This document shows, piece after piece, positions 1-64,000 of a DNA stretch of 64,000 bases. A program made the translations under genes and the position numbers. This stretch comes from Thermomonas sp. HDW16 (lineage in GTDB: Bacteria > Pseudomonadota > Gammaproteobacteria > Xanthomonadales > Xanthomonadaceae), in NCBI RefSeq assembly GCF_011302915.1, contig NZ_CP049872.1:1488001-1552000 (forward strand), read 5' to 3'. A model generated the notes under the pieces. That model had not been told where the DNA came from, did not search any database, and was given only the letters and a program-made list of their open reading frames with translations. Position 1 is the stretch's first letter. The number at the start of each line of letters is the position of its first letter.

Positions 1-12
1 GCGCGTTTACTG
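1..12 (+). CDS. sdhA: 3' end of succinate dehydrogenase flavoprotein subunit (partial)
   Basis: The first bases read as the codons for Arg-Val-Tyr followed by TGA, which would suit the C-terminus of SdhA, and sdhB follows 16 nt later as expected in an sdhCDAB operon. Only four codons are visible, so the call rests on position, not on sequence homology. Confidence 0.45.
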
Positions 13-28
13 ATCGGGAGCACACACG

Positions 29-817
29 ATGGCCGAATTCACCCTCCCGAAGAACTCGCAGATCCAGAAGGGCAAGCACTTCCCGGCGCCTGCGGGCGCG
101 AAGAAGCCGCGTACCTTCAAGGTCTATCGCTGGAATCCCGACGACGGCATGAACCCGCGCGTGGATACCTATGACGTCGACCTGGCCTCCACTGGGCCGA
201 TGGTTCTCGACGCGCTGATCAAGATCAAGAACGAGATCGACCCCACGCTGACCTTCCGTCGTTCCTGCCGCGAGGGCATCTGCGGTTCCTGCGCGATGAA
301 CATCGACGGCACCAATACGCTGGCCTGCACCAAGGCCATCGAGGATTGCGGCAAGGGCAACAGCGAAGTGCCGATTTACCCGCTGCCGCACATGGAAGTG
401 GTCAAGGACTTGGTTCCCGACCTGACCCATTTCTATGCGCAGTACGCATCGATCAAGCCCTGGCTGCGCACGCAGACCGCCGCGCCCACCCGCGAACGCC
501 TGCAGTCGAAGGAAGACCGGGCCAAGCTCGACGGCTTGTACGAGTGCATCCTGTGCGCCTGCTGCAGCACCAGCTGCCCCAGCTACTGGTGGAACGGCGA
601 ACGCTATCTCGGTCCGGCGATCCTGTTGCAGGCCTACCGCTGGATCATCGACTCGCGCGATGAAGACACCGGAAGCCGCCTGGACGACCTCGAAGATCCG
701 TTCAAGCTGTACCGCTGCCACACCATCATGAACTGCGCGCGGACTTGCCCGAAGGGGCTGAATCCGGCCAAGGCCATTGGCGAGATCAAGAAGTTGATGC
801 TCGAGCGTCGCGTCTGA
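29..817 (+). CDS. sdhB: Succinate dehydrogenase iron-sulfur subunit
   Basis: Electron-transfer subunit of respiratory complex II; it passes electrons from the FAD subunit to ubiquinone at the inner membrane. The 262-residue protein has the N-terminal plant-ferredoxin-type [2Fe-2S] ligands C80, C85, C88 and C100 (CREGICGSC...C). The C-terminal ferredoxin-like domain has two Cys clusters: [11 protein letters not shown] at residues 173-183 and C230/C236/C240, for the [4Fe-4S] and [3Fe-4S] centres. Length and spacing are normal for the family. sdhE follows directly, so the two are probably co-transcribed. Confidence 0.98.
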
Positions 818-825
818 CAGACGCG

Positions 826-1077
826 ATGGAAGCGGACGAAGTCGAACTGCGAAAACTGCGCTGGCGTTGCCGGCGCGGCATGCGCGAGCTCGACCAGCTG
901 CTGGAACGCTGGCTGGATCGCGAATGGCGGCAAAGTCCTACCGCGCAGCGCGAGGTGTTCCTGCAGCTGCTGGACACAGAAGACGACAAGCTCTGGCGTT
1001 GGTTCCTTGGCCATGAAGTGTCGTCCGATGTCGAAATCGCGGCGCTCGTCGATCGCATCCGCTCCCTGCCGCCTTGA
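826..1077 (+). CDS. sdhE: FAD assembly factor SdhE (YgfY/CptB family)
   Basis: A small 83-residue cytosolic protein that in the known family promotes covalent flavinylation of the SdhA subunit. The diagnostic RGxxE motif is seen as RRGMREL near the N-terminus, followed by a helical, acidic and Trp-rich tail. The ATG lies 8 nt after the sdhB stop, so translation is probably linked to sdhB. A longer in-frame version starting inside sdhB is possible but would add residues outside the family domain. Confidence 0.9.
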
Positions 1078-1480
1078 GTGGCGGCCTTCGCGCTGGCTGG
1101 GCGCGATGCTGTGGTCGTTGGCCTTCCTCGCGCCGTTATCGCTGATTGCCTCGGATTTGCCGCGTATCGCGGCTTGGCCGCTTGCATTGGTGGCATGCGG
1201 ATGGGCCATCCATGATGCCAGGCGATACCGGGCGATGCCGCCCCGACAGCTGGTGATTCCCGCAGGACGCGGTACCGCCACCTGCGATGGCGAACGGATC
1301 GACGACCTGCAGCTTGGTTGGCGCGGTCCGCTGGCTTTCCTGCGTTGGCGCGATGGGGAAGGCCGCCGGCAGCGCGCCTCGCTGTGGCCAGATCGGTTGC
1401 CTGCCGGAATGCGGCGTGAACTGCGGATTGCCATGCAGCGCCGCGAAGCTGCATCGGACAGTGCATCGATGGCAGGATAG
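1028..1480 (+). CDS. YgfX (CptA)-like small membrane protein
   Basis: Position (directly after sdhE, as ygfX follows ygfY in Escherichia coli) and architecture support a YgfX-family protein. After an Leu-Glu-Trp-Arg-Pro-Ser stretch come two hydrophobic helices with a short turn, then a soluble C-terminal domain rich in Arg and Trp. The start is uncertain: the conserved-looking LEWRPSRW segment begins at about 1073 without an in-frame ATG, GTG or TTG beside it. I therefore use ATG 1028, which overlaps sdhE by 50 nt; ATG 1106 would remove that segment. Function in this organism is not shown; YgfX of E. coli has been linked to cell-shape toxicity and to SdhE. Confidence 0.55.
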
Positions 1481-1502
1481 GCGGCCAAACCAAGGGTCCT
1501 CG

Positions 1503-2762
1503 ATGTTCAAACCCGTCCCCGTCGCCATCGGCCTGCGCTACCTGCGCGCCAAACGCCGCAACGGCTTCATTTCCTTCATCTCGCTGGCCTCGATCCTGGG
1601 CATCGCCTTGGGCGTGACCGCGCTGATCACCACGTTGTCGGTCATGAGCGGGTTCCAGCGCGAGATCCGCGACCGCATGTTGCAAATGGCCGCGCATGCC
1701 ACGGTCAGCGGCTACGGCGAACCCTTGCAGGAATGGCAGCGGGCGGTGGATGTCGCGTTGAAGGATCCGCGCGTGGAAGGTGCCGCGCCCTACATCGAGA
1801 AGGAAGCCTTGATCCTCGGCAGCAACAACCAGCCGGCGCTGTTGCGTGGCGTGGAGCCGGGGCAGGAAGAAAAAGTTTCCGTGATCGGCCAGAAACTGGT
1901 GCAGGGCAAGCTGGCGGATTTGCAGCCCGGGAGTTTCAAGATCGTGCTCGGGCGCGAACTGGCCGTATGGCTGGGCGTGAGCGTGGGCGATGACGTGGTC
2001 GTCATGCTCGCCGACTATCGAAACACGCCGATGGGCGGTGTCCAGACCCAGAAGCGATTCGTGGTCAGCGGCATTTTCGAAGCCGGCTACAACGAATTCG
2101 ACAAGGGCCTGGCCGTGGTCAACCTGCACGACCTGCAACGCCTGCTGCGGATGGGCGATGGCGTGACCGGCGTGCGCCTGAAGATGCAGGACATGGACCA
2201 GGCCTTCAACGTGGCGCGCGACATCGCCACCAAGCTGCAAGCAGGGTCGCCCAGCAGCGGCTTCCGCGTCAGCGACTGGACCCAGGACAATGCCAACCTG
2301 TTCCGCGCGTTGAAGATGGAGAAGACGGTGATGGCGATCCTGCTGTCGCTGATCATCGCGATGGGTGCCTTCAACCTGGTCTCCTCGCAAGTGATGCTGG
2401 TCACCGACAAGCAGGCGGATATCGCCATCCTGCGCACGTTGGGTCTGACCCCGCGCCAGGTCATGCAGGTGTTCATGGTGCAGGGCAGCCTGATCGGGGT
2501 GATCGGCACCGTGGCTGGTGTTGTCGGGGGCATCCTGCTGACCCTCAACCTGGATCGCATCCTGAGCGCCATCGAATACGTATTCGGCGTGCAGCTGCTG
2601 CCCGAAGACGTCTACTACATCACTGGCCTTCCGACCGACCTGCAGGCGTCCGACGTGACCACCATTGCTTGCGTGGCCTTGGCGATGGCGTTCCTGGCCA
2701 CGCTGTATCCGGCCTGGCGCGCGGCGCGTACCGCGCCTGCGGAGGCGCTGCGTTATGAGTGA
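1503..2762 (+). CDS. lolC: Lipoprotein-releasing ABC transporter permease, LolC/LolE family
   Basis: Inner-membrane permease that extracts mature outer-membrane lipoproteins and hands them to LolA. The 419-residue protein has one N-terminal membrane helix (about residues 25-47), a large periplasmic domain, and three C-terminal helices ending in an FtsX-type segment. This is the standard LolC/E layout. Only one permease gene is present next to lolD, so the transporter may use a single LolC/E-type subunit or a second copy elsewhere. The last codons overlap the lolD start (ATG 2755), indicating translational coupling. A much longer in-frame opening upstream is non-homologous sequence. Confidence 0.93.
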
Positions 2763-3462
2763 ACAGATGTCTGAAGAAGTGATCCGCGCGGAGCAGCTCG
2801 GCAAGACCTATGCCGAAGGCGACCTGCATACCAAGGTGTTCGACGGCCTCGATTTCCGCGTGCAGGCCGGCGAGACCGTGGCCATCCTCGGTGCGTCCGG
2901 CGCCGGCAAGAGCACCTTGCTGCACCTGCTGGGCGGGTTGGACGTACCCAGTGCCGGCGAAGTGTTCGTGGCCGGGCAGAAGATGAGCGCCTTGTCCGAT
3001 GCCGAGCGCGGCCGCCTGCGCAACCGCGCGCTGGGGTTCGTTTACCAGTTCCACCACCTGTTACCGGAATTCACCGCGCTGGAAAACGTGATGATGCCGG
3101 TGCTGTTGGCTGGCAAGGCCGTGAACGAGGCGCACAAACGCGCGCAAGACCTGCTGGAATCGGTCGGACTTGGCCATCGCCTGCGACACAAGCCGGGCGA
3201 GCTGTCGGGCGGCGAACGCCAGCGTGCTGCTGTCGCGCGCGCGCTGGTCAATACTCCGGCCTGCGTGTTGGGCGATGAACCTACCGGCAACCTGGATGAA
3301 AAGACCGCTGCGAATGTGTTCGCGCAGATGCTGGAACTCAATCGCGCGCAGCGCACCAGCCTGGTGCTGGTGACCCACGACCGCAGCCTGGCGCGCAAGC
3401 TGGATCGGGTGCTGGAGCTGCACGAGGGCAAGTTGCGCGAATTGGCCGCGCACGAGGTCTGA
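2755..3462 (+). CDS. lolD: Lipoprotein-releasing ABC transporter ATPase LolD
   Basis: ATPase that powers lipoprotein release by the LolC/E permease. The 235-residue protein carries Walker [10 protein letters not shown] (residues 46-54), the ABC signature LSGGERQ (150-156) and Walker B VLGDEP (171-176) followed by TGNLD. It overlaps the permease gene by 8 nt. It belongs to the MacB/LolD-type ATPases. The neighbouring permease makes LolD far more likely than FtsE or MacB. Confidence 0.97.
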
Positions 3463-3546
3463 CGCCCGCCCGCATCGGGATTCCCTGACCCGTAGCAGCG
3501 TACAGCGCTGATCGCCTGCTGTCGGCTTGATGTCGATGCTGGCGAC

Positions 3547-5958
3547 ATGGCGATCAGCATTCCGATTTCCGCCCGCCGAGCATGGTCTTGGCCGCAGATC
3601 CGCGTGGCTGCAGTGCCCGCACTGTCCGGGCCGGCCTGCGCGACGGCGCTACTGGCTGGCATCGGTGCCTGCCTGGCTTTGCCGTGGCTGCCTGCGTGGC
3701 CGCTGCTCGCGCTGGCGCTGTTGGCGGGGATCGGCATCGCGTGGCGTTGGCGCGAAGCGCGTGTCGCGGGCGTGTTGCTGTTCGGTTTCGGGTTCGCCGG
3801 TTTGCATGCAACTTACGCGCTGCATCAGCAGATTCCGCTGACGTTGGAGGGCAAGCCGAACACCATCAGCGGGCGCATCGTCGATCTGCCGTTGCACGAA
3901 GCGCGCCGTACCCGTTTTGAATTCGTGGTCGATGGCGATGCCGGGCAGCCTGCCGATTTGCGCGGAAAACGCTTGCGACTAGCCTGGTTCGACCAGGATC
4001 CGAAAGCGCGCGCAGGCCTGATCGCCGGAAGTCGCTGGCAGCTGCAAGTGCGGTTGCGCGCGCCGCAGGCATTGCGCAACCCGGGCGGCAACGATGGCGA
4101 GAAACAGGCCATGGCCGCGCGCATCGCCGCCACCGGTTATGTGCTGGAACCGGCATCGGCGCAACGATTGGCGCCAGCGGCCGGCATCGATGCCTGGCGT
4201 GAGCGCACCAGCATGCGCATTGCCGCGATGGCCGCGCCTTCGTCGCGCTTCATCCGCGCGCTGGCGTTGGGCGATACCCGCAGCCTGAGCGACGAGGACT
4301 GGTCGCGGTTGCGCGCGGCTGGATTGACCCATCTGATCGCGATCTCCGGCTTCCACGTCGGCTTGGTCGCGGGTTTCTTCGCCTTGCTGGCGGCTGCGGT
4401 CTGGTGGGCGTTTCCCGGTCTGTGCCGCTTCGTCCCGCGCCCGTTCGCGGCGGGTTTCGGCGCGGTTGACGGCGCCTTCGCCTATGCAGCGATGACCGGC
4501 TTCGCGCTACCGACGTTGCGCACTGCGGTGATGATCGCAGCATTGGTGGCCGCGCGTTGCCTGCGTCGCCGGCAACGACTGGCGGACACGCTTGCGCTGG
4601 GTTGTATCGCGCTGTTGCTGCTGGATCCACTGTCGATATTGGGTGCCGGATTCTGGCTCAGCTTCGCCGGCGTGGCGTGGCTGCTGTGGTGCCTGCCGGC
4701 GGAGCAGGGGCCACGGCGTTGGGCGATGGTGCACGGCTTCGTCGCGGCGCAGGCGGTGGCGACGCTGGGCCTGTTGCCGTTGACGGTGATGCTGTTCGGA
4801 CAGGCTTCGTTCGCCGGGCCCTTGGCCAATGTGGCGGCAGTGCCGTGGTGGAGCCTGGTGGTGATTCCGCTGGCCTTGCTCGGCGTGCTGGCCGACAGCG
4901 TGCACGCAGGCTTCGGCATGTGGCTTTGGCAAGCGGCGACCTGGGCGTTCGACCTGTTGTGGCCGGTGCTTGCGCGCATCGCCGACAGTCCGCTGGCGAT
5001 GGCCTGGCTGCCGGAAGCGCGCTGGTACGCGCTGCCCTTGGCGTTGCTGTCCGCATTCTGGTTGATGCTGCCGCGCGGCGTGCCGGGCAAGCCGTTGGCG
5101 CTGCTGCTGTGGTTGCCCTTGCTGTGCCCGCCACGCGATTTGCCGAAGCGGGGCGAGGCCGAACTGGTGGTGATCGACGTGGGGCAGGGCTTGTCGGTGC
5201 TGGTGCAAACCGCGCATCACAGCCTGCTCTACGACACGGGGCCGGCCAACGAAGACGGTTTCGATGCCGGCGAACGTGCGGTCGTGCCGGCGCTGCATGC
5301 GCTGGGTGTGAGCGCGCTGGACGCCGCAGTGCTCAGTCATGGCGACAACGACCATGCCGGCGGTTGGGGCGCAGTGGACAGGGCCTTTCCGGTGGCCGCA
5401 TTGCTGGCGCCTATCGGTAGCCCGGCGCCGGGGATCGTCAATTGTGTCGCCGGGCAAACCTGGGAATGGGATGACGTGCGTTTCCGCATGTTGCATCCGA
5501 CACCGGACTTTCCCTATCTGGGCAACGAGGCCAGCTGCGTGCTGCGCGTCGAGACCGCGCATGGAAGCGCATTGCTGGCGGGCGACATCGGCCACTACGT
5601 GGAACGTGCGATGCTGCATCGCGATGCCGACCGCATGCGCAATGACGTGGTGATCGTCCCGCATCACGGCAGCGCTGGCTCGTCGGATCCCGAGTTCATC
5701 GCCGCCACCGGCGCGCGATTGGCGGTGGTGTCGTCCGGCGCGGGCAATCGTTTCGGCCATCCGAAACCGCAGGTGGTGCGGCGCTGGTGCGATGCCGGTG
5801 CGGAAGTCGTGGACACCGCACGCGCCGGCGCGGTACGGGTCTGGCTGGGCGGTGACGGCCTGCAACTGACCGAACGGCGCAGCGACAAGTCGCGATTATG
5901 GGATGCCGCGCGGCGGCGGCATGGAACGGCTGGGCTATGCTACGCACCGGAGTCGTAA
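3547..5958 (+). CDS. comEC: DNA internalization competence protein ComEC/Rec2
   Basis: Polytopic inner-membrane channel for single-stranded DNA uptake during natural transformation. The 803-residue protein has an N-terminal membrane segment, an OB-like domain, a competence domain with many hydrophobic helices containing the HLIAISGFHVG motif, and a C-terminal metallo-beta-lactamase domain. The metal site HxDxDH is seen at residues 598-603 (HGDNDH). Length is typical for gammaproteobacterial ComEC. Eighty-four bases separate it from lolD. It supports the view that the host can be naturally competent. Confidence 0.96.
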   Translation: MAISIPISARRAWSWPQIRVAAVPALSGPACATALLAGIGACLALPWLPAWPLLALALLAGIGIAWRWREARVAGVLLFGFGFAGLHATYALHQQIPLTLEGKPNTISGRIVDLPLHEARRTRFEFVVDGDAGQPADLRGKRLRLAWFDQDPKARAGLIAGSRWQLQVRLRAPQALRNPGGNDGEKQAMAARIAATGYVLEPASAQRLAPAAGIDAWRERTSMRIAAMAAPSSRFIRALALGDTRSLSDEDWSRLRAAGLTHLIAISGFHVGLVAGFFALLAAAVWWAFPGLCRFVPRPFAAGFGAVDGAFAYAAMTGFALPTLRTAVMIAALVAARCLRRRQRLADTLALGCIALLLLDPLSILGAGFWLSFAGVAWLLWCLPAEQGPRRWAMVHGFVAAQAVATLGLLPLTVMLFGQASFAGPLANVAAVPWWSLVVIPLALLGVLADSVHAGFGMWLWQAATWAFDLLWPVLARIADSPLAMAWLPEARWYALPLALLSAFWLMLPRGVPGKPLALLLWLPLLCPPRDLPKRGEAELVVIDVGQGLSVLVQTAHHSLLYDTGPANEDGFDAGERAVVPALHALGVSALDAAVLSHGDNDHAGGWGAVDRAFPVAALLAPIGSPAPGIVNCVAGQTWEWDDVRFRMLHPTPDFPYLGNEASCVLRVETAHGSALLAGDIGHYVERAMLHRDADRMRNDVVIVPHHGSAGSSDPEFIAATGARLAVVSSGAGNRFGHPKPQVVRRWCDAGAEVVDTARAGAVRVWLGGDGLQLTERRSDKSRLWDAARRRHGTAGLCYAPES

Positions 5959-5985
5959 CGGCCATGCAGGCCGAAGGATTGACGC

Positions 5986-6627
5986 GTGCTGGAACTGATC
6001 CGCGCCGGTGGCTGGCCGATGATCCCGCTGTTGCTGCTCTCGGCCATCGCGCTGGCGATCATCGTCGAACGCTTCTGGAGCCTGCGCCGCGACCGCGTGC
6101 TGCCGCCCGGGCTGGGCGACGAAGTGCGCGCCTGGGTGGCGCGCGGCAAGCCGCTGGATCCCGCGCATGTGGATTCGCTGCGTTCGAATTCGCCATTGGG
6201 TGCGTTGCTCGCGGCTGCGCTCGATGTCCGCGATCGCGGCCGCGAGGTGATCCGCGAGCGGGTCGAGGATGTGGGCCGCCATCTCGTGCACCGGATGGAG
6301 CGCTACCTCAACACGCTGGGCACGATCGCCGCGGCGGGGCCGCTGCTGGGCCTGTTCGGCACCGTGGTCGGCATGATCGAGATGTTCCTGGGCATCCTCG
6401 ACCACGGCATCGGCGATGCCAACCAGCTGGCTGGCGGCATCGGCAAGGCGTTGGTGTGCACCGCGACCGGCATGTTGGTCGCGATCCCGGCGCTGGCGTT
6501 CCATCGTTATTTCCGCGGGCGCATCGCCGGCTACATCGTCGACATGGAGCACGAGGCGATCCGCCTGATGGACGTGCTCGATGCCGCACCCGCGCCGAAC
6601 GCGCCCGCGGCGAAGTCGACGAACTGA
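5986..6627 (+). CDS. exbB: MotA/TolQ/ExbB proton channel family protein
   Basis: Proton-conducting inner-membrane subunit that energises outer-membrane processes together with the ExbD protein encoded next. The 213-residue protein has three predicted helices: an N-terminal one (about 10-27), a central one with the GPLLGLFGTVVGM signature, and a third containing TATGMLVAIPAL. The start is GTG with an AAGGA ribosome-binding sequence just upstream. Placement directly before msbA and lpxK is a common xanthomonad arrangement and suggests a role in envelope transport rather than iron uptake alone. Confidence 0.92.
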   Translation: MLELIRAGGWPMIPLLLLSAIALAIIVERFWSLRRDRVLPPGLGDEVRAWVARGKPLDPAHVDSLRSNSPLGALLAAALDVRDRGREVIRERVEDVGRHLVHRMERYLNTLGTIAAAGPLLGLFGTVVGMIEMFLGILDHGIGDANQLAGGIGKALVCTATGMLVAIPALAFHRYFRGRIAGYIVDMEHEAIRLMDVLDAAPAPNAPAAKSTN

Positions 6628-6637
6628 GGCGCTACGC

Positions 6638-7084
6638 GTGCGTATCCAGGACTTCCGCACCGACGACACCCCGGAGATCAACCTGATCCCGTTGATCGAC
6701 GTGCTGCTGTGCCTGCTGATCTTCTTCGTGGTCACCACCACCTTCGATGCGCGCTCCGTGCTCAAGCTGGAATTGCCGCGCGCGGACGGCCAGCCGGCGG
6801 ACGTCAAGACGCAGCCGCTGAGCGTGCTGATCAACGCGCAGGGCCGCTATTTCGTCGGTGATCGCGAAGTGCTGCGTACCGACGTGGAATCGTTGAAGCA
6901 GACCCTGCGCGATGTCGCCGGCGAAGATCGCGAGCGCGTGGTGCTGATCCGCGCCGACGCACGCACGCCGTGGCAGGCGGTGATCACCGTGTACGACGCG
7001 CTGGGCCAGCTCGGTTTCCGCCGGATCGCCAATGCGACCGCGCCACAGACCGGTAAGCCGAATGCCGGGGCCGCCAAGCAGTGA
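6638..7084 (+). CDS. exbD: ExbD/TolR family biopolymer transport protein
   Basis: Partner of the ExbB-like channel. The 148-residue protein has a short cytosolic N-terminus, one membrane helix with the essential Asp (D21 in NLIPLIDVLL), and a periplasmic domain. The likely start is GTG 6638, ten nucleotides after the exbB stop; an upstream in-frame start would add Arg-rich non-family residues. The stop overlaps the msbA GTG start (GTGA), so the pair is probably translated together with msbA. Confidence 0.92.
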   Translation: MRIQDFRTDDTPEINLIPLIDVLLCLLIFFVVTTTFDARSVLKLELPRADGQPADVKTQPLSVLINAQGRYFVGDREVLRTDVESLKQTLRDVAGEDRERVVLIRADARTPWQAVITVYDALGQLGFRRIANATAPQTGKPNAGAAKQ

Positions 7085-8829
7085 GCGAGATCGGAACATC
7101 CGCCACCTACAAGCGCCTGCGTCAGTACGCCAAGCCGTATTGGGGGCTGATCGCCGTCGGCATGCTGGGGATGGCGCTGGAAGCGGCGGCCAGCGCCGGC
7201 ACGCTGAAGTTGCTCGGGCCCATCGTCGACAACATCTTCGTCGAGAAGAATTTTAGTTATTGGCTGCCGGCCGGCTTGGTGCTGCTGCTGCTGGCGCGCG
7301 GCCTGTTCGGACTGGTTGCGGACTACACCATCGCGCGCTCCGGGCGCGGCGTGGCGCGCGATTTGCGCATGCAGCTGATGGACAAGTACCTGCGCCTGCC
7401 CGGCGCACGTTTCGACACCGAGCCGGTGCCGTCCATGCTGACCCGGCTCGGTGCGGACAGCGAACAGGTGGCGCAAGCGGCGGTCGATGCGCTGAAGGTG
7501 ATGGTCAGCAACACGCTGGGCATCATCGCCACCCTGGGGATCATGTTCTGGACCAGCTGGCGGGTCTCGCTGGTCTTGCTGCTGTTGGCGCCGGTGATGG
7601 CATGGATGATGGGCAAGGTCGGCAAGCGTTATCGCCGGCTCAACCATTCGATCCAGGAGTCCGCGGCCGACATGCTGCAGACCGCCGACCAGGCCCTGAA
7701 CGCCCAGCAGGACGTGAAAGCCTATGGCGCGCAACCGGCGGAGATGGCGCGCTACGGCGTGCAGACGCTGAAGAACTTGCGCCTGGCGCTGAAGATCGAA
7801 GTCACCCGCGGCACCTTGTCGATGCTGGTGCAGGGGCTGGGCGCGGTCGGCGTGGCGGTGATGCTGGTTGCGGCAGGCATGGAGGCTCAGAAGGGACGAC
7901 TGACCGCCGGCGACTTCATGACCCTCATGACCGCGATGGTGAGCCTGGTGCCGATGCTGCGCCAGCTCACCAATGTGCAGAGCATGCTGCAGCGTGGCAT
8001 CAGTTCCGCGGATCGATTGTTCTCGGTGATGGATGCGCCAAGCGAACGCGACGAAGGCATGCGCCCGCTGCAACGCGCGCAGGGCCTGATCGAATTCAAG
8101 GACGTCGATGCGCGCTACGAAGGCCAGGACGCGCCGGCGCTGCACGGCATCAGCTTCATCGCGAAGCCCGGTACGGTGACCGCCATCGTCGGTCGCTCCG
8201 GCAGCGGCAAGTCGACGCTGGTCAAGTTGATCCCGCGTTTTTACGAGGCCGAACACGGGCAGATACTGCTTGATGGACAGCCGCTGGCGGACTATCCGCT
8301 ACAAGACTTGCGCCGGCAGATTGCCATCGTCGGTCAGCAGGTGATGTTGTTCGACGGCAGCGTGGCCGATAACGTGGCTTATGGCGAACTGCAAGATGCA
8401 GCACGGGAGCGCATCGATTCCGCCGTGCGTGACGCCAACGCGATGGAATTCGTCGCCAAGCTGCCGGAGGGCGTGGACACCCATATCGGTGCCAAGGGCG
8501 GCAAGCTTTCCGGCGGTCAACGCCAGCGCCTGGCCATTGCCCGTGCGATGTTGAAGGACGCGCCGATCCTGATCCTGGACGAGGCCACCGCAGCGCTCGA
8601 CAACGAATCCGAACGTCTGGTGCAGGACGCGCTGGCGCACCTGATCCCGGATCGCACCACGCTGGTCATCGCGCACCGACTCTCGACCATCGAACATGCC
8701 GACCAGGTATTGGTGCTGGACGGCGGCCGGCTGGTGGAGCAGGGCACGCACGCGGAATTGCTGGCACGTGGCGGGCTGTATGCGCACCTGCACGCGATGC
8801 AGTTCCGCGAAGGCAACGCGGCCACATGA
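7081..8829 (+). CDS. msbA: Lipid A export ATP-binding/permease protein MsbA
   Basis: Homodimeric ABC flippase that moves core-lipid A across the inner membrane. The 582-residue protein has an N-terminal six-helix membrane domain and a C-terminal ATPase with Walker [10 protein letters not shown] (371-379), signature LSGGQ (476-480) and Walker B ILILDEAT. Start is GTG overlapping the exbD stop; the stop overlaps the lpxK ATG. Being placed next to lpxK and kdsB strongly favours MsbA over a drug exporter. Confidence 0.97.
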
Positions 8830-9842
8830 CCCGCAGGCGTTTGCCGCAAACCCCGGCGTACTGGTATGACGGCAGCATGCCGCCGTGGCCTGCGCGTATG
8901 CTGTCCGCGTTGTACGCCAGCGTTACCGCATTGCGCCGCAAGGCGTATGGCCGAGGCTGGCTGCGCAGCCGGCCGGCGGGTGCGCCGGTGATCGTGGTGG
9001 GCAACATCACCGCCGGCGGCACCGGCAAGACGCCATTGGTGATTGCGCTGGTCGAACGTTTGCGTGCACAGGGCTGGACGCCGGGCGTCGCCAGCCGCGG
9101 GCATGGCCGCGAAGATGAAGCGACCCCGCGTTGGGTCGATGCCGGCAGCAATGCCGCGCAGGCCGGCGACGAGCCTCTGCTGATCGCACGCGGTACGGGT
9201 GCGAAGGTGCGCGTGGATCGCGATCGCGTTGCCGCCGCGCGTGCACTGGTCGCCGCTGGCTGTAACGTGATCGTCTGCGACGATGGTTTGCAGCATTACC
9301 GACTGGCCCGCGACATCGAGATCGAAGTGCAGGACGCACGTCGCCGCTACGGCAATGGCCGCCTGTTGCCAGCGGGCCCCTTGCGCGAACCGGTGGAGCG
9401 CGCGGCGGATTGCGATTTCCGCGTGTTGAACCTCGGCACCACCAGCGAGGGTGAGGTGCAGCGTGAAGCCGGCTTCGGCGAATGGCCGATGCGCCTGCAG
9501 GTCGGTGCAGCACAACCCTTGCTTGGCGGCCGGCCGCAGCCGTTGTCCGCCTTCGCCGGGCAACGCGTGCACGCCGTGGCCGGGATCGGCGATCCGGAAC
9601 GGTTTTTTTCGATGCTGCGGGAAGCCGGCATCGCGGTGGTGCCGCATGCCTTCCCCGACCATCACGCCTACCAGGCAGCGGATTTCGACTTCGGCAGCAA
9701 GTTGCCGATCCTGATGACCGAAAAGGACGCGGTGAAATGCGCCGGTCTTGTCGATGCCATGGCGTTCATGGTGCCGGTGCAGGCGCGGTTGCCGGAAGCG
9801 TTCTGGATCGCATTGCTGGATCGGTTGCCGGCTCGGCCATAA
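8826..9842 (+). CDS. lpxK: Tetraacyldisaccharide 4'-kinase
   Basis: Phosphorylates the 4' position of the tetraacyldisaccharide-1-phosphate intermediate, giving lipid IVA at the inner membrane. The 338-residue protein shows the glycine-rich P-loop AGGTGKT (63-69) after an N-terminal hydrophobic helix and the family segments VASRGHGR and [14 protein letters not shown] overlap with msbA indicates coupled translation. Length is normal. Confidence 0.97.
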
Positions 9843-9849
9843 TGGCCGC

Positions 9850-10644
9850 ATGAGCGCTCCCGATTTCGTCGTCGCCATTCCCGCGCGTTACGCGGCTTCG
9901 CGCCTGCCGGGCAAGCCGCTGCGCCTGATCGGCGGCGAACCGATGGTGTTGCATGTCGCCCGTCGCGCGCTCGCCGCCGGTGCGCGCGAGGTGTGGGTGG
10001 CGACCGACGATACCCGCATCGCCGATACCTTGCAGGGCAGTGGCGTGCAGGTGGCGATGACCTCGGCCGCGCACCAATCGGGCACCGACCGCCTGGCCGA
10101 GTGTTCGCGCATCGCTGGTTGGGACGACGACACCATCGTGGTCAACCTGCAGGGTGATGAGCCCTTCGCGCCGGCCGACGGCATCGCTTGCGTGGCGCGT
10201 ACCGTTGCCGACAGCGGTGCCGGCATCGCCACCTTGGCCGCGCCGATCGGCGATATCGAAACATTGCTCGACCCGAACGCGGTGAAAGTGGTGTTGGCCG
10301 ATAGCGGCGATGCGCTGTATTTCAGCCGCGCGCCGGTGCCGTGGCCGCGCGATGCCTTCGCGACGCATGCTTCTGAAACGAAGCGCGACGCGATGCCGGA
10401 AGGCCGTTGGCTGCGACACATCGGTATTTATGGCTATCGCGCGTCTGCCCTGCGCGCATTCGCGGCACTGCCGGCGGGGACGTTGGAGCGCACCGAGTCG
10501 CTGGAACAGTTGCGTGCGCTGGAGGCAGGTTGGCGGATCGCGGTGAACCTCGCTCCATCGCCTTTTCCTCCGGGCGTGGACACGCCGGAGGATCTCGAGC
10601 GCGCTGAGCGCAGGTACCAAAAGCGGGAAAGGACTCGCACGTAA
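9850..10644 (+). CDS. kdsB: 3-deoxy-manno-octulosonate cytidylyltransferase
   Basis: Activates KDO to CMP-KDO for the inner core of lipopolysaccharide. The 264-residue protein begins with the nucleotidyltransferase motif [15 protein letters not shown] and carries NLQGDEPF, typical of KdsB. ATG 9850 is chosen because the family motif starts eleven residues later; upstream in-frame sequence lies inside lpxK. The TAA stop overlaps the next ATG (TAATG). Confidence 0.97.
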
Positions 10645-11123
10645 TGGCAAGGAAGCTGGGTGTATTGATGGTCTGCCTGGGCAACATCTGCCGCTCGCCG
10701 ATGGCGGAAGGCGTGCTGCGCGCGCGGCTGGAGGAAGCGGGGTTGGCCGACAAGGTGCGGGTGGATTCGGCGGCGACTGGCCGCTCGCATATCGGCCATG
10801 CGCCGGATGAACGCGCCATCGCCTGCGCGGCCAAGCACGGCATCGACATTTCCGCGCAGCGCGCACGCGCCCTGGAAATCGCCGATTTCGACGAGTTCGA
10901 CTTCATTCTCTGCGCGGATCGCACCATCCTGCACGATGCGCGCGTGCGCAAGCCGCGTACGTCGCATGCGGATGTCGAGCTCTTGCTGGAATGGAGCGGC
11001 GTCGGCAAGAAGGACATCCCCGATCCGTATTACGGCGACACCCGCGATTTCGAAAAGGCCTTCAAGCTGGTCGATGCGGCGGCGCTGGGCATGGTCGAGC
11101 GCATCCGCCAGGGACGTTTCTGA
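10644..11123 (+). CDS. Low-molecular-weight protein-tyrosine phosphatase
   Basis: Cytosolic phosphatase with the CX5R active-site loop at residues 11-17 (CLGNICR) close to the N-terminus and the DPYYGD segment with the general acid near residue 125. It is 159 residues long, typical of LMW-PTP. Relatives often act on bacterial tyrosine kinases of capsule export, and a BY-kinase is encoded 9 kb downstream, but its position here, translationally coupled to kdsB, does not prove that link. Confidence 0.94.
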   Translation: MARKLGVLMVCLGNICRSPMAEGVLRARLEEAGLADKVRVDSAATGRSHIGHAPDERAIACAAKHGIDISAQRARALEIADFDEFDFILCADRTILHDARVRKPRTSHADVELLLEWSGVGKKDIPDPYYGDTRDFEKAFKLVDAAALGMVERIRQGRF

Positions 11124-11148
11124 GCCGCGCGGGCATGGACGGGCGCGA

Positions 11149-13032
11149 ATGAGCAAGCGCAAGACCGACGCCGCCGTGCCGGAGTTCGACGGCAAGGCTG
11201 TTGCCGCTGCCATGCCCGCAGCGCCAGGCGTGTACCGGATGATCAATGCCGATAGTGGCGTGCTCTATGTCGGCAAGGCGCGCGCGCTGCGCAACCGCGT
11301 CGGCAGCTATTTCAACGCCACCCCGAAGTCGACCCGGATCATGGCGATGCTGGCGCAGGTGGCGCGCATCGAAGTCACCGTCACCCGCAGCGAGGCCGAC
11401 GCGCTGCTGCTGGAAAACCAGCTGATCAAGTCGCTGGCGCCGCGCTACAACGTGATGCTGCGCGACGACAAGAGTTACCCGTTCGTGTTGCTGACCAGGG
11501 AGGAATGGCCGCGCATCGCCTTCCACCGCGGGCCGCGCGCGATCCCGGGGCGTTACTTCGGCCCGTACCCGAGCGCGGTGTCGGTGCGCGAAACGCTCAA
11601 CCTGATGCACAAGCTGTTCCGCCTGCGCAGCTGCGAGGACAGCGTGTTCAAGAATCGCAGCCGGCCCTGCCTGCAGCACCAGATCGGTCGCTGCAGCGCG
11701 CCCTGCGTGGGGCTGGTCGACGCCGGCGATTACGCCAATGCGGTGCGTCGCGCTGGCCTGTTCCTCGATGGGCGCAGCGAAGAACTCGGCGATGAACTGA
11801 CCGCGGCGATGCAGCGGGCCAGCGACGAGCTTGAATTCGAGGCGGCCGCGCGCCTGCGCGACCTGATCGCCACCATCCGCAAGCTGCAGACGCGGCAATA
11901 CGTCGATGGACGCAACGCCGATCTGGATGTGCTGGCGGTGGCGATGCAGGGCGCATCGGCCTGCGTGCTGTTGCTGGCGTTCCGCGATGGCCGCAACCTA
12001 GGCACGCGTGCCTTCTTCCCCAAGACCAATGGCGAGGACAGCGCCGCCGAGGTGTTGGCTGCATTCGTCTCGCAGTACTACGCGGAACAGCCGCCACCAG
12101 GGGAAATCGTGCTCGATCGCGATATCCCGGAGCGCGAACTGATCGAACAGGCGCTGGCCGAACATGCCGGCCGCAAGGTCGAGTTGCGCAGCAATGTGCG
12201 TGGCGAACGCGCGGCGCACCTGGACCTGGTCAAGCGCAACGCGGAGCTGACGCTGGCGACCGAACTGACCAGCAGCAGCGCGCAACAGGCACGGGTGGAA
12301 GGGCTGCGCGAGTTGCTGGGCCTGGCCGAGGCACCGAAGCGAATCGAATGCTTCGACATCAGCCACACCATGGGCGAGGCGACGGTCGCCTCCTGCGTGG
12401 TGTTCGATGCGGCCGGCCCGGTACGCAACCAGTACCGACGCTACAACATCGCCGGCATCGAACCGGGCGACGACTATGCCGCCATGCACCAGGCGCTGCA
12501 ACGGCGTTTCCGCCCGGTCGCCGAGGGCGAGCCGGATGCGGTACTGCCGGACGTGCTGCTGATCGATGGCGGCGCGGGGCAGGTGGCGCAAGCGCAGGCT
12601 GTATTGCAGGAAAGCGGCGTGGCCGGGGTGGCATTGGTTGGCGTGGCCAAGGGGCCGGCGCGTAAAGCCGGCGCGGAAACCCTGTTGCTGCTGGATGGGC
12701 GCGAAGTACAGCCGGGGGCAGCTTCGCCCGCGCTGCAACTGGTGCAACAGGTGCGCGACGAGGCCCATCGCTTCGCCATCACCGGCCATCGCGGCAAGCG
12801 ACAGAAGGCGCGCAACAGCAGCCGGCTGGAGGAAATCGCCGGGATCGGTCCGCGCCGGCGCGCGGCCCTCTTGCGGCATTTTGGCGGTCTGTCAGGATTG
12901 AAGGCGGCGGCGGTGGACGATATCGCCAAGGTCGAAGGGGTCAACCGTGCGCTCGCCGAGCGTATCTGGGCTAGCCTGCACGGGTTGGAGCAGGGCGGAG
13001 CGGAGCGGGGCGGGGTGCAGGAGCAAGGATGA
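11149..13032 (+). CDS. uvrC: Excinuclease ABC subunit C
   Basis: Makes both incisions around UvrB-bound DNA lesions in nucleotide excision repair. Domain order in the 627 residues: GIY-YIG nuclease with GVYRMI and LYVGKA, Cys-rich segment, UVR (UvrB-binding) motif, RNase H-like C-terminal nuclease with the ECFDISH segment, and a helix-hairpin-helix pair at the end (IAGIGPRRRAALL). ATG 11149 is preferred over a long upstream in-frame opening inside the phosphatase gene. The stop overlaps pgsA (ATGA). Confidence 0.98.
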   Translation: MSKRKTDAAVPEFDGKAVAAAMPAAPGVYRMINADSGVLYVGKARALRNRVGSYFNATPKSTRIMAMLAQVARIEVTVTRSEADALLLENQLIKSLAPRYNVMLRDDKSYPFVLLTREEWPRIAFHRGPRAIPGRYFGPYPSAVSVRETLNLMHKLFRLRSCEDSVFKNRSRPCLQHQIGRCSAPCVGLVDAGDYANAVRRAGLFLDGRSEELGDELTAAMQRASDELEFEAAARLRDLIATIRKLQTRQYVDGRNADLDVLAVAMQGASACVLLLAFRDGRNLGTRAFFPKTNGEDSAAEVLAAFVSQYYAEQPPPGEIVLDRDIPERELIEQALAEHAGRKVELRSNVRGERAAHLDLVKRNAELTLATELTSSSAQQARVEGLRELLGLAEAPKRIECFDISHTMGEATVASCVVFDAAGPVRNQYRRYNIAGIEPGDDYAAMHQALQRRFRPVAEGEPDAVLPDVLLIDGGAGQVAQAQAVLQESGVAGVALVGVAKGPARKAGAETLLLLDGREVQPGAASPALQLVQQVRDEAHRFAITGHRGKRQKARNSSRLEEIAGIGPRRRAALLRHFGGLSGLKAAAVDDIAKVEGVNRALAERIWASLHGLEQGGAERGGVQEQG

Positions 13033-13613
13033 AACTGACGATACCTACATGGCTAACCCTGGCGCGGATCGCGATGATCCCGGTGCTGGTGATCGTCTAT
13101 TACCTCGATTACCGCTGGACGAATATCGCCGCGACCGTGATCTTTGCCTTCGCCTCCATCACCGATTGGCTGGATGGCTGGATCGCGCGCCGTTACCAGC
13201 AATATTCGGTGTTCGGTGCCTTCCTGGATCCGGTGGCGGACAAGTTGATGGTGTCGACCGCATTGGTGATCACCGTGCAGCACCACCACACGGTGTGGAT
13301 GGCGCTGTGGGCCAGTGTGATCATTGGCCGCGAGATCGCGGTCTCCGCCCTGCGTGAATGGATGGCCGAGCTCGGCCAGCGAGCGAAGGTGGCGGTGGCC
13401 ACTGTTGGCAAGGTCAAGACCGTGGTGCAGATGGTCGCACTGGGCTTCCTGCTGTATCGGGAACCCCTGCTGGGAATCCCGGTGTTCCTGTTCGGCGAAT
13501 GGTTGCTGGCCGCGGCCGCGATCCTCACCCTGTGGTCGGGCTACGAGTATGTGCGTGCCGCATGGCCTGTGTTGCGGGCGCAGGAAACAAAGGGTGTTGA
13601 CACTCCGGAATGA
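13029..13613 (+). CDS. pgsA: CDP-diacylglycerol-glycerol-3-phosphate 3-phosphatidyltransferase
   Basis: Inner-membrane enzyme of phosphatidylglycerol synthesis. The 194-residue protein has the complete CDP-alcohol phosphatidyltransferase signature: D46, D49-G50, A53-R54, G63, D67 and D71, surrounded by several hydrophobic helices. The order uvrC-pgsA-tRNA-Gly-tRNA-Cys-tRNA-Leu matches the gene order known from other gammaproteobacteria, including E. coli. Confidence 0.96.
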   Translation: MKLTIPTWLTLARIAMIPVLVIVYYLDYRWTNIAATVIFAFASITDWLDGWIARRYQQYSVFGAFLDPVADKLMVSTALVITVQHHHTVWMALWASVIIGREIAVSALREWMAELGQRAKVAVATVGKVKTVVQMVALGFLLYREPLLGIPVFLFGEWLLAAAAILTLWSGYEYVRAAWPVLRAQETKGVDTPE

Positions 13614-13636
13614 AGCCGTAAAATGGCGGGCTCAAC

Positions 13637-13711
<75 letters not shown>

Positions 13712-13719
13712 GGTTCAGA

Positions 13720-13743
13720 CGAAGCCCCGTACGCGGGGCTTCG
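13720..13743 (+). terminator. Hairpin between tRNA-Gly and tRNA-Cys
   Basis: A 10-bp GC-rich stem (CGAAGCCCCG with its complement) and a 4-nt loop, followed by a weakly T-rich TTGTTTC. It may be a partial terminator or a processing structure, since two more tRNAs follow. Confidence 0.6.
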
Positions 13744-13771
13744 TTGTTTCAGTAAGATGTAACCGTCATCC

Positions 13772-13845
13772 GGCCGGGTGGCAGAGTGGTTATGCAGCGG
13801 ACTGCAAATCCGCGTACGCCGGTTCAATTCCGACCTCGGCCTCCA
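13772..13845 (+). tRNA. tRNA-Cys (anticodon GCA)
   Basis: A 74-nt cloverleaf with encoded CCA: acceptor GGCCGGG/CTCGGCC with one G-T pair, anticodon loop CTGCAAA, T-loop TTCAATT. Confidence 0.97.
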
Positions 13846-13865
13846 TCATTCCGATGGAATCTGGA

Positions 13866-13890
13866 AACCCCGCTCCGGCGGGGTTTTTCT
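13866..13890 (+). terminator. Intrinsic terminator after tRNA-Cys
   Basis: Eight-base-pair stem AACCCCGC/GCGGGGTT with a TCCG loop, followed directly by a T-rich run. Confidence 0.75.
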
Positions 13891-13927
13891 TTGGGCGATG
13901 CCAAGCGTGTCGTAAGCTTGCGTGCAA

Positions 13928-14014
13928 GCCTGGGTGGCGAAACCGGTAGACGCATCGGACTTAAAATCCGCCGGCCGCAAGGCCATGAGGGTTCGAGTCC
14001 CTCCCCAGGCACCA
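13928..14014 (+). tRNA. tRNA-Leu (anticodon TAA)
   Basis: An 87-nt class II tRNA with a long variable arm (CCGGCCGCAAGGCC region) and encoded CCA; acceptor GCCTGGG/CCCAGGC; anticodon loop CTTAAAA. Confidence 0.98.
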
Positions 14015-14029
14015 TTCACCGGAGATGCT

Positions 14030-15655
14030 GTGTCCCGTTACGTCGCTTACATCACCAGTCTTGCCTTGACCTTGGTGGCGTTGTCGTTGGTACGTCTGCA
14101 TCCGGGTTGGTGGTGGGGCGTCGCGGCGTTCGGTGGCCTGTCGCTGCTGGGCACGCTTGATCTCCTGCAGCGCAGGAGCACCCTGCGCCGCAACTATCCG
14201 ATCCTGGCGCATTTCCGCTACGGGCTGGAATCGATCGGCCCGGAAATGCGGCAGTATTTCATCCAGTCCGATACCGCCGAGGTGCCGTTCTCGCGCGAGC
14301 AACGCGCATTGGTGTACCAGCGCGGCAAGGGCGTCAGTGACGTGCGTCCATTCGGCAGCCTGCACGATCCGTACGCGGTCGATTACGAATGGATCAACCA
14401 TTCGATCGCACCGGCAAGCGTCGCCTCCGCCGATTTCCGCATCACCATCGGCGCAGGTCGCGCACAATCGTATTCGGCGAGTGTGTTCAACATTTCGGCG
14501 ATGAGTTTCGGAGCGCTGTCCGCCGCGGCGATCCGTGCGTTGAACGCGGGGGCGAAGCGTGGCGGCTTTTACCACGATACCGGCGAGGGCTCGATCTCGC
14601 CCTATCATCGCGAGGCCGGCGGCGACCTGGTCTGGGAAATCGGCTCGGGCTATTTCGGTTGCCGCAACGATGCCGGTGGCTTCGACGAAGAACGCTTCAC
14701 CGCCAACGCGCGCGATCCGCAGGTGAAGATGATCGAGGTGAAGCTGTCGCAGGGCGCCAAACCGGGCCATGGCGGTGTGTTGCCGGCAGCAAAGGTGACC
14801 GCCGAGATCTCGGCCACGCGCGGCGTGCCGATGGGTTGCGATTGCGTGTCGCCGGCACGGCATACGGCGTTCTCGACGCCGCTGGGATTGCTGCAATTCG
14901 TCGACAGGTTGCGCGATCGTTCGGGCGGCAAGCCCACCGGCTTCAAGCTGGCCATCGGCCATCCCTGGGAATGGTTCGGAATCGCCAAGGCCATGCAGGA
15001 AAGCGGCATCACCCCCGATTTCATCGTGGTCGATGGTGCCGAGGGCGGTACCGGTGCGGCGCCGGCCGAGTTCATCGATCATGTCGGTGTGCCGATGCAC
15101 GAGGCCTTGATGCTGGTGCACAACACCTTGGTGGGATTGGAATTGCGCGACCGGATCAAGATCGGCGCGGCCGGCAAGATCACCAGTGCGTTCGACATCG
15201 CGCGCACGCTGTCGATGGGCGCGGACTGGTGCAACGCTGCGCGCGGCTACATGTTCGCGCTGGGTTGCATCCAGTCCATGAGCTGCCACACCGACCGCTG
15301 CCCGACCGGAATCGCCACCCAGGATCCGAAACGTTGGAAACGGCTGGACGTGCCCGACAAAGCCAGCCGCGTCGCCGAATTCCACGAAAACACCTTGCAC
15401 GCCTTGCGCGACTTGTTGTGCGCGGCGGGGCTGGAACACCCCGACCAGCTCGGCCCGGAACACATCTTGCGGCGGGTGTCGCCGACCCAAGTGCGTTCGT
15501 TGCGTGCGCTGTACCGCTTCCTTGAGCCGGGCGAACTGCTAGGTGGGCGTATCCCGGAGCACGCGGTGTTCCAGGATTTCTGGCAGGCCGCCCGCAGTGA
15601 TGCCTTCATGCCGCCCGAGAATGTCCTGCGCCTGCGCTCCGGCAAGAGCAGCTGA
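14030..15655 (+). CDS. FMN-binding glutamate synthase-like membrane-anchored protein
   Basis: The 541-residue protein has two N-terminal hydrophobic helices (within about residues 4-45) and then the FMN/iron-sulfur central region of glutamate synthase. Visible are the AMSFGALS phosphate-binding segment, [12 protein letters not shown] and the three-Cys cluster [12 protein letters not shown]. It lacks the glutaminase domain, so it cannot be a complete GOGAT. Relatives are annotated as glutamate synthase-related proteins of unknown substrate. GTG 14030 is chosen because GGAG lies 5 nt upstream and the tRNA-Leu ends at 14014. Confidence 0.88.
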
Positions 15656-15684
15656 TACTCTGCGCGATCATTGAAACGCATCGC

Positions 15685-16596
15685 ATGACCTTGAACGCAG
15701 CACTTTCACATCTCGACCGGCTGGAAGCCGAAAGCATCCATATCCTCAGGGAAGTCGCGGCCGAATTCCGCAATCCCGTGATGCTGTATTCCGTCGGCAA
15801 GGACAGCTCCGTGCTGCTACACCTGTTGCAGAAGGCGTTTTATCCCGCGCGCGCGCCAATTCCGCTGCTGCACGTGGATACCGGCTGGAAGTTCCGCGAG
15901 ATGATCGCGTTCCGTGATCGTCGCGCCGCGGACACCGGCATCGAGCTGCGCGTGCACACCAATCCCGAGGGCGTGGCGCAGGGCATCGGCCCGATCACGC
16001 ATGGCGCCACCGTGCATACCGACGTGATGAAGACCCAAGCGCTGAAGCAGGCGCTGGACAAGTGGGGCTTCGATGCCGCTATCGGTGGTGCGCGCCGCGA
16101 CGAGGAAAAATCGCGGGCGAAGGAACGCATCTTCAGCTTTCGCAACGCGCAACAACGCTGGGATCCGAAGAACCAGCGGCCCGAGTTATGGAACCTCTAC
16201 AACACACGCGTCCACAAGGGTGAATCGGTGCGCGCGTTCCCGATCAGCAATTGGACCGAGCTCGACGTCTGGCTGTACATCTACCGCGAGAACATCCCGG
16301 TACCGTCGCTGTATCTGGCGCAGGAACGCCCAGTGATCGAACGGGATGGCGCGCTGATCCTGGTCGACGACGAACGCCTGCCGCTGCATGAAGGCGAAAC
16401 CCCGGTGCTCAAACGCGTGCGCTTCCGCACCCTGGGCTGCTATCCACTGACCGGCGCGATCGAGTCCGAGGCCGACACGCTGGAGAAGATCATCGCCGAG
16501 ATGCTGGTGGCGACGTCGTCGGAACGGCAGGGACGGGTGATCGACCACGATCCCACCGCCTCGATGGAGAAGAAGAAGCAGGAGGGCTATTTCTGA
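15685..16596 (+). CDS. cysD: Sulfate adenylyltransferase subunit 2
   Basis: Forms adenylyl sulfate from ATP and sulfate with CysN, the first step of assimilatory sulfate reduction. The 303-residue protein has the PP-loop SVGKDSS (36-42) and the family segments [12 protein letters not shown] and [16 protein letters not shown]. The stop overlaps the cysNC start (TGATG), so subunits are made together. Confidence 0.97.
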
Positions 16597-18479
16597 TGAG
16601 CCTCCATGATGCAAACGCGCAGGTCGCCGCCTGCCTGCAGCAGCATGAAACCAAGGGTCTGCTGCGCTTCATCACCTGCGGCAGCGTGGACGATGGCAAG
16701 AGCACCCTGATCGGGCGCCTGCTGCACGATACGAAACTGCTGTTGGACGACCAAGTGGCCGCACTGGAATCCGACAGCCGCAAGCACGGCACCCAGAACG
16801 GCGAACTGGATTTCGCGTTGCTGGTCGATGGCCTGTCCGCCGAGCGCGAGCAGGGCATCACCATCGATGTGGCCTACCGTTTCTTCGGTACCGAGCGGCG
16901 CAAGTTCATCGTCGCCGATTGCCCCGGCCACGAGCAGTACACCCGCAACATGGCCACGGGCGCGTCCACTGCCGACCTTGCCGTGGTGCTGGTCGACGCG
17001 CGCAAGGGACTGCTGACGCAGACGCGCCGGCACAGTTACATCGTTTCGCTGCTCGGCATTCGCCATGTCGCGCTGGCGGTGAACAAGATGGATCTGGTGG
17101 GTTATGACCAATCGGCGTTCGACGCCATCGTCGATGACTACCGTGAACTTGCCGCGCAGCTCGGCATCCCGCACGTGCAAGCGATCCCGCTGTCGGCATT
17201 GAAAGGCGACAACATGATTTCGGCATCGAGTGCGATGCCGTGGTACGTGGGGCCGTCGCTGCTCGAATACCTCGAAACCGTGCAGGTCGAACCGGTATCG
17301 GCCGACGCTGCATTCTGCCTGCCGGTGCAATGGGTCAATCGACCGAACCAGGATTTCCGCGGCTTCGCCGGCACGGTCGTCGGCGGGCAAGTCGCGGTGG
17401 GCGATGAAGTGGCGGTGCTGCCTTCGGGTCGGCGCTCGACCGTGGCGCGCATCGTCACTGCCGATGGCGACCTCGCAAACGCGAGCGATGGGCAAGCGGT
17501 GACGCTGACGCTGGCGGACGAAATCGATGCCAGCCGCGGCGATGTGATCGCGGCAGCAATCGACCCGCCGGAAGTCGCCGACCAGTTCGCTGCGCACCTG
17601 CTGTGGATGGGCGATGAGCGCCTGCTGCCGGGGCGGCCGTACCTGCTGAAGATCGGTGCCCGCACCGTGGGTGCGTCGGTCACCGAGATCAAGCACAAGA
17701 TCGATGTCAACACGCAGGAACACCTGGCCGCCAAGCACCTCGAGCTCAACGAGGTCGCCTACTGCAACCTGCACCTCGACCAGCCGGTCGCGTTCGAGCC
17801 GTACGCGCGCAACCGCGCGCTCGGCGGTTTCATCCTCATCGACCGCCAGAGCAATGCCACAGTTGCCGCCGGTACCCTGGATTTCGCCCTGCGCCGTGCC
17901 GGCAACATCCACTGGCAGCACATGGACGTGGACAAGCAGGCGAGGGCGCGGATCAAGCACCAGCAACCACGCTGCCTGTGGTTCACCGGTCTGTCCGGCG
18001 CCGGCAAGTCGACCATCGCCAACCTGGTCGAGAAGAAGCTGCTGGCGATGGGACAGCACACCTACCTGCTGGACGGCGACAACGTCCGCCATGGCCTGAA
18101 CAAGGATCTTGGTTTCACCGACGAGGATCGCGTGGAGAACATCCGCCGCGTGGCGGAAGTCGCGAAACTGATGACCGATGCCGGCTTGATCGTGCTGGTC
18201 AGCTTCATCAGCCCATTCCGCGCTGAACGCCAGATGGCACGCAGCCTGTTCGGCGAAGGCGAGTTCCTGGAAGTGTTTGTCGATACGCCGCTGGCCGAGG
18301 CCGAACGACGCGACGTGAAAGGCCTATATGCCAAGGCGCGAGCAGGTCAGTTGCGCAACTTCACCGGCATCGATTCGCCTTACGAAGCTCCGGAGCATCC
18401 GGAACTGCACCTGCAGGCTGATCGCTCAAGCCCGGTCGAACTGGCTGAACAGGTGATCCAGGCACTGATCGCGGACTAG
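16596..18479 (+). CDS. cysNC: Bifunctional sulfate adenylyltransferase subunit 1/adenylylsulfate kinase
   Basis: Fusion of the CysN GTPase with the CysC kinase, giving PAPS. In the 627 residues the N-terminal GTPase has Walker [10 protein letters not shown] (29-37), [12 protein letters not shown] and NKMD. EF-Tu-like beta-barrel domains follow, and a C-terminal APS kinase begins about residue 455 with P-loop GLSGAGKST (465-473) and [11 protein letters not shown]. Fused CysNC is common in Xanthomonas-type bacteria and rhizobia. The gene is followed by a strong hairpin. Confidence 0.97.
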
Positions 18480-18501
18480 CCTGGCTAGCGCAATTGCGCA
18501 A

Positions 18502-18532
18502 CGAAAAAGCCGGCGCAAGGCCGGCTTTTTCG
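18502..18532. terminator. Bidirectional terminator between cysNC and tRNA-Val
   Basis: A perfect 12-bp stem (CGAAAAAGCCGG and complement) with T-runs on both strands, suited to end cysNC on the plus strand and tRNA-Val on the minus strand. Confidence 0.85.
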
Positions 18533-18536
18533 TATC

Positions 18537-18611
18537 TGGTGGGCGGTGCAGGGTTCGAACCTGCGACCCTTGCCGTGTGAAGGCAATGCTCTACCGCTGA
18601 GCTAACCGCCC
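18537..18611 (-). tRNA. tRNA-Val (anticodon CAC)
   Basis: A 75-nt cloverleaf on the minus strand with encoded CCA: acceptor GGGCGGT/ACCGCCC, anticodon stem TTGCC/GGCAA, loop TTCACAC, T-loop TTCGAAC. Confidence 0.97.
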
Positions 18612-18764
18612 GTGGGCCGCGCATTGTACAGGATCGAAGCCCTTGGGCAATGGTTGCCATGGATACGCGTTGATCCAATGCTGATCGCGTCTTTTTGCCA
18701 GTGAAGCACGTTCATGTTCAGTCCCTGATGTTGCGTGCCACTGCGACTACTGTCGGTTGGCTTG

Positions 18765-18780
18765 TGGCACAACATTTGCA
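18765..18780 (+). promoter_or_regulatory. Sigma-54 type -24/-12 promoter for the polysaccharide export operon
   Basis: TGGCAC, five bases, TTGCA: all invariant GG and GC bases are present at the correct spacing. A transcript would start about 18791, 24 nt before the lipoprotein ATG at 18815. The region 18612-18814 contains no gene. A sigma-70-like TTGTGG-16-CATAAT overlaps the same bases, so the sigma assignment is inferred from sequence only. Confidence 0.65.
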
Positions 18781-18814
18781 AGGCATAATTGGGATGGATT
18801 TCAAGGAATTGCCG

Positions 18815-19537
18815 ATGCGCTTTCGCTGGTTTCATACATGGACGGCCCTGTTTCTGACCTGCTGCATGCTGGCGGCATGTGCATCTGGAGGTGGTTCGCC
18901 TGGAACCACCGTGTCCGGGAAGCAGGGAGTTCCGCTTCCGGCACCGGACACCACCAGTGCGTCAGGCTCCTACCAAGGCGCCTCCGACTACCGCATAGGT
19001 GCGCAGGATTTGCTGGCCATCAGCGTGTTCGGCGTGCAGGAACTGAACAAGGAAGTCCGGGTGAATTCCAACGGGCAGATATCGCTGCCGCTGATCGGTG
19101 GTGTGATGGCCGGTGGACGCACCATCCCCGAGTTGGAGGCTGACCTCGCCAGGAAGTACGCGGACGGATACCTGCAGAAGCCGCAGGTCAGCGTGTTTGT
19201 CAAGGAATTCACCAGCCAGAGGATCACCTTGGAGGGTGCGGTCGCCAAGCCCGGTATTTATCCGATCACCGGCAAGACCAGTCTGCTGCAGGCAATCGCC
19301 TTGGCCGGGGGCATCGACGACAAGACCGCCGATCTTGCAGGTGTCGTGTTGATGCGGCAGATCAACGGCAAGCGCATGGCTGCCGCGTATGACCTGCGTC
19401 AGGTTCGCAAAGGGATTGCTGACGATCCACAGATCTATGGCGATGACATCATCGTCGTCGAGCAATCGGCCAGCAAGACCGCGTTCCGCCGTTTCATCGA
19501 ATCGGTGCCAGCACTCGGCATCTTCACCTTGCTCTGA
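18815..19537 (+). CDS. Polysaccharide export lipoprotein (Wza/GumB-type OPX protein)
   Basis: Outer-membrane polysaccharide export protein, the exit channel for capsule or exopolysaccharide. The start ATG 18815 gives a lipoprotein signal ending in the lipobox LAAC with C22, and an AAGGAA sequence lies 7 nt upstream; an ATG at 18794 would add seven residues. The mature part has the Poly_export domain (YRIGAQDLLAISVFG) and a SLBB-like segment (ITLEGAVAKPGIYPI). At 240 residues it is shorter than Wza of E. coli and closer to GumB. It begins the cluster with its kinase partner. Confidence 0.93.
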   Translation: MRFRWFHTWTALFLTCCMLAACASGGGSPGTTVSGKQGVPLPAPDTTSASGSYQGASDYRIGAQDLLAISVFGVQELNKEVRVNSNGQISLPLIGGVMAGGRTIPELEADLARKYADGYLQKPQVSVFVKEFTSQRITLEGAVAKPGIYPITGKTSLLQAIALAGGIDDKTADLAGVVLMRQINGKRMAAAYDLRQVRKGIADDPQIYGDDIIVVEQSASKTAFRRFIESVPALGIFTLL

Positions 19538-19584
19538 TCGTACGAGCTGCTTCGCCCCTTCTCCACGAGTGCCATTCGATTCCG

Positions 19585-21873
19585 ATGACTGACGAGCACC
19601 TGCCCACCGGCCCAGCCGACGACCGAGACCGCCTGCCCGCGCAACTGCAACAAGACGCACGGCGCGATCTCGTAGCCGTCCACAGTCAGGGAGGGGCATT
19701 GAACCTCGACTTGCTGGATGAGCGCCGTGATACCGATCCCGACGAAATCGATCTGCGTGCCTATTGGCATATTCTGGTCAAGCGGCGTCGGCTGATTGCG
19801 AGCATCGCTGCGGCCACGGTCGCTGCAGCCATGCTGGTCACTCTCATGACTCAACCTCAATATCGCGCGTCGGCGTTGATGCAGGTTGAAAAAGAGGGGC
19901 CGCCGATCATCGCCACCCAAGGCGCAATGCCGTACTACGATGGCTGGGATCCGGAGTTTTTGAATACCCAGTACGAACTGCTGCGCAGTCGTGCATTGGC
20001 CGAACGCGTTGCCAACGAATTGAACCTCAGTGGTCAAACGCTCGATAGCCTCGACGATCCTGGTTGGGTGGCCAGGGTGATGGCGTTGCTTCGCCCCGCG
20101 CAAAAACCCAAACCGGCGTCCGAGACGCCGGCAACATCAGGCAAAGCCGAAGAGTTGCTCAAGCGGGCTACGGGGGTTATCCAGGGTGGCTTGAGCGTGG
20201 CGCCGGTCAAGGAATCACGCTTGGTGCGCTTGGATTTCGATAGTGCGGATCCGGCCTTCTCGGTGCGAGCCGTCAATGCGGTCGCCGAAGGATTCATTGC
20301 CTCCACATTGGAACGGCGCATGGGCACCACGTCCTACGCCAAGACTTACCTCGAAGACCAGCTGGCCCAGACCAAGAGCAAGCTGGAGGAGTCGGAAAGC
20401 AAACTCGTCAAATTTGCCCAGCAAGAGGGCTTGGTCAACACGGGTGTGGAAGGGACTTCGTTGGCTACCCAGAACTTGACGGAGTTGAATGCGTTGCTTG
20501 CGGAGGCCCAAAGCCAGCGTATCCATGCGCAAGCACGCTGGCGCCAAGCTTCCGGGGGTGGTCAGCTGCCGACGGAAATACTGGCTTCATCCAGCGTCGG
20601 CACGCTTCGGCAGCAACGCGCCGGGTTGCAAAGCCAATATCAACAGAAACTCCAGACCTTCAAGCCGGACTATCCGGAAATGGTTCAGCTGAAGGCGCAG
20701 ATCGATGCTGCCAACCTTGAACTCGATGCCGAAATGGGGCGCTTGCGTGCCTCGGTCAAGGCCGAGTACGACGCAGCAAGTTCCAATGAGGCGATGCTCA
20801 AAGGGCAGATCGCGAACCTGCGTGGACAGGCGCTCGATACCGACAGCCGCAGCATCCAATACAATATCCTCAAGCGTGAGGCTGACACCAACCGTCAGTT
20901 GTACGACAGCCTGTTGCAGCGCTTCAAAGAGGTTGGCGCCGCAGGCGACGTGCGGACCAACAACATCTCGATCATCGATCGTGCACAGCAGGGGTCGCGT
21001 TTCAAACCGAACCCATCCAGGAACCTTGCAATGGGCCTGCTCGCGGGCCTGCTGCTGGGCGTGTTGCTGGCGTTCGTGCTGGAGTTCCTGGACGATACCC
21101 TCAAGACAGCGGAAGACGTCGAGCAGAAGTTGCGGCTGCCAGTGCTCGGGATAATTCCGAAACTCGAACCGAAGCAGACCGTGGCTGCCGCCGCAAGCAA
21201 CCCGCAGTCGGCCTTCTCCGAGGCCTACCGTTCGGTACGTACCGCGCTGCAGTTCGCAACGGACCATGGCGTGCCGCGTTCACTGGTGATTACGAGCCCA
21301 TCGCCTGGCGAGGGCAAGTCCACGACCGCTCTTGCCTTGGCCCGCAATCTGGCCCAGCAAGGGAGGCGCGTACTCTTGGTGGATGGCGATTTGCGCAATC
21401 CTTCGCTGCACAAGAGCATGGGCATCAAGGCAGAGCTTGGCCTTAGCAACCTGCTGGCTGGCGCGTGCAGCTTTTCTCAAGCGGTGCTGCCTTCCGGAGA
21501 GGAACGGCTGGAGATCATCCTGTCCGGCCCTTTACCGCCGAATCCGGCCGAACTGCTCTCGGGATCCAAACTGATTTCGCTGTTGGCGGTTGGTGCAGAG
21601 CGTTACGACCACATCATCGTCGATGGCCCTCCCGTGCTGGGCCTTGCAGATGCGCCGATCCTGGCGAATGCGGTCGAAGGTACATTGCTTGTCGTCACCT
21701 CAGGCAAAACCCGGATCAGCACGGCACAGCAGGCCGCGAAGCGATTGATGGCCGCACGAGCACGCCTCAACGGTACGTTGCTCACCAAGTACGATGCGAA
21801 GTCCACGGGCTATGGCTACCACTACGATGCCTACTACGCGTATGGACACAATCCGAGGCTGGGCAAGGGCTGA
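19585..21873 (+). CDS. Polysaccharide co-polymerase with BY-type tyrosine kinase domain (Wzc/GumC-like)
   Basis: Inner-membrane regulator of polysaccharide chain length and export. Within 762 residues: a cytosolic N-terminus, a Wzz-type domain with a first membrane helix near 70-90, long coiled-coil periplasmic region, a second membrane helix near 480-500, and a C-terminal kinase. The kinase has Walker A SPGEGKST (573-580), Walker A' LLVDGDLRNP and Walker B IIVDGPP. A Tyr-rich tail (YGYHYDAYYAYGH) is the expected autophosphorylation cluster. It follows the OPX gene by 47 nt. Confidence 0.95.
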   Translation: MTDEHLPTGPADDRDRLPAQLQQDARRDLVAVHSQGGALNLDLLDERRDTDPDEIDLRAYWHILVKRRRLIASIAAATVAAAMLVTLMTQPQYRASALMQVEKEGPPIIATQGAMPYYDGWDPEFLNTQYELLRSRALAERVANELNLSGQTLDSLDDPGWVARVMALLRPAQKPKPASETPATSGKAEELLKRATGVIQGGLSVAPVKESRLVRLDFDSADPAFSVRAVNAVAEGFIASTLERRMGTTSYAKTYLEDQLAQTKSKLEESESKLVKFAQQEGLVNTGVEGTSLATQNLTELNALLAEAQSQRIHAQARWRQASGGGQLPTEILASSSVGTLRQQRAGLQSQYQQKLQTFKPDYPEMVQLKAQIDAANLELDAEMGRLRASVKAEYDAASSNEAMLKGQIANLRGQALDTDSRSIQYNILKREADTNRQLYDSLLQRFKEVGAAGDVRTNNISIIDRAQQGSRFKPNPSRNLAMGLLAGLLLGVLLAFVLEFLDDTLKTAEDVEQKLRLPVLGIIPKLEPKQTVAAAASNPQSAFSEAYRSVRTALQFATDHGVPRSLVITSPSPGEGKSTTALALARNLAQQGRRVLLVDGDLRNPSLHKSMGIKAELGLSNLLAGACSFSQAVLPSGEERLEIILSGPLPPNPAELLSGSKLISLLAVGAERYDHIIVDGPPVLGLADAPILANAVEGTLLVVTSGKTRISTAQQAAKRLMAARARLNGTLLTKYDAKSTGYGYHYDAYYAYGHNPRLGKG

Positions 21874-21875
21874 CG

Positions 21876-23273
21876 ATGTCGCGCGCAAGGGGAGATGCGC
21901 TGGAATGGGCCCTTGCCTTGGCAGAGGCCCCTGCCGAGTGCGTCACCTTGCGCCAACGTCCGCTGCCGGATGGCGTTGATTTACTGTTGCAGGTTGCGAT
22001 CGGCAGTCCAGGGCGCGCCTTGGGCGATGCAATGATGCGCACCGGCGAGGGGCGCCAATATTTGATGGAAGCTTCTCGCTTCTACCTGCGTGAAGTGTTG
22101 CTCCATCGTGATGCGGATGCCTATCGCATTCTTGGAGTGAATCGAGACGCGAGTGTCGAGCAGATCAAGGCCCATCATCGATGGCTGCAGCAATGGCTGC
22201 ATCCTGACCGTCATGCAGGTGGCGAGAATGCGGTCTTCGCTGGGAGGGTCAATGCTGCCTGGCACCAGCTGCGTGATGAGGCGCGTCGGGGCGCCTACGA
22301 TGCCAAGTATCCGGTGGTGTCGTCTGCGCGGGCGGAAGCAATTTCACCAAGAGGCGGCTGGATGCATGCCGAGGCGCTGCCGCAAACATCGCATGAACGC
22401 TGGCGCCGCAGGTTGCCCATGCTGGTGCTGGTGTTGGCATGTATCGGGCTTGGCATGCTCGCCATGCGGGACGTCGCACGCGACGAGGTGCTGCTGTCTG
22501 GTTCAGCGGGTGCGGTTGTGAATGGACGAATGCATGTGCCTGATGACTCATTCGATGCCTTTGCCGGTTGGAGCGGGCCAGGCCAGGCCGAGGCGATTGC
22601 TGCAATTGTCGTTCCCGTTCGGATGCGTGAATCACGCAAGGAAGTGCACTCACCCTCAGTGGTAGTTCCCGTCGAACGGGGGGGCATGCCGCCCGCTGCG
22701 CCGCAGCCGCCAGCCGCCGATGGAATCGATGCTACGAAAGTGCCCACGACAAGTCGGAGCAGCCGGGCCGGGACGCACAATTTGATTTCGAGTCGTCCGG
22801 GCGAGATAGCCGTGACCAGCGGGGCACTTGTACAACCGTCAGCGGCTCCCATTGGGTTGCCATCTCCGTCTGCCACTGCAGCCGAACTTGCCGGCGTTGA
22901 AGTGGCCGTAACGCCGCGGGTTGTTTCCGCCGACATTCCGACCAGGCCGCTTGCCACCAACATGGTGGAGGTCGAGCAAGCTCGGCAAGTCGGCTCGCGC
23001 TTGCTGGAATACCTGCAGCGCCGGAATAGTGCGCTGCCGCCGATTTGGGACAACCTTCCAGTGCAAGAAAAAGCGGGGAAAATGCGGGATCAACTTGCCG
23101 TGCTCGGAACTGCAAGGGTTGCAGTTCCAATGTGGCGGGTAGGGGGCTATGAGGCACGGATGGAGACTGAATTACGCCACCCGGATGGTCATCTGACTAG
23201 GCTCAATGCTGAAATGGTCTGGCGGGAACAGCGCTGGCTTGTTCGCCAACTGAGCATGGGACGCGGCGAGTGA
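21876..23273 (+). CDS. J-domain-containing single-pass membrane protein
   Basis: The 465-residue product has a J-domain near residues 86-130 with the HPD motif at 109-111, preceded by about 85 N-terminal residues. A single hydrophobic helix follows (LPMLVLVLACIGLGMLAM, around residue 190), then a long Pro/Ala/Ser/Val-rich, apparently periplasmic region. The J-domain should recruit an Hsp70 (DnaK) on the cytosolic side. It starts 3 nt after the kinase gene and overlaps the next gene by GTGA, so it belongs to the export operon. Its exact role is unknown. Confidence 0.75.
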   Translation: MSRARGDALEWALALAEAPAECVTLRQRPLPDGVDLLLQVAIGSPGRALGDAMMRTGEGRQYLMEASRFYLREVLLHRDADAYRILGVNRDASVEQIKAHHRWLQQWLHPDRHAGGENAVFAGRVNAAWHQLRDEARRGAYDAKYPVVSSARAEAISPRGGWMHAEALPQTSHERWRRRLPMLVLVLACIGLGMLAMRDVARDEVLLSGSAGAVVNGRMHVPDDSFDAFAGWSGPGQAEAIAAIVVPVRMRESRKEVHSPSVVVPVERGGMPPAAPQPPAADGIDATKVPTTSRSSRAGTHNLISSRPGEIAVTSGALVQPSAAPIGLPSPSATAAELAGVEVAVTPRVVSADIPTRPLATNMVEVEQARQVGSRLLEYLQRRNSALPPIWDNLPVQEKAGKMRDQLAVLGTARVAVPMWRVGGYEARMETELRHPDGHLTRLNAEMVWREQRWLVRQLSMGRGE

Positions 23274-24496
23274 ACCGGATTGCCCGCATTGCGGTGTTGG
23301 CAGGCGTGGTCATGCTTGCCCTGATATTGGCCTGCACCATCCTTGCCATCATACGTAGCGATGCCGCGCTCGATCGTGGCGATCCGGCAGCGGCTCTGCG
23401 CGCTCGCCCGGACAATCCCGAAACGCTCATGCGGCTCGCCGACGGACGCCTTGCGGCAGACGACATCGCCCAAGCCGAAGTCTTGGCCAAGCAGTTGCTT
23501 TCGGCGTCCCCTGCGGACGGGCGTGGTTACCGGTCGCTGGCGCAGGTGGCCGAATCGCGAGGCCAGCAGGATCGGGCGGCGAAGCTGTACGTCATTGCCG
23601 CCAAGCGCGCGCCTGGCGACCTCCAAGCGCGTGCCTGGCTAGCCGAGCATGCTCTGGCGGCCGGGGATTACAGCTTGGCGCTGGAACACATCGACCGTGT
23701 GCTGAGCATATCGGCTGGGTCCCATGCCCGGTTGTTTCCCGTATTGGTAAAACTTGCAGGCGATCCAGCTTTCGCAGATGCCCTCGCCCAAGTGATGAGT
23801 CTTCACCCGCAATGGCGCGACGCGTTGCTTGCAACATTGCTAGACCCCGGGAGCGGTAATCAACAAGCAGCGGATCTGGTCATGGCTGGCTTGCAACGTC
23901 GCCAAGACCTGGATGCCTCAAGCTTGCAGGCGTGGATCGAAGCACTGATGCGGCAAGGGCGCTGGGGGGCTGCATTTGCGCATTGGGCCGGGCCGCATGT
24001 GGCATCCGGACGCACACTTCCGTTGTTGTTCAACGGAGATTTTGCCAGTGCCCCGCAGGGCTCGGGCTTCGACTGGCGATGGCCGCCAAAGCCTGGTGTG
24101 ATGATTTCGATCGAACCGGACGGTGCGGCTGGCATGTTGCATGTGCAATTCCTCGGACGCCGGGTAGCGGGTGGGGCGCTTGCCTCGCATGCATTGCTGC
24201 TGGCGCCGGGAAATTACCGTTTGACGTGGCTAGAACGCATGGATGCGATGCGTGCCAGTACCGGGGTGGCTTGGCAGATCCGCTGCGAAGGACAATCCAC
24301 GCCACGGGCCGAATCCGAATCCTCCCTTGGCACGCGGCCATGGCACGCCAGACAGTTGGTATTCACGGTGCCTGCAATCGGCTGTACAGGACAATGGCTC
24401 CATTTGGCTGGTAGTGGCGATGCTGCTGCCGGGCAGATCCTGAGCGGAGATGTCTGGTACGGCAGCATGAAAGTGACCAGCCTGGTGGAAAACTGA
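23270..24496 (+). CDS. TPR-like membrane-anchored protein of the polysaccharide operon
   Basis: The 408-residue protein begins with a clear membrane helix (residues 6-28) and continues with several helical repeats resembling tetratricopeptides (PETLMRLADGRLA, GYRSLAQVAESRG, ARAWLAEHALAAGDYSLALEH). The C-terminal third looks beta-rich and unlike a TPR. GTG start overlaps the previous stop. It probably scaffolds the export machinery at the periplasmic side, but there is no direct evidence for function. Confidence 0.7.
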   Translation: MNRIARIAVLAGVVMLALILACTILAIIRSDAALDRGDPAAALRARPDNPETLMRLADGRLAADDIAQAEVLAKQLLSASPADGRGYRSLAQVAESRGQQDRAAKLYVIAAKRAPGDLQARAWLAEHALAAGDYSLALEHIDRVLSISAGSHARLFPVLVKLAGDPAFADALAQVMSLHPQWRDALLATLLDPGSGNQQAADLVMAGLQRRQDLDASSLQAWIEALMRQGRWGAAFAHWAGPHVASGRTLPLLFNGDFASAPQGSGFDWRWPPKPGVMISIEPDGAAGMLHVQFLGRRVAGGALASHALLLAPGNYRLTWLERMDAMRASTGVAWQIRCEGQSTPRAESESSLGTRPWHARQLVFTVPAIGCTGQWLHLAGSGDAAAGQILSGDVWYGSMKVTSLVEN

Positions 24497-24586
24497 CGCA
24501 ACGGGACATTCGCCTGCGGGTCGTTCAGTTTCAAGGCTGGAATTTGTGACGCATGTCTTGCATTACTGAGGGCTCTCCCGTACTTT

Positions 24587-24602
24587 TGGCATTGAATATG
24601 CA
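24587..24602 (+). promoter_or_regulatory. Possible second sigma-54 type promoter
   Basis: TGGCAT, five bases, ATGCA, with GG and GC at the sigma-54 spacing but two mismatches to the consensus. It lies 52 nt before ATG 24655. The intergenic stretch 24497-24654 holds no other clear signal. Confidence 0.4.
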
Positions 24603-24654
24603 TGCACTTACCATAGACATCGGTCATGACATGAAGAGACAAGGAAGGGTCGGC

Positions 24655-25119
24655 ATGGCGAAGACGCTCAAGATCACGGCATTTGTTCTGTTCGCCGCTT
24701 TTTTCGCGGCCAACGTATCGGCTCGGGATTTCGGCAAGCCGGACAAGATCGTCTTGGAGGCAAAGACCGGTAGTGTCATGACCAGCACGGGTGGCCAATA
24801 CGAGGCAGCCGGTGTTGGCAAGCTGCTCGTGGATGGCGAGAGCATGATGCTGGGGGACAGTTCGAAGGCCACCGTCGTCTATTACTACCTGGACGATGAG
24901 GGCAAGGTCGATCACAAATGTGTCGAAAAATACGATGGCGCCAATACGTATGTCATTGATGACAGCTGCAAGGTGGTTGCTTGGCTGCCCAGTGGGCGTG
25001 CCTCGGCAGGCATCATCATCGGTGCTGGCTTGGTTGGTGCTGCCATCCTCAGTGGCATGGATGATGCGCCCGTAGGGCCGATCAGCGTTGGACCGAATGG
25101 TGAGATTCGCCACTTCTGA
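24655..25119 (+). CDS. Secreted protein of unknown function with glycine-zipper-like C-terminus
   Basis: I do not recognise this family. The start at ATG 24655 gives a typical signal peptide (hydrophobic core AFVLFAAFFAA, probable cleavage after VSA), with GGAAGG 6 nt upstream; two earlier in-frame ATGs would spoil the signal. The 154-residue protein has a beta-rich middle with two Cys (KCVEKY and SCKVV) that could form a disulfide. A Gly-rich hydrophobic segment (AGIIIGAGLVGAAIL) near the end may insert in a membrane. It is flanked by a possible sigma-54 promoter and a strong terminator, so it is probably monocistronic. Confidence 0.7.
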   Translation: MAKTLKITAFVLFAAFFAANVSARDFGKPDKIVLEAKTGSVMTSTGGQYEAAGVGKLLVDGESMMLGDSSKATVVYYYLDDEGKVDHKCVEKYDGANTYVIDDSCKVVAWLPSGRASAGIIIGAGLVGAAILSGMDDAPVGPISVGPNGEIRHF

Positions 25120-25142
25120 ATTCACCTAGCTACGCAATATCG

Positions 25143-25177
25143 ATGGGACAGGCTTTCGAGCCTGTCCCATTTTCATT
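25143..25177 (+). terminator. Intrinsic terminator after the secreted protein gene
   Basis: Perfect 12-bp stem ATGGGACAGGCT with complement, TTCG loop, then a T-rich tail. Confidence 0.9.
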
Positions 25178-25208
25178 TGAGAGATCCGTTGTCTAGTAGG
25201 ATGAATCG

Positions 25209-26614
25209 ATGTCTTCGATTCTCGGTATATCAGTCTCCAATAGAGGGTATTCGCTTCTGCAGCGAACGCTACTGATCGTGCTGGCGATCTATCTTTCGCT
25301 GGCATGGTTCGGTGGTGGCCCCACAGTCGATGTGGGTTCCACTGACGAATGGTTGATGTTGCTGGCAGTGCCAGTCATCGTGATGTCTGCATCATCGATC
25401 TTGTTCGCACCCGCACCTCCGCGATTGACCTGCGTGGCTTCACTGGCGGCCCTGGCGGTTCTCGCCGTTCCCTTGTTACAGCTACTTCCCTTGCCTGAGT
25501 CGGTGTGGGAGTGGTCATCGGCCCGTGAGGGGGTGGCAAAGGATTTGTTGATTGCTGGCGTGGGGGCGGGGCGCGCCCCTGGACGTTATGGCCAGAATCG
25601 ACGATCCGTGCCTCACTGGCACTGCTGCCGGCCATGGCCTGCTTTTGGGGTGCGCTCGCTTTGGGCGGAATGTTGAACAGGCGATTGGTGCCCCTGTTGC
25701 TAGGATTGGTGTTAATAAACTTGGCGTTCGGCTTGTTTCAAGTCGGCCTGCCGCCGAACAGCGCGATGCGTCTGTATATCGACAACGGAAGTGGCATAGG
25801 CGGTGTGCTTGTAAACGCCAATCATCAAGGCACCGCGCTCATTGTTGGAATGTTGCTTGCGGTCGGTCTATGGGCTGACGAGTACAAGAGGGCACGTGAG
25901 AGTAGGCGGCAACAAGCGCCGAAGGCGGTGGGATACGCGGCCGCGGCATTGATCTGTCTGGTTGCTGTGACGTTGACCGGATCCAGTGGTGCGATGGTAA
26001 TCGCCATTCTTGCTTTCGCCATTGCAGTGCCGGCGACTGGCTTGCTGTCGATCAGGCGAATACGCAGTAGCGGTCGAGGCATGGCCGTCGCGATGACTAT
26101 GGCTGTGTTGCTCGGGCTCGGGTTGTTTTCAGCGCAAGGCTGGGTGAACATGGGACAGACCGACGCGATGCGCTACGAGTTGGCGCACGAGGCGGTAACG
26201 TCTGGGATGCGTCATGCGCCATTCGGCAGTGGTGCGGGAACCTTTGTTGACAGCTTTGCGCAATCTTCATCTCCGCTTTTCGAACATGGCGGATACGTGA
26301 ACCATGCGCACAACGAGTTCGCCCAATGGTGGTTCGAAGCTGGCTGGCCAGCGGTGTTGCTGATGATTGTCGTGTTGGGCATTGTCGCGCTTTGCGGTTG
26401 GAAGCTCCTGCGTAGCCGCCGCCCCGACCCGGTAGTCGTCGCATGCTGGCTTGCCGTGGTGGCAATTCTGGTCCATTCCTGGGTCGACTTCCCCTTGCGG
26501 ACCCTTTCGCTGATGTCGCTGGCTGCGTTCATCTGCGGCGTGGTGGTGACGGCTGTGGGTATGCTTAATCCAAGTGTGACCCGACATGGGCCTTCAGCGT
26601 TCCGCCGGGCATAA
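25209..26614 (+). pseudogene. O-antigen ligase/polymerase-like membrane protein, frameshifted
   Basis: Two overlapping frames together encode one polytopic membrane protein of the O-antigen ligase (Wzy_C) family. The first (from ATG 25209) supplies the N-terminal helices up to AKDLLIAGV. The second continues as RPWTLWPESTIRASLALLPAM and then the family region with NANHQGTAL and NHAHNEFAQW. The break is in 25560-25575 and is repaired by one extra G in the GGGGG run at 25562-25566. The periplasmic His in HAHNEF is intact. Either a sequence error or a real frameshift is possible. It may be a ligase or the polymerase of the cluster. Confidence 0.8.
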
Positions 26615-26652
26615 TCATCGGTTGTAGGCTGGGTACTGGAGAGCGATTTCGC

Positions 26653-27939
26653 ATGGATTTGCAACAGCGCATGGTTGGCAGGCGCATCGCAATCGTTGGC
26701 CTTGGGTATGTTGGCCTGCCGCTTGCCGTGGAGTTCGGCAAGAAGTACGACACGGTGGGTTTCGACGTCAATACGGTGCGGGTGGCCGAATTGCGTCAAG
26801 GCAAAGACAGCACGCTCGAAGTCGAACCGAGGTTGCTTGCCGAAGCGACGCGACTGTCATTGACCGACCGGCTCGCCGATATCGCCGACTGCAGCATCTA
26901 TGTCGTTACCGTACCAACCCCGATCGACAGCACCAAGCGTCCTGACCTTGGCCCCCTAGTGAAGGCATCCGAGGCCATCGGCAGCGTACTCAAGCTCGGC
27001 GATATCGTCATTTACGAATCGACCGTTTATCCCGGTTGTACGGAGGAGGCTTGCATCCCCATCCTGGAGCGCGTCTCCGGTCTGAGGTTCAACCAGGATT
27101 TCTTCGCGGGCTACAGCCCGGAGCGCATTAACCCCGGCGACAAGCAGCATCGTGTCACAAGCATCCTCAAGGTCACCTCCGGTTCGACGCCCGATGCCGC
27201 GGATTTCATCGATGCGCTGTACGCCAGCATTATCACCGCCGGCACTCACAAGGCCCCTAGCCTGAAGGTGGCTGAGGCCGCCAAAGTCATCGAGAACACC
27301 CAGCGCGACCTCAATATCGCCCTGGTCAACGATCTGGCCATCCTGTTCAACAAGCTTGGCATCGACACCCTCGACGTGCTGGAAGCCGCCGGCACCAAGT
27401 GGAATTTCCTGCCGTTCCGTCCGGGCCTGGTCGGCGGGCACTGCATTAGCGTGGATCCGTACTACCTTACTCACAAGGCGCAGGAGGTCGGTCACCACCC
27501 GCAGGTAATCTTGGCTGGTCGCCGCACAAACGATGGTATGGGTGGGTACGTGGCCGACCAAGTGATCAAGCTGATGGTGCGCAAAGGCATCAACCCTGTT
27601 GGCGCGCGGATATTGATCTTGGGTTTGGCGTTCAAGGAGAACTGCCCGGATCTGCGCAACACCCGCGTGGTGGATATCGTTCGTTCGTTGCAGGAGTACA
27701 ACGCGCAGGTGGATGTGTTCGATCCGTGGGTGGATGCTGCAGAGGCGCAACACGAATACGGCCTCACCCCGATCGGAAAGCCGGAGTTGGGAGCGTACGA
27801 CGCCATTGTACTGGCGGTGGGGCATGACCAGTTTCGCGTGCTGGGCGGGGAGGGGGTGCGCACCATGGGTAAAGCAATATCCATTGTGTATGACATCAAA
27901 GGCATTTTGCCTCGAAATAAAGTCGATGGCCGTCTTTGA
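26653..27939 (+). CDS. tviB: UDP-N-acetylhexosamine 6-dehydrogenase, TviB/WbpO type
   Basis: NAD-dependent oxidation of a UDP-N-acetylhexosamine to the uronic acid, supplying an acidic sugar for the polysaccharide. The 428-residue protein has an N-terminal Rossmann motif GLGYVG (16-21), the catalytic Cys C264 in [12 protein letters not shown], and the C-terminal UDP-binding domain with [15 protein letters not shown]. Similarity to TviB (Vi antigen) is recognised from these segments; the exact substrate (GlcNAc or GalNAc form) is not determined. GC-rich codon use like the housekeeping genes. Confidence 0.93.
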
Positions 27940-28052
27940 CTCTGGTAGACCCCGTCAACATGCTTGGGGGCAAGGCATTTGACGTGCTTGGCCATTAGCA
28001 GTGCTGCAAATTTGGCCCATGGAAGAATGCTGTTTTTGGGCTGCCTGTCTCG

Positions 28053-29522
28053 GTGTTGAGGAGGAAGGCAATCTCGGCGTCCTTTTGGAGCTTAGCGGAC
28101 ATTCTTATCCGTCAAGGGCTTCAGTTCGTGGTAACGCTAGTGCTCGCGCGTTTGCTGACCCCCGATGAATTTGGGGCGGTTGCGCTCATCGGTGTGTTCA
28201 CAGGTCTAGCAACCGTTTTTGTAGATGGGGGGTTTTCTTTTGCACTAATACAGAGGCAAGACATAACTCCAGAGGATGTGGCGTCAGTGTTCTGGTTGAA
28301 CTTGGGTATGGCGGCTCTGATATTTTTCGGGCTTGTCGCGGTTTCTGAACCAGTTGCGGTCTACCTCGGGATCTCGTCCGGCGAGCGGCTGGTAGTCGTC
28401 TTTTCATCGACTATCGTAATAAATGCAGCCGGCGCAGTTCAGATGGCGATGATGACGAAGGCCCTGGAATTTAAATCAATCTTGAGGGTAACCGCCTTTG
28501 CGACCCTATTGGCTGGATCAGTTGCGATATTGGCAGCTGTTCATGGGCTGGGAGTGTGGGCGCTCGGTTTGCAAACGCTAGTGTACGCCTCAGCGACCAC
28601 TGCGCTGCTGTGGATTTACAGTCCGTGGCGACCCGCCCTTGTCGTTCGTATTTCGTCGTTGAAGCGTCTTTTCTCGTTCGGTAGCTATATGTTTCTGTCC
28701 GCCATCTTGGATCGGGCCAATTATGGTGTTCAGAATCTGCTGATAGGCAAGAGTTTTGGTATCCAGTCGCTCGGTATCTACAACCGGGCAGAAGCGACTC
28801 AGAACGTACCGCAGAGCATCGTGAATGGGTTGCTCTCGCGTGTACTGTTCCCGGTCTTCGCCAAAGTTGCGGACGACCAAGTCAGACTACGCCGTGGGTT
28901 TGGCCAAGCGATTCGATTGGCCATGCTTGTTAACGCGCCGCTGATGTTGGGTATGCTTGCGACGGCAGGTGATGTTGTTCAGATAGTGCTTGGGGATCAA
29001 TGGAGCAAGGCTGTGCCTATCCTCCAGGTGCTCTGCATATGGGGGATAATTTGGCCGTTGCATGTAATCAATCTGAATGTGTTGTCAGGGCTTGGTCACT
29101 CTAAGCTGTTCTTTAAAGTGGAAGTGATTAAGAAGGTTGTCTCAGTCGCATTGTTAGTCGCTGCGAGCGCCGTAGGCTTGCTGTGGGTTGCATGGGCCCA
29201 AGTGGTGATGGCAGTGATCGCTTGCGCGATCACGATGTATCTGACAAATCGACTGATTGGCTACCGGTTTACCTCGCAAATGCGAGACATCCTTCCGCCT
29301 ATTGCGGCTGCAGCCATGATGGCGATGCTGGTGTACACAGTCACTCCTGCTCTGAACCTGAGCGCTACAGTGAAACTAACAATTTTAATAGGAGTGGGCG
29401 GCGCCACTTACATGCTCCTGTGCTTTGGTATGCGCCTGACCGCTATGCACGAAGCGATGGAGCTGGTGGCCCCGAAGCTAGCCAATGCAATCTGGAAGGA
29501 CGCCCCTCGGCTTGAAAAATGA
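28053..29522 (+). CDS. Polysaccharide flippase (Wzx/MOP superfamily)
   Basis: Inner-membrane protein expected to flip undecaprenyl-linked repeat units. The 489 residues contain about twelve to fourteen hydrophobic helices and the N-terminal WSLADILIRQGLQF and LARLLTPDEFGAVAL segments typical of the WzxC/TuaB branch. Start is probably GTG 28053 (TTG 28056 also possible); no good ribosome-binding sequence is seen. Codon use is AT-richer than the genes before it. The gap 27940-28052 shows no clear element. Confidence 0.9.
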   Translation: MLRRKAISASFWSLADILIRQGLQFVVTLVLARLLTPDEFGAVALIGVFTGLATVFVDGGFSFALIQRQDITPEDVASVFWLNLGMAALIFFGLVAVSEPVAVYLGISSGERLVVVFSSTIVINAAGAVQMAMMTKALEFKSILRVTAFATLLAGSVAILAAVHGLGVWALGLQTLVYASATTALLWIYSPWRPALVVRISSLKRLFSFGSYMFLSAILDRANYGVQNLLIGKSFGIQSLGIYNRAEATQNVPQSIVNGLLSRVLFPVFAKVADDQVRLRRGFGQAIRLAMLVNAPLMLGMLATAGDVVQIVLGDQWSKAVPILQVLCIWGIIWPLHVINLNVLSGLGHSKLFFKVEVIKKVVSVALLVAASAVGLLWVAWAQVVMAVIACAITMYLTNRLIGYRFTSQMRDILPPIAAAAMMAMLVYTVTPALNLSATVKLTILIGVGGATYMLLCFGMRLTAMHEAMELVAPKLANAIWKDAPRLEK

Positions 29523-29631
29523 GCATATGTCAGCTATCGATGTGGCGAAAGCTCCATTCTGAATCTTAAGAGCATGCCTCAACAGGGAGGGGGTCAACGT
29601 GACTTCCAAGTCCTTACTCAACAGGTAATTC

Positions 29632-30408
29632 ATGTTCAGTAGTAATCGAAGTGTGAAATTTCAGCGCAAAACGAAAGCATTCTTGGTAAGGCTAATTGGC
29701 CGACTACAGCCTCTGCTGCCAGACTCTCTAGGGCATCGTATTGAGCTGATGCGGCAGCAGGCTGTTCATCCGCTTGAGCCTGAGCTTTCGGCACTGACTC
29801 GCGTTCTGGACACGTTTCTCCTCGACGCTCAGCTTGCAGTTGATGTGGGCGCGAACCATGGGCTTTGGACCGTTGAACTGGCTCGGCGTTACTCGCAGGT
29901 CATCGCAATCGAACCCAACCCTTACGTAGCGGTGGGACTTCGTAAGGTAGTGCCGGGCAATTGCAGGGTCATCGAGTGTGGGGTTTCGCGCAACACCGGC
30001 ACATTGCGCCTTCACGTGCCGAGCGTGAAAGGCAGGATCCTGTCGGGCTGGGCGAGCTTTGAATCGAACAATTGCCCTGATGCTGACCAAATTCTGGACG
30101 TAGAAGTTGTCGTTCGGACACTGGATGAGATCTTAGAGAAAGTTACACCATCGTTCATCAAGATGGATGTGGAAGGCCACGAATTCGAGGCAATTGCGGG
30201 CGCCAAGGACGTGCTGACTCGCGCGAGGCCAGTGTTGATGATTGAGGTAAAGAGTCACGATGAGGATCGGCTAACCGAGGCGCTGCTGGCTATCGGTTAC
30301 GTGGCAGTCGACCTTGATCGGATATGTGGAATTCCAGGTACTGCAGAGAATCGGTTCTTCGTGCCAACGGAGAAGATCGCCCTACTATCTCGTTCACAAA
30401 GGCACTAG
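29632..30408 (+). CDS. FkbM-family SAM-dependent methyltransferase
   Basis: The 258-residue protein has a SAM-binding motif (AVDVGANHGLW), the acidic VIAIEPNP segment, and the family hallmark FIKMDVEGHEFEAI. FkbM proteins often O-methylate sugars in polysaccharides, which fits the setting. The ATG follows 109 nt of non-coding sequence in which I see no firm promoter. The N-terminal 50 residues are basic and may be a separate substrate-binding part. Confidence 0.9.
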   Translation: MFSSNRSVKFQRKTKAFLVRLIGRLQPLLPDSLGHRIELMRQQAVHPLEPELSALTRVLDTFLLDAQLAVDVGANHGLWTVELARRYSQVIAIEPNPYVAVGLRKVVPGNCRVIECGVSRNTGTLRLHVPSVKGRILSGWASFESNNCPDADQILDVEVVVRTLDEILEKVTPSFIKMDVEGHEFEAIAGAKDVLTRARPVLMIEVKSHDEDRLTEALLAIGYVAVDLDRICGIPGTAENRFFVPTEKIALLSRSQRH

Positions 30409-30412
30409 GGTC

Positions 30413-31459
30413 GTGGAAAGTTTTGTTAGTGGGGTAGATAAACTGCCGACGGGAGGTGCCCGTTATCCCCCGCTAGAATCTTTAGTGCAGGTTGTAGTAC
30501 CGCCAGGGTCGGGTGGAGTCGCCGACTATGCGCACTTGATTGCCGAGGTGTTTGAGCCTGCCGCAGTGGTTGTCCAGCTTACGGCCCATGATCGGTTGAG
30601 CGCAGCCAATGGTCAGCACATTTTCATTCAGTACAGCGGGTACGGTTACGCCAAGCGAGGAGCGCCGCTCTGGCTGGTGGAAGAAGTGCGTAGATTGAAG
30701 GCAGAGGGGTGCATTGTCGGCGTGCATTTCCACGAGATCTATGCGAGTGGGTCACCATGGCGCTCGTCGTTCTGGCTTTCTCCGGCGCAGAAATATGTGG
30801 CAAAAATGCTGGCTTCAATAGCTGATTACTGGATGACGAACCGCCAGAATTCGGCGGACTGGTTGCGACGATATGGTCATGCCAAACCGAACATCGTGCT
30901 GCCGACGTTTTCCAATGTTGGAGAGTCTTCATTTTATGTCGAACAACGTCAGCGGAAAGTGATAGTTTTTGGTGGCGCGGTCCTGCGAGCCAAAACATAT
31001 CTGAGGGCGGGAGCTGAGTTGTTTCATTGGGCGCGTAGCCACGGACTTTTGATCCACGATATTGGCCCTCCTATGCCTGATCCTAAGATCAACGCCGCGC
31101 TTCAGAGAAATGGGGTTTTTCGGCACGGAGTCCTGACTTCTTCTTCTGTTCGCGAAGTTATGGCAGATGCCAAATTTGGAGTCGTTGCCTATCCTGCTGA
31201 TTACATCGCTAAAAGCGGAGTCTTTGCCTCATATTGTGCGCATGGGTTATGTCCCATCGTGATGGCAGAGGTAATTGATGCTGCCGCGGATGGACTGGCC
31301 GTCAATGATCAGTTCTTAGCTCGATTGCCCGCAGGCGAAGCATTTGATGTGAGCGGTTCAATTGCGTATCGCGCTTGGCACTGGTATCAGTCTCACCGGA
31401 TCGGTGCCCACGCTGTTGCCGTGGCCGACCTTCACCGGAGAGCGAAGGTGAAATGCTGA
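30413..31459 (+). CDS. Glycosyltransferase-like protein of the polysaccharide cluster
   Basis: The 348-residue product starts at GTG 30413, five bases after the fkbM stop. It has an N-terminal glycosyltransferase-B-like start (VVVPPGSGGVADYAHLI), a middle with FHEIYASGSPWR, and a C-terminal half with KFGVVAYPADYIAKSGVFASY, resembling the donor-binding domain of GT4-like enzymes but without a clear EX7E motif. Substrate is unknown. AT-rich codon use matches its neighbours. Confidence 0.6.
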   Translation: MESFVSGVDKLPTGGARYPPLESLVQVVVPPGSGGVADYAHLIAEVFEPAAVVVQLTAHDRLSAANGQHIFIQYSGYGYAKRGAPLWLVEEVRRLKAEGCIVGVHFHEIYASGSPWRSSFWLSPAQKYVAKMLASIADYWMTNRQNSADWLRRYGHAKPNIVLPTFSNVGESSFYVEQRQRKVIVFGGAVLRAKTYLRAGAELFHWARSHGLLIHDIGPPMPDPKINAALQRNGVFRHGVLTSSSVREVMADAKFGVVAYPADYIAKSGVFASYCAHGLCPIVMAEVIDAAADGLAVNDQFLARLPAGEAFDVSGSIAYRAWHWYQSHRIGAHAVAVADLHRRAKVKC

Positions 31460-31608
31460 GCGTCAGCAACTACCTTGATCAGAAGAGGTACCGGCTCCCA
31501 CTCGACGCCCGAGATGGGAAGGTTATGTATAGAAAGAGTCATGGCATTTTCCAGAAGCGGCGCAAACTTCTGCTGCGTGAGGGGGCTTGTGAATTGGGTG
31601 GATATTAG
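31453..31608 (+). CDS. Small open reading frame, 51 residues, doubtful
   Basis: The ATG overlaps the stop of the preceding gene (ATGCTGA) and the frame ends two bases before the next likely start. The product is strongly basic (KRYRLPLDARDGKVMYRK) with no recognised motif. It could be a real linker gene, the remnant of a longer gene, or chance. Confidence 0.2.
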   Translation: MLSVSNYLDQKRYRLPLDARDGKVMYRKSHGIFQKRRKLLLREGACELGGY

Positions 31609-31609
31609 G

Positions 31610-32971
31610 GTGAGATCTAAAGCTGCCACTACGGGTCGCGGCGACCTTGCATTTCGCACAGCCTACCAAATCTTCGTTGCCTTCTGGTCGATCATGTTTG
31701 TGGAGGGTGCAATTAGAAAATGGATTGCTCCTGGGATAGGTGTGCCGATTCAAGTTTTCAGGGATATGTTGCCCGCGGCTATCCTATTGCTTCTTCTGCA
31801 GTCCAGAGTACGCACGCCCGTGCCACCACGCGCATTGCTACTCGCACTGATTGGGTACCTGCTGTTCGGAGCGCTTTCCGCTTTCATTTCGGGATTTTCC
31901 TACCCATTTCTTGTCCCTATTCTTGGGCTGCGTACTCACTTTGCCTATATCCCACTGATCGTGGCGTTTCCGGCGTTTTTTCGTTCGACTGAATCCCTTG
32001 TCTCGGCGGGCGAGAAGATCGCGATCATTTCCATGCCGATCGCATTACTGTGTCTCTATCAGACAACTCAGCCCACCGCTAGCTGGGTGAATATCTACGC
32101 TACGGGCGAAAGTTCCAACGCGGTTTTCGGCAATCAAAATCTGGTGCGAGCGGCTGGTACTTTTAGCTACATCACCGGAATGGCACAGTTTGCAGTGTTG
32201 GTTTTTGCAGTTAGCCTGGCAAGTGTCATCGCGGTAAAGCACCGCGGGCAGCGTTTGATTTTTGTTGCGGGGCTGCTGGCTGCTGTTGTGTCCGGCATTG
32301 CGACCGGCTCGCGAGGGCCAATCCTCGCGATGGTGGTCATTCTAGTGGGCGTATTGTGGTTGATGGTTCGGTTTTATCGACCGTTATTTACTCGTTTTCG
32401 CCGGCTAGTGGCGTGGCTGGTCATTGGCGGCACTGCAGTTGCCGGGTATGCGGCGGCTCAGTTCGATGCGATGTACGAGCGGATTACCGTTGTTGGTGGC
32501 GATACCGGAGGAAGAACGCTTGGAGCTATTTTTGGTTGGCTGGATGCAATAATCACGCACCCAGTTGGATTCGGTTTGGGTGCGGGTCATCAACAGGCAT
32601 CAAGGTTCCTCGGCGGGGAAGCTGGATTCTCGCTTGGTGCGGAAGAAGAGCTGACTCGCATTGCGCTTGAGCTTGGCTTTTTTGGGTTTCTCGCGTTCGC
32701 GGCATCTCGACTGATTTTCTTTTGGCAGTTGTATCGGATCACCATGGCCACTCGTCAGCTCGATCTGAGGATGATTGCAGCCGCGGCGACCATGCTATTT
32801 GCGGCAAACATCACTGGTGGACTTTATACCCCGATCGCAAACGCGATGCTCTGGGGGCTGTCGGGGTTGTACTCGCAGTACGAAATATCCGCCTCCGCAC
32901 GCAGGGGACAAGTTTGCAATGAAAATTGCGTGTTACGTGAGACCGTTTTTTCCAATGCGTGGCGGTCTTGA
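31610..32971 (+). CDS. O-antigen polymerase-like membrane protein (Wzy candidate)
   Basis: Polytopic protein with about eleven helices and O-antigen polymerase/ligase features: NLVRAAGTF, GIATGSRGPILAM and the loop GGEAGFSLGAEEELTRIALELG. Start is probably GTG 31610; ATG 31541 or earlier starts would add non-hydrophobic residues. As read it ends at 32971, inside the next gene. One additional G in the GGGG run near 32905 would instead end it at 32922, giving an ATGA overlap with the next ATG (32919). That arrangement is typical of this operon, so the C-terminus shown may be wrong. Confidence 0.82.
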   Translation: MRSKAATTGRGDLAFRTAYQIFVAFWSIMFVEGAIRKWIAPGIGVPIQVFRDMLPAAILLLLLQSRVRTPVPPRALLLALIGYLLFGALSAFISGFSYPFLVPILGLRTHFAYIPLIVAFPAFFRSTESLVSAGEKIAIISMPIALLCLYQTTQPTASWVNIYATGESSNAVFGNQNLVRAAGTFSYITGMAQFAVLVFAVSLASVIAVKHRGQRLIFVAGLLAAVVSGIATGSRGPILAMVVILVGVLWLMVRFYRPLFTRFRRLVAWLVIGGTAVAGYAAAQFDAMYERITVVGGDTGGRTLGAIFGWLDAIITHPVGFGLGAGHQQASRFLGGEAGFSLGAEEELTRIALELGFFGFLAFAASRLIFFWQLYRITMATRQLDLRMIAAAATMLFAANITGGLYTPIANAMLWGLSGLYSQYEISASARRGQVCNENCVLRETVFSNAWRS

Positions 32972-33937
32972 GGCTATCGCTGACCTGGTCAGTTCCCATT
33001 TCAGCGCGGTCGGACATGAAGTGGTGGTTCTAACGGAAGCGCCTCTCGGGCTACGCCAGAGCTTATTGGACGAAGGAGAGTCGTGCGTTGCCCCGGAGTC
33101 ATCCGCCTCTGGCGGGAATTTCGTAGTGCGGATGCCGTGCTTTTCTTTGGTATGAGCCTACGCGCCTTGCCGTTTGCGGTTCTGTCGGGAGCTCCGTTGG
33201 TGCTATCCCATCACGGGATCTACCCTGGACAAGCAACCACACTGTCGATATTTCTCAGGTTGATTCGGCTCCTGCCAACACGGTGTTTCATCAATATCTG
33301 TGTGAGCCAATTTGTTGCTTCCTATATTCCTGGTCGAACAATTGTTATTCACAATGCCTTCGAGGACGCGCGATTTTTCTCGGACGGGTTCACCGACCGC
33401 GTCTTCGATTTCGGATTTTGTGGGCGGCTAGTGTCGGAAAAAGGTGTAAGTATTCTGTTGGAGGCATTTGCAGATATGTGCCGGAACGAGCGCAGATTAC
33501 GTTTGGCGATCATGGGCGACGGTCCAGAGAGGGCGTCGCTCGAAGAGCAGGCGCGAGCAAAAGGCATCGAAGAAAATGTGACCTTTACTGGATCGAAGGA
33601 CAGTGAAGGGGTTGCCAATATGATGCGAAGCTGCCGTGTTCTGGTGGTGCCATCCGTATACGAAGAGCCTTTTGGTATCGTCGCCTTGGAAGGATTGTCG
33701 AGTGGATGCCGTGTCGTCGTGACACGCAAAGGAGGGTTGCCGGAGGCGGTCGGTGCCTTTGGTATCGTCGTTGATGCGACACCGGAGTCCCTAAGGGTTG
33801 GAATGTCCAGTGCGCTGAGTGATTGCGATCATCCGGTTCAAGATCAAAGTGGACTGCGCCGATACCTTACTTCGCGTCGTAGCGAAATTGTCGGAAGACA
33901 TTACGAAAGAGTCGTCAATTTGGTGGCGAAAAAGTGA
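32919..33937 (+). pseudogene. GT4-family glycosyltransferase, frameshifted
   Basis: The N-terminus (MKIACYVRPFFPMRGGLEAIA, GT-B acceptor domain) runs to about 33060 and the rest is in another frame: VIRLWREFRSADAVLFF, then LVLSHHGIYPGQ, the donor domain FCGRLVSEKGV and the EX7E-type loop VYEEPFGIVALEGL. Together they form a complete GT4 enzyme of about 340 residues. An extra G in the GGG at 33047-33049 would join both frames smoothly, but the exact site is less certain than in the other cases. The stop overlaps the next GTG. Confidence 0.78.
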
Positions 33938-35135
33938 AATCTCGGTGCGTAATGATTGGTCACCCGGGGCGCCAGCATTCACATCATTTCGCATCTGGAC
34001 TGATGGAAGCAGGGCTTCTTGCGGAATATTGCAGTGGCCAGTTCAATGAGAAGCAGCTTGACGATATACCCAAGTTTATTCGTCGACTGCTTCCCTCTGC
34101 GATCGTGAGAAATGCAGTGCCTTTCCTTGGCAAACAGGTGAGTTCGACGCGGCCAATAGGGGCGATTCTCAACCATCTGGCTCTAAGAATGCCGACACAG
34201 GGGGCACAGTTTTGGGGCGAGCTGGCCGGTTTTACTTGGTATGACTGGCAGCTTTCGCGGTTGGTAGATAGAAAGAAGCCGCGCGTAGTGATCGGCTACG
34301 AAATGGCGTGCTTGCAGAGCTTTCGGACTGCGAAACGGCTGGGTATAGAATGTGTCCTAGACGCTGCGGCATGCCATCACGCGCTCCAGGATCGGCGCGT
34401 GCCGAATCGGAGAGCGAGCACCTCTCGCGTCGGACGTCTGATTCGCGAGCGCAAAGACGCAGAGCTTGCTTTGGCGGACCTGTTGATCTGTCCTTCCTTG
34501 TTGAGTGCTCAAAGTTACTTGGATGCTGGTGTTGCGCCAGAGCGGATTGTTATCAATTCGCTTGGAGTATCGCAGACGAAGTTTGCTGATGCGGCGTGTC
34601 GGCAGAGGGGGGGCAAATCAGTTTTGTGTTTGTCGCGAATGCCCGTATGGTTAAGGGCGCGGATTTTATCGAAAACGCTATACGTGCGTTGCAGGTAGCC
34701 GGCATACGGGCCACGATACATCTGGTGGGCGGTGCTAGGGTGGACGCGTATTACGGCGCTGGCGTCCAGGTGGTTCGTCACGGGCATGCGTCGCATCAAG
34801 AGTTGGCCGAGATCTTCGGTGGCGCTGACTGTCTGCTTTTGCCATCACGGCTTGAATCGTTCGGAATGGTGGTACTTGAGGCGATGGCTGCTGGCATGTC
34901 AGTTATCGTGTCTGACTGGGTGGGTGCCGCCGCGTTGGTCGATCATGGAGTTAATGGGTGGCGCTTCGGTGACACCTTTGAGGCTTTTTTGGAGAGAGTT
35001 CTCTGGTGTGCGGACAATGTTGATCTTGTCCGAGCAATGCGACCGGCCTGTGTTGAGACTGCTCGTCGTAATAGCTGGGAAGCCTACCAGCAGCGCGCGG
35101 TCAACATCGTAAGGAACGTAACGCGTGGCAGTTAA
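33934..35135 (+). pseudogene. Glycosyltransferase, frameshifted at a seven-G run
   Basis: Starting at GTG 33934 (GTGA overlap), the first frame encodes the N-terminal acceptor domain with YEMACLQSFRTAKRLG and LADLLICPSLLSAQSYL. At 34611-34617 (GGGGGGG) the frame breaks; with one more G it continues as GGQISFVFVANARMVKGADF, followed by the donor domain with LPSRLESFGMVVLEAMAAG. The joined product of about 400 residues is a normal GT4 enzyme. Sequence error or slipped-strand variation could both explain it. Confidence 0.82.
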
Positions 35136-36240
35136 GAGCATGAGCGCTGGCCACGGCAGGTGTCGCGAGTTGCCGCGAATAGGGCTCATCGTTCCATCGC
35201 TGGACGAGGGTGGAGGCGTACCTGCTGTTGCGCGTTTTTTAGCAAATGTGGCTTGTAACTCCGGTGAGTTTTCCCTAAATTTAATCTCCCTTTCTACGTC
35301 ATCCCGTGATCCGGCAAGCGTCCGAATTGTTTCGCCGAAGTCATGGATTAATGGTGTGGCGACTCGCCATGGCACCTGGAATCAACACTCTTATATTCAC
35401 GTCGGCGCACACTTAGGTGAGTTGGAGTTCATGCGCTACTTGCCCCGGAAGGCGTTAGCGGAAGCCATCGAAGGTTGCGATCTCTTACAAGTGGTGGCGG
35501 GCTTTCCCGCGTGGGCAAACGCAGTAACGGGTTATGGAAAGCCGGTCTCTCTGCAGTGCGCGACGCGTGCAATTGTTGAACGACGCATGCGCGACAGAGG
35601 GGGCTGGAATCCGCCTAGGTTGCTGCGGATGGGGATGACGCAACTTACTGATGCGTTGGATCGCAAGGCGCTGCGTTCGGTGGATGCAGTCCAGGTTGAG
35701 AATCCTTGGATGCTGGACTATGTTTCTGCTGTCAGCAGAGGGCGAGATGTGGACATCCGCTATGCGCCTCCCGGGATAGACGTTGCAACCTTCAAGCCAA
35801 TTACTCCTCGAGTCCCATCTGGGTTTTCATACATTCTTTGCGTCGGCCGTCTGGCCGATCCGCGCAAGAATATCGAGTTACTCCTGACTGCATACGCCAG
35901 GCTGGCTCCCGCGTTGCGGACGAGGGTTCGACTTCTGCTTGCCGGATCGACTCGCCCGTCGTTGTCTTTCTGGGAGAAGGCGGACGCTTTCGGAGTGCGC
36001 GAGCAAGTGACGTTCGTGGATTGCCCTTCGCAGGAAGAATTGGTGGCGCTCTACCAGGCAGCTACAGTGTTTGCGCTGCCATCAGATGAAGAAGGGCTAG
36101 GTATCGTATTGCTGGAAGCCATGGGCTGCGGCGTGCCGGTAGTCTCTACTCGCAGTGGTGGTCCAGAAGGGATCATCAGTGAGGGTGTTGACGGATACCT
36201 TGTGCCTCTGGGGATGCAGATGCACTGGCCTTTAGGCTAG
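35125..36240 (+). CDS. GT4-family glycosyltransferase, probably cut short by a frameshift
   Basis: N-terminal GT-B domain (IGLIVPSLDEGGGVPAVARF) and donor domain with FSYILCVGRLADPRKN and SDEEGLGIVLLEAMGCG. The frame ends at 36240 shortly after GVDGYLVPLG. One extra G in the GGGG at about 36211 continues it as DADALAFRLAQLLEDSELN to a TGA at 36381-36383, which overlaps the next ATG. The true gene is therefore probably 35125-36383. Start is GTG 35125 (AAGGA nine bases upstream) or ATG 35140. Confidence 0.82.
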   Translation: MAVKSMSAGHGRCRELPRIGLIVPSLDEGGGVPAVARFLANVACNSGEFSLNLISLSTSSRDPASVRIVSPKSWINGVATRHGTWNQHSYIHVGAHLGELEFMRYLPRKALAEAIEGCDLLQVVAGFPAWANAVTGYGKPVSLQCATRAIVERRMRDRGGWNPPRLLRMGMTQLTDALDRKALRSVDAVQVENPWMLDYVSAVSRGRDVDIRYAPPGIDVATFKPITPRVPSGFSYILCVGRLADPRKNIELLLTAYARLAPALRTRVRLLLAGSTRPSLSFWEKADAFGVREQVTFVDCPSQEELVALYQAATVFALPSDEEGLGIVLLEAMGCGVPVVSTRSGGPEGIISEGVDGYLVPLGMQMHWPLG

Positions 36241-36379
36241 CCCAGTTGCTCGAAGATTCAGAATTGAACACCTTGATAGGCAAAGAGGGGAGATTGACGG
36301 TCGAGCGTCGTTATGCAGAAGGCGTTACGGGTGCTGCCTTCATCGATATCTGGCGTGACCTGCTTAGAGATGTCGTGTC

Positions 36380-37624
36380 ATGAAACCTACAATTTTGGTT
36401 TTCACGCGCTATTATCTTCCTGGATATTTGGCGGGTGGCCCCATTCGCACCATAGCTAATATGGTGGCACGCCTTGGCAGCGCTTTTAATTTCAAGATCG
36501 TCGCGCAGGATCGGGATTTCGGTGCGCAAAGTCCATATCGAGATGTGCGGCCAGATGCGTGGATTCCCGTACAGCAGGCGCTTGTGCGATATGTTCCACC
36601 CGCCCGAACTGACATGATAAAAATGGCGGAGATCATCAGATCTACCCCCCACGACGCCATCTACCTCAACAGTTTTTTCGATTTTCGTTTTACCCAACAA
36701 GTGCTGATCAATCGAAAGTTGGGCCGTTTACCAAATCGGCCGATCATTTTGGCCCCGCGTGGGGAGTTTTCAGAGGGAGCCCTGCAGTTCAAATCTCTGA
36801 AGAAGATGGCCTATATAGGGTTGGCGAAACGCGCTGGCCTCTACAGCGGGCTCACTTGGCAGGCTTCGAGCTCACTTGAGGCCGCGGATATAGAACGCAC
36901 TATGGCTGTGCTGGGAGGCAATCCAAGAGAAGGGACGGGTGTTGTCGGCCATATCGCGGTTGCGCCTGACCTGGCGGATGTTGACGGCGGTGATGGGGCT
37001 GCTTGTCGAAGCGGCGCGGCGCAACGAAAACGGCCTGGGTTGCCTCTGCGTGTTTGTTTTCTCTCCCGGATAAGTCCAAAAAAGAATCTCGACTATGCAT
37101 TGCGAGTATTGGCCGACGTGCGGGTGCCAGTTTGTTTCTCCATATACGGGCCGATCGAGGATGAGGCGTATTGGGCCACGTGCTCCGCACTCATTGACGA
37201 GTTGCCGGCCAATATACAGGTGATTCAAATTGGCGCGGTTTCGCCATGCCAGATCATGCCGACGTTGCAAGAGCATGATCTCTTTCTGTTTCCGACACAT
37301 GGCGAGAATTTCGGGCACGTGATACATGAAGCGCTTCGGGCTGGATTGCCGTTGCTCATCAGTGACCAGACACCCTGGCAAAAGCTTGAAGATAAGGGGG
37401 TGGGGTGGGCCCTCTCGCTCGCCGAGCCCAGAGAATTTGTCTCGCGGTTGGAGGAAGTCGCTGCCTGGTCAGAAGATCAACATCACGCGGCGTCGCAACG
37501 CGCGAAGCGTTTCGCAGCTAATGTTAGCCAAGATCCTGACACCCTTGACTCAAATCGCAGGCTATTTTTCGATGCAATTCTCGGTGCGGATCCGTCACCG
37601 AATCATTCAGAAAGGAGTCGATAG
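36380..37624 (+). CDS. Glycosyltransferase (GT4-like)
   Basis: The intact 414-residue protein begins ILVFTRYYLPGYLAGGPIRT, a start typical of GT4 transferases from capsule clusters, and has the donor-side segments VCFLSRISPKKNLDYAL and FLFPTHGENFGHVIHEAL. Its TAG stop overlaps the GTG of the next gene. Codon use is AT-rich. Acceptor and donor are unknown. Confidence 0.88.
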   Translation: MKPTILVFTRYYLPGYLAGGPIRTIANMVARLGSAFNFKIVAQDRDFGAQSPYRDVRPDAWIPVQQALVRYVPPARTDMIKMAEIIRSTPHDAIYLNSFFDFRFTQQVLINRKLGRLPNRPIILAPRGEFSEGALQFKSLKKMAYIGLAKRAGLYSGLTWQASSSLEAADIERTMAVLGGNPREGTGVVGHIAVAPDLADVDGGDGAACRSGAAQRKRPGLPLRVCFLSRISPKKNLDYALRVLADVRVPVCFSIYGPIEDEAYWATCSALIDELPANIQVIQIGAVSPCQIMPTLQEHDLFLFPTHGENFGHVIHEALRAGLPLLISDQTPWQKLEDKGVGWALSLAEPREFVSRLEEVAAWSEDQHHAASQRAKRFAANVSQDPDTLDSNRRLFFDAILGADPSPNHSERSR

Positions 37625-38658
37625 TGTTTGAACACGAAGTGCTGCTAATCAGTGGCGGCACAGGCTCGTTCGGAAACGCCGTTCTCCGTCGCTTCCTGCA
37701 GACTGATATCGGCGAAATCCGGATACTAAGCCGTGACGAAAAGAAGCAGGACGATATGCGTAAGCGCTATGCGTCCGACAAGCTGAAGTTCTACATCGGC
37801 GATGTGCGCGACCCCGCCAGCGTGATGAACGCGATGCGCGGCGTGGACTACGTCTTCCACGCGGCAGCACTGAAGCAGGTGCCGTCCTGCGAGTTTCATC
37901 CGATGGAAGCGGTCAAGACCAATATCCTAGGTACCGAGAACGCCACCGAGGCTGCGATCCAGTGTGGCGTCAAGCGCATGATCTGCCTGAGTACGGACAA
38001 GGCGGTGTACCCCATCAATGCCATGGGTATCTCCAAGGCGATGATGGAAAAGGTGTTCGTGGCGAAGTCGCGCAATGTGGATCCGACCAAGACCACGATC
38101 TGCGGCACTCGCTACGGCAATGTCATGGCCTCGCGCGGGTCGGTGATTCCGCTTTTCGTGAGCCAAATCAATTCGGGTGTACCGATCACCATCACTGACC
38201 CGGACATGACCCGCTTCATGATGACCCTGGATGATGCGGTGGATCTGGTTCTATATGCCTTCAAACATGGCAATAGTGGCGACATCTTCGTGCAGAAAGC
38301 GCCAGCTGCGACCATGCATACCCTAGCTCGAGCGCTGGCGGAATTGCTGGGTAGGCCTGATTACCCCATACAGGTCATCGGTACGCGTCACGGCGAAAAG
38401 AAGCATGAGGCACTGATGAGCCGGGAAGAAATGTCCCATGCGCAAGATATGTCCGGTTATTTCCGCGTGCCGCCGGATTTGCGCGACCTCAACTACGGGA
38501 AGTTCGTCGAGCAGGGCGAAAAACGCATCAGCGAAGCACGTGACTACACTTCTGCGAATACCGAGCGTCTCGACGTGGGAGACATGCAGCGGTTGCTGAT
38601 GAAGCTAGATTTCATACGCGACCTAGTAGCTGGTTGTCCGAGTCAACCGGTTGATTGA
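37624..38658 (+). CDS. wbjB: UDP-GlcNAc 4,6-dehydratase/5-epimerase (WbjB/FnlA/CapE type)
   Basis: First enzyme of UDP-N-acetyl-L-fucosamine synthesis. The 344-residue extended SDR has the cofactor motif GGTGSFG (11-17) and LSTDKAVYPINAMGISK, where a Met stands in place of the usual catalytic Tyr of the YxxxK motif. I recognise the sequence as the WbjB/CapE branch rather than FlaA1/PseB. wbjC and wbjD follow, with one methyltransferase gene inserted between. Base composition returns towards GC-rich. Confidence 0.93.
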   Translation: MFEHEVLLISGGTGSFGNAVLRRFLQTDIGEIRILSRDEKKQDDMRKRYASDKLKFYIGDVRDPASVMNAMRGVDYVFHAAALKQVPSCEFHPMEAVKTNILGTENATEAAIQCGVKRMICLSTDKAVYPINAMGISKAMMEKVFVAKSRNVDPTKTTICGTRYGNVMASRGSVIPLFVSQINSGVPITITDPDMTRFMMTLDDAVDLVLYAFKHGNSGDIFVQKAPAATMHTLARALAELLGRPDYPIQVIGTRHGEKKHEALMSREEMSHAQDMSGYFRVPPDLRDLNYGKFVEQGEKRISEARDYTSANTERLDVGDMQRLLMKLDFIRDLVAGCPSQPVD

Positions 38659-38727
38659 GTTGCGGAAAGCCTTTCAGCTTGCGATGGATAGGATGAGTTC
38701 GCACATTCCACAAACAGAGGATGAATA

Positions 38728-39384
38728 ATGTCAACAGGCGAATACGCTGTCGCTGGCCTTCATGACCACATTGTAGGTACTCAGCTAGCTGCCAAGACTG
38801 ACAAGACTCGGGGTGTACTTGATATCGGTTGTGGAAGCGGCGCATTTCTTCGCCGACTGCAGGTGTTAGGTTTCGAGAATCTGTGCGGGGTTGACATAAA
38901 TCCCCCAGGTCAAATTGATGAAGGGATTGAGTACATCAAGCACGACTTGGACGATGTCTCAGATCCCTTGTATGGACGCACCTTCGATATCATTACTATG
39001 ATCGAGTTAATCGAGCATCTTGACTCGATCGGAGTCGGTCTTCGCATGGCTGCGCGGCATCTCGCATCCGACGGGAAAATCCTGATAACCACCCCAAATA
39101 TTGAGTCACTGAATGCTCGTGTTCGATTTTTGTTTTCAGGAGATATTCCTTTCTTCGATAAAAAATCCGATCCAACACACCTTTTCCCGGTTCGCCGCAC
39201 TTCCTTGGAGAGACTCGCCGAGTCCGTCGGGCTAATTGTTGAGAGTGAAACATGGTTTCCTCAGGTGGGCTCTGATTCCAAATGCTTTTCCCCGAAGATT
39301 CGGGTGTTGTCCCGAGTATTGGCACTCATCATCCCGGATCTACGGCCCGGAGATATCAGCATTTACACATTGAGACACGCATGA
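38728..39384 (+). CDS. Class I SAM-dependent methyltransferase
   Basis: The 218-residue protein carries motif I VLDIGCGSGAFLRRL and a post-motif acidic residue in LCGVDINPP, plus the methyltransf_11/23-like ITMIELIEHL and LITTPNIESL segments. It interrupts the otherwise contiguous wbjB-wbjC-wbjD order and is AT-rich, so it looks like a later insertion. It may methylate a sugar or a biosynthetic intermediate. Confidence 0.85.
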   Translation: MSTGEYAVAGLHDHIVGTQLAAKTDKTRGVLDIGCGSGAFLRRLQVLGFENLCGVDINPPGQIDEGIEYIKHDLDDVSDPLYGRTFDIITMIELIEHLDSIGVGLRMAARHLASDGKILITTPNIESLNARVRFLFSGDIPFFDKKSDPTHLFPVRRTSLERLAESVGLIVESETWFPQVGSDSKCFSPKIRVLSRVLALIIPDLRPGDISIYTLRHA

Positions 39385-39458
39385 GCCGGCTTTACATGAC
39401 AGGTGCATTACCATGAATAACCATCGCGAGGGGGCTTGCATTGTCGTAGGTGGCGATC

Positions 39459-40565
39459 ATGAAAGTCCTGATCACCGGTGCCGATGGTTTCATCGGCAAG
39501 AACCTTCGCGTGGCGCTGGCAGAGCGAGAGAGTATCGAGGTTTTGGCTATCACCCGCACCAATGGCGATGCGGATCTGGTTGCTGCTGCGGCGAACGCGG
39601 AAGCTGTGATTCATCTGGCCGGCGTCAACCGCCCGCAGGATCCGACAGACTTCGTCACCGGCAATACGGACTTCACCGAGCGGTTATGTGAACTACTATC
39701 GGCAAGCGACCGCGCTGTGCCGGTAGCGTTTGCATCTTCCATCCAGGCCGAGCGCGACAACCCTTATGGTCTCAGCAAACGTTATGCGGAAACCCATCTG
39801 TCCAACTACGGTCAGCGCACCGGTGCACCGGTAGCGCTGTACAGGCTCGCCAACGTGTTCGGCAAGTGGAGTCGCCCCAACTACAACTCCGTGGTGGCCA
39901 CCTTCTGCCACAACCTCGCGCGCAGGTTGCCGATCCAGATCAACGATCCGGCCGCACCGGTGCAACTGGTCTATATCGACGACGTGGTGGCCGAATTCCT
40001 GCGCTTCCTTGACGAGCCGGGGCAGGGCGTGCGCCACGCGCAGGCCGGGCCGGTGTATGCGACCACCGTGGGCGAGCTGGCCCGCCAGATCGAGGCCTTC
40101 AGGGACGTACGCAGCACCTTGGTCACCGAGCGCGTTGGCACCGGGCTGGTGCGTGCGCTGTATGCCACCTATGTCAGCTTTCTGCCGAAGGAAGCATTCA
40201 GCTATGGCTTGGCCAAGCACGGCGACGCCCGCGGCGTGTTCGTGGAAATGCTGAAAACCCCGGACTGCGGCCAGTTCTCCTTCTTCACCGCACACCCCGG
40301 CATCACCCGTGGCGGTCATTACCACCACAGCAAGACTGAGAAATTCCTGGTGATCAAGGGTCGGGCGCGTTACCGCTTCCGCCACCTGCTCACCGACGAG
40401 GCCTTCATGGTTGACAGCGATGGTGACGAACCGCTCGTTGTGGAAACGATCCCCGGCTGGGCGCACGACATCACCAATATCGGCGATGACGAACTGGTGG
40501 TGATGCTGTGGGCGAACGAAATCTTCGATCGGCAACACCCGGATACGGTGGCGAGCAAGGTATGA
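39459..40565 (+). CDS. wbjC: UDP-2-acetamido-2,6-dideoxy-hexulose reductase/3-epimerase (WbjC/FnlB/CapF type)
   Basis: Second enzyme of the UDP-L-FucNAc route. The 368-residue protein has an N-terminal SDR domain (VLITGADGFIGKNLR, VIHLAGVNRP) and a C-terminal cupin with GITRGGHYHHSKTEKF, the CapF two-domain layout. ATG 39459 is preferred over an upstream GTG 39450. The stop overlaps the wbjD ATG. Confidence 0.94.
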   Translation: MKVLITGADGFIGKNLRVALAERESIEVLAITRTNGDADLVAAAANAEAVIHLAGVNRPQDPTDFVTGNTDFTERLCELLSASDRAVPVAFASSIQAERDNPYGLSKRYAETHLSNYGQRTGAPVALYRLANVFGKWSRPNYNSVVATFCHNLARRLPIQINDPAAPVQLVYIDDVVAEFLRFLDEPGQGVRHAQAGPVYATTVGELARQIEAFRDVRSTLVTERVGTGLVRALYATYVSFLPKEAFSYGLAKHGDARGVFVEMLKTPDCGQFSFFTAHPGITRGGHYHHSKTEKFLVIKGRARYRFRHLLTDEAFMVDSDGDEPLVVETIPGWAHDITNIGDDELVVMLWANEIFDRQHPDTVASKV

Positions 40566-41698
40566 ACACACGCAAGCTGAAGGTCGCCACCATCGTCGGC
40601 ACTCGTCCGGAAATCATCCGCTTGTCGCGGGTGCTGGCCGCGCTCGACGAGCATTGCGACCATGTGCTGATCCACACAGGCCAGAATTACGACTACGAGC
40701 TCAATGGGATCTTTTTCGACGATCTGGGTATTCGCAAGCCGGATCGGTTTCTAGAGGCTGCAGGGGCCACCGGTGCGGAGACCATCGGAAAGGTGATTAT
40801 CGCCGTCGACCAGGCCTTGGCCGACATCCAGCCCGATGCGGTGCTCGTGTTGGGTGACACCAACAGCTGCCTGGCAGTGATCCCGGCCAAGCGGCGCAAG
40901 ATACCCACCTTCCACATGGAAGCCGGTAACCGCTGCTTCGATATGCGTGTGCCGGAGGAAATCAATCGTCGCATCGTCGACCACACCGCGGATATCAACC
41001 TGACCTACAGCGACATCGCACGCGAATACTTGCTTGCCGAAGGGTTGCCGGCGGATCGTGTGATCAAGACCGGCAGTCCGATGCGTGAGGTGCTGACGCA
41101 TTACGCTCCGAAGATCGCTGCATCCGATGTGCTGCAGCATCTTGGTCTCGAAGCGGGACAGTATTTCATTGTCAGCGCCCATCGTGAGGAGAACATCGAG
41201 TCCGACCGCAATTTCGCCGGACTGATCGAAATCCTCGATACCGTCGCCGCCGCATACGGTTTGCCGGTGGTAGTTTCCGCCCATCCGCGCACGCGCAAGC
41301 GCATTGACGCGGCCGGCATGCAGCTTCATGCCGGCGTGCAATTGCTAAAACCGCTTGGTTTCAGTGATTACGTCCGTTTGCAAAAGGATGCAAGAGCGGT
41401 GCTATCCGATAGCGGCACCATCAATGAAGAGGCTTCCATTCTGAACTTCCGCGCGCTCAATCTGCGCGACGCGCATGAGCGCCCGGAAGGCATGGAAGAA
41501 GCTGCGGTGATGATGGTTGGCACGAATGTCGAACGCGTGATGCAGGGATTGGCGATCCTCGAGTCGCAACCCGCTGGCGATACCCGGCTGTTACGTCTGG
41601 TGTCCGACTACAGCATGCCAAACGTATCCGAGAAGGTCGTGCGGATCATTCACAGTTACGTGGACTATGTGAACCGGGTAGTCTGGAAGCGTTACTGA
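40562..41698 (+). CDS. wbjD: UDP-2,6-dideoxy-2-acetamido-talose 2-epimerase (WbjD/FnlC/CapG type)
   Basis: Third enzyme, producing UDP-N-acetyl-L-fucosamine. The 378-residue protein belongs to the UDP-GlcNAc 2-epimerase superfamily: IVGTRPEIIRLSRV, LIHTGQNYDYELN, HMEAGNRCFDMRVPEE and SAHREENIES. With wbjB and wbjC it completes the pathway. TGATG links it to wbuB. Confidence 0.95.
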   Translation: MNTRKLKVATIVGTRPEIIRLSRVLAALDEHCDHVLIHTGQNYDYELNGIFFDDLGIRKPDRFLEAAGATGAETIGKVIIAVDQALADIQPDAVLVLGDTNSCLAVIPAKRRKIPTFHMEAGNRCFDMRVPEEINRRIVDHTADINLTYSDIAREYLLAEGLPADRVIKTGSPMREVLTHYAPKIAASDVLQHLGLEAGQYFIVSAHREENIESDRNFAGLIEILDTVAAAYGLPVVVSAHPRTRKRIDAAGMQLHAGVQLLKPLGFSDYVRLQKDARAVLSDSGTINEEASILNFRALNLRDAHERPEGMEEAAVMMVGTNVERVMQGLAILESQPAGDTRLLRLVSDYSMPNVSEKVVRIIHSYVDYVNRVVWKRY

Positions 41699-42927
41699 TG
41701 CGCTTGTTGCTGGTAGCCGATACCTACCCGCCATCATGCATCTCCGGTGCGCTGCAGATGCGTGATCTTGCGGTTGCGTTGGCTCGCCAAGGGCATCGGC
41801 CGCTGATCCTTACACCAACAGATCAGCCTGGACAGCGTGTACGTCTGGAAGAGCACGATGGGGTGCAGGTGCTGCGCGTGCGTGCGCCCCGAACCAAGGA
41901 TGTGCCGTATATGCGGCGCACGCTTGCCGAATTGGTGTTGCCATGGGTATTGCTGCGCGGGTTGAATGCAAGTGTCCTCCGCCATGAACGCTGGGATGGC
42001 GTGATCTGGTATTCACCAACGATTTTCCTAGGGAAGGTAGCAAAGGCAATCAAGCGCCGGTCCCGGTGCCCTGGCTATCTCATCGTCCGCGACCTGTTCC
42101 CCGATTGGGCGGCTGATGCGGGGGTACTAAAGAAAGGCGGGCTGGCGTATCGGTGCTTCAAGCGGGTGGAACGGTTCCAGTATCGGCAGGCCGACATGAT
42201 CGGTGTGCAAACGCCATCGAACGCGCCATTGGTGGCATGCGACGCACCCGCTGCACGGATCGAAGTTCTTCACAACTGGCTTTCACCGTTGACCGTGCCC
42301 GCTGGAATGCAATCGACTGATCCATCGTCCTTGCTCGGCGATTTTGAATCCCGTATCAATTTCGTCTATGCCGGCAACATGGGCGTGGCGCAGGACATGG
42401 GTGCGTTCATCGCATTGGCGAAGCGCATGCAGGGCCGTGCCGACGTAGGGTTCATTTTTATCGGTCGTGGCAGCGAAGTGGCGCGGCTAAAAGTTGAGGC
42501 GCAAGCCTTGTCCAACCTGTTGGTACTTGATGAAGTTAGTCCGGAACGTTTGAGCGAGGTTCTGGCGCACTGTCATGTCGGGATCGTGGCGCTACACCCG
42601 GCGCACGCGACCCACAATATTCCCGGCAAGTTGCTGACCTATCTGAATGCCGGGCTGCCGGTCTTGGCTCGAGTCAATCCAAACAATGATCTAGTGGCAT
42701 TGGTGGAGAGGGAAGGGGTGGGGTTGACCGTCTCGGGTGACAACCCTGCATTGCTGCACGTGCATGCCTTGCGGCTGGCGGATGACTCGGGTCTGCGCGC
42801 TGCGATGGGGCAGGAAGGGCGGGCGCTTGCGCGGCGGCTGTTCTCACCTGAAAGTGCCGCTCGACAGCTGACAAGCAGGCTGATGGAACGTGCCGAATCT
42901 GATACTGGTACCCGCCGAGCCACGTAG
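41698..42927 (+). CDS. wbuB: WbuB-like L-FucNAc glycosyltransferase
   Basis: GT4-type transferase of 409 residues: LLLVADTYPPSCISGALQM, LIVRDLFPDWAADAG and the donor-binding VYAGNMGVAQDMGAF. WbuB proteins use UDP-L-FucNAc and are regularly found beside fnlABC, which is the case here. The transfer step itself is inferred from context. Confidence 0.85.
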   Translation: MRLLLVADTYPPSCISGALQMRDLAVALARQGHRPLILTPTDQPGQRVRLEEHDGVQVLRVRAPRTKDVPYMRRTLAELVLPWVLLRGLNASVLRHERWDGVIWYSPTIFLGKVAKAIKRRSRCPGYLIVRDLFPDWAADAGVLKKGGLAYRCFKRVERFQYRQADMIGVQTPSNAPLVACDAPAARIEVLHNWLSPLTVPAGMQSTDPSSLLGDFESRINFVYAGNMGVAQDMGAFIALAKRMQGRADVGFIFIGRGSEVARLKVEAQALSNLLVLDEVSPERLSEVLAHCHVGIVALHPAHATHNIPGKLLTYLNAGLPVLARVNPNNDLVALVEREGVGLTVSGDNPALLHVHALRLADDSGLRAAMGQEGRALARRLFSPESAARQLTSRLMERAESDTGTRRAT

Positions 42928-42966
42928 AATGCATGACTGGAAACCCGAATGAAGGAGCGCTAGCGC

Positions 42967-43977
42967 ATGAAGATACTGCTCACCGGCAGCGCTGGCTTCA
43001 TCGGTTCGCACGTAGCGCAGGCATTGTTGGCACGCGGCGACACCGTCATCGGCCTGGATAGCCTGAACAGCTATTACGACGTCACCCTGAAGCAGGCGCG
43101 GTTGGCGCGTTTCATTGATCATCCGAATTATGTCCACGTGCAGGCGGAACTGGCCGACCGCGCGGCGGTGGAGCAGGTGTTCGCCACCCACAAGCCTGAT
43201 CGCGTGATCAACCTTGCGGCACAGGCAGGCGTGCGTTACGCCGCCGAGAATCCGCACGTCTACGTCAGCAGCAACGTCACCGGCTTTCTGCACGTCTTGG
43301 AAGGCTGCCGCCACCATGGCGTGCAGCACCTGGTGTATGCCTCCACCAGTTCGGTGTATGGCGCCAATACCAATATGCCGTTCTCCGAGCACAACTCGGC
43401 CGAGCATCCGTTGACCCTGTACGCGGCAACCAAGAAAGCCAACGAACAAATGGCACACGGGTACGCGCATTTGTACGGCATCCCATGCACCGGCCTGCGT
43501 TTCTTTACCGTGTACGGGCCGTGGGGACGTCCGGACATGGCATTGTTCCTGTTCACCAAGGCGATCCTGGACGGCAAGCCGATCCGGGTGTTCAATCATG
43601 GCCGCCACAAGCGCAGCTTTACCTATGTAGACGATATCGTCGAAGGCGTGATCCGCACCTTGGATCGGATACCAAACAAAGACCCAGACTGGAGCGGTGC
43701 AAGCCCCGATCCGGCCACCAGTGGTGTTGCACCGTATCGGCTCTACAACATCGGCAATGAACAGTCGGTCGAGTTGCTGCGCTACATCGAAGTTCTGGAA
43801 CAATGCCTGGGCAGGAAAGCACAAATGGAAATGCTGCCGCTGCAGGCCGGTGACGTACCGGACACGGAGGCCGATGTCTCCGATCTGATCGCAAATGTCG
43901 GTTATCGGCCTGTCGTATCGGTAGAGCAGGGGGTCGCGAATTTCGTCGAGTGGTACCGCGACTACTACAACGTGTGA
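42967..43977 (+). CDS. NAD-dependent epimerase, UDP-glucuronate 4-epimerase type
   Basis: Extended SDR of 336 residues with [27 protein letters not shown] (typical of GlcA 4-epimerases), STSSVYG, and the catalytic Tyr-Lys in [10 protein letters not shown]. It could make UDP-GalA, or act on the N-acetyl uronic acid made by the TviB-like enzyme in the way TviC does. It is the last polysaccharide gene before the RiPP region. Confidence 0.9.
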
Positions 43978-43987
43978 GGGCGTGCGG

Positions 43988-45133
43988 ATGTCGCGCTTGA
44001 TCGGAGCCCGCGTTGTGGGACGCAACGCTGCCGCGCCAGCTTCCGAAGTGCGATCCTGGCTCGCATCCGTATTGTCCGATGGGCATGAGGCCATCGGACT
44101 TGGCGATCATTCGGCCGAAACTGTTGTTGCTGCGGCAGAAGCCGAGGGTGTGCTTCCTCTGCTGGATTGGCGCCTCCGCGGCAGGCGGGGGTGGGAACTC
44201 TTGCCGAAGCCATTGCAGCAGCGACTGCAGGGCGGGGCCCGCCAAGCCGCGATGACCACCTTGTTCCGGGAGCGCGAAATCCAGCGCATCGCGAAGGCAT
44301 TGGCAGATGCTGGCGCACGCGCCTTGCTGTTGAAAGGCAATGCGCTTGGGTTGTGGCTGTACCCCCAGCCCTACTTGCGCGTGACCAGCGATATCGACTT
44401 GCTGTTCTCCGATCGCATGGCGTTGCAGCAAGTATCGAGCGTTCTCTCGAAGATTGGCTACAGCATGGAACCGATGCCAGGCAGCACGATCCACGAGATG
44501 AAGGGCAGGCTTGTCATCGACGGGGGCAGTCGTTGTGAGCTGGACGTCCATGAGCGCCTGCTCAATGCGCCCGCCTATGCGGAGATATTCTCCTTCGACG
44601 AGCTGTGGCAAGGAGCAATTGACCTGCCATCGATAGACGTGGCAGTGAAGGCGTTGTCGCCCGGGCATGCGTTCGCGCATGCATGCCTGAATCGTGCGCT
44701 CGACATGCAGGTCGGCGAACCCGACCAGCTGAAGCTGCTCTACGACGTGCATCTCTTGTGCAAGCAGATGGATACAGCCTCATGGGAGGCATTCGCGGAA
44801 CTGACGCGGACAAAGCGGATCGCTGGAATTTGCCTGCGAACCCTGCAGGACGCATCAGAGGCATTCGGTTCAAGGGTGCCCGATGGGGTGGTGGATAAGC
44901 TTGGATCGCAAGCCGAGAATGAGCCCCTGGATTGGCGGGAGCTGCAGAATTGGCGTTACATGCAGTGGCAGAACCTGAAGGCGCTGCCGGATATGCGCGC
45001 GCGCATGAGTTGGTTATGGCAGCGGGTTTTCCCGACCCGCCAACAACTCCATGAGTTGCATGGCGACGGCAATTGGCTGCAACTGATCTGGCGGCGTTTT
45101 GCGCGGTTGCTATACAGGGTTTTCGGCCGCTGA
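43988..45133 (+). CDS. Nucleotidyltransferase family protein (PF14907-like)
   Basis: The 381-residue protein shows the nucleotidyltransferase signature of this family: LLKGNALGLWLYPQP followed by RVTSDIDLLFSD with paired Asp residues. Relatives occur beside lasso-peptide and HPr-kinase-like genes, which suits the location. ATG 43988 has GAGGG 7 nt upstream and is preferred over GTG 43982. It converges on the radical SAM gene with a 20-nt gap. Its substrate is unknown. Confidence 0.78.
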   Translation: MSRLIGARVVGRNAAAPASEVRSWLASVLSDGHEAIGLGDHSAETVVAAAEAEGVLPLLDWRLRGRRGWELLPKPLQQRLQGGARQAAMTTLFREREIQRIAKALADAGARALLLKGNALGLWLYPQPYLRVTSDIDLLFSDRMALQQVSSVLSKIGYSMEPMPGSTIHEMKGRLVIDGGSRCELDVHERLLNAPAYAEIFSFDELWQGAIDLPSIDVAVKALSPGHAFAHACLNRALDMQVGEPDQLKLLYDVHLLCKQMDTASWEAFAELTRTKRIAGICLRTLQDASEAFGSRVPDGVVDKLGSQAENEPLDWRELQNWRYMQWQNLKALPDMRARMSWLWQRVFPTRQQLHELHGDGNWLQLIWRRFARLLYRVFGR

Positions 45134-45153
45134 GTCTGGCCTCGGCATTCGCA

Positions 45154-46239
45154 TCAGGCGACGATATCCAGTGGAATCTGCCGCATTTTCTTCTGCTGCA
45201 GGTTCTTCGACGGCACGCCCGTGCGGGCGTAGGACTTCTCGCAGTCCTGGATCGATGGGCCGCGCATGTTGCCTTCCATGTAGGCGAGCCCCGGGCATCG
45301 GCTGCAACTGCTGCCGTGCACGCAGGACGAACAACCCTGCAGGTCCGATACGCGGATCGCGCGCACTTCGTTCAATTGCGGCGAATCGCGCCAGATGTCG
45401 ATGAAGCCCTGCTCACGCACGTTGCCTACCTTGTACGGGAATTGCACGCAGGGGTAGACGTCGCCGTAAGGGGAGACATAGCACGCGGTGTGGCCCGCAC
45501 TGCAGGGCAGCGTCTTGTAGGCTTCTTCCAGTGGGGTAGGGCCGCTGGGTGGCGCCAGCACGCGATCCGCCTGGTCGCCCAGTAGTGTTGCATCGCGCAT
45601 CACCCCGGTCAGGCGGTCGGCATCCATGTTGAGGGAAACGATGGAGCGGTCGCCGTCCATCATCGGGGTGATGGTGGCATCCACCGTGTATCCGACGCCC
45701 ATCTCGTCCGCCAGCGCCTGCACCTGCTTGTAGTCATCGGCGTTCTGCGTCATGAGTACGTTGGCGAGCGTGACCTTGACCCCGGCGTCGCGGAGGAAGC
45801 GGACGCCTTCGATGGTGCGCTTGAACGAGCCCGGGAGCTTGGTGATGTCGTCGTGGGTGGCGGCATCGTGCGAATACAGGCTGACTTGCACCGAATCCAC
45901 GCCGAGCGCGGCGATCCGACGCGCCTTGGCCGCACGCACCATGACCGCATTGGTCTTGAGCTTGACCGAGAACCCCAGGGCACGAGCGCGCTCGACGATC
46001 TCGAACAAATCCGGGCGCATGAAGATCTCGCCACCGCTGATCGTGAGAAAGAACACCCCGGCGGCCGCCATTTGGTCGAGCAGCGCCAGGATTTCGGCGG
46101 TGTCCATCTCGCCGTGGTCTTCATGGTCGAGATAGCAATGGACGCAGCGCTCGTTGCAGCGGTAGGTGAGGTCGAGTTGCACGCTCAGCGGGAGGCCCAG
46201 CTCAAGCGCGCGCGCGCCCATCCGGTGCATCAGGCTCAT
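45154..46239 (-). CDS. Radical SAM/SPASM peptide-modifying enzyme
   Basis: The 361-residue protein has the radical SAM cluster CNERCVHC (C28, C32, C35), the ISGGE motif (68-71) and a C-terminal SPASM region. Its Cys are C246, C253, C264, C303, C306, C312, C315 and C333, enough for two auxiliary [4Fe-4S] clusters. Such enzymes (PqqE, AlbA, ranthipeptide synthases) make cross-links in ribosomal peptides. Being the last gene of a cassette with a PqqD-like protein and a candidate precursor suggests peptide maturation. Start overlaps the PqqD stop (ATGA). Confidence 0.93.
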   Translation of the reverse strand: MSLMHRMGARALELGLPLSVQLDLTYRCNERCVHCYLDHEDHGEMDTAEILALLDQMAAAGVFFLTISGGEIFMRPDLFEIVERARALGFSVKLKTNAVMVRAAKARRIAALGVDSVQVSLYSHDAATHDDITKLPGSFKRTIEGVRFLRDAGVKVTLANVLMTQNADDYKQVQALADEMGVGYTVDATITPMMDGDRSIVSLNMDADRLTGVMRDATLLGDQADRVLAPPSGPTPLEEAYKTLPCSAGHTACYVSPYGDVYPCVQFPYKVGNVREQGFIDIWRDSPQLNEVRAIRVSDLQGCSSCVHGSSCSRCPGLAYMEGNMRGPSIQDCEKSYARTGVPSKNLQQKKMRQIPLDIVA

Positions 46240-46544
46240 GCGCCGTCCCCGGTCGCCGTGAACGGCATGTCGCCCACCTGCAGAATCCCGCGTTCGGCCA
46301 AACCAAGTGCGAGTGAGCGGGCATCCTCCAGTGCGGTTGCGGGATCGATGTCGAACACCGGCGCGATCAACTGCGCCACGATATCGGCCAACGGGGTGAG
46401 GCCATCAGCGGCGTCCCACAGGATGGCGGCGGTTTCGTTGAGGCTGAACAATGACGAGTCATGCGCGGACATGATCATCAATTCGTCGCCGATGCGCCGA
46501 GCCGCCACGTTGCTGGATCGCAGGATGTAGAGAGAATCATTCAT
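46236..46544 (-). CDS. PqqD-like RiPP recognition protein
   Basis: The 102-residue protein has the PqqD fold pattern: FSLNETAAILWDAADG followed by a helix-rich second half. PqqD/RRE proteins bind leader peptides and present them to the modifying enzyme. ATG 46544 overlaps the kinase stop by ATGA; the stop overlaps the radical SAM start. Confidence 0.88.
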   Translation of the reverse strand: MNDSLYILRSSNVAARRIGDELMIMSAHDSSLFSLNETAAILWDAADGLTPLADIVAQLIAPVFDIDPATALEDARSLALGLAERGILQVGDMPFTATGDGA

Positions 46545-47386
46545 GGTTGTGCATCGATCATGTCCCACACGTGCGCATCAGGGACGAAGGTGAGCTTTCG
46601 CACGGGCACGCGCGATGCCAGTGCGATGGCATTGTCGAACACGCGAGCGGTTAGCGCGTCGTCGTTGGCGAAATACAGGATGTTGGCCATCAACGCACGC
46701 ACGGCGGCGGACGGCGTCAGCGTGTCGATCCGGTTCTCCTGGCCCTTGGCAAGCAGGAACACGCCAGCAAGTGGCGCGCGCAGGTTTTCCCCGGGACGTC
46801 CCAGCTCGCCCGAGAATGGCGTGCCGTACGCGAAATAACGGCCATCTTCCGGGCGCAGGAACGACATCTCGTCGGTCAGGATGTGACTGTGGGTTGGTGC
46901 CAGCCGCGAGATCGTGGTCTTGCCGGCCCCGGACACGCCGGTGAATGCCCAAGCCCGGCCACCGCTGACCACGCTGGAAGCATGCATCAGCATGCCGCCT
47001 TGTTCCGCGAGAAGCAGCGTGTGCAGGATACGGATCACCGAATCCAGTGAGTACGGACTGGGAACCATCCGTGCGCGGCCGTGGTGTGAGAGGGGATCCC
47101 ACTCCGCGAAGAAATCTCCGCGGCGCACCTGCCAGAGCGCACCGTTGCGCGACACTTCGACGGTGTCCTTGTGTGCGTCGATCCCGTCGCGTTCAGCTTC
47201 AGGCAGGAATGGGGTCAACTCGATGTCGAAAACGTGATCCGGCTGTGCCGCATCTCCCAGGAAGCCGTCGAAACGCCCTCGCATCTCGGCCACGAACTCT
47301 GGTGAGTCGGTGCGCAGGCGCACCCAGATGTCGCCGATGCCGACATCCAATTGGCCAGTCGCGTCACAAGTGCTGCAGTCGTTCAT
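46541..47386 (-). CDS. HPr-kinase-like P-loop protein
   Basis: A 281-residue protein resembling the C-terminal kinase part of HPr kinase/phosphorylase, as found in RiPP clusters. It contains GMLMHASSVVSGGRAW and a P-loop TGVSGAGKT (149-157). No PTS genes are present, so a role on HPr is unlikely. In lasso clusters related kinases phosphorylate a C-terminal Ser of the peptide; here the candidate precursor also ends in Ser. ATG 47386 overlaps the protease stop (ATGA). Confidence 0.82.
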   Translation of the reverse strand: MNDCSTCDATGQLDVGIGDIWVRLRTDSPEFVAEMRGRFDGFLGDAAQPDHVFDIELTPFLPEAERDGIDAHKDTVEVSRNGALWQVRRGDFFAEWDPLSHHGRARMVPSPYSLDSVIRILHTLLLAEQGGMLMHASSVVSGGRAWAFTGVSGAGKTTISRLAPTHSHILTDEMSFLRPEDGRYFAYGTPFSGELGRPGENLRAPLAGVFLLAKGQENRIDTLTPSAAVRALMANILYFANDDALTARVFDNAIALASRVPVRKLTFVPDAHVWDMIDAQP

Positions 47387-47883
47387 GCGAGCAGCGTCGC
47401 CAGTAAAGGCGCCCGGGAAAATAGATGGTGAATGGGGTTGATGCGCCGGATCAGCCAACGTGCAGCGCGCTGGCGCCGCAGCCAGTGGCGTCCACCCGCA
47501 TGTCGAAGCGTCGATGTGCCACGCTGCTGACCAACGAGGACGCCAAGGACATTGTGTGTGGCGACGGGGGCATCCGGCGCCGTGAGCGCATCGCCTTGGG
47601 TGAGCATCTCGTTGTCCTGGCGATGCAACAGGCGATGCGCGACCAGCCTCGCACCGTCCTGCACCAGCAATACCTGCCCAGGTGCGATGTCATCGATCAT
47701 GCAGGCGTGGAAATGCAGCAAGTCACCGGGTGCGATTGCGGGCAGCATGCTGCCACCGGTGGCGCGAATCGTAAGCTTGCCGAAGTTGGCGAGTACATCG
47801 CTGGCCAACCCGGCGCGCATACAGGTCGTGGGCGAGCCCACGACCGAGCCGACATTCACGAATTGCTCAACACGCGGCGGCAT
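47383..47883 (-). CDS. Signal-peptidase-like S24/S26 protease
   Basis: Up to 166 residues, with the nucleophile motif GGSMLPAIAPGD (S45) and a downstream VAHRLL (H83) plus LTQGDAL. A His rather than a Lys as general base would be the S26B/SipW-like arrangement. There is no strong membrane helix in view. It may remove the leader of the neighbouring precursor. The first ATG (47883) lies inside the precursor gene; ATG 47820, 36 nt after the precursor stop, is an alternative start that keeps the whole catalytic part. Confidence 0.8.
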   Translation of the reverse strand: MPPRVEQFVNVGSVVGSPTTCMRAGLASDVLANFGKLTIRATGGSMLPAIAPGDLLHFHACMIDDIAPGQVLLVQDGARLVAHRLLHRQDNEMLTQGDALTAPDAPVATHNVLGVLVGQQRGTSTLRHAGGRHWLRRQRAARWLIRRINPIHHLFSRAPLLATLLA

Positions 47884-48035
47884 TGATCCTGGACCTGACC
47901 GCGGATCTTGCCGCAGGCCAAGGCCATGGTCTCGAACACGCTTTCGTATTCGAAGGCGGGCTTGAGATAGGTGCGCTTACCCTTGGTGGTTTCTTGCGAG
48001 GGTGTTGAAGTGACTTGCGTGTCAGGCTGGTTCAT
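47856..48035 (-). CDS. Candidate RiPP precursor peptide, 59 residues, two Cys
   Basis: Read directly from the minus strand: a 59-residue frame from ATG 48035 to TGA at 47858. The N-terminus is Gln/Thr/Ser/Pro-rich and unstructured. A YLKP motif (Y23-P26) follows, resembling the YxxP leader motif that PqqD/RRE domains bind in lasso precursors. Then come FEYESVFETMALACG and a C-terminal part with C41 and C52, Arg/Lys/Gln-rich, ending in Ser-Asn-Ser. It stands directly before the protease, kinase, PqqD and radical SAM genes. Precursor role is inferred from size, motif and position; I do not recognise the family. Confidence 0.7.
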   Translation of the reverse strand: MNQPDTQVTSTPSQETTKGKRTYLKPAFEYESVFETMALACGKIRGQVQDQCRRVLSNS

Positions 48036-48069
48036 TCGTTTGTCCCGATTTTGTCCGTACTGAACTGAT

Positions 48070-50363
48070 TCAATCTAGCGCGCTCTGGCTTGCTTGCACA
48101 GCATTGCCGGTGTTGCCGGTGTGCGAGAAGTAGATTTGCGATGCGCCCTGTTCGGGGCGGACGTTGTCCACCACGATGCCGCCGGTGCCGCCTGGTACGG
48201 CAAGTCCAGCGCTAGACACGTTGCTGGTGCCCCACGCCGCACCGGTGCCGCTGGCGCTTCCGTTCAGGTCGGAGAGGTTGAACATGTACAGGCAGGCTGA
48301 ACCATAGCTGCCGCTGCCGCAACCGTTAGCATCGCCATAACTCGCAATGCTGGCGTACAGATATTCGTTGCTGCCGTTCTTGACGAGGGTGACGGGGGAC
48401 AGGTTTTGAACGTTATCCGTGGTGCCATCGGCCATGTATCGATCACGTGCGCCGATCTCCGGGCCACGCACAGGCGATTGCATCACGCCGTTGACAATCG
48501 GAATTTTCCACAGCGTGGCGTAGAAGGTGTTGTCCGGTCGTCCCCCCACGATATACATCGCGCCGGAGCCAGTGGGGCTGTTGTAGAACGCATCGTCGAA
48601 TGTCCCTGCGTACAGGGCCCGCTCCGGGCCGTTGCCGCGACCGAGTTGTTGGCGAGAGCCCGTGCTGGCATCGGCGAAATTGGTGGGGAATTGAATCGCG
48701 GCGCGGCAGCCATCGATCTCGGCGGAGAAAAGCGTGCACCGGGCCGTGTCGGTATAAGTGAGCGTATTGTCGTTGAACACGAAGATGTAGACCTGGTTCG
48801 TGAACAGGTCGACGATCGGCGACTCGCGCAGGCCCGTGGTGCTCGCGCGTGCAAGTTTGGCGCTGGTGGCCTCGAGTGTTCCGGTGGCTGCATCTACACG
48901 GTACAGCTTGCCGCCGGCGGAGCCTGCGCCACTCTGGCTGCCGACGAATACCTTGTCGCCGGTGGACACCGGTGGCGATAGTTTCAAACCGGCTTCCAGG
49001 GTAAGCGGGAAGCCTCCCGCAACGACTTCTTGCGGATTGCCCTGGAACACCCCGGTGAACTTGTGCAGGCGACCGTTTCCATCGCCAGCCCAGAGGATAT
49101 CCCCGCTGTAGTCCACGAATGGGGATGAGTATGTGGGCGTGCTTCCCGTGTTGCTGGTGCCGTTGAAGGAAATGGCGTAATAGCAATTGCTTGCGCAGGC
49201 GCGGTACGCGGCCGCGCTCAGCGACTGTACGGGCGTGGCCGGTGCTGAAGCCGATCCACTGCCGGCCAACGGCTTGAGCAGCACCAGTTGCAGAGTGTTG
49301 CCATTACGCTGGACGAAGGCGACTTGCTTGCCGCCATCAAGGTAGGACAGGACCGGCGAGGTCTCGGTGATATAGCCGTTGCCAGTCGTGTACGACCACA
49401 TGACATTGGGCGCCTTCACCGCGCCGTTCTGGTTCCAGCTGCCAACACAGCCGCCTGCACCCTGATAGAGCTGGTTGAAGGCGATAGCGGTAGGCTGGCC
49501 AGCGGTACCACTGCCGTCCGTACCAGAAAGGTTGAAGTCGCTGTCGAGTGTTTCGCTGACTGAGCCGTTCGCAATATTGCCAGTGGTGTTTGAGGTGATG
49601 GTCACGCTCGCGCCACTGCCGCCAGCACTGAACCCAGTCTGGCTGCTCCAGCGATTGATGGCATTGCGCAAGTTATTGCCGCGAGCCGTGTTCGAGATGC
49701 CGTTTGTTAGGAAGTTGGTGCCGGTGTTGTCTGACGCGCTTGAGGTCAGCACTACTTGGCGTACGCCAGCTGGGCCAAGCGTGACAGTGCGATCAGTGCC
49801 TTGTGAGGGATTGCCGTTAAAAGTTCCGGTCCAGGTTTCCTGGAGGCCGCTCGAGGAAGCGCCCGCTGCATTCGTGGTGTACACCACGAAGTCGTTGGTG
49901 CAGCTCGGCGCGGCCGTGATATCGAAGTTGTACTTCGCCGGGAAAATGCCGGTGGTGCCGCTGCCGCCTTGGCCATCGGTGCCGCCGCCGAGCACGTTGC
50001 TCCAGTCACGCAGCATATTGCCGGTGGATTGTTGGCCACCACCACCACGGGGGGGCGGGTGCGGTCAGGGCCAGGTGCCCGCTGCCGGCCAGGAAGAGCC
50101 TTGGCTTGGCGAAGGGAAGGCGTCTCGCTTTCGATCCGACGCAGTACCGAGGCAACATAGCGCGGGTCGCGGTACAGCACGCGCATATCCGCACTGCGGC
50201 CAGCAGCTTCCAATTCATCCGGTGCAAGCGGCTGGCGATGGATCACCGCACGGCTGCTCCAGTCCTGCGGTGCGCCGATCGGTGTTTCCGCGGCCTGCAC
50301 CCAGCCGATCCCGGCAATGCCCAAAGCCAAGGCACCCGCGATCCTGCATCCAACATGCTTCAT
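48070..50363 (-). pseudogene. Secreted beta-propeller-like protein, frameshifted
   Basis: The start at 50363 (GGGGGAAG just upstream) gives a signal peptide (IAGALALGIAGIGWVQA) and about 100 residues. At a run of seven G at 50049-50055 (C on the coding strand) the frame breaks; with one more C it continues as RGGGGQQSTGNMLRDW. The following 640 residues are Gly/Ser/Thr/Asn-rich with repeated segments such as SPVLSYLDGGKQVAFVQ and SPPVSTGDKVFVGSQSG, resembling a PQQ/PilY1-type propeller, but I do not recognise a named family. It ends 34 nt before the candidate precursor and may be co-transcribed with it. Confidence 0.65.
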
Positions 50364-50695
50364 GGTCTTCCCCCTGTGAGGTGCCCAACGTGCGGCACGT
50401 CCATATGATATCGCCAACTGCATCACAAATCGTTAGTGAAATATTGACGTCGCGTGCCGTTCATGAACTTAAATCTAGGAGCTTCGCGGATTTGTCGTGA
50501 TTTCCATCCAGGGAATCGATTGACGGTATCCAGGGCGATGCCGTTTTCACGAACCAATGCGGGGTTAGACGGATTGGGGGCTGGGGCGCGGTTGCCCATG
50601 AATCGTCGCGATGGCCTGCGCGCTCCTGCGGCCTATCGTCGGGATAGGCGCTCGACACAGCATGCTTCACGCATGCGCGGCTCAGTCGGGGGCGG
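50364..50695. other. Intergenic region upstream of the secreted propeller gene
   Basis: No gene is supported here. It lies between the methyltransferase stop and the propeller gene start, both on the minus strand, and should hold the promoter of the second transcript. It contains AT-rich ATATTTCACTAACGATTTG around 50410-50447 but no convincing -35/-10 pair. Confidence 0.5.
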
Positions 50696-51886
50696 TCAAT
50701 CGCGGCGTGGTGCGTGCGCGGGATCCGGGCCGTATTGGCCCGAGACGCGCGTGACCCATCTTAGGGCGACATGTTTCGTCGGGAACCTGCCGGGGAACCG
50801 TGCCTGGATTGCCTCGGCGATGTCACCCAGCGGCTGCGAAGTCGCCATGCCCTGCAGGATGGCAAGGTCGATCAGTCCGGTTTCCCCAAGTTCGGGCACA
50901 TGGTCTTCCGCAGCCAGTCGCGCACGTTGTGCAACCGGCTTGGAATTGAAGGTCGATTGCCGGAAACGTGCCTTGGGCGATCCCGTGGCGGAGGTGATGC
51001 TCGTATCCCATTGATAGACGGGTGCGTCGTCCATCGTCACTGCCGCCAACCTGACCTTCGCCATGTCACCAGGTTCCAGCGCAACCTCCCGCTCGAGAGG
51101 GAAGAATGCGCGGCCATAGGCGATCGAAGGCAACAGCGGCGTGTTGCTGATCTGCAAGCCTTCGCCCAGTTCGGTATCGAACCAGACATAATAGCCGTGC
51201 ATGGTCGTTGGGCGCTCGATCGTCCACTCGGCACTTCCGCGCAGGGAGGAGGTTTCGACGGTCATGTAGTCAATGTCGCCCCAGTTCACCGGCGTCCCCA
51301 GGAGGCTGGTTGCGTCCACCGAATCTCCGCGAACTTTCCACCAGCTGTTGGCGATCCAACGTCGCGCGGCACTGAAATCCACGCCATATTCGTTGTTCTG
51401 CCAAGGCTTGCGCACAGAGTCGTACTCGGCATCGGCGCACGCAGGCGCCACGTACATCCGATCGCGGTGGGGCAACAGCATGCCACCGGGCTTGAGGTGG
51501 CGGGTGCGCGCGTCCTTCAGTGATTCGATGTTGCGCTTGTAGAACGGCAGGGTGCCGTGCAGGTCGCCGATCACCACATCAACGCGTTCCGGCAAATCGA
51601 TGTCCGTGGACAGGCCCTGGATCCACTGGATACGATCCGCGTTGATGTTGTTCGCCGCGCACAGGCGCGCTATTTCGATAGCGTCGTCGGGCTCGATGGC
51701 GTAGATGTGGGCCGCGCCCTGTTGCGCGGCGATGAAGGCGAACAGTCCGGTGCCGGTGCCGATGTCGAGCACGGCCGATCCGGGTTTCACCGCGCGCCTC
51801 AGCGCCTCCACGTAGGGGCGAGTGCGCCGCTGGTCGATCACCATGCCGCCATAATTCGAGATCGTATAGTCGTTGAAACTGGGCAT
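50696..51886 (-). CDS. PRMT-like SAM-dependent methyltransferase of the lasso cluster
   Basis: The 396-residue protein has the N-terminal YGGMVIDQRRTRPY and motif I VLDIGTGTGLFAF (39-51) of the protein arginine methyltransferase-like fold, and a beta-barrel-like C-terminal half. The usual two Glu of the PRMT active-site loop are not apparent: the matching stretch reads DLHGTLPFYKRN. The nearby lasso core contains no Arg, so arginine methylation of that core is impossible. It could methylate a carboxylate, another residue, or another protein. It starts 3 nt after the kinase gene. Confidence 0.75.
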   Translation of the reverse strand: MPSFNDYTISNYGGMVIDQRRTRPYVEALRRAVKPGSAVLDIGTGTGLFAFIAAQQGAAHIYAIEPDDAIEIARLCAANNINADRIQWIQGLSTDIDLPERVDVVIGDLHGTLPFYKRNIESLKDARTRHLKPGGMLLPHRDRMYVAPACADAEYDSVRKPWQNNEYGVDFSAARRWIANSWWKVRGDSVDATSLLGTPVNWGDIDYMTVETSSLRGSAEWTIERPTTMHGYYVWFDTELGEGLQISNTPLLPSIAYGRAFFPLEREVALEPGDMAKVRLAAVTMDDAPVYQWDTSITSATGSPKARFRQSTFNSKPVAQRARLAAEDHVPELGETGLIDLAILQGMATSQPLGDIAEAIQARFPGRFPTKHVALRWVTRVSGQYGPDPAHAPRRD

Positions 51887-51889
51887 GGC

Positions 51890-52981
51890 TCAAGATCCGG
51901 AGGCTGGCGTGGGCGCATGCGCTGCGGTGGCGATGGGCATGGCCGATACATGGGCTTCGATCAGCGACGCGACGTCCGTCATCGCGTCGTAGCGGCGCGG
52001 ATAGGCGAGGCGGCAGGCAGGCAGCATGCGAGCCACTTCGCTGCACATGTGCAGATGGGTGGCCATGCGCCGTTTGTCGCCCGGGTCTAGCTGGAATGAA
52101 TGGCGGATCAGGGCCAGGCAGCTTTCGGCGGCCGTCATCGGGGTGAGGGGCGCCGCATTTGCAGGGGCGGCATTGTCCAGCACCAGGAATCCATCGATCG
52201 GAAGCGTTGGCAAGCCGGTATCGACGGCTTGCGGGACTACGCGCTGCTTGGAGGAATAATGGGCCATCGGCCGCATGTCGGTGCCTGCCGGATACAGCGC
52301 TTCGATGCTGTCGGGCAGCAGGCGCAGGCTGGGATAGGTGGGCGTTGCAAGCGCGAGGCTGCCATCCAGTTCGACCAGCGTGCAGTCGTCGGATCGCAGG
52401 GTGTGGCCACGTACTGCAAGGAAACCGGACAGCGTAGATTTGCCGGCGCCGCTCTTGCCCAGGATCAGCACGCATTTGCCACCGATGACCAGGGTGCTGG
52501 CATGCAAGGACAGCATGCCCTCATGTGCCAAGTAGCGCGGCAGCACCTGGTCGATCAGCAGGTGCTCGAGGGTGGCGTCGTCGGTACTGGCGTTGCGCTG
52601 GATGATGCTGATGCGCGAGGCATGCGGTTGCAGCAGGAAGTCTGCGAGATCCGGGAAGCGGAGTAGGTAGCCGTCGCCTTGGCGAGCCAGCGAGAGGACG
52701 ACGGCGTTGTCGTCGGTCCAGTGGTGGTGCCAGCTTTGTGGCTCAAATAACTGAGGCGCTTCGACGATTTCGATCGTCTTGCCTACGGCTCTTGCCATCG
52801 CATAAGCAAGTGAACTCAATGCCGTTTCACTGGCGATCCACCAAGGGCCGAATTGCAGTTTGGGATGCGGCAGACGAGGTACGCCAGATTGGTCGAGCGG
52901 AAATTCACGTGCGGCATGGAGCGTTGTTGCAGCGGACGTTGGCGAGTTGCTCGAGGCCCGCCTTTGATGGGCGCTCAGCAC
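51890..52981 (-). CDS. HPr-kinase-like protein of the lasso cluster
   Basis: The 363-residue protein is of the same kind as the kinase-like protein at 46.5 kb: EGMLSLHASTLVIGGK and P-loop GKSGAGKST (175-183). Homologues (ThcoK, PadeK) phosphorylate the C-terminal Ser of some lasso precursors. Here the precursor ends in Cys, so that reaction cannot occur in the same form. GTG start 52981 overlaps the precursor stop (GTGCTGA), so the two are coupled. Confidence 0.8.
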   Translation of the reverse strand: MLSAHQRRASSNSPTSAATTLHAAREFPLDQSGVPRLPHPKLQFGPWWIASETALSSLAYAMARAVGKTIEIVEAPQLFEPQSWHHHWTDDNAVVLSLARQGDGYLLRFPDLADFLLQPHASRISIIQRNASTDDATLEHLLIDQVLPRYLAHEGMLSLHASTLVIGGKCVLILGKSGAGKSTLSGFLAVRGHTLRSDDCTLVELDGSLALATPTYPSLRLLPDSIEALYPAGTDMRPMAHYSSKQRVVPQAVDTGLPTLPIDGFLVLDNAAPANAAPLTPMTAAESCLALIRHSFQLDPGDKRRMATHLHMCSEVARMLPACRLAYPRRYDAMTDVASLIEAHVSAMPIATAAHAPTPASGS

Positions 52982-53163
52982 ATATTGAAAGTGTTATTGA
53001 TGTTGCCGTTGCAGGAGCCATTGTTGCCGTCCGAATCCTCAGCGCCAACCATTGATCCGGTTTCGGTCAATGCCCGGATATCACCCAGTATTGTCAGCAT
53101 GGGGCGCGCGTAGTTCAGGCGAATGACGGCGTTGTCTGATGTATTTGCGGTGATCTTGTCCAA
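52975..53163 (-). CDS. Lasso peptide precursor with two Cys in the core
   Basis: A 62-residue peptide starting at TTG 53163, supported by an AGGGGG ribosome-binding sequence 6 nt upstream. The leader has the YxxP...L...G pattern (Y18, P21, L23, G27) and Thr33/Thr35. The core begins at G36 or T35. With G36 the ring acceptor would be E42 (position 7) or D43 (8); with T35 it would be position 8 or 9. The remaining core is Asn/Gly-rich with C51 and C62, the last residue. A disulfide is possible. The stop overlaps the kinase GTG. Confidence 0.85.
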   Translation of the reverse strand: MDKITANTSDNAVIRLNYARPMLTILGDIRALTETGSMVGAEDSDGNNGSCNGNINNTFNMC

Positions 53164-53390
53164 GAGGCCCCCTGTCGGTTACATCGGATGCGATGCGTGT
53201 GTGCAGTCTCAGCGCAATCTTATTACCTTTCCAGTCTATTTGTGAGCCAGATCAAGTTTTACCCTAAAATGCCCGAGAAGGTCGTTCAGGATTCGGCGAG
53301 GCGCGATTGATTCGCGTAGTGCCTGATGCGTGTTTCTGCGCTTCGCATGCTTGTTGCGGAGATGCATCGTGTGGCCCACCCCCTGCCGTT
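53164..53390 (-). promoter_or_regulatory. Upstream region of the lasso precursor
   Basis: A 227-nt stretch between the cyclase stop and the precursor. It probably gives the precursor its own promoter, since precursor peptide is needed in excess. A weak sigma-70-like CTCACA-17-TAAGAT can be placed near 53217-53245 on the minus strand. The assignment is tentative. Confidence 0.4.
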
Positions 53391-55280
53391 TCAGCGACAC
53401 GTGCCAAGTCGGGACGCAAGCCATTGATCCAGAAGCACGATTCGCAGCATTGTTGGGGTGTTCCGCCAGTGTTCGGCTGATACTTGCAGCTTATTTGACG
53501 CCACGTATGCGGCAACCGGGGATGTCTGCAACTGTTCCGGCAGTGGAACCGGCAGGCCTTGCAGTAAGGTTGCGCTGAATGTGGCGCCCAGGTGTTCCTT
53601 GCCGGGTCGCCACAGCACCTCGGGCGGCAGCAGGTCGCGCATCGCCTGCCGCAGAATCCATTTGGGACGACCGTCCCGCAGCCGCAAATGCCAAGGGACG
53701 CGTGCCTGGAAGGCGATCAGGTCACGATCCGTGAAGGGTGGCCGTGGTTCGATGCCGAAGTGCGACGCGATCCGGTTGTAGCGTTCGATCCCGGCGGTGA
53801 TATAGGCCACGCCCAGGCTGCTTTGCAACTTGGCATCTGGGCTGAGCTGTGCGTGTTGGGCGATGTTCCGGCGGTAGCGTCGGAAACGACCTTGCAGGTC
53901 GACGCGGATCGTGAATGCGGGATCGATCAAGCTGGCTTTGACCAGCCCCGCAAATTCCTTTCGCTCGCTGCGGATATGCCGGACCTGCATCAGTCCCTCG
54001 GCCAGCAGGCCACCAGGCAAGCGCATGGCAGCCTTCAAGCCAGCCCAGCGCGGACTGGAATACGCCGCGATGTACTCCCGCTTCACCTGCCAGGCCGCAC
54101 GCCATTGTCCGCGGCGCACCAGTGCGTGGTCGTAGCCGGCGGTGGTGAAGAAATTGTCCGCCGGCACGCCGTCCATCAGGCTGCGAACGCCTGCCCGCGA
54201 CGCCGAATGGAACACGCTGGCACCCAGAACCATGGTGCCGTCGAAGGGTTCCCCCATGCGCTGCCACCATTCAAGCAGGACGGGCGCGAGCGCATCCATG
54301 TCCTTGAGGTCAGTCAGGTGTCCATTGCTGTGCGTAGCGGCAAGCACTGCGTGGACTGCAGCGGTTTCTGCGCAGCCCGGATCCCGCGAGTTGATTGCGG
54401 AAAAGCTCGGGAATCGTGGTTCGTCTGCTTGCTGCCGCAATCGACCGGCAAGCGCCACTACCGAGGAGGAATCCAGCCCGCCGCTGAGCATCGAACCCAC
54501 CGGGTGCTGGCTGCGCAAGCGCAGTTGAACGGCGCGCTGCAGTTGCTCGCGTTGGGCTTCGATCCATTCGTCGTCTGTCGTGGGTAGCCCGGTCAGCTGA
54601 TCCTGTAGCGGATGCCAATACTTGTCCTGCCGTAGTCGGCCATCGTGCCACTCCAGCGTGTGCGCCGGCGGCAACCGCTGGACGGACAGGAAGAAGGTTC
54701 TGGTGGCGTCGATGCCTTCGGTCTCTCCGATCAGGGCGTCTGCGATGCGGCCTTCATCAAGGTTGCGGTCGATGCCGCCATGGGCGAGTACCGCATCCGC
54801 GCTGGACGCGAAGGCGATCAGTTGTCCGGGTCGATGATGCAGGTAGAACGGGCGCACCCCCATCGGGTCGCGTGCGCAGAACAGGCGGTGCTCACGCGGA
54901 TCCCAGAGGGCGAAGGCGAAGTCGCCACGAAGTCGATTGGCACAGTCGCGCCCCCAGTGTTGCCACGCGGCGTGCAGGAGTTCGCCGTCGCCGATGGTGT
55001 CCGGATGGCCGTTGATGCCGAGTGCGCGTAACAGCTGCAGCCGGTTGTCGAGGCGGGAGTCGGACACCACGACGCACCCGGTCTGCGAGTGCTGCCAAGG
55101 TTGCGGAATGCGGGATTCCGGGGTGGTTACCAGCAGTGTTCGCCCAAGTGCCGCGTTCTCGCCTCGCCAGGCATGGCTACCATCGGGGCCACGTCGCTGC
55201 AGGGTGGCGAGCATGGCATCGACACGCGTACCCGCTGCCGGTGCGCCATCGAGATTGATGAATCCGGCGATCCCGCTCAC
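53391..55280 (-). CDS. Lasso peptide cyclase (asparagine synthase-like)
   Basis: ATP-dependent macrolactam-forming enzyme of the asparagine synthetase B family, 629 residues. The N-terminal glutaminase-like domain has Ser at position 2 instead of the catalytic Cys, so it should not use glutamine as ammonia donor, as in other lasso cyclases. The synthetase domain has the pyrophosphatase loop SGGLDSSS (266-273). Start is GTG 55280. It lies 40 nt after the B2 gene, and the precursor follows it, an unusual order. Confidence 0.93.
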   Translation of the reverse strand: MSGIAGFINLDGAPAAGTRVDAMLATLQRRGPDGSHAWRGENAALGRTLLVTTPESRIPQPWQHSQTGCVVVSDSRLDNRLQLLRALGINGHPDTIGDGELLHAAWQHWGRDCANRLRGDFAFALWDPREHRLFCARDPMGVRPFYLHHRPGQLIAFASSADAVLAHGGIDRNLDEGRIADALIGETEGIDATRTFFLSVQRLPPAHTLEWHDGRLRQDKYWHPLQDQLTGLPTTDDEWIEAQREQLQRAVQLRLRSQHPVGSMLSGGLDSSSVVALAGRLRQQADEPRFPSFSAINSRDPGCAETAAVHAVLAATHSNGHLTDLKDMDALAPVLLEWWQRMGEPFDGTMVLGASVFHSASRAGVRSLMDGVPADNFFTTAGYDHALVRRGQWRAAWQVKREYIAAYSSPRWAGLKAAMRLPGGLLAEGLMQVRHIRSERKEFAGLVKASLIDPAFTIRVDLQGRFRRYRRNIAQHAQLSPDAKLQSSLGVAYITAGIERYNRIASHFGIEPRPPFTDRDLIAFQARVPWHLRLRDGRPKWILRQAMRDLLPPEVLWRPGKEHLGATFSATLLQGLPVPLPEQLQTSPVAAYVASNKLQVSAEHWRNTPTMLRIVLLDQWLASRLGTCR

Positions 55281-55320
55281 GGGATCGGATCAATGGATGG
55301 GGCGGGCACGCGCTGCCGCT

Positions 55321-55758
55321 TCATGCGCGATCACGTTTCAGGAAGGGCGCATGAACAAGCGCTGTTTGCCCCAAGGCCTTGCCGTCGAGTTCAACCCACG
55401 CATGTGCATCGAATCGCCCTTGTTCGCGTCGTCCGCCGAGGCGTAGTTCAGGAGCCAGTCCCTTCCTCCGCAGCTGCCAGTAAACCAGCAAGGCTTGCGG
55501 CAAGCAGTTGGTGGAGAGCGGTCCGTGGGCGCCAGCCAAGGTGGTGAGCTGGGCGAGCCGTTCAGCGGATTGCACGTCGTCTGCCGTTGCATTGCGAATG
55601 CAGGCGTGGCGGCTTGTGTGTTCGATCAGGCGCAGGGTGCCGGAATAGCCGCGCATCGACAGCAGCGACGACATCATCGGCAAGCTGCACAGCACGAGCA
55701 GGAATTGCCGGCGCTCCGGGGCGGGCAGTCGCAGCCAGCCTTGCAGCCTTGCGCCCAC
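55321..55758 (-). CDS. Lasso peptide leader protease B2 (transglutaminase-like)
   Basis: The 145-residue protein has the catalytic Cys-His-Asp triad of B2/McjB-type proteases: C85 in STNCLPQAL, H119 and D125 in DAHAWVELDG. It removes the leader before cyclisation. Start is GTG 55758, one base after the B1 stop, so B1 and B2 are coupled. Length matches stand-alone B2 proteins. Confidence 0.92.
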   Translation of the reverse strand: MGARLQGWLRLPAPERRQFLLVLCSLPMMSSLLSMRGYSGTLRLIEHTSRHACIRNATADDVQSAERLAQLTTLAGAHGPLSTNCLPQALLVYWQLRRKGLAPELRLGGRREQGRFDAHAWVELDGKALGQTALVHAPFLKRDRA

Positions 55759-55759
55759 T

Positions 55760-56053
55760 TCACTCGATTCGGATCAGGCCGGCATCAAGCAGGTCGCGTG
55801 CCAATGCCAGCAGGTCGCTTTCCAGTTGCGCGGCGTCGACATCGTATTCGCGCAGCAGCTGCTCGAATGCTACTTGCATGCCCGGATCGTGGCTGACCAA
55901 CTCCCAGAAGCGTGTGCCGACGGCATCCAGCCCGAAATAGCGCTCGCTGGCCAGGTCCAGGATCACGGCCTCGCCATTGAGTTCCTGGAACAGGACGTCA
56001 TCGGGAACCGTCACGCGGCTGGATAGAGTGACGTTTGCGGTCGTTGCGGTCAT
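55760..56053 (-). CDS. Lasso peptide recognition protein B1 (PqqD-like)
   Basis: The 97-residue PqqD-fold protein with the segments VILDLASERYFGLDAVGTRFWEL and a helical second half. It binds the leader (YxxP motif) and delivers the precursor to B2. Start is ATG 56053, close to the divergent exporter. Confidence 0.92.
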   Translation of the reverse strand: MTATTANVTLSSRVTVPDDVLFQELNGEAVILDLASERYFGLDAVGTRFWELVSHDPGMQVAFEQLLREYDVDAAQLESDLLALARDLLDAGLIRIE

Positions 56054-56097
56054 GCTTCCACGCGATGCTGCGGGGCTTACAGACTAGGCGAGGGCGC
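56054..56097. promoter_or_regulatory. Short divergent control region
   Basis: Only 44 nt separate the divergent ATGs of the B1 gene and the exporter. A GGCGAGGG ribosome-binding sequence precedes the exporter. Promoters for both sides must overlap coding sequence or each other; no clear -35/-10 is visible. Confidence 0.35.
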
Positions 56098-57783
56098 ATG
56101 TTCGGTAAAGAGGAGGCAGGGAGGGCGGACGGATTCCCGCTGTTGATGGCGCTGCTGCGTCCACGGCTCCCGGTCTTGCTGGTGTCGTTGGCCCTGATGC
56201 TGGTGCAAAGCATCGCGACGCTGGCCCAGCCTTGGCTGGGCGGCGTGCTGACGGATCGCCTGTTGCTTGGTGCCGGCGTTGGTCCCTTGTTGTGGGTGTT
56301 GTTCGGCCTGATCCTGGCGCAGCAAGCCCTCGGTTATCTGGTCTCGATCCAGTTGCAGGCAGTATCCGGGCGTTTGGTATCGGACGCCGGCAGTCATGTG
56401 TACGAGCACTTGCAATCATTGCCGATGAGCTGGCATCACGAGCGGCAACGCGGCGACGTGCTGGCGCTGCTCACCGGTGATGTCTACCGTCTTGGGAATT
56501 ACGTCACCGGGACGCTGGTTCCGTTGGTGCCCTTGCTCTTCACTTTCGTTGGCGCGCTGGTGATGATGTTGCGGGTCGCACCGGCGATCGCGATCGCCGT
56601 TGGCGTGCTGATGCCGGTTTTGTTCATTTTGTTGAAGCTGGTGGGTCGCCGATTGCGGCCGCTATCGCATCTGGCGATGCAGGCTTGGGCCGACCAGGCC
56701 GCCATGGCGGAGCAAAACCTCTCGATGCTTGCGGTGATCAAGGCATTCGCCACGGCTCCGACAGAGGCAAGCCGTTATTCCGCACGTGTCGAAGACGTGC
56801 GTGAGATCGATCTCCGTCGATCAAGGCTGGAAGGCGCCATCGCCCCCGTCGTTCACGTGCTTGGCGCAGGCGCGATCCTGTTGCTGCTGGGGACGGCTGG
56901 CCACTTTGTCGCGCGCGAGGAAATGCGCATGGGTGAGTTGGTCAGTTTGCTGCTGTATGGATTGGTGCTGGTGAGTCCGGTCAGTCAGCTGGCGCGCGTT
57001 TATGGCAGCACGCAAGCAGCGCGAGGCACGGCGCAGCGCATGTTGACCGCACTGCAGGCGGTGCCGGAAGCGGATGAAGGCGCGCGCGATTTTGACGGCG
57101 TGCGCGGGGAGGTGACGTTCGAGCGCGTCGATTTTCGCTACCCAGGGCGACCAGTCCTGTTGCAGGGATTCGATCTGCGCATCGCGGCCGGCGAGACGGT
57201 GGCATTGACGGGCTCCAATGGCGCGGGAAAGAGCACGTTGATGCACTTGCTGCTGCGGCTGGTCGAACCTGGGTCCGGATGCATTCGCATCGACGGCATC
57301 CACCTGCGCGATTACCGCTTGCCCGCCCTTCGCGAGGGCGTGGGCCTGGTCGCGCAGCAGGTCATGCTGTTCAACGCCACGGTGGCGGAGAACATCGCCT
57401 ATGGCCATGCTGGTGCTGCACGCGAGCAGATCGAGGCTGCGGCGCGCGCTGCCCGTGCCCATGATTTCGTCACGGTGCTGCCGCTAGGTTACGACACCGT
57501 CGTCGGTGACCAAGGGGTGAAATTGTCTGGCGGACAGAAACAGCGCATCGCATTGGCACGCGCCTTGCTAAAAAATCCTCCTATCCTGATCCTTGACGAA
57601 GCTACCGCGATGTTCGATCCCGAAGGCGAAGCTGAATTCATTGCTGAATGCCACGACGTGATCAAGCAACGCACGGTGATCCTGATCACCCATCGCCCGG
57701 CCAGCCTGGCCTTGGCGGATCGGGTGTTGAGGCTGGAGCAGGGACGGTTGGTGGCTGCGGTTACGCTCGAAGGCGGCACATGA
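56098..57783 (+). CDS. ABC transporter, probable lasso peptide exporter
   Basis: The 561-residue protein fuses a six-helix membrane domain (first helices at about 20-70) to an ATPase with Walker A GSNGAGKST (372-380), signature LSGGQKQ (476-482) and Walker B ILILDEAT. Such half-transporters export mature lasso peptides and give immunity (McjD type). ATG 56098 is chosen for its ribosome-binding sequence; an in-frame TTG at 56035 would overlap the B1 gene. Divergent to the biosynthetic operon. Confidence 0.88.
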   Translation: MFGKEEAGRADGFPLLMALLRPRLPVLLVSLALMLVQSIATLAQPWLGGVLTDRLLLGAGVGPLLWVLFGLILAQQALGYLVSIQLQAVSGRLVSDAGSHVYEHLQSLPMSWHHERQRGDVLALLTGDVYRLGNYVTGTLVPLVPLLFTFVGALVMMLRVAPAIAIAVGVLMPVLFILLKLVGRRLRPLSHLAMQAWADQAAMAEQNLSMLAVIKAFATAPTEASRYSARVEDVREIDLRRSRLEGAIAPVVHVLGAGAILLLLGTAGHFVAREEMRMGELVSLLLYGLVLVSPVSQLARVYGSTQAARGTAQRMLTALQAVPEADEGARDFDGVRGEVTFERVDFRYPGRPVLLQGFDLRIAAGETVALTGSNGAGKSTLMHLLLRLVEPGSGCIRIDGIHLRDYRLPALREGVGLVAQQVMLFNATVAENIAYGHAGAAREQIEAAARAARAHDFVTVLPLGYDTVVGDQGVKLSGGQKQRIALARALLKNPPILILDEATAMFDPEGEAEFIAECHDVIKQRTVILITHRPASLALADRVLRLEQGRLVAAVTLEGGT

Positions 57784-57895
57784 GAACTGGAATCATTCAG
57801 GTGGTAGTGATGCCCGTGGGTGCGCCCCATGCATGCTCGGCTGCCACCGCGGCAGGCAATGAGCACATCGATTACGGGAATTCGAGGGCCGGCAT

Positions 57896-59008
57896 TTGTT
57901 TTCGATAGGGGATCTGAACACGGTGGCAGCCATCGTTGCCTTCGTCGCCACGGTGCTCGTTGTTGCGCTGTTGTTGCCGTTGGCGCCGCGCCTTGGATTG
58001 ATCGATTTGCCGCAAGGCCGCAAGGATCACATGCATCCGACCCCGGTGGTCGGTGGCATCGCGATGCTCACCGGCAGTGCAACGGCAATGTTGTTCGTTC
58101 CCGGGGAAAGCCCTTCGCTGTGGGCATTCATGTCCGCGGCTTGCGTGATCGTGGCCGTCGGCATCTACGACGACCGCCACGACCTGCGCTGGTTCTGGCG
58201 ATTGGGCGTGCAGATCCTTGCGGCGCTGTTTGTGGTGTATTGGGGCGGGGTGCGCGTGCAGCAGGTGGGGCCGTTGCTCGGCGTGCAGTCGACGGGCTTG
58301 GGTTTCCTGTCGGTACCATTCACGGTGTTCGCCACCGTCGGTTTGATCAATGCGATGAACATGATCGATGGTTGCGACGGGCTGGCGGGTTCGCTGGCAT
58401 TCGCCGCATTGGCGATGTTGTGCGCTGCCGCCATGTACGCAGGCAACTTGCTGTTGGCCGACCGCACGCTGGTGGTGGCGGCCGCTGTTGCGGGCTTCCT
58501 GCTATGGAACCTGCGCTTCCCTTGGCGTGGCCGCGCGCGTACCTTCATGGGCGACGCCGGTAGCGGCTTCCTCGGGCTGGTGATTGCCTGGGTGGCATTT
58601 CGCCTGACCCAGAACCCGGGGCACCCGGTCAGTCCCGTGCTTGCGCTTTGGTTGCTGCCGATCCCGGTGATGGATTGCCTGTCGCTGATCGTTCGCCGAC
58701 TGCAGGAGAAGCGTTCGCCGTTCGCCGCAGGTCGCGACCACATCCACCACCTGATGGCTGATGCGGGTTACAGCCCGATGCAGGTCGTGTTGTCGTTGAC
58801 GTCGTTCAGCCTGCTGGTCGGGTTGCTGGCGGCGATCAGCATGCGAATCGACGTGCCGGATCATGTCTTGTTCGGCGCTTACCTGGCGATGTGTGTGGGT
58901 TGGTACTTGCTGACCCGTCGTCGCGAGCGAGCCGTCCGTTTCTTCGTTGCCTTGCGAGGCGCGCGCCGCGCCGCGGAGACCACCGAAGTCACGGAATCAG
59001 GATCCTAG
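57896..59008 (+). CDS. wecA: Undecaprenyl-phosphate sugar-1-phosphate transferase (WecA family)
   Basis: Initiates polysaccharide repeat-unit assembly by transferring a sugar-1-phosphate, usually GlcNAc-1-P, to undecaprenyl phosphate. The 370-residue membrane protein has GIYDDRHDLRWFW, MNMIDGCDGLAG, FMGDAGSGFLG and the cytosolic HIHH motif (GRDHIHHLMADAG). Start is TTG 57896 with GAGGG upstream. It is separated from the polysaccharide genes by 14 kb of RiPP genes. Confidence 0.92.
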   Translation: MFSIGDLNTVAAIVAFVATVLVVALLLPLAPRLGLIDLPQGRKDHMHPTPVVGGIAMLTGSATAMLFVPGESPSLWAFMSAACVIVAVGIYDDRHDLRWFWRLGVQILAALFVVYWGGVRVQQVGPLLGVQSTGLGFLSVPFTVFATVGLINAMNMIDGCDGLAGSLAFAALAMLCAAAMYAGNLLLADRTLVVAAAVAGFLLWNLRFPWRGRARTFMGDAGSGFLGLVIAWVAFRLTQNPGHPVSPVLALWLLPIPVMDCLSLIVRRLQEKRSPFAAGRDHIHHLMADAGYSPMQVVLSLTSFSLLVGLLAAISMRIDVPDHVLFGAYLAMCVGWYLLTRRRERAVRFFVALRGARRAAETTEVTESGS

Positions 59009-59013
59009 GCGAC

Positions 59014-59865
59014 TTACTCCAGCTGCTCTCGCGCATACGTCGCATCCAGCGCTTCCATCGCGTCCAGCGGCTTGCACTTGGCAGCCTTCTCGTAGGCTGC
59101 AGCTGCCGCGTCTTCGTTCTTGTTCTCGTCCAGCAGCAACAGCACATTGCCGTGTTCGACATGGGCGATGGGCGAGGCTGGGGTCAGTTTCAGCGCTTCC
59201 TTGATGTGCTTCTCGGCCTCTGCAGCCTTGGCGCCATAAGTCAGGCCGCCGATCATCGCGCCGATCTTGTTGATGATCTCGGCGTGGTACAGCGCCAGCG
59301 CGGTATGCGCTTCGGCATGCTTGGGTTCCAGTTTCAGCGTGGCATCGAGCGAGGCGCGTACCTTGCCCGCGATGCCCATCTTCAGCGCCTTGCCGATGCT
59401 CAGGCCCTGGCTGTAGCGGCCCAGCGCGAAGGCGTGGCGGTAATGGCAGTTGGCTTCATCCGGCAGCGCCTTGATCGCGGCTTCGGCAAGCTTGCCAGCT
59501 TGCTCGTAGCGCTTGAGTTGTTCGGCTTCGTCGTCGACCAGATACGTCGTGTGGATGCCGATCGCCTTCACCGCGACCGAGGCGCCAATCGGGCCGAGTT
59601 TCTCGCCGGCATCGAACGCGGCCTTGAAGTCGCCGTGGTGGAAGGCGCGCCATGCGTCCTGCAACGCTTCGGCCAATGCATCGGCATCGAGCTTGGGCGC
59701 GGCCTTGCCGGCGGCCTTCAGTAGCGCGGCGGCGCGCTTGGCATCGGGGAAGGGTTCGCAGTCGCCGGCATGCAGCTTGGGCCAGGCTTTCTTCAACGCG
59801 TCGTCAGCGTAGGCATAGGCCTTGGCATCGTGCGGAAAAGCGGCCCAGTTGGATTTGGCTGCCAT
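59014..59865 (-). CDS. TPR-like helical repeat protein
   Basis: The 283-residue cytosolic protein has no signal or membrane helix and contains TPR-like helical pairs (AEAHTALALYHAEIINKIG, SPIAHVEHGNVLLLLDEN). ATG 59865 is chosen for a strong GAGGGGAA upstream; the longer frame is not conserved-looking. It converges on wecA with a 5-nt gap. Function is unknown. Confidence 0.7.
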   Translation of the reverse strand: MAAKSNWAAFPHDAKAYAYADDALKKAWPKLHAGDCEPFPDAKRAAALLKAAGKAAPKLDADALAEALQDAWRAFHHGDFKAAFDAGEKLGPIGASVAVKAIGIHTTYLVDDEAEQLKRYEQAGKLAEAAIKALPDEANCHYRHAFALGRYSQGLSIGKALKMGIAGKVRASLDATLKLEPKHAEAHTALALYHAEIINKIGAMIGGLTYGAKAAEAEKHIKEALKLTPASPIAHVEHGNVLLLLDENKNEDAAAAAYEKAAKCKPLDAMEALDATYAREQLE

Positions 59866-60013
59866 GCGGATTCCCCTCGGTCGTCGATGTCGTAGGCGTC
59901 CAGCATCCCGCCATGCGCGTGCGCTGGCAAGGGGGATCGGTAGTGTGTTTGCTCGACAGGGCGACGGCAGGCTATGCGTATCGAATACCCCCTCGTCACC
60001 TACGGAGCCTGTC

Positions 60014-60433
60014 ATGGCCGCCATCAAGAAGAAGCCGACCCGCAAGCCGAAAGCCGCCGCGCTTGAACCGACCCCACGCCACCTCTGGCTGGCGTCGCTC
60101 GGCATGCTGGTCGCTGCCCGCCGCGAATCCAAGGCTGCCGTGCAGCGTGCGACCAGCAAGGTCGAGAACACCGTCGCCGATGCGCGCTACGCGATCCGTC
60201 GTGCCGAAGCCGACCTGCGTGCCGGCGTCGATGGCGTGCGCAGTCAGGTTGAGCCGAAAGTGCAGAAGTTCAGCCACGACGTGGAGGCGCGTCTGGCGCC
60301 GATCGTCGCCAAGCTGGGCCTGAAGCCCAAGGCCAAGCGTGCGCCGCGCAAGGCCCGCAAGACGGCCGTCAAGACCACCCGCCGTGTCGTGCGCAAGCCG
60401 GCCAGGCAGGTTGCGAAGAAGGCCGCGAAGTAA
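60014..60433 (+). CDS. Phasin-like protein with basic C-terminus
   Basis: The 139-residue protein starts with a Lys/Arg-rich patch, then the phasin-type helix RHLWLASLGMLVAARRES and an amphipathic helical middle (VENTVADARYAIRRAEADL). It ends in a Lys/Ala/Arg-rich histone-H1-like tail. This pattern is seen in PhaI/PhaF-type polyhydroxyalkanoate granule proteins. No PHA synthase gene is in the window. GGAG lies 7 nt before the ATG. Terminated by the hairpin at 60459. Confidence 0.75.
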   Translation: MAAIKKKPTRKPKAAALEPTPRHLWLASLGMLVAARRESKAAVQRATSKVENTVADARYAIRRAEADLRAGVDGVRSQVEPKVQKFSHDVEARLAPIVAKLGLKPKAKRAPRKARKTAVKTTRRVVRKPARQVAKKAAK

Positions 60434-60458
60434 TTCCACCGATCTCCTGTCGGTGTTA

Positions 60459-60492
60459 CGGCAACGCCCCGCATTGCGGGGCGTTGCCGTTT
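60459..60492 (+). terminator. Intrinsic terminator after the phasin-like gene
   Basis: A perfect 14-bp stem (CGGCAACGCCCCGC and complement) with ATT loop and TTT after it, placed between convergent genes. Confidence 0.88.
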
Positions 60493-60538
60493 GCGGCATG
60501 CGCGAATCGTGCGGGCGGACTGCGCCTGCGGGATGCGA

Positions 60539-61165
60539 TCAATCGAGGTAGGCGCGGGTCAGCGTGTTCAGGTGCACGCGTTCGGCATCGCGCAGGAACG
60601 GCGCGATCAGCATCATCACCTGGACGATGCCGTCGCGGATCGAGGTGCGCTCGTCCTTGTCGCCACGGGCCGCTGCGTAGTTGAGCCAGAATGTGGCGAT
60701 CACCAGGATATTGGTGGCCGCAGCGTCCACTTCATCGGCCGACGCGCGCATTACTTCGGCTTGTACCAGGCCGCGCATGACCTGGTGGGCCTGTTCGTCC
60801 GCGCGTTTGAGGATGCGCGCGAAGCGCATGCGCAGGCGGCGGTTGCGGGTCAGGATGTCGACCAGGTCGCGGTACAGGAAGCGGTAGTCCCAGATGCACT
60901 CGAACACCAGGTGCAGCTGTAGCCACACGTCCTCCAGCCCGGGCAGGCGGCCTTCCGGTGCGGTCAGGGCGGTATCCATGCGCTGTTCGTAACCGCCGAA
61001 CAGCTGCTCGATGATGTCGTCCTTGTTGCGGAAGTGGTAGTACAGGTTGCCCGGGCTGATCTCCAGCTCATCGGCGATATGGTTCGTGGTGACGTTGGGC
61101 TCGCCCTGCGCGTTGAACATCGCGAGTGACGCATCCAGGATGCGCTGGCGGGTTTGGCGGGCCAT
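60539..61165 (-). CDS. TetR/AcrR family regulator
   Basis: The 208-residue repressor has an N-terminal helix-turn-helix (ILDASLAMFNAQG, NHIADELEISPGNLYYHFRNKDDI) and a larger ligand-binding domain. It follows the acyl-CoA-binding protein gene on the same strand and faces the fatty-acyl reductase gene, so control of acyl-lipid genes is plausible. ATG 61165 fits the family start; the longer in-frame version is not homologous. Confidence 0.9.
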   Translation of the reverse strand: MARQTRQRILDASLAMFNAQGEPNVTTNHIADELEISPGNLYYHFRNKDDIIEQLFGGYEQRMDTALTAPEGRLPGLEDVWLQLHLVFECIWDYRFLYRDLVDILTRNRRLRMRFARILKRADEQAHQVMRGLVQAEVMRASADEVDAAATNILVIATFWLNYAAARGDKDERTSIRDGIVQVMMLIAPFLRDAERVHLNTLTRAYLD

Positions 61166-61176
61166 CGTCGCCTCGC

Positions 61177-61434
61177 TTACGCGGTGAGTTTCTTGACCAG
61201 GTCGACGTACTTCTTCATCGCATCGTCCTGGCCGGTGCCGGCCAGCTTGGCCCAAGCTTCGTACTTGGCAGTGCCGACGAAGTCGAAGAAACCGGGCTTC
61301 GGCCCGCTGACGTCGCCCTCGGCACCTTGCTTGTACAGGGCGTACAGACGCAGCAGGGTGTCGTTGTCCGGGCGCTCGGCCAGCGCGTGCACATCCTTGG
61401 CAGCCTGCTCGAACTTGGCCTTGAGATCGGACAT
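61177..61434 (-). CDS. Acyl-CoA-binding protein
   Basis: A typical 85-residue ACBP: LKAKFEQAAKDVHAL, LYALYKQGAEGDV and KYEAWAKLAGTGQDDAMKKYV. It binds long-chain acyl-CoA esters in the cytosol. It precedes the TetR gene by 11 nt, and the reductase is divergent from it, so substrate delivery to that enzyme is a reasonable guess. Confidence 0.95.
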   Translation of the reverse strand: MSDLKAKFEQAAKDVHALAERPDNDTLLRLYALYKQGAEGDVSGPKPGFFDFVGTAKYEAWAKLAGTGQDDAMKKYVDLVKKLTA

Positions 61435-61584
61435 CGGTGTTCTCCTCCCTGTGGAGTTGGCATCAGAGCATGTGCCCCGGGAGGGGTCAATACGCAGGGG
61501 AATTGTTTGATGGCGCGGCCTCTGGCAACGTAGCGTCTACAGGGCGCGTGTCGTGCCTGCAAACATCTGGAAGGGGAAGCGCGC

Positions 61585-63579
61585 ATGAGCTATTTCGTGA
61601 CCGGCGGCACCGGGTTCCTGGGCCGTTTCCTGATCGGCAACCTGCTCAAGCGCAAGGGCGCGATCTACGTGCTGGTGCGCAAGGAGTCGATGAAGAAATT
61701 CGAGGCCCTTGCGAAGAAGCAGGGTTGGGACGCCAGCCGGGTCATCGCGGTAGCCGGCGACATGACCGCGCCGAAATGCGGTTTGACGCCGTCGCAGGTT
61801 CGCACGCTGTCGGCGAAGAAGATCCAGCATTTCTTCCATCTCGCCGCGATCTACGATCTCACCGCCAGCGCGGAGGAGCAGCGTGCGGCCAATATCGACG
61901 GCACCCAACACGCGCTGGATCTCGCGGCGGCGCTGAAGGTGGGCTGCTTCCACCACACCAGTTCGATCGCCGCCGCCGGCCTGTACCCGGGCGTGTTCCG
62001 CGAGGACATGTTCGAGGAAGCCGAGGGGCTGGACGATCCCTACCTGCGTACCAAGCACGATTCCGAAGGACTGGTGCGCGACGAAAAGCGCATCAAGTGG
62101 CGCATCTATCGCCCGGGCATGGTGGTGGGCCATTCGCAGACCGGCGAAATGGACAAGATCGACGGCCCGTACTACTTCTTCACCTTCCTCAAGAAGCTGC
62201 GCGAGATGTTGCCGCCGTGGATGCCGACGCTGGGCATCGAGGGCGGGCGCATCAACGTGGTGCCGGTGGATTTCGTCGTCGATGCGATGGACCACATCGC
62301 GCACAAACCGAAGCTCGATGGCCATACTTTCCACCTGACCGATCCGGAACCGATGCGTGTTGGCGAGGTGCTGAACACCTTCGCTCGCGCCGGCCACGCG
62401 CCGGAAATGACCATGCGCATCGATGCGCGCATGTTCGCCTTCGTGCCGGGCGGGATCCGCATGGCGGTCGGCAACCTGCCACCGGTCAAGCGCTTCGTCG
62501 GCATGCTGCTACGCGACTTCAAGATCCCCAAGGAGGTGCTGAAGTTCATCACCTATCCGACCCGTTTCGACAACCGCGAAACCGAGCGCGCGCTGAAGGG
62601 CAGCGGGATCAAGGTGCCGGCGCTGGAGACCTACGCCTGGCGCCTGTGGGATTACTGGGAACGCCACCTGGATCCGGATCTGTTCATCGACCGCACGTTG
62701 AAGGGCAAGGTGCGCAACAAGGTGGTGGTGATCACCGGCGGTTCCTCTGGCATCGGCTTGGCAACTGCGCAGAAGGTGGCCGCTGCCGGTGCCATCACCA
62801 TCATCGTGGCGCGTGGCGAGGAAGAACTGTTCAAGGTGCGAGACGAAATGAAGGCGACGGGCGGCAAGGTGTTTGCCTACACCGCGGACCTGGCAGAAAT
62901 GGCTAGCTGCGATGCATTGGTGAAGCAGGTCCTCGAAGCGCACGGCCATGTCGATATCCTGATCAACAACGCCGGTCGTTCGATTCGCCGTTCGATCGAG
63001 GCCAGCTACGACCGCTTCCATGATTTCGAACGCACCATGCAGCTGAATTACTTCGGTTGCATCCGCCTGATCATGGGCTTCATGCCGACCATGACCCATC
63101 GCCGCAAGGGCCACATCATCAACATCAGCTCGATCGGCGTGCTGGCCAATTCACCGCGCTTTTCCGCCTACGTGGCGTCCAAGGCCGCGCTGGATGCCTT
63201 CAGCCGCTGCGCGCAGGGCGAGCTCTCGGGCAAGGGCATCAGCTTCACCACCATCAACATGCCGCTGGTGAAGACGCCGATGATCGCGCCAACCAAGATG
63301 TACGACAGCGTGCCCACGCTCAGCCCGGATGAGGCCGCCGACCTGCTGGTCAAGGCCATCATCGAGAAGCCAAGCCGTATCGCGACTCGCCTGGGCATCT
63401 TCAGTGCGTTGGTCAACGCGGTCGCGCCGAAGGCGTACGAAGTGGTGATGAACACCGCGTTCGAACTGTTCCCGGATTCCGCCGCGGCCAAGGGCGACAA
63501 GGCTGCGCTCAAGGGCGAGGCGCAGCCGAGCAACGAGCAAATCGCGTTCGCCTCGCTGATGCGCGGGGTGCATTGGTAA
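61585..63579 (+). CDS. Two-domain fatty acyl-CoA reductase (alcohol-forming type)
   Basis: The 664-residue protein has an N-terminal thioester-reductase-like SDR domain (GGTGFLG at 7-13, HVF-like HFFHLAAIYDL, Tyr-Lys in YLRTKHDSE). The C-terminal classical SDR has GGSSGIG from residue 386 and SAYVASKAAL as catalytic Tyr-Lys. Length and these segments match my recollection of the Marinobacter FAcoAR enzyme (about 660 residues) that reduces acyl-CoA to fatty alcohol. No wax ester synthase is visible. Substrate is inferred. Confidence 0.85.
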   Translation: MSYFVTGGTGFLGRFLIGNLLKRKGAIYVLVRKESMKKFEALAKKQGWDASRVIAVAGDMTAPKCGLTPSQVRTLSAKKIQHFFHLAAIYDLTASAEEQRAANIDGTQHALDLAAALKVGCFHHTSSIAAAGLYPGVFREDMFEEAEGLDDPYLRTKHDSEGLVRDEKRIKWRIYRPGMVVGHSQTGEMDKIDGPYYFFTFLKKLREMLPPWMPTLGIEGGRINVVPVDFVVDAMDHIAHKPKLDGHTFHLTDPEPMRVGEVLNTFARAGHAPEMTMRIDARMFAFVPGGIRMAVGNLPPVKRFVGMLLRDFKIPKEVLKFITYPTRFDNRETERALKGSGIKVPALETYAWRLWDYWERHLDPDLFIDRTLKGKVRNKVVVITGGSSGIGLATAQKVAAAGAITIIVARGEEELFKVRDEMKATGGKVFAYTADLAEMASCDALVKQVLEAHGHVDILINNAGRSIRRSIEASYDRFHDFERTMQLNYFGCIRLIMGFMPTMTHRRKGHIINISSIGVLANSPRFSAYVASKAALDAFSRCAQGELSGKGISFTTINMPLVKTPMIAPTKMYDSVPTLSPDEAADLLVKAIIEKPSRIATRLGIFSALVNAVAPKAYEVVMNTAFELFPDSAAAKGDKAALKGEAQPSNEQIAFASLMRGVHW

Positions 63580-63590
63580 TCAGGTGATTC

Positions 63591-63622
63591 CGATGCGCGA
63601 TGCCAGTTGGCATCGCGCATCG
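63591..63622. terminator. Perfect inverted repeat between convergent genes
   Basis: A 15-bp perfect palindromic stem (CGATGCGCGATGCCA and complement) with a 2-nt centre, between the reductase stop and the next minus-strand stop. There is no T-run, so it may be a bidirectional terminator or simply a stable hairpin. Confidence 0.6.
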
Positions 63623-63632
63623 GTCGATCGAC

Positions 63633-64000
63633 TCAGTACGATCGACACTGCTTGAACCGTACCGGCTTCTCGCTGCCTTGCGGCGGCTGTAACTGCACGC
63701 GCGACGGGGCGAGCTCTGGATAGCGTTCCAGTAGCGGGCAGAGCGCGCTGCTGGGATCCGCCGCTTCCGATGCCAGATAGACCAGCAGGGTCGATTGCGT
63801 CGACCAGACTGCGCGGTCAACGCCGGGCAAGGTGGAGATCGCGTTTGCGGTTTCGCTGCGCCGTCGTTCCAGTATTGCCGGGTCGGAAGGAACGGCTTGC
63901 TGTTCGGCGGTTGTGGTCGAGGCTGTCGTGGCGGGCGCGGATCTGGCTGCAGTAGCCGTCACGCTCCCATCGACTGCCGCCTCCGTCGAGGGGGGCTGTA
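63633..64000 (-). CDS. C-terminal part of an unidentified protein (partial)
   Basis: The frame is open from the window edge and ends at 63633. The visible 120 residues are Ala/Thr/Ser/Pro-rich at first and then form a small mixed domain (AISTLPGVDRAVWSTQS, LCPLLERYPELAP) ending in FKQCRSY. The start probably lies beyond 64000, although GTG 63962 is possible. No family is recognised. Confidence 0.55.
   Translation of the reverse strand, partial: QPPSTEAAVDGSVTATAARSAPATTASTTTAEQQAVPSDPAILERRRSETANAISTLPGVDRAVWSTQSTLLVYLASEAADPSSALCPLLERYPELAPSRVQLQPPQGSEKPVRFKQCRSY

What the first reader, a model, noticed from the sequence alone, without database searches (positions are those of the whole stretch)
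45154..48035. Candidate undescribed radical-SAM RiPP system with an unrecognised precursor
A 59-residue Cys-containing peptide gene is followed by an S26-like protease, an HPr-kinase-like protein, a PqqD-like protein and a radical SAM/SPASM enzyme on one strand. The set has everything a RiPP needs: precursor, recognition, modification and cleavage. I cannot match the precursor or this gene combination to a named class. Genes and motifs are seen; the pathway is inferred.
Basis: partly seen in the sequence, partly recalled or inferred. Interest (0 to 1): 0.88.

Follow-up and report, generated by a model that had tools for sequence, protein, structure and literature searches.

The report
Radical-SAM peptide cassette with secreted propeller
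This bacterium carries a small conserved gene set that appears to make a chemically modified, phosphorylated peptide of a kind not yet described, and the set usually comes with a secreted propeller-shaped protein that may be the peptide's partner outside the cell.

Summary
On the minus strand of a Thermomonas genome lie a 59-residue peptide gene, an S26-type peptidase, an HPr-kinase-like protein, a PqqD-type RRE and a radical SAM/SPASM enzyme, in overlapping frames. All five are present in 48 of 54 close loci from Lysobacteraceae, Burkholderiales and Acidobacteriota. A precursor profile from acidobacterial loci alone finds the window's peptide at E=4e-18 among 1131 frames; the next hit is 0.1. 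In 49 aligned precursors Y, P, A-L, C, K, a second C and the final Ser never vary.

The nearest described family is LPP (PMC13381572, Bacillota): same RRE motif, peptidase type, HprK-like kinase and NTP transferase, but no radical SAM enzyme. This is a radical-SAM variant of that chassis, not an LPP member.

In an even sample of 247 Acidobacteriota it occurs in exactly the 5 genomes with this radical SAM enzyme; of 8 cassette genomes with no propeller beside the cassette, 7 carry it elsewhere.

The parts
47856..48035 (-). Precursor peptide, 59 aa: leader with YxKPxF and FET motifs, core with Cys41 and Cys52, C-terminal Ser59
   Evidence: 49 aligned rows; Y23 P26 A38 L39 C41 K43 C52 S59 invariant.
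47928..47969 (-). Leader recognition stretch from Y23 to T36 (RRE motif YxxPxF, then FET)
   Evidence: compare the LPP leader YxxPxVLxHQxIxFETxxS (PMC13381572). Spacing is Px7F here, Px9F in LPP.
47859..47915 (-). Conserved core Cys41-Gly-Lys ... Cys52 ... Ser59, the probable modified part
   Evidence: second Cys at +10 in 43 of 49 rows (+11 in the window); last residue Ser in 49 of 49.
47383..47883 (-). S26-type (archaeal/ER signal peptidase-like) peptidase, 166 aa, Ser45 His83 Asp98 Asp104
   Evidence: these residues invariant in 33 rows (window plus 32 of 51 peptidases); profile hits SEC11 2.9e-10.
46541..47386 (-). HPr-kinase/PEPCK-fold protein, 281 codons from ATG, His135 Lys156 Asp172 Glu173
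   Evidence: residues invariant in 38 rows (window plus 37 of 54); model pLDDT 90.2; PEPCK and HprK/P matches.
46236..46544 (-). PqqD-type discrete RiPP recognition element, 102 aa
   Evidence: PF05402 7.9e-12; profile hits TbiB1 3.4e-10 and LppB (9x8z) 3e-4; N36 in 30 of 34 rows, D74 in 33 of 34.
45154..46239 (-). Radical SAM/SPASM enzyme, 361 aa, CX3CX2C plus seven further invariant Cys
   Evidence: PF04055 3.3e-24, PF13186 2.4e-12; nearest solved relatives SkfB and PqqE; 23 rows (window plus 22 of 54).
48070..50363 (-). Secreted beta-propeller gene (signal-peptide start ATG at 50363); the window copy is split between two frames near 50.0-50.06 kb, by a C7 run
   Evidence: family A4; unsplit relatives exist; co-occurs with the cassette.
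43982..45133 (+). NTP_transf_5 nucleotidyltransferase-like protein, convergent with the radical SAM gene; possible accessory tailoring enzyme
   Evidence: PF14907 3.5e-33; an NTP5 homologue lies in the fetched flank of 28 of 54 loci, on either strand.
56035..57783 (+). MsbA-like ABC exporter beside the lasso cluster; candidate shared exporter (inference)
   Evidence: ABC_membrane, ABC_tran; an MsbA-like gene also lies downstream of the cassette in L016, L061 and L122.

Best explanation
A RiPP operon built on the lasso/LPP chassis with a radical SAM enzyme as an added tailoring enzyme. Proposed course: PqqD binds YxKPxF in the leader; the radical SAM/SPASM enzyme uses Cys41 and/or Cys52 to make thioether (sactionine- or ranthionine-type) links in the core; the HprK-like kinase (poly)phosphorylates the invariant C-terminal Ser59; the S26-type peptidase, with the leader presented by PqqD, cuts within residues 36-40; the NTP_transf_5 protein may add a sugar or nucleotidyl group to the phosphate; an ABC transporter exports the product. 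Outside the cytoplasm the peptide acts with the operon's secreted beta-propeller. Shown here: gene set, conservation, catalytic-type residues, fold of the kinase, co-occurrence with the propeller. Inferred: every chemical step and its order, the cut site, export, and the propeller pairing. Rough odds: RiPP system 0.93; S26 leader removal 0.85; Cys used by the radical SAM enzyme 0.75; C-terminal Ser phosphorylated 0.7; functional propeller pairing 0.6.
For: Five-gene set in 48 of 54 loci. Precursor invariants in 49 of 49 aligned rows, final Ser included; of 15 further distinct precursor hits outside that alignment 13 end in Ser, the other 2 being partial matches whose frames run off elsewhere. 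Catalytic-type residues invariant in kinase (38 rows), peptidase (33) and radical SAM enzyme (23). PadeK-type kinases phosphorylate a C-terminal Ser that is extremely conserved beside such kinases, and PsmN adds hexose to the phospho-Ser (PMC9266682, passages). In LPP an S26-type peptidase removes an RRE-presented leader after FET (PMC13381572). RRE residues N36 and D74 correspond by motif and spacing to LppB N33 and D70. Propeller: the same 9 of 60 relatives as the cassette; 5 of 5 cassette genomes against 0 of 242 others in Acidobacteriota; elsewhere in the genome in 7 of 8 cassette genomes with no propeller beside the cassette; precursor-propeller pairs without enzymes in the fetched stretch in three genomes.
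Against: No product, mass or cleavage is known. The residue after Asp172 is Glu, where lasso kinases are reported to have a His-Lys-Asp-Asp motif. In LPP the kinase acts on core Ser3, not on a C-terminal Ser. Leader spacing (Px7F) differs from LPP (Px9F). In 16 of 54 loci an ABC-2 permease, not the propeller, lies in the flank, and 9 more have neither (three to four of them cut at contig ends). One cassette genome (G068) has no propeller match, nor has G088 with a divergent cassette. Of 15 propeller copies fetched away from a cassette, 12 have no precursor beside them. Three loci (L046, L047, L062) show no precursor although the sequence has no gap there. The window's own propeller gene is frame-split and may be inactive. 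Row L044 lacks the second Cys and runs on.
Confidence: 0.62

Rival explanations
1. The mature peptide is a structural subunit, ligand or cofactor of the secreted beta-propeller, as the thioether-cross-linked gamma-subunit is of quinohemoprotein amine dehydrogenase (QHNDH), rather than a free natural product.
For: Co-occurrence with the propeller; 22 of 24 adjacent loci measured, all gaps at most 155 bases; a [precursor + propeller] unit doubled in L055 and L059 with an unrelated DNRLRE-propeller; precursor-propeller pairs without enzymes in the fetched stretch. QHNDH precedent: small peptide, radical SAM thioethers, 28-residue leader, serine protease, ABC export (PMC7876137, passages).
Against: No quinone, haem or redox motif was tested for; a kinase or NTP transferase is not mentioned in the QHNDH passages seen; 12 of 15 propeller copies away from a cassette have no precursor beside them.
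Confidence: 0.25
2. A phosphorylated and cross-linked free peptide, secreted as a signal or antibiotic; the propeller is an immunity, binding or delivery protein.
For: ABC-2 permease in the flank of 16 of 54 loci without the propeller; variable core interior against a fixed leader motif; patchy presence and nesting of the Pseudomonadota sequences inside Acidobacteriota, which suggests transfer.
Against: Core length, both Cys and the last Ser are nearly fixed over two phyla, more than I would expect for an arms-race toxin (judgement).
Confidence: 0.3
3. The peptide is trimmed to a small redox cofactor (PQQ- or mycofactocin-like) used by the propeller.
For: PqqD plus a SPASM enzyme with sub-cut-off similarity to mycofactocin and PqqE models; propellers are common partners of PQQ (recalled).
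Against: The window core has no Tyr/Glu or Val/Tyr pair of the kind used there (recalled motifs); a conserved C-terminal Ser and a kinase have no role in such trimming; scores are far below the PqqE and mycofactocin cut-offs.
Confidence: 0.08
4. The peptide becomes attached to surface polysaccharide through its phosphorylated Ser and the NTP transferase.
For: The window cassette lies beside a polysaccharide locus (28-44 kb, three of its genes scanned); LPP and paeninodin clusters often lie in capsule loci (PMC13381572); PsmN hexosylates the phospho-Ser.
Against: Polysaccharide genes were not tested for in the relatives; I know of no glycan-linked peptide in these families (recalled).
Confidence: 0.15

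Closest known systems
Linear polyphosphorylated peptides (LPP; Popov et al. 2026, PMC13381572)
   Same: Discrete RRE and YxxP leader motif; F-E-T ahead of the core; S26/SipW-type Ser-His-Asp peptidase; HprK-like kinase; NTP transferase; neighbouring kinase-bearing lasso cluster and polysaccharide locus.
   Different: A radical SAM/SPASM enzyme; two Cys and an invariant C-terminal Ser in a short core (LPP core 45 aa, phospho-Ser3); Px7F not Px9F spacing; a beta-propeller partner; found in Pseudomonadota and Acidobacteriota, while the paper calls LPP restricted to Bacillota. 'radical' and 'SPASM' occur 0 times in its main text.
Paeninodin-type phosphorylated lasso peptides (PadeK/ThcoK; pseudomycoidin PsmK/PsmN; PMC9266682)
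   Same: RRE motif, HprK-like kinase, conserved C-terminal Ser, NTP transferase.
   Different: No macrolactam cyclase or B2 peptidase in the cassette; radical SAM enzyme and S26 peptidase instead.
SynChlorMet (Scm) cassette of NCBIfam (TIGR04248-04251)
   Same: HprK-like ScmC, PqqD-like ScmD and SPASM enzymes ScmE/F; weak hits of all here.
   Different: Scores far below cut-offs (25.1 of 125, 17.7 of 100, 105 of 400 bits). That its description names no S26 peptidase is recalled. No paper with the word was found.
Sactipeptide/ranthipeptide maturases (SkfB, StsB, PapB)
   Same: Nearest solved relative is SkfB (9e-25); Cys-containing core.
   Different: Usually no HprK-like kinase or separate RRE (recalled); linkage not demonstrated here.
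Quinohemoprotein amine dehydrogenase gamma-subunit pathway (QhpC/D/E/F; PMC7876137)
   Same: Small peptide with radical SAM thioethers, leader protease and ABC export, then joins larger proteins.
   Different: Subtilisin-like protease and tryptophylquinone there; analogy only.

Membership tests
LPP | Leader with YxxP RRE motif | tested here: met
   Y23 and P26 invariant in 49 rows.
LPP | Px9Fx[T/A] spacing before the cut site | tested here: not met
   Px7 then F/Y, E/V, T/V/I in 49 of 49 rows; FET in 28 of 49.
LPP | S26/SipW-type peptidase with Ser, His, Asp | tested here: met
   S45, H83, D98, D104 invariant in 33 rows.
LPP | HprK-like kinase, NTP transferase, discrete RRE in the cluster | tested here: met
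   Kinase and RRE in 54 of 54 loci; NTP5 in the fetched flank of 28 of 54.
LPP | Ser at core position 3, the phosphorylated residue | tested here: not met
   If the cut is after FET, position 3 is Leu39, invariant in 49 rows. Phosphorylation itself cannot be tested here.
LPP | RRE falls in the LPP clade | not tested
   LppB was the fifth-best solved relative (3e-4) behind lasso and PQQ RREs; no RRE tree was built.
Lasso peptide | Asn-synthetase-like cyclase and B2 transglutaminase-like peptidase in the cassette | tested here: not met
   None of the cassette genes matches them; those at 53.4-55.8 kb belong to the separate lasso cluster.
PadeK-type C-terminal Ser kinase | His-Lys-Asp-Asp motif | tested here: inconclusive
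   His135, Lys156, Asp172 invariant, Glu173 next; no alignment to PadeK was made.
PadeK-type C-terminal Ser kinase | Precursor ends in Ser | tested here: met
   49 of 49 aligned rows; 13 of 15 further distinct hits.
SynChlorMet cassette | Scm models above curated cut-offs | tested here: not met
   ScmC 25.1/125, ScmD 17.7/100, ScmE 105/400 bits.
PQQ / mycofactocin | PqqE or mycofactocin radical SAM model above cut-off | tested here: not met
   109.5/381.35 and 144.6/265 bits.
Radical SAM/SPASM peptide maturases (broad) | CX3CX2C and SPASM domain | tested here: met
   PF04055 and PF13186 above cut-off; 10 Cys invariant in 23 rows.
Sactipeptide or ranthipeptide | Cys-to-carbon thioether in the product | not testable with these tools
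   Needs mass spectrometry or NMR.

The most novel reading that the evidence does not exclude
A radical-SAM-modified, C-terminally phosphorylated peptide is the dedicated partner (ligand, cofactor or subunit) of one family of secreted beta-propeller proteins, so that one set of maturation enzymes serves several precursor-propeller pairs in a genome, some encoded far from the enzymes.
Probability: 0.25. Interest if true: 0.86.

Novelty: new variant of a known kind. Interest (0 to 1): 0.68.

Why it matters
It suggests that the recently described LPP chassis, or a close relative, is not confined to Bacillota and combines with radical SAM chemistry, giving RiPPs that would be both cross-linked and phosphorylated. 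The link to one secreted propeller family gives a testable lead to function for a group whose roles are reported as unknown (LPP and paeninodins, PMC13381572). Precursor, enzymes and partner are small enough to test in E. coli.

Tried and rejected
PQQ, mycofactocin, Scm, GeoRSP and WgkB as the family: all hits far below curated cut-offs. A 'CGK' analogy with the WGK (tryglysin) radical SAM RiPPs was considered because of the C-G-K of the core and a WgkB hit of 118.4/650 bits; kept only as a lead. Three cut sites: before Cys41 by the A-X-A rule of signal peptidases (A38 invariant, position 40 small in 47 of 49, Arg in 2), after FET as in LPP, or after A38 by distance from the RRE motif: not decidable from sequence. 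Lipoprotein reading of ALAC: rejected, no hydrophobic stretch before it (sequence). First thought of the upstream gene as a PilY1 remnant: dropped; it is a conserved secreted beta-propeller family with no Pfam or NCBIfam family above cut-off in the copies scanned. Its model is of moderate quality (pLDDT 75.5); the top fold matches are glycoside-hydrolase/neuraminidase-type and BamB-type propellers with query TM-scores of about 0.3 or less, so no function was read from it.

Limits and dropped rows. Alignment A1 holds the window and 48 of 49 phmmer hits; L044 was left out because its frame runs on without the second Cys. Of the 54 loci six lack one or more of the five core genes: L017, L019 and L024 are cut at contig ends; L046, L047 and L062 show no precursor although no N run lies there. 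Alignments A2, A3, A5 and A6 hold the window and 37 of 54, 32 of 51, 22 of 54 and 33 of 54 sequences; A4 holds 21 of 22. Loci L011 and L061 come from one isolate. Genome searches scored only some first-look candidates per genome: at most 5, 3, 8, 17, 26, so weak copies can be missed. G000 and G060, the centres of the samples, are themselves cassette genomes and are counted in the 9 of 60 and 5 of 247. The precursor was found in 6 of 247: the same five and G088, which has a divergent cassette without the A4 propeller. Where the genes are adjacent, co-occurrence is not independent of shared descent; no probability is claimed.
Full report
What is there. The window lies in a one-contig genome (G000) of the same genus as G020, which is Thermomonas beijingensis (L015 and G020 are the same stretch). 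On the minus strand five frames follow each other: precursor (47856-48035), S26-like peptidase (47383-47883), HprK-like kinase (46541-47386), PqqD (46236-46544) and a radical SAM/SPASM enzyme (45154-46239). Precursor and peptidase overlap by 28 bases, the later junctions by 4, as in a coupled operon.

Is the peptide real? A scan of genome contigs with the radical SAM protein gave 64 loci. In the 54 close ones (L011-L064) kinase, PqqD and radical SAM enzyme are present in 54 of 54, the peptidase in 51 and the precursor in 48; all five in 48 of 54. Of the other six, L017, L019 and L024 are cut at contig ends; L046, L047 and L062 show no precursor although no N run lies there. Alignment A1 has 49 rows (48 distinct; the window and 48 of 49 phmmer hits, L044 left out because its frame runs on without the second Cys): Y23, P26, A38, L39, C41, K43, C52 and the final S59 are invariant. 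The second Cys is 10 residues after the first in 43 of 49. A profile from 38 acidobacterial rows only finds the window peptide at 4.2e-18 among 1131 frames, next best 0.1. A precursor was found in 30 of 30 cassette genomes searched. Outside A1, 15 further distinct precursor hits were seen; 13 end in Ser, and 2 (in L125 and a second one in L083) are partial matches whose frames run off elsewhere.

What the enzymes are. Kinase: PEPCK/HPr-kinase superfamily, model pLDDT 90.2, best PDB matches PEPCK (1.4e-8), HprK/P at 2e-4 to 1e-3; H135, the P-loop K156, D172 and E173 are invariant in 38 rows. Peptidase: S45, H83, D98 and D104 invariant in 33 rows; best solved relatives are the ER signal peptidase subunits SEC11 (2.9e-10 to 1.7e-8). 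PqqD: best solved relatives are lasso RREs TbiB1 (3.4e-10), 9x90 (PbaB1, 1.1e-7) and TfuB1 (1.3e-7), then PqqD (1.3e-5); LppB of the LPP family (9x8z) comes fifth at 3e-4. Radical SAM enzyme: CX3CX2C and seven further invariant Cys in 23 rows; best solved relatives SkfB (9e-25) and PqqE (7e-18).

The nearest described system. Popov et al. 2026 (PMC13381572; abstract, sections 4, 6, 7, 10, 11, 12 and 16 read, plus found passages of others) describe LPP in Bacillota: precursor with YxxPxVLxHQxIxFETxxS, discrete RRE, SipW-like peptidase that cuts after FET when the RRE presents the leader, HprK-like kinase that phosphorylates core Ser3, NTP transferase and MsbA-like exporter, often beside a paeninodin-type lasso cluster and capsule loci. 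The window repeats that setting: a polysaccharide locus at 28-44 kb (three of its genes scanned) and a lasso cluster at 50.7-57.8 kb with its own HprK-like kinase. RRE residues N33 and D70 of LppB have counterparts N36 (30 of 34 rows) and D74 (33 of 34) here, placed by motif and spacing. But the spacing is Px7F in all 49 rows, not Px9F; there is no Ser at core position 3; and the radical SAM enzyme is extra: 'radical' and 'SPASM' occur 0 times in that paper's main text. So it works on the same chassis but I do not file it as an LPP member.

Phosphorylation site. A review (PMC9266682, passages) reports that PadeK specifically modifies the C-terminal Ser, a site extremely conserved in precursors next to such kinases, that a His-Lys-Asp-Asp motif is needed, and that PsmN installs hexose on the phospho-Ser. 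The invariant final Ser here beside an HprK-like kinase, with an NTP_transf_5 gene near, fits that rule. The Glu after D172 may be a departure.

The sixth component. The upstream gene encodes a secreted protein (signal peptide read from the sequence) with a beta-propeller (model pLDDT 75.5; propeller matches with query TM about 0.3 or less; no family above cut-off). It is in the flank just ahead of the precursor in 24 of 54 loci; 22 of these gaps were measured, from -35 to 155 bases. Co-occurrence: in 60 relatives (G000 included) cassette and propeller are found in the same 9 genomes; in 247 Acidobacteriota drawn evenly (the centre G060 included) the radical SAM enzyme at 1e-100 and the propeller at 1e-30 occur in the same 5 genomes, and 0 of the 242 others have the propeller; in 369 genomes of the window's class only G000 has either precursor or propeller. 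These counts partly reflect adjacency and the searches scored only the best few candidates per genome. The stronger point is in trans: of 21 cassette genomes 18 have the propeller; of the 8 with no propeller beside the cassette (G067-G074), 7 carry it elsewhere (in G074 one piece lies about 13 kb away on the same contig), and G068 has none. G075 and G076, the other two without it, have a different propeller beside the precursor. Of 15 propeller copies fetched away from a cassette, 3 (in G069, G070, G071) have a precursor directly beside them with no maturation enzyme in the fetched stretch, 12 have none. In L054, L055, L056, L058 and L059 a different, DNRLRE-plus-propeller protein follows the precursor, and in L055 and L059 the precursor-propeller unit is doubled.

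Other architectures. Sixteen loci have an ABC-2 permease and no A4 propeller in the flank; 14 of the 15 that are in the tree fall in one clade of 17 rows (97/97; L029 is elsewhere; L057 was too short for the tree). The 11 Pseudomonadota rows form a supported group (100/99) inside Acidobacteriota as the tree is drawn, which suggests transfer into Thermomonas and Burkholderiales. L130 shows a divergent relative with a B12-binding radical SAM enzyme added.

Reading. I take it as a RiPP operon that makes a short Cys-cross-linked, C-terminally phosphorylated peptide, cut by an RRE-dependent signal-peptidase-like enzyme and working with a secreted propeller. Gene content, conservation, residues and co-occurrence are computed results; chemistry, cut site, export and the pairing are inference. 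The QHNDH gamma-subunit (PMC7876137, passages) is a precedent for a radical-SAM cross-linked peptide that joins larger periplasmic proteins; it is an analogy only.

Print status. Nine searches of the held library listed no paper whose title or abstract start describes this precursor or an HprK/PqqD/S26/radical SAM set; four papers were opened (PMC13381572, PMC9266682, PMC7876137, PMC13361665, the last three as passages). Subscription papers and preprints are mostly not held, so absence is not proven.

Noticed in passing
window 50696-57783: Lasso cluster: candidate precursor 52975-53163 (lasso leader model just below cut-off), HprK-like kinase, PRMT-like methyltransferase, cyclase, B2, B1 and an MsbA-like exporter. 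The precursor ends in Cys, not in the Ser expected beside a PadeK-type kinase.
   Followed up: partly
window 49990-50070: The propeller gene is split between two frames near a C7 run; the G001 and G011 copies also come as pieces. Could be assembly error, decay or phase variation. Described only.
   Followed up: partly
L130:3652-9174: Divergent cassette with NTP5, HprK, PqqD, radical SAM enzyme, precursor ending in Ser, a B12-binding radical SAM enzyme and S26 peptidase, without the A4 propeller.
   Followed up: partly
L079, L083, L084: Precursor-propeller pairs without maturation enzymes in the 8-kb stretches fetched, in genomes whose cassette lies on another contig.
   Followed up: partly
L055:8175-13585, L059:8175-13674: Tandem duplication of a precursor plus DNRLRE-propeller unit.
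   Followed up: no
L066:1857-11453: Omnitrophota locus with a frame of S26-like N-terminal look, PqqD, a Cys-rich 69-aa peptide, radical SAM frames, ScmC-like kinase and an exporter-like frame: a possible link to the SynChlorMet cassette.
   Followed up: partly
L121:3711-3920: Lone precursor gene, without propeller or cassette enzymes in the 9-kb stretch.
   Followed up: no
L064:3138-4697: A secreted-looking, possibly propeller-like frame on the opposite strand upstream of a cassette that has neither the A4 propeller nor the ABC-2 genes in the flank (judged by eye).
   Followed up: no
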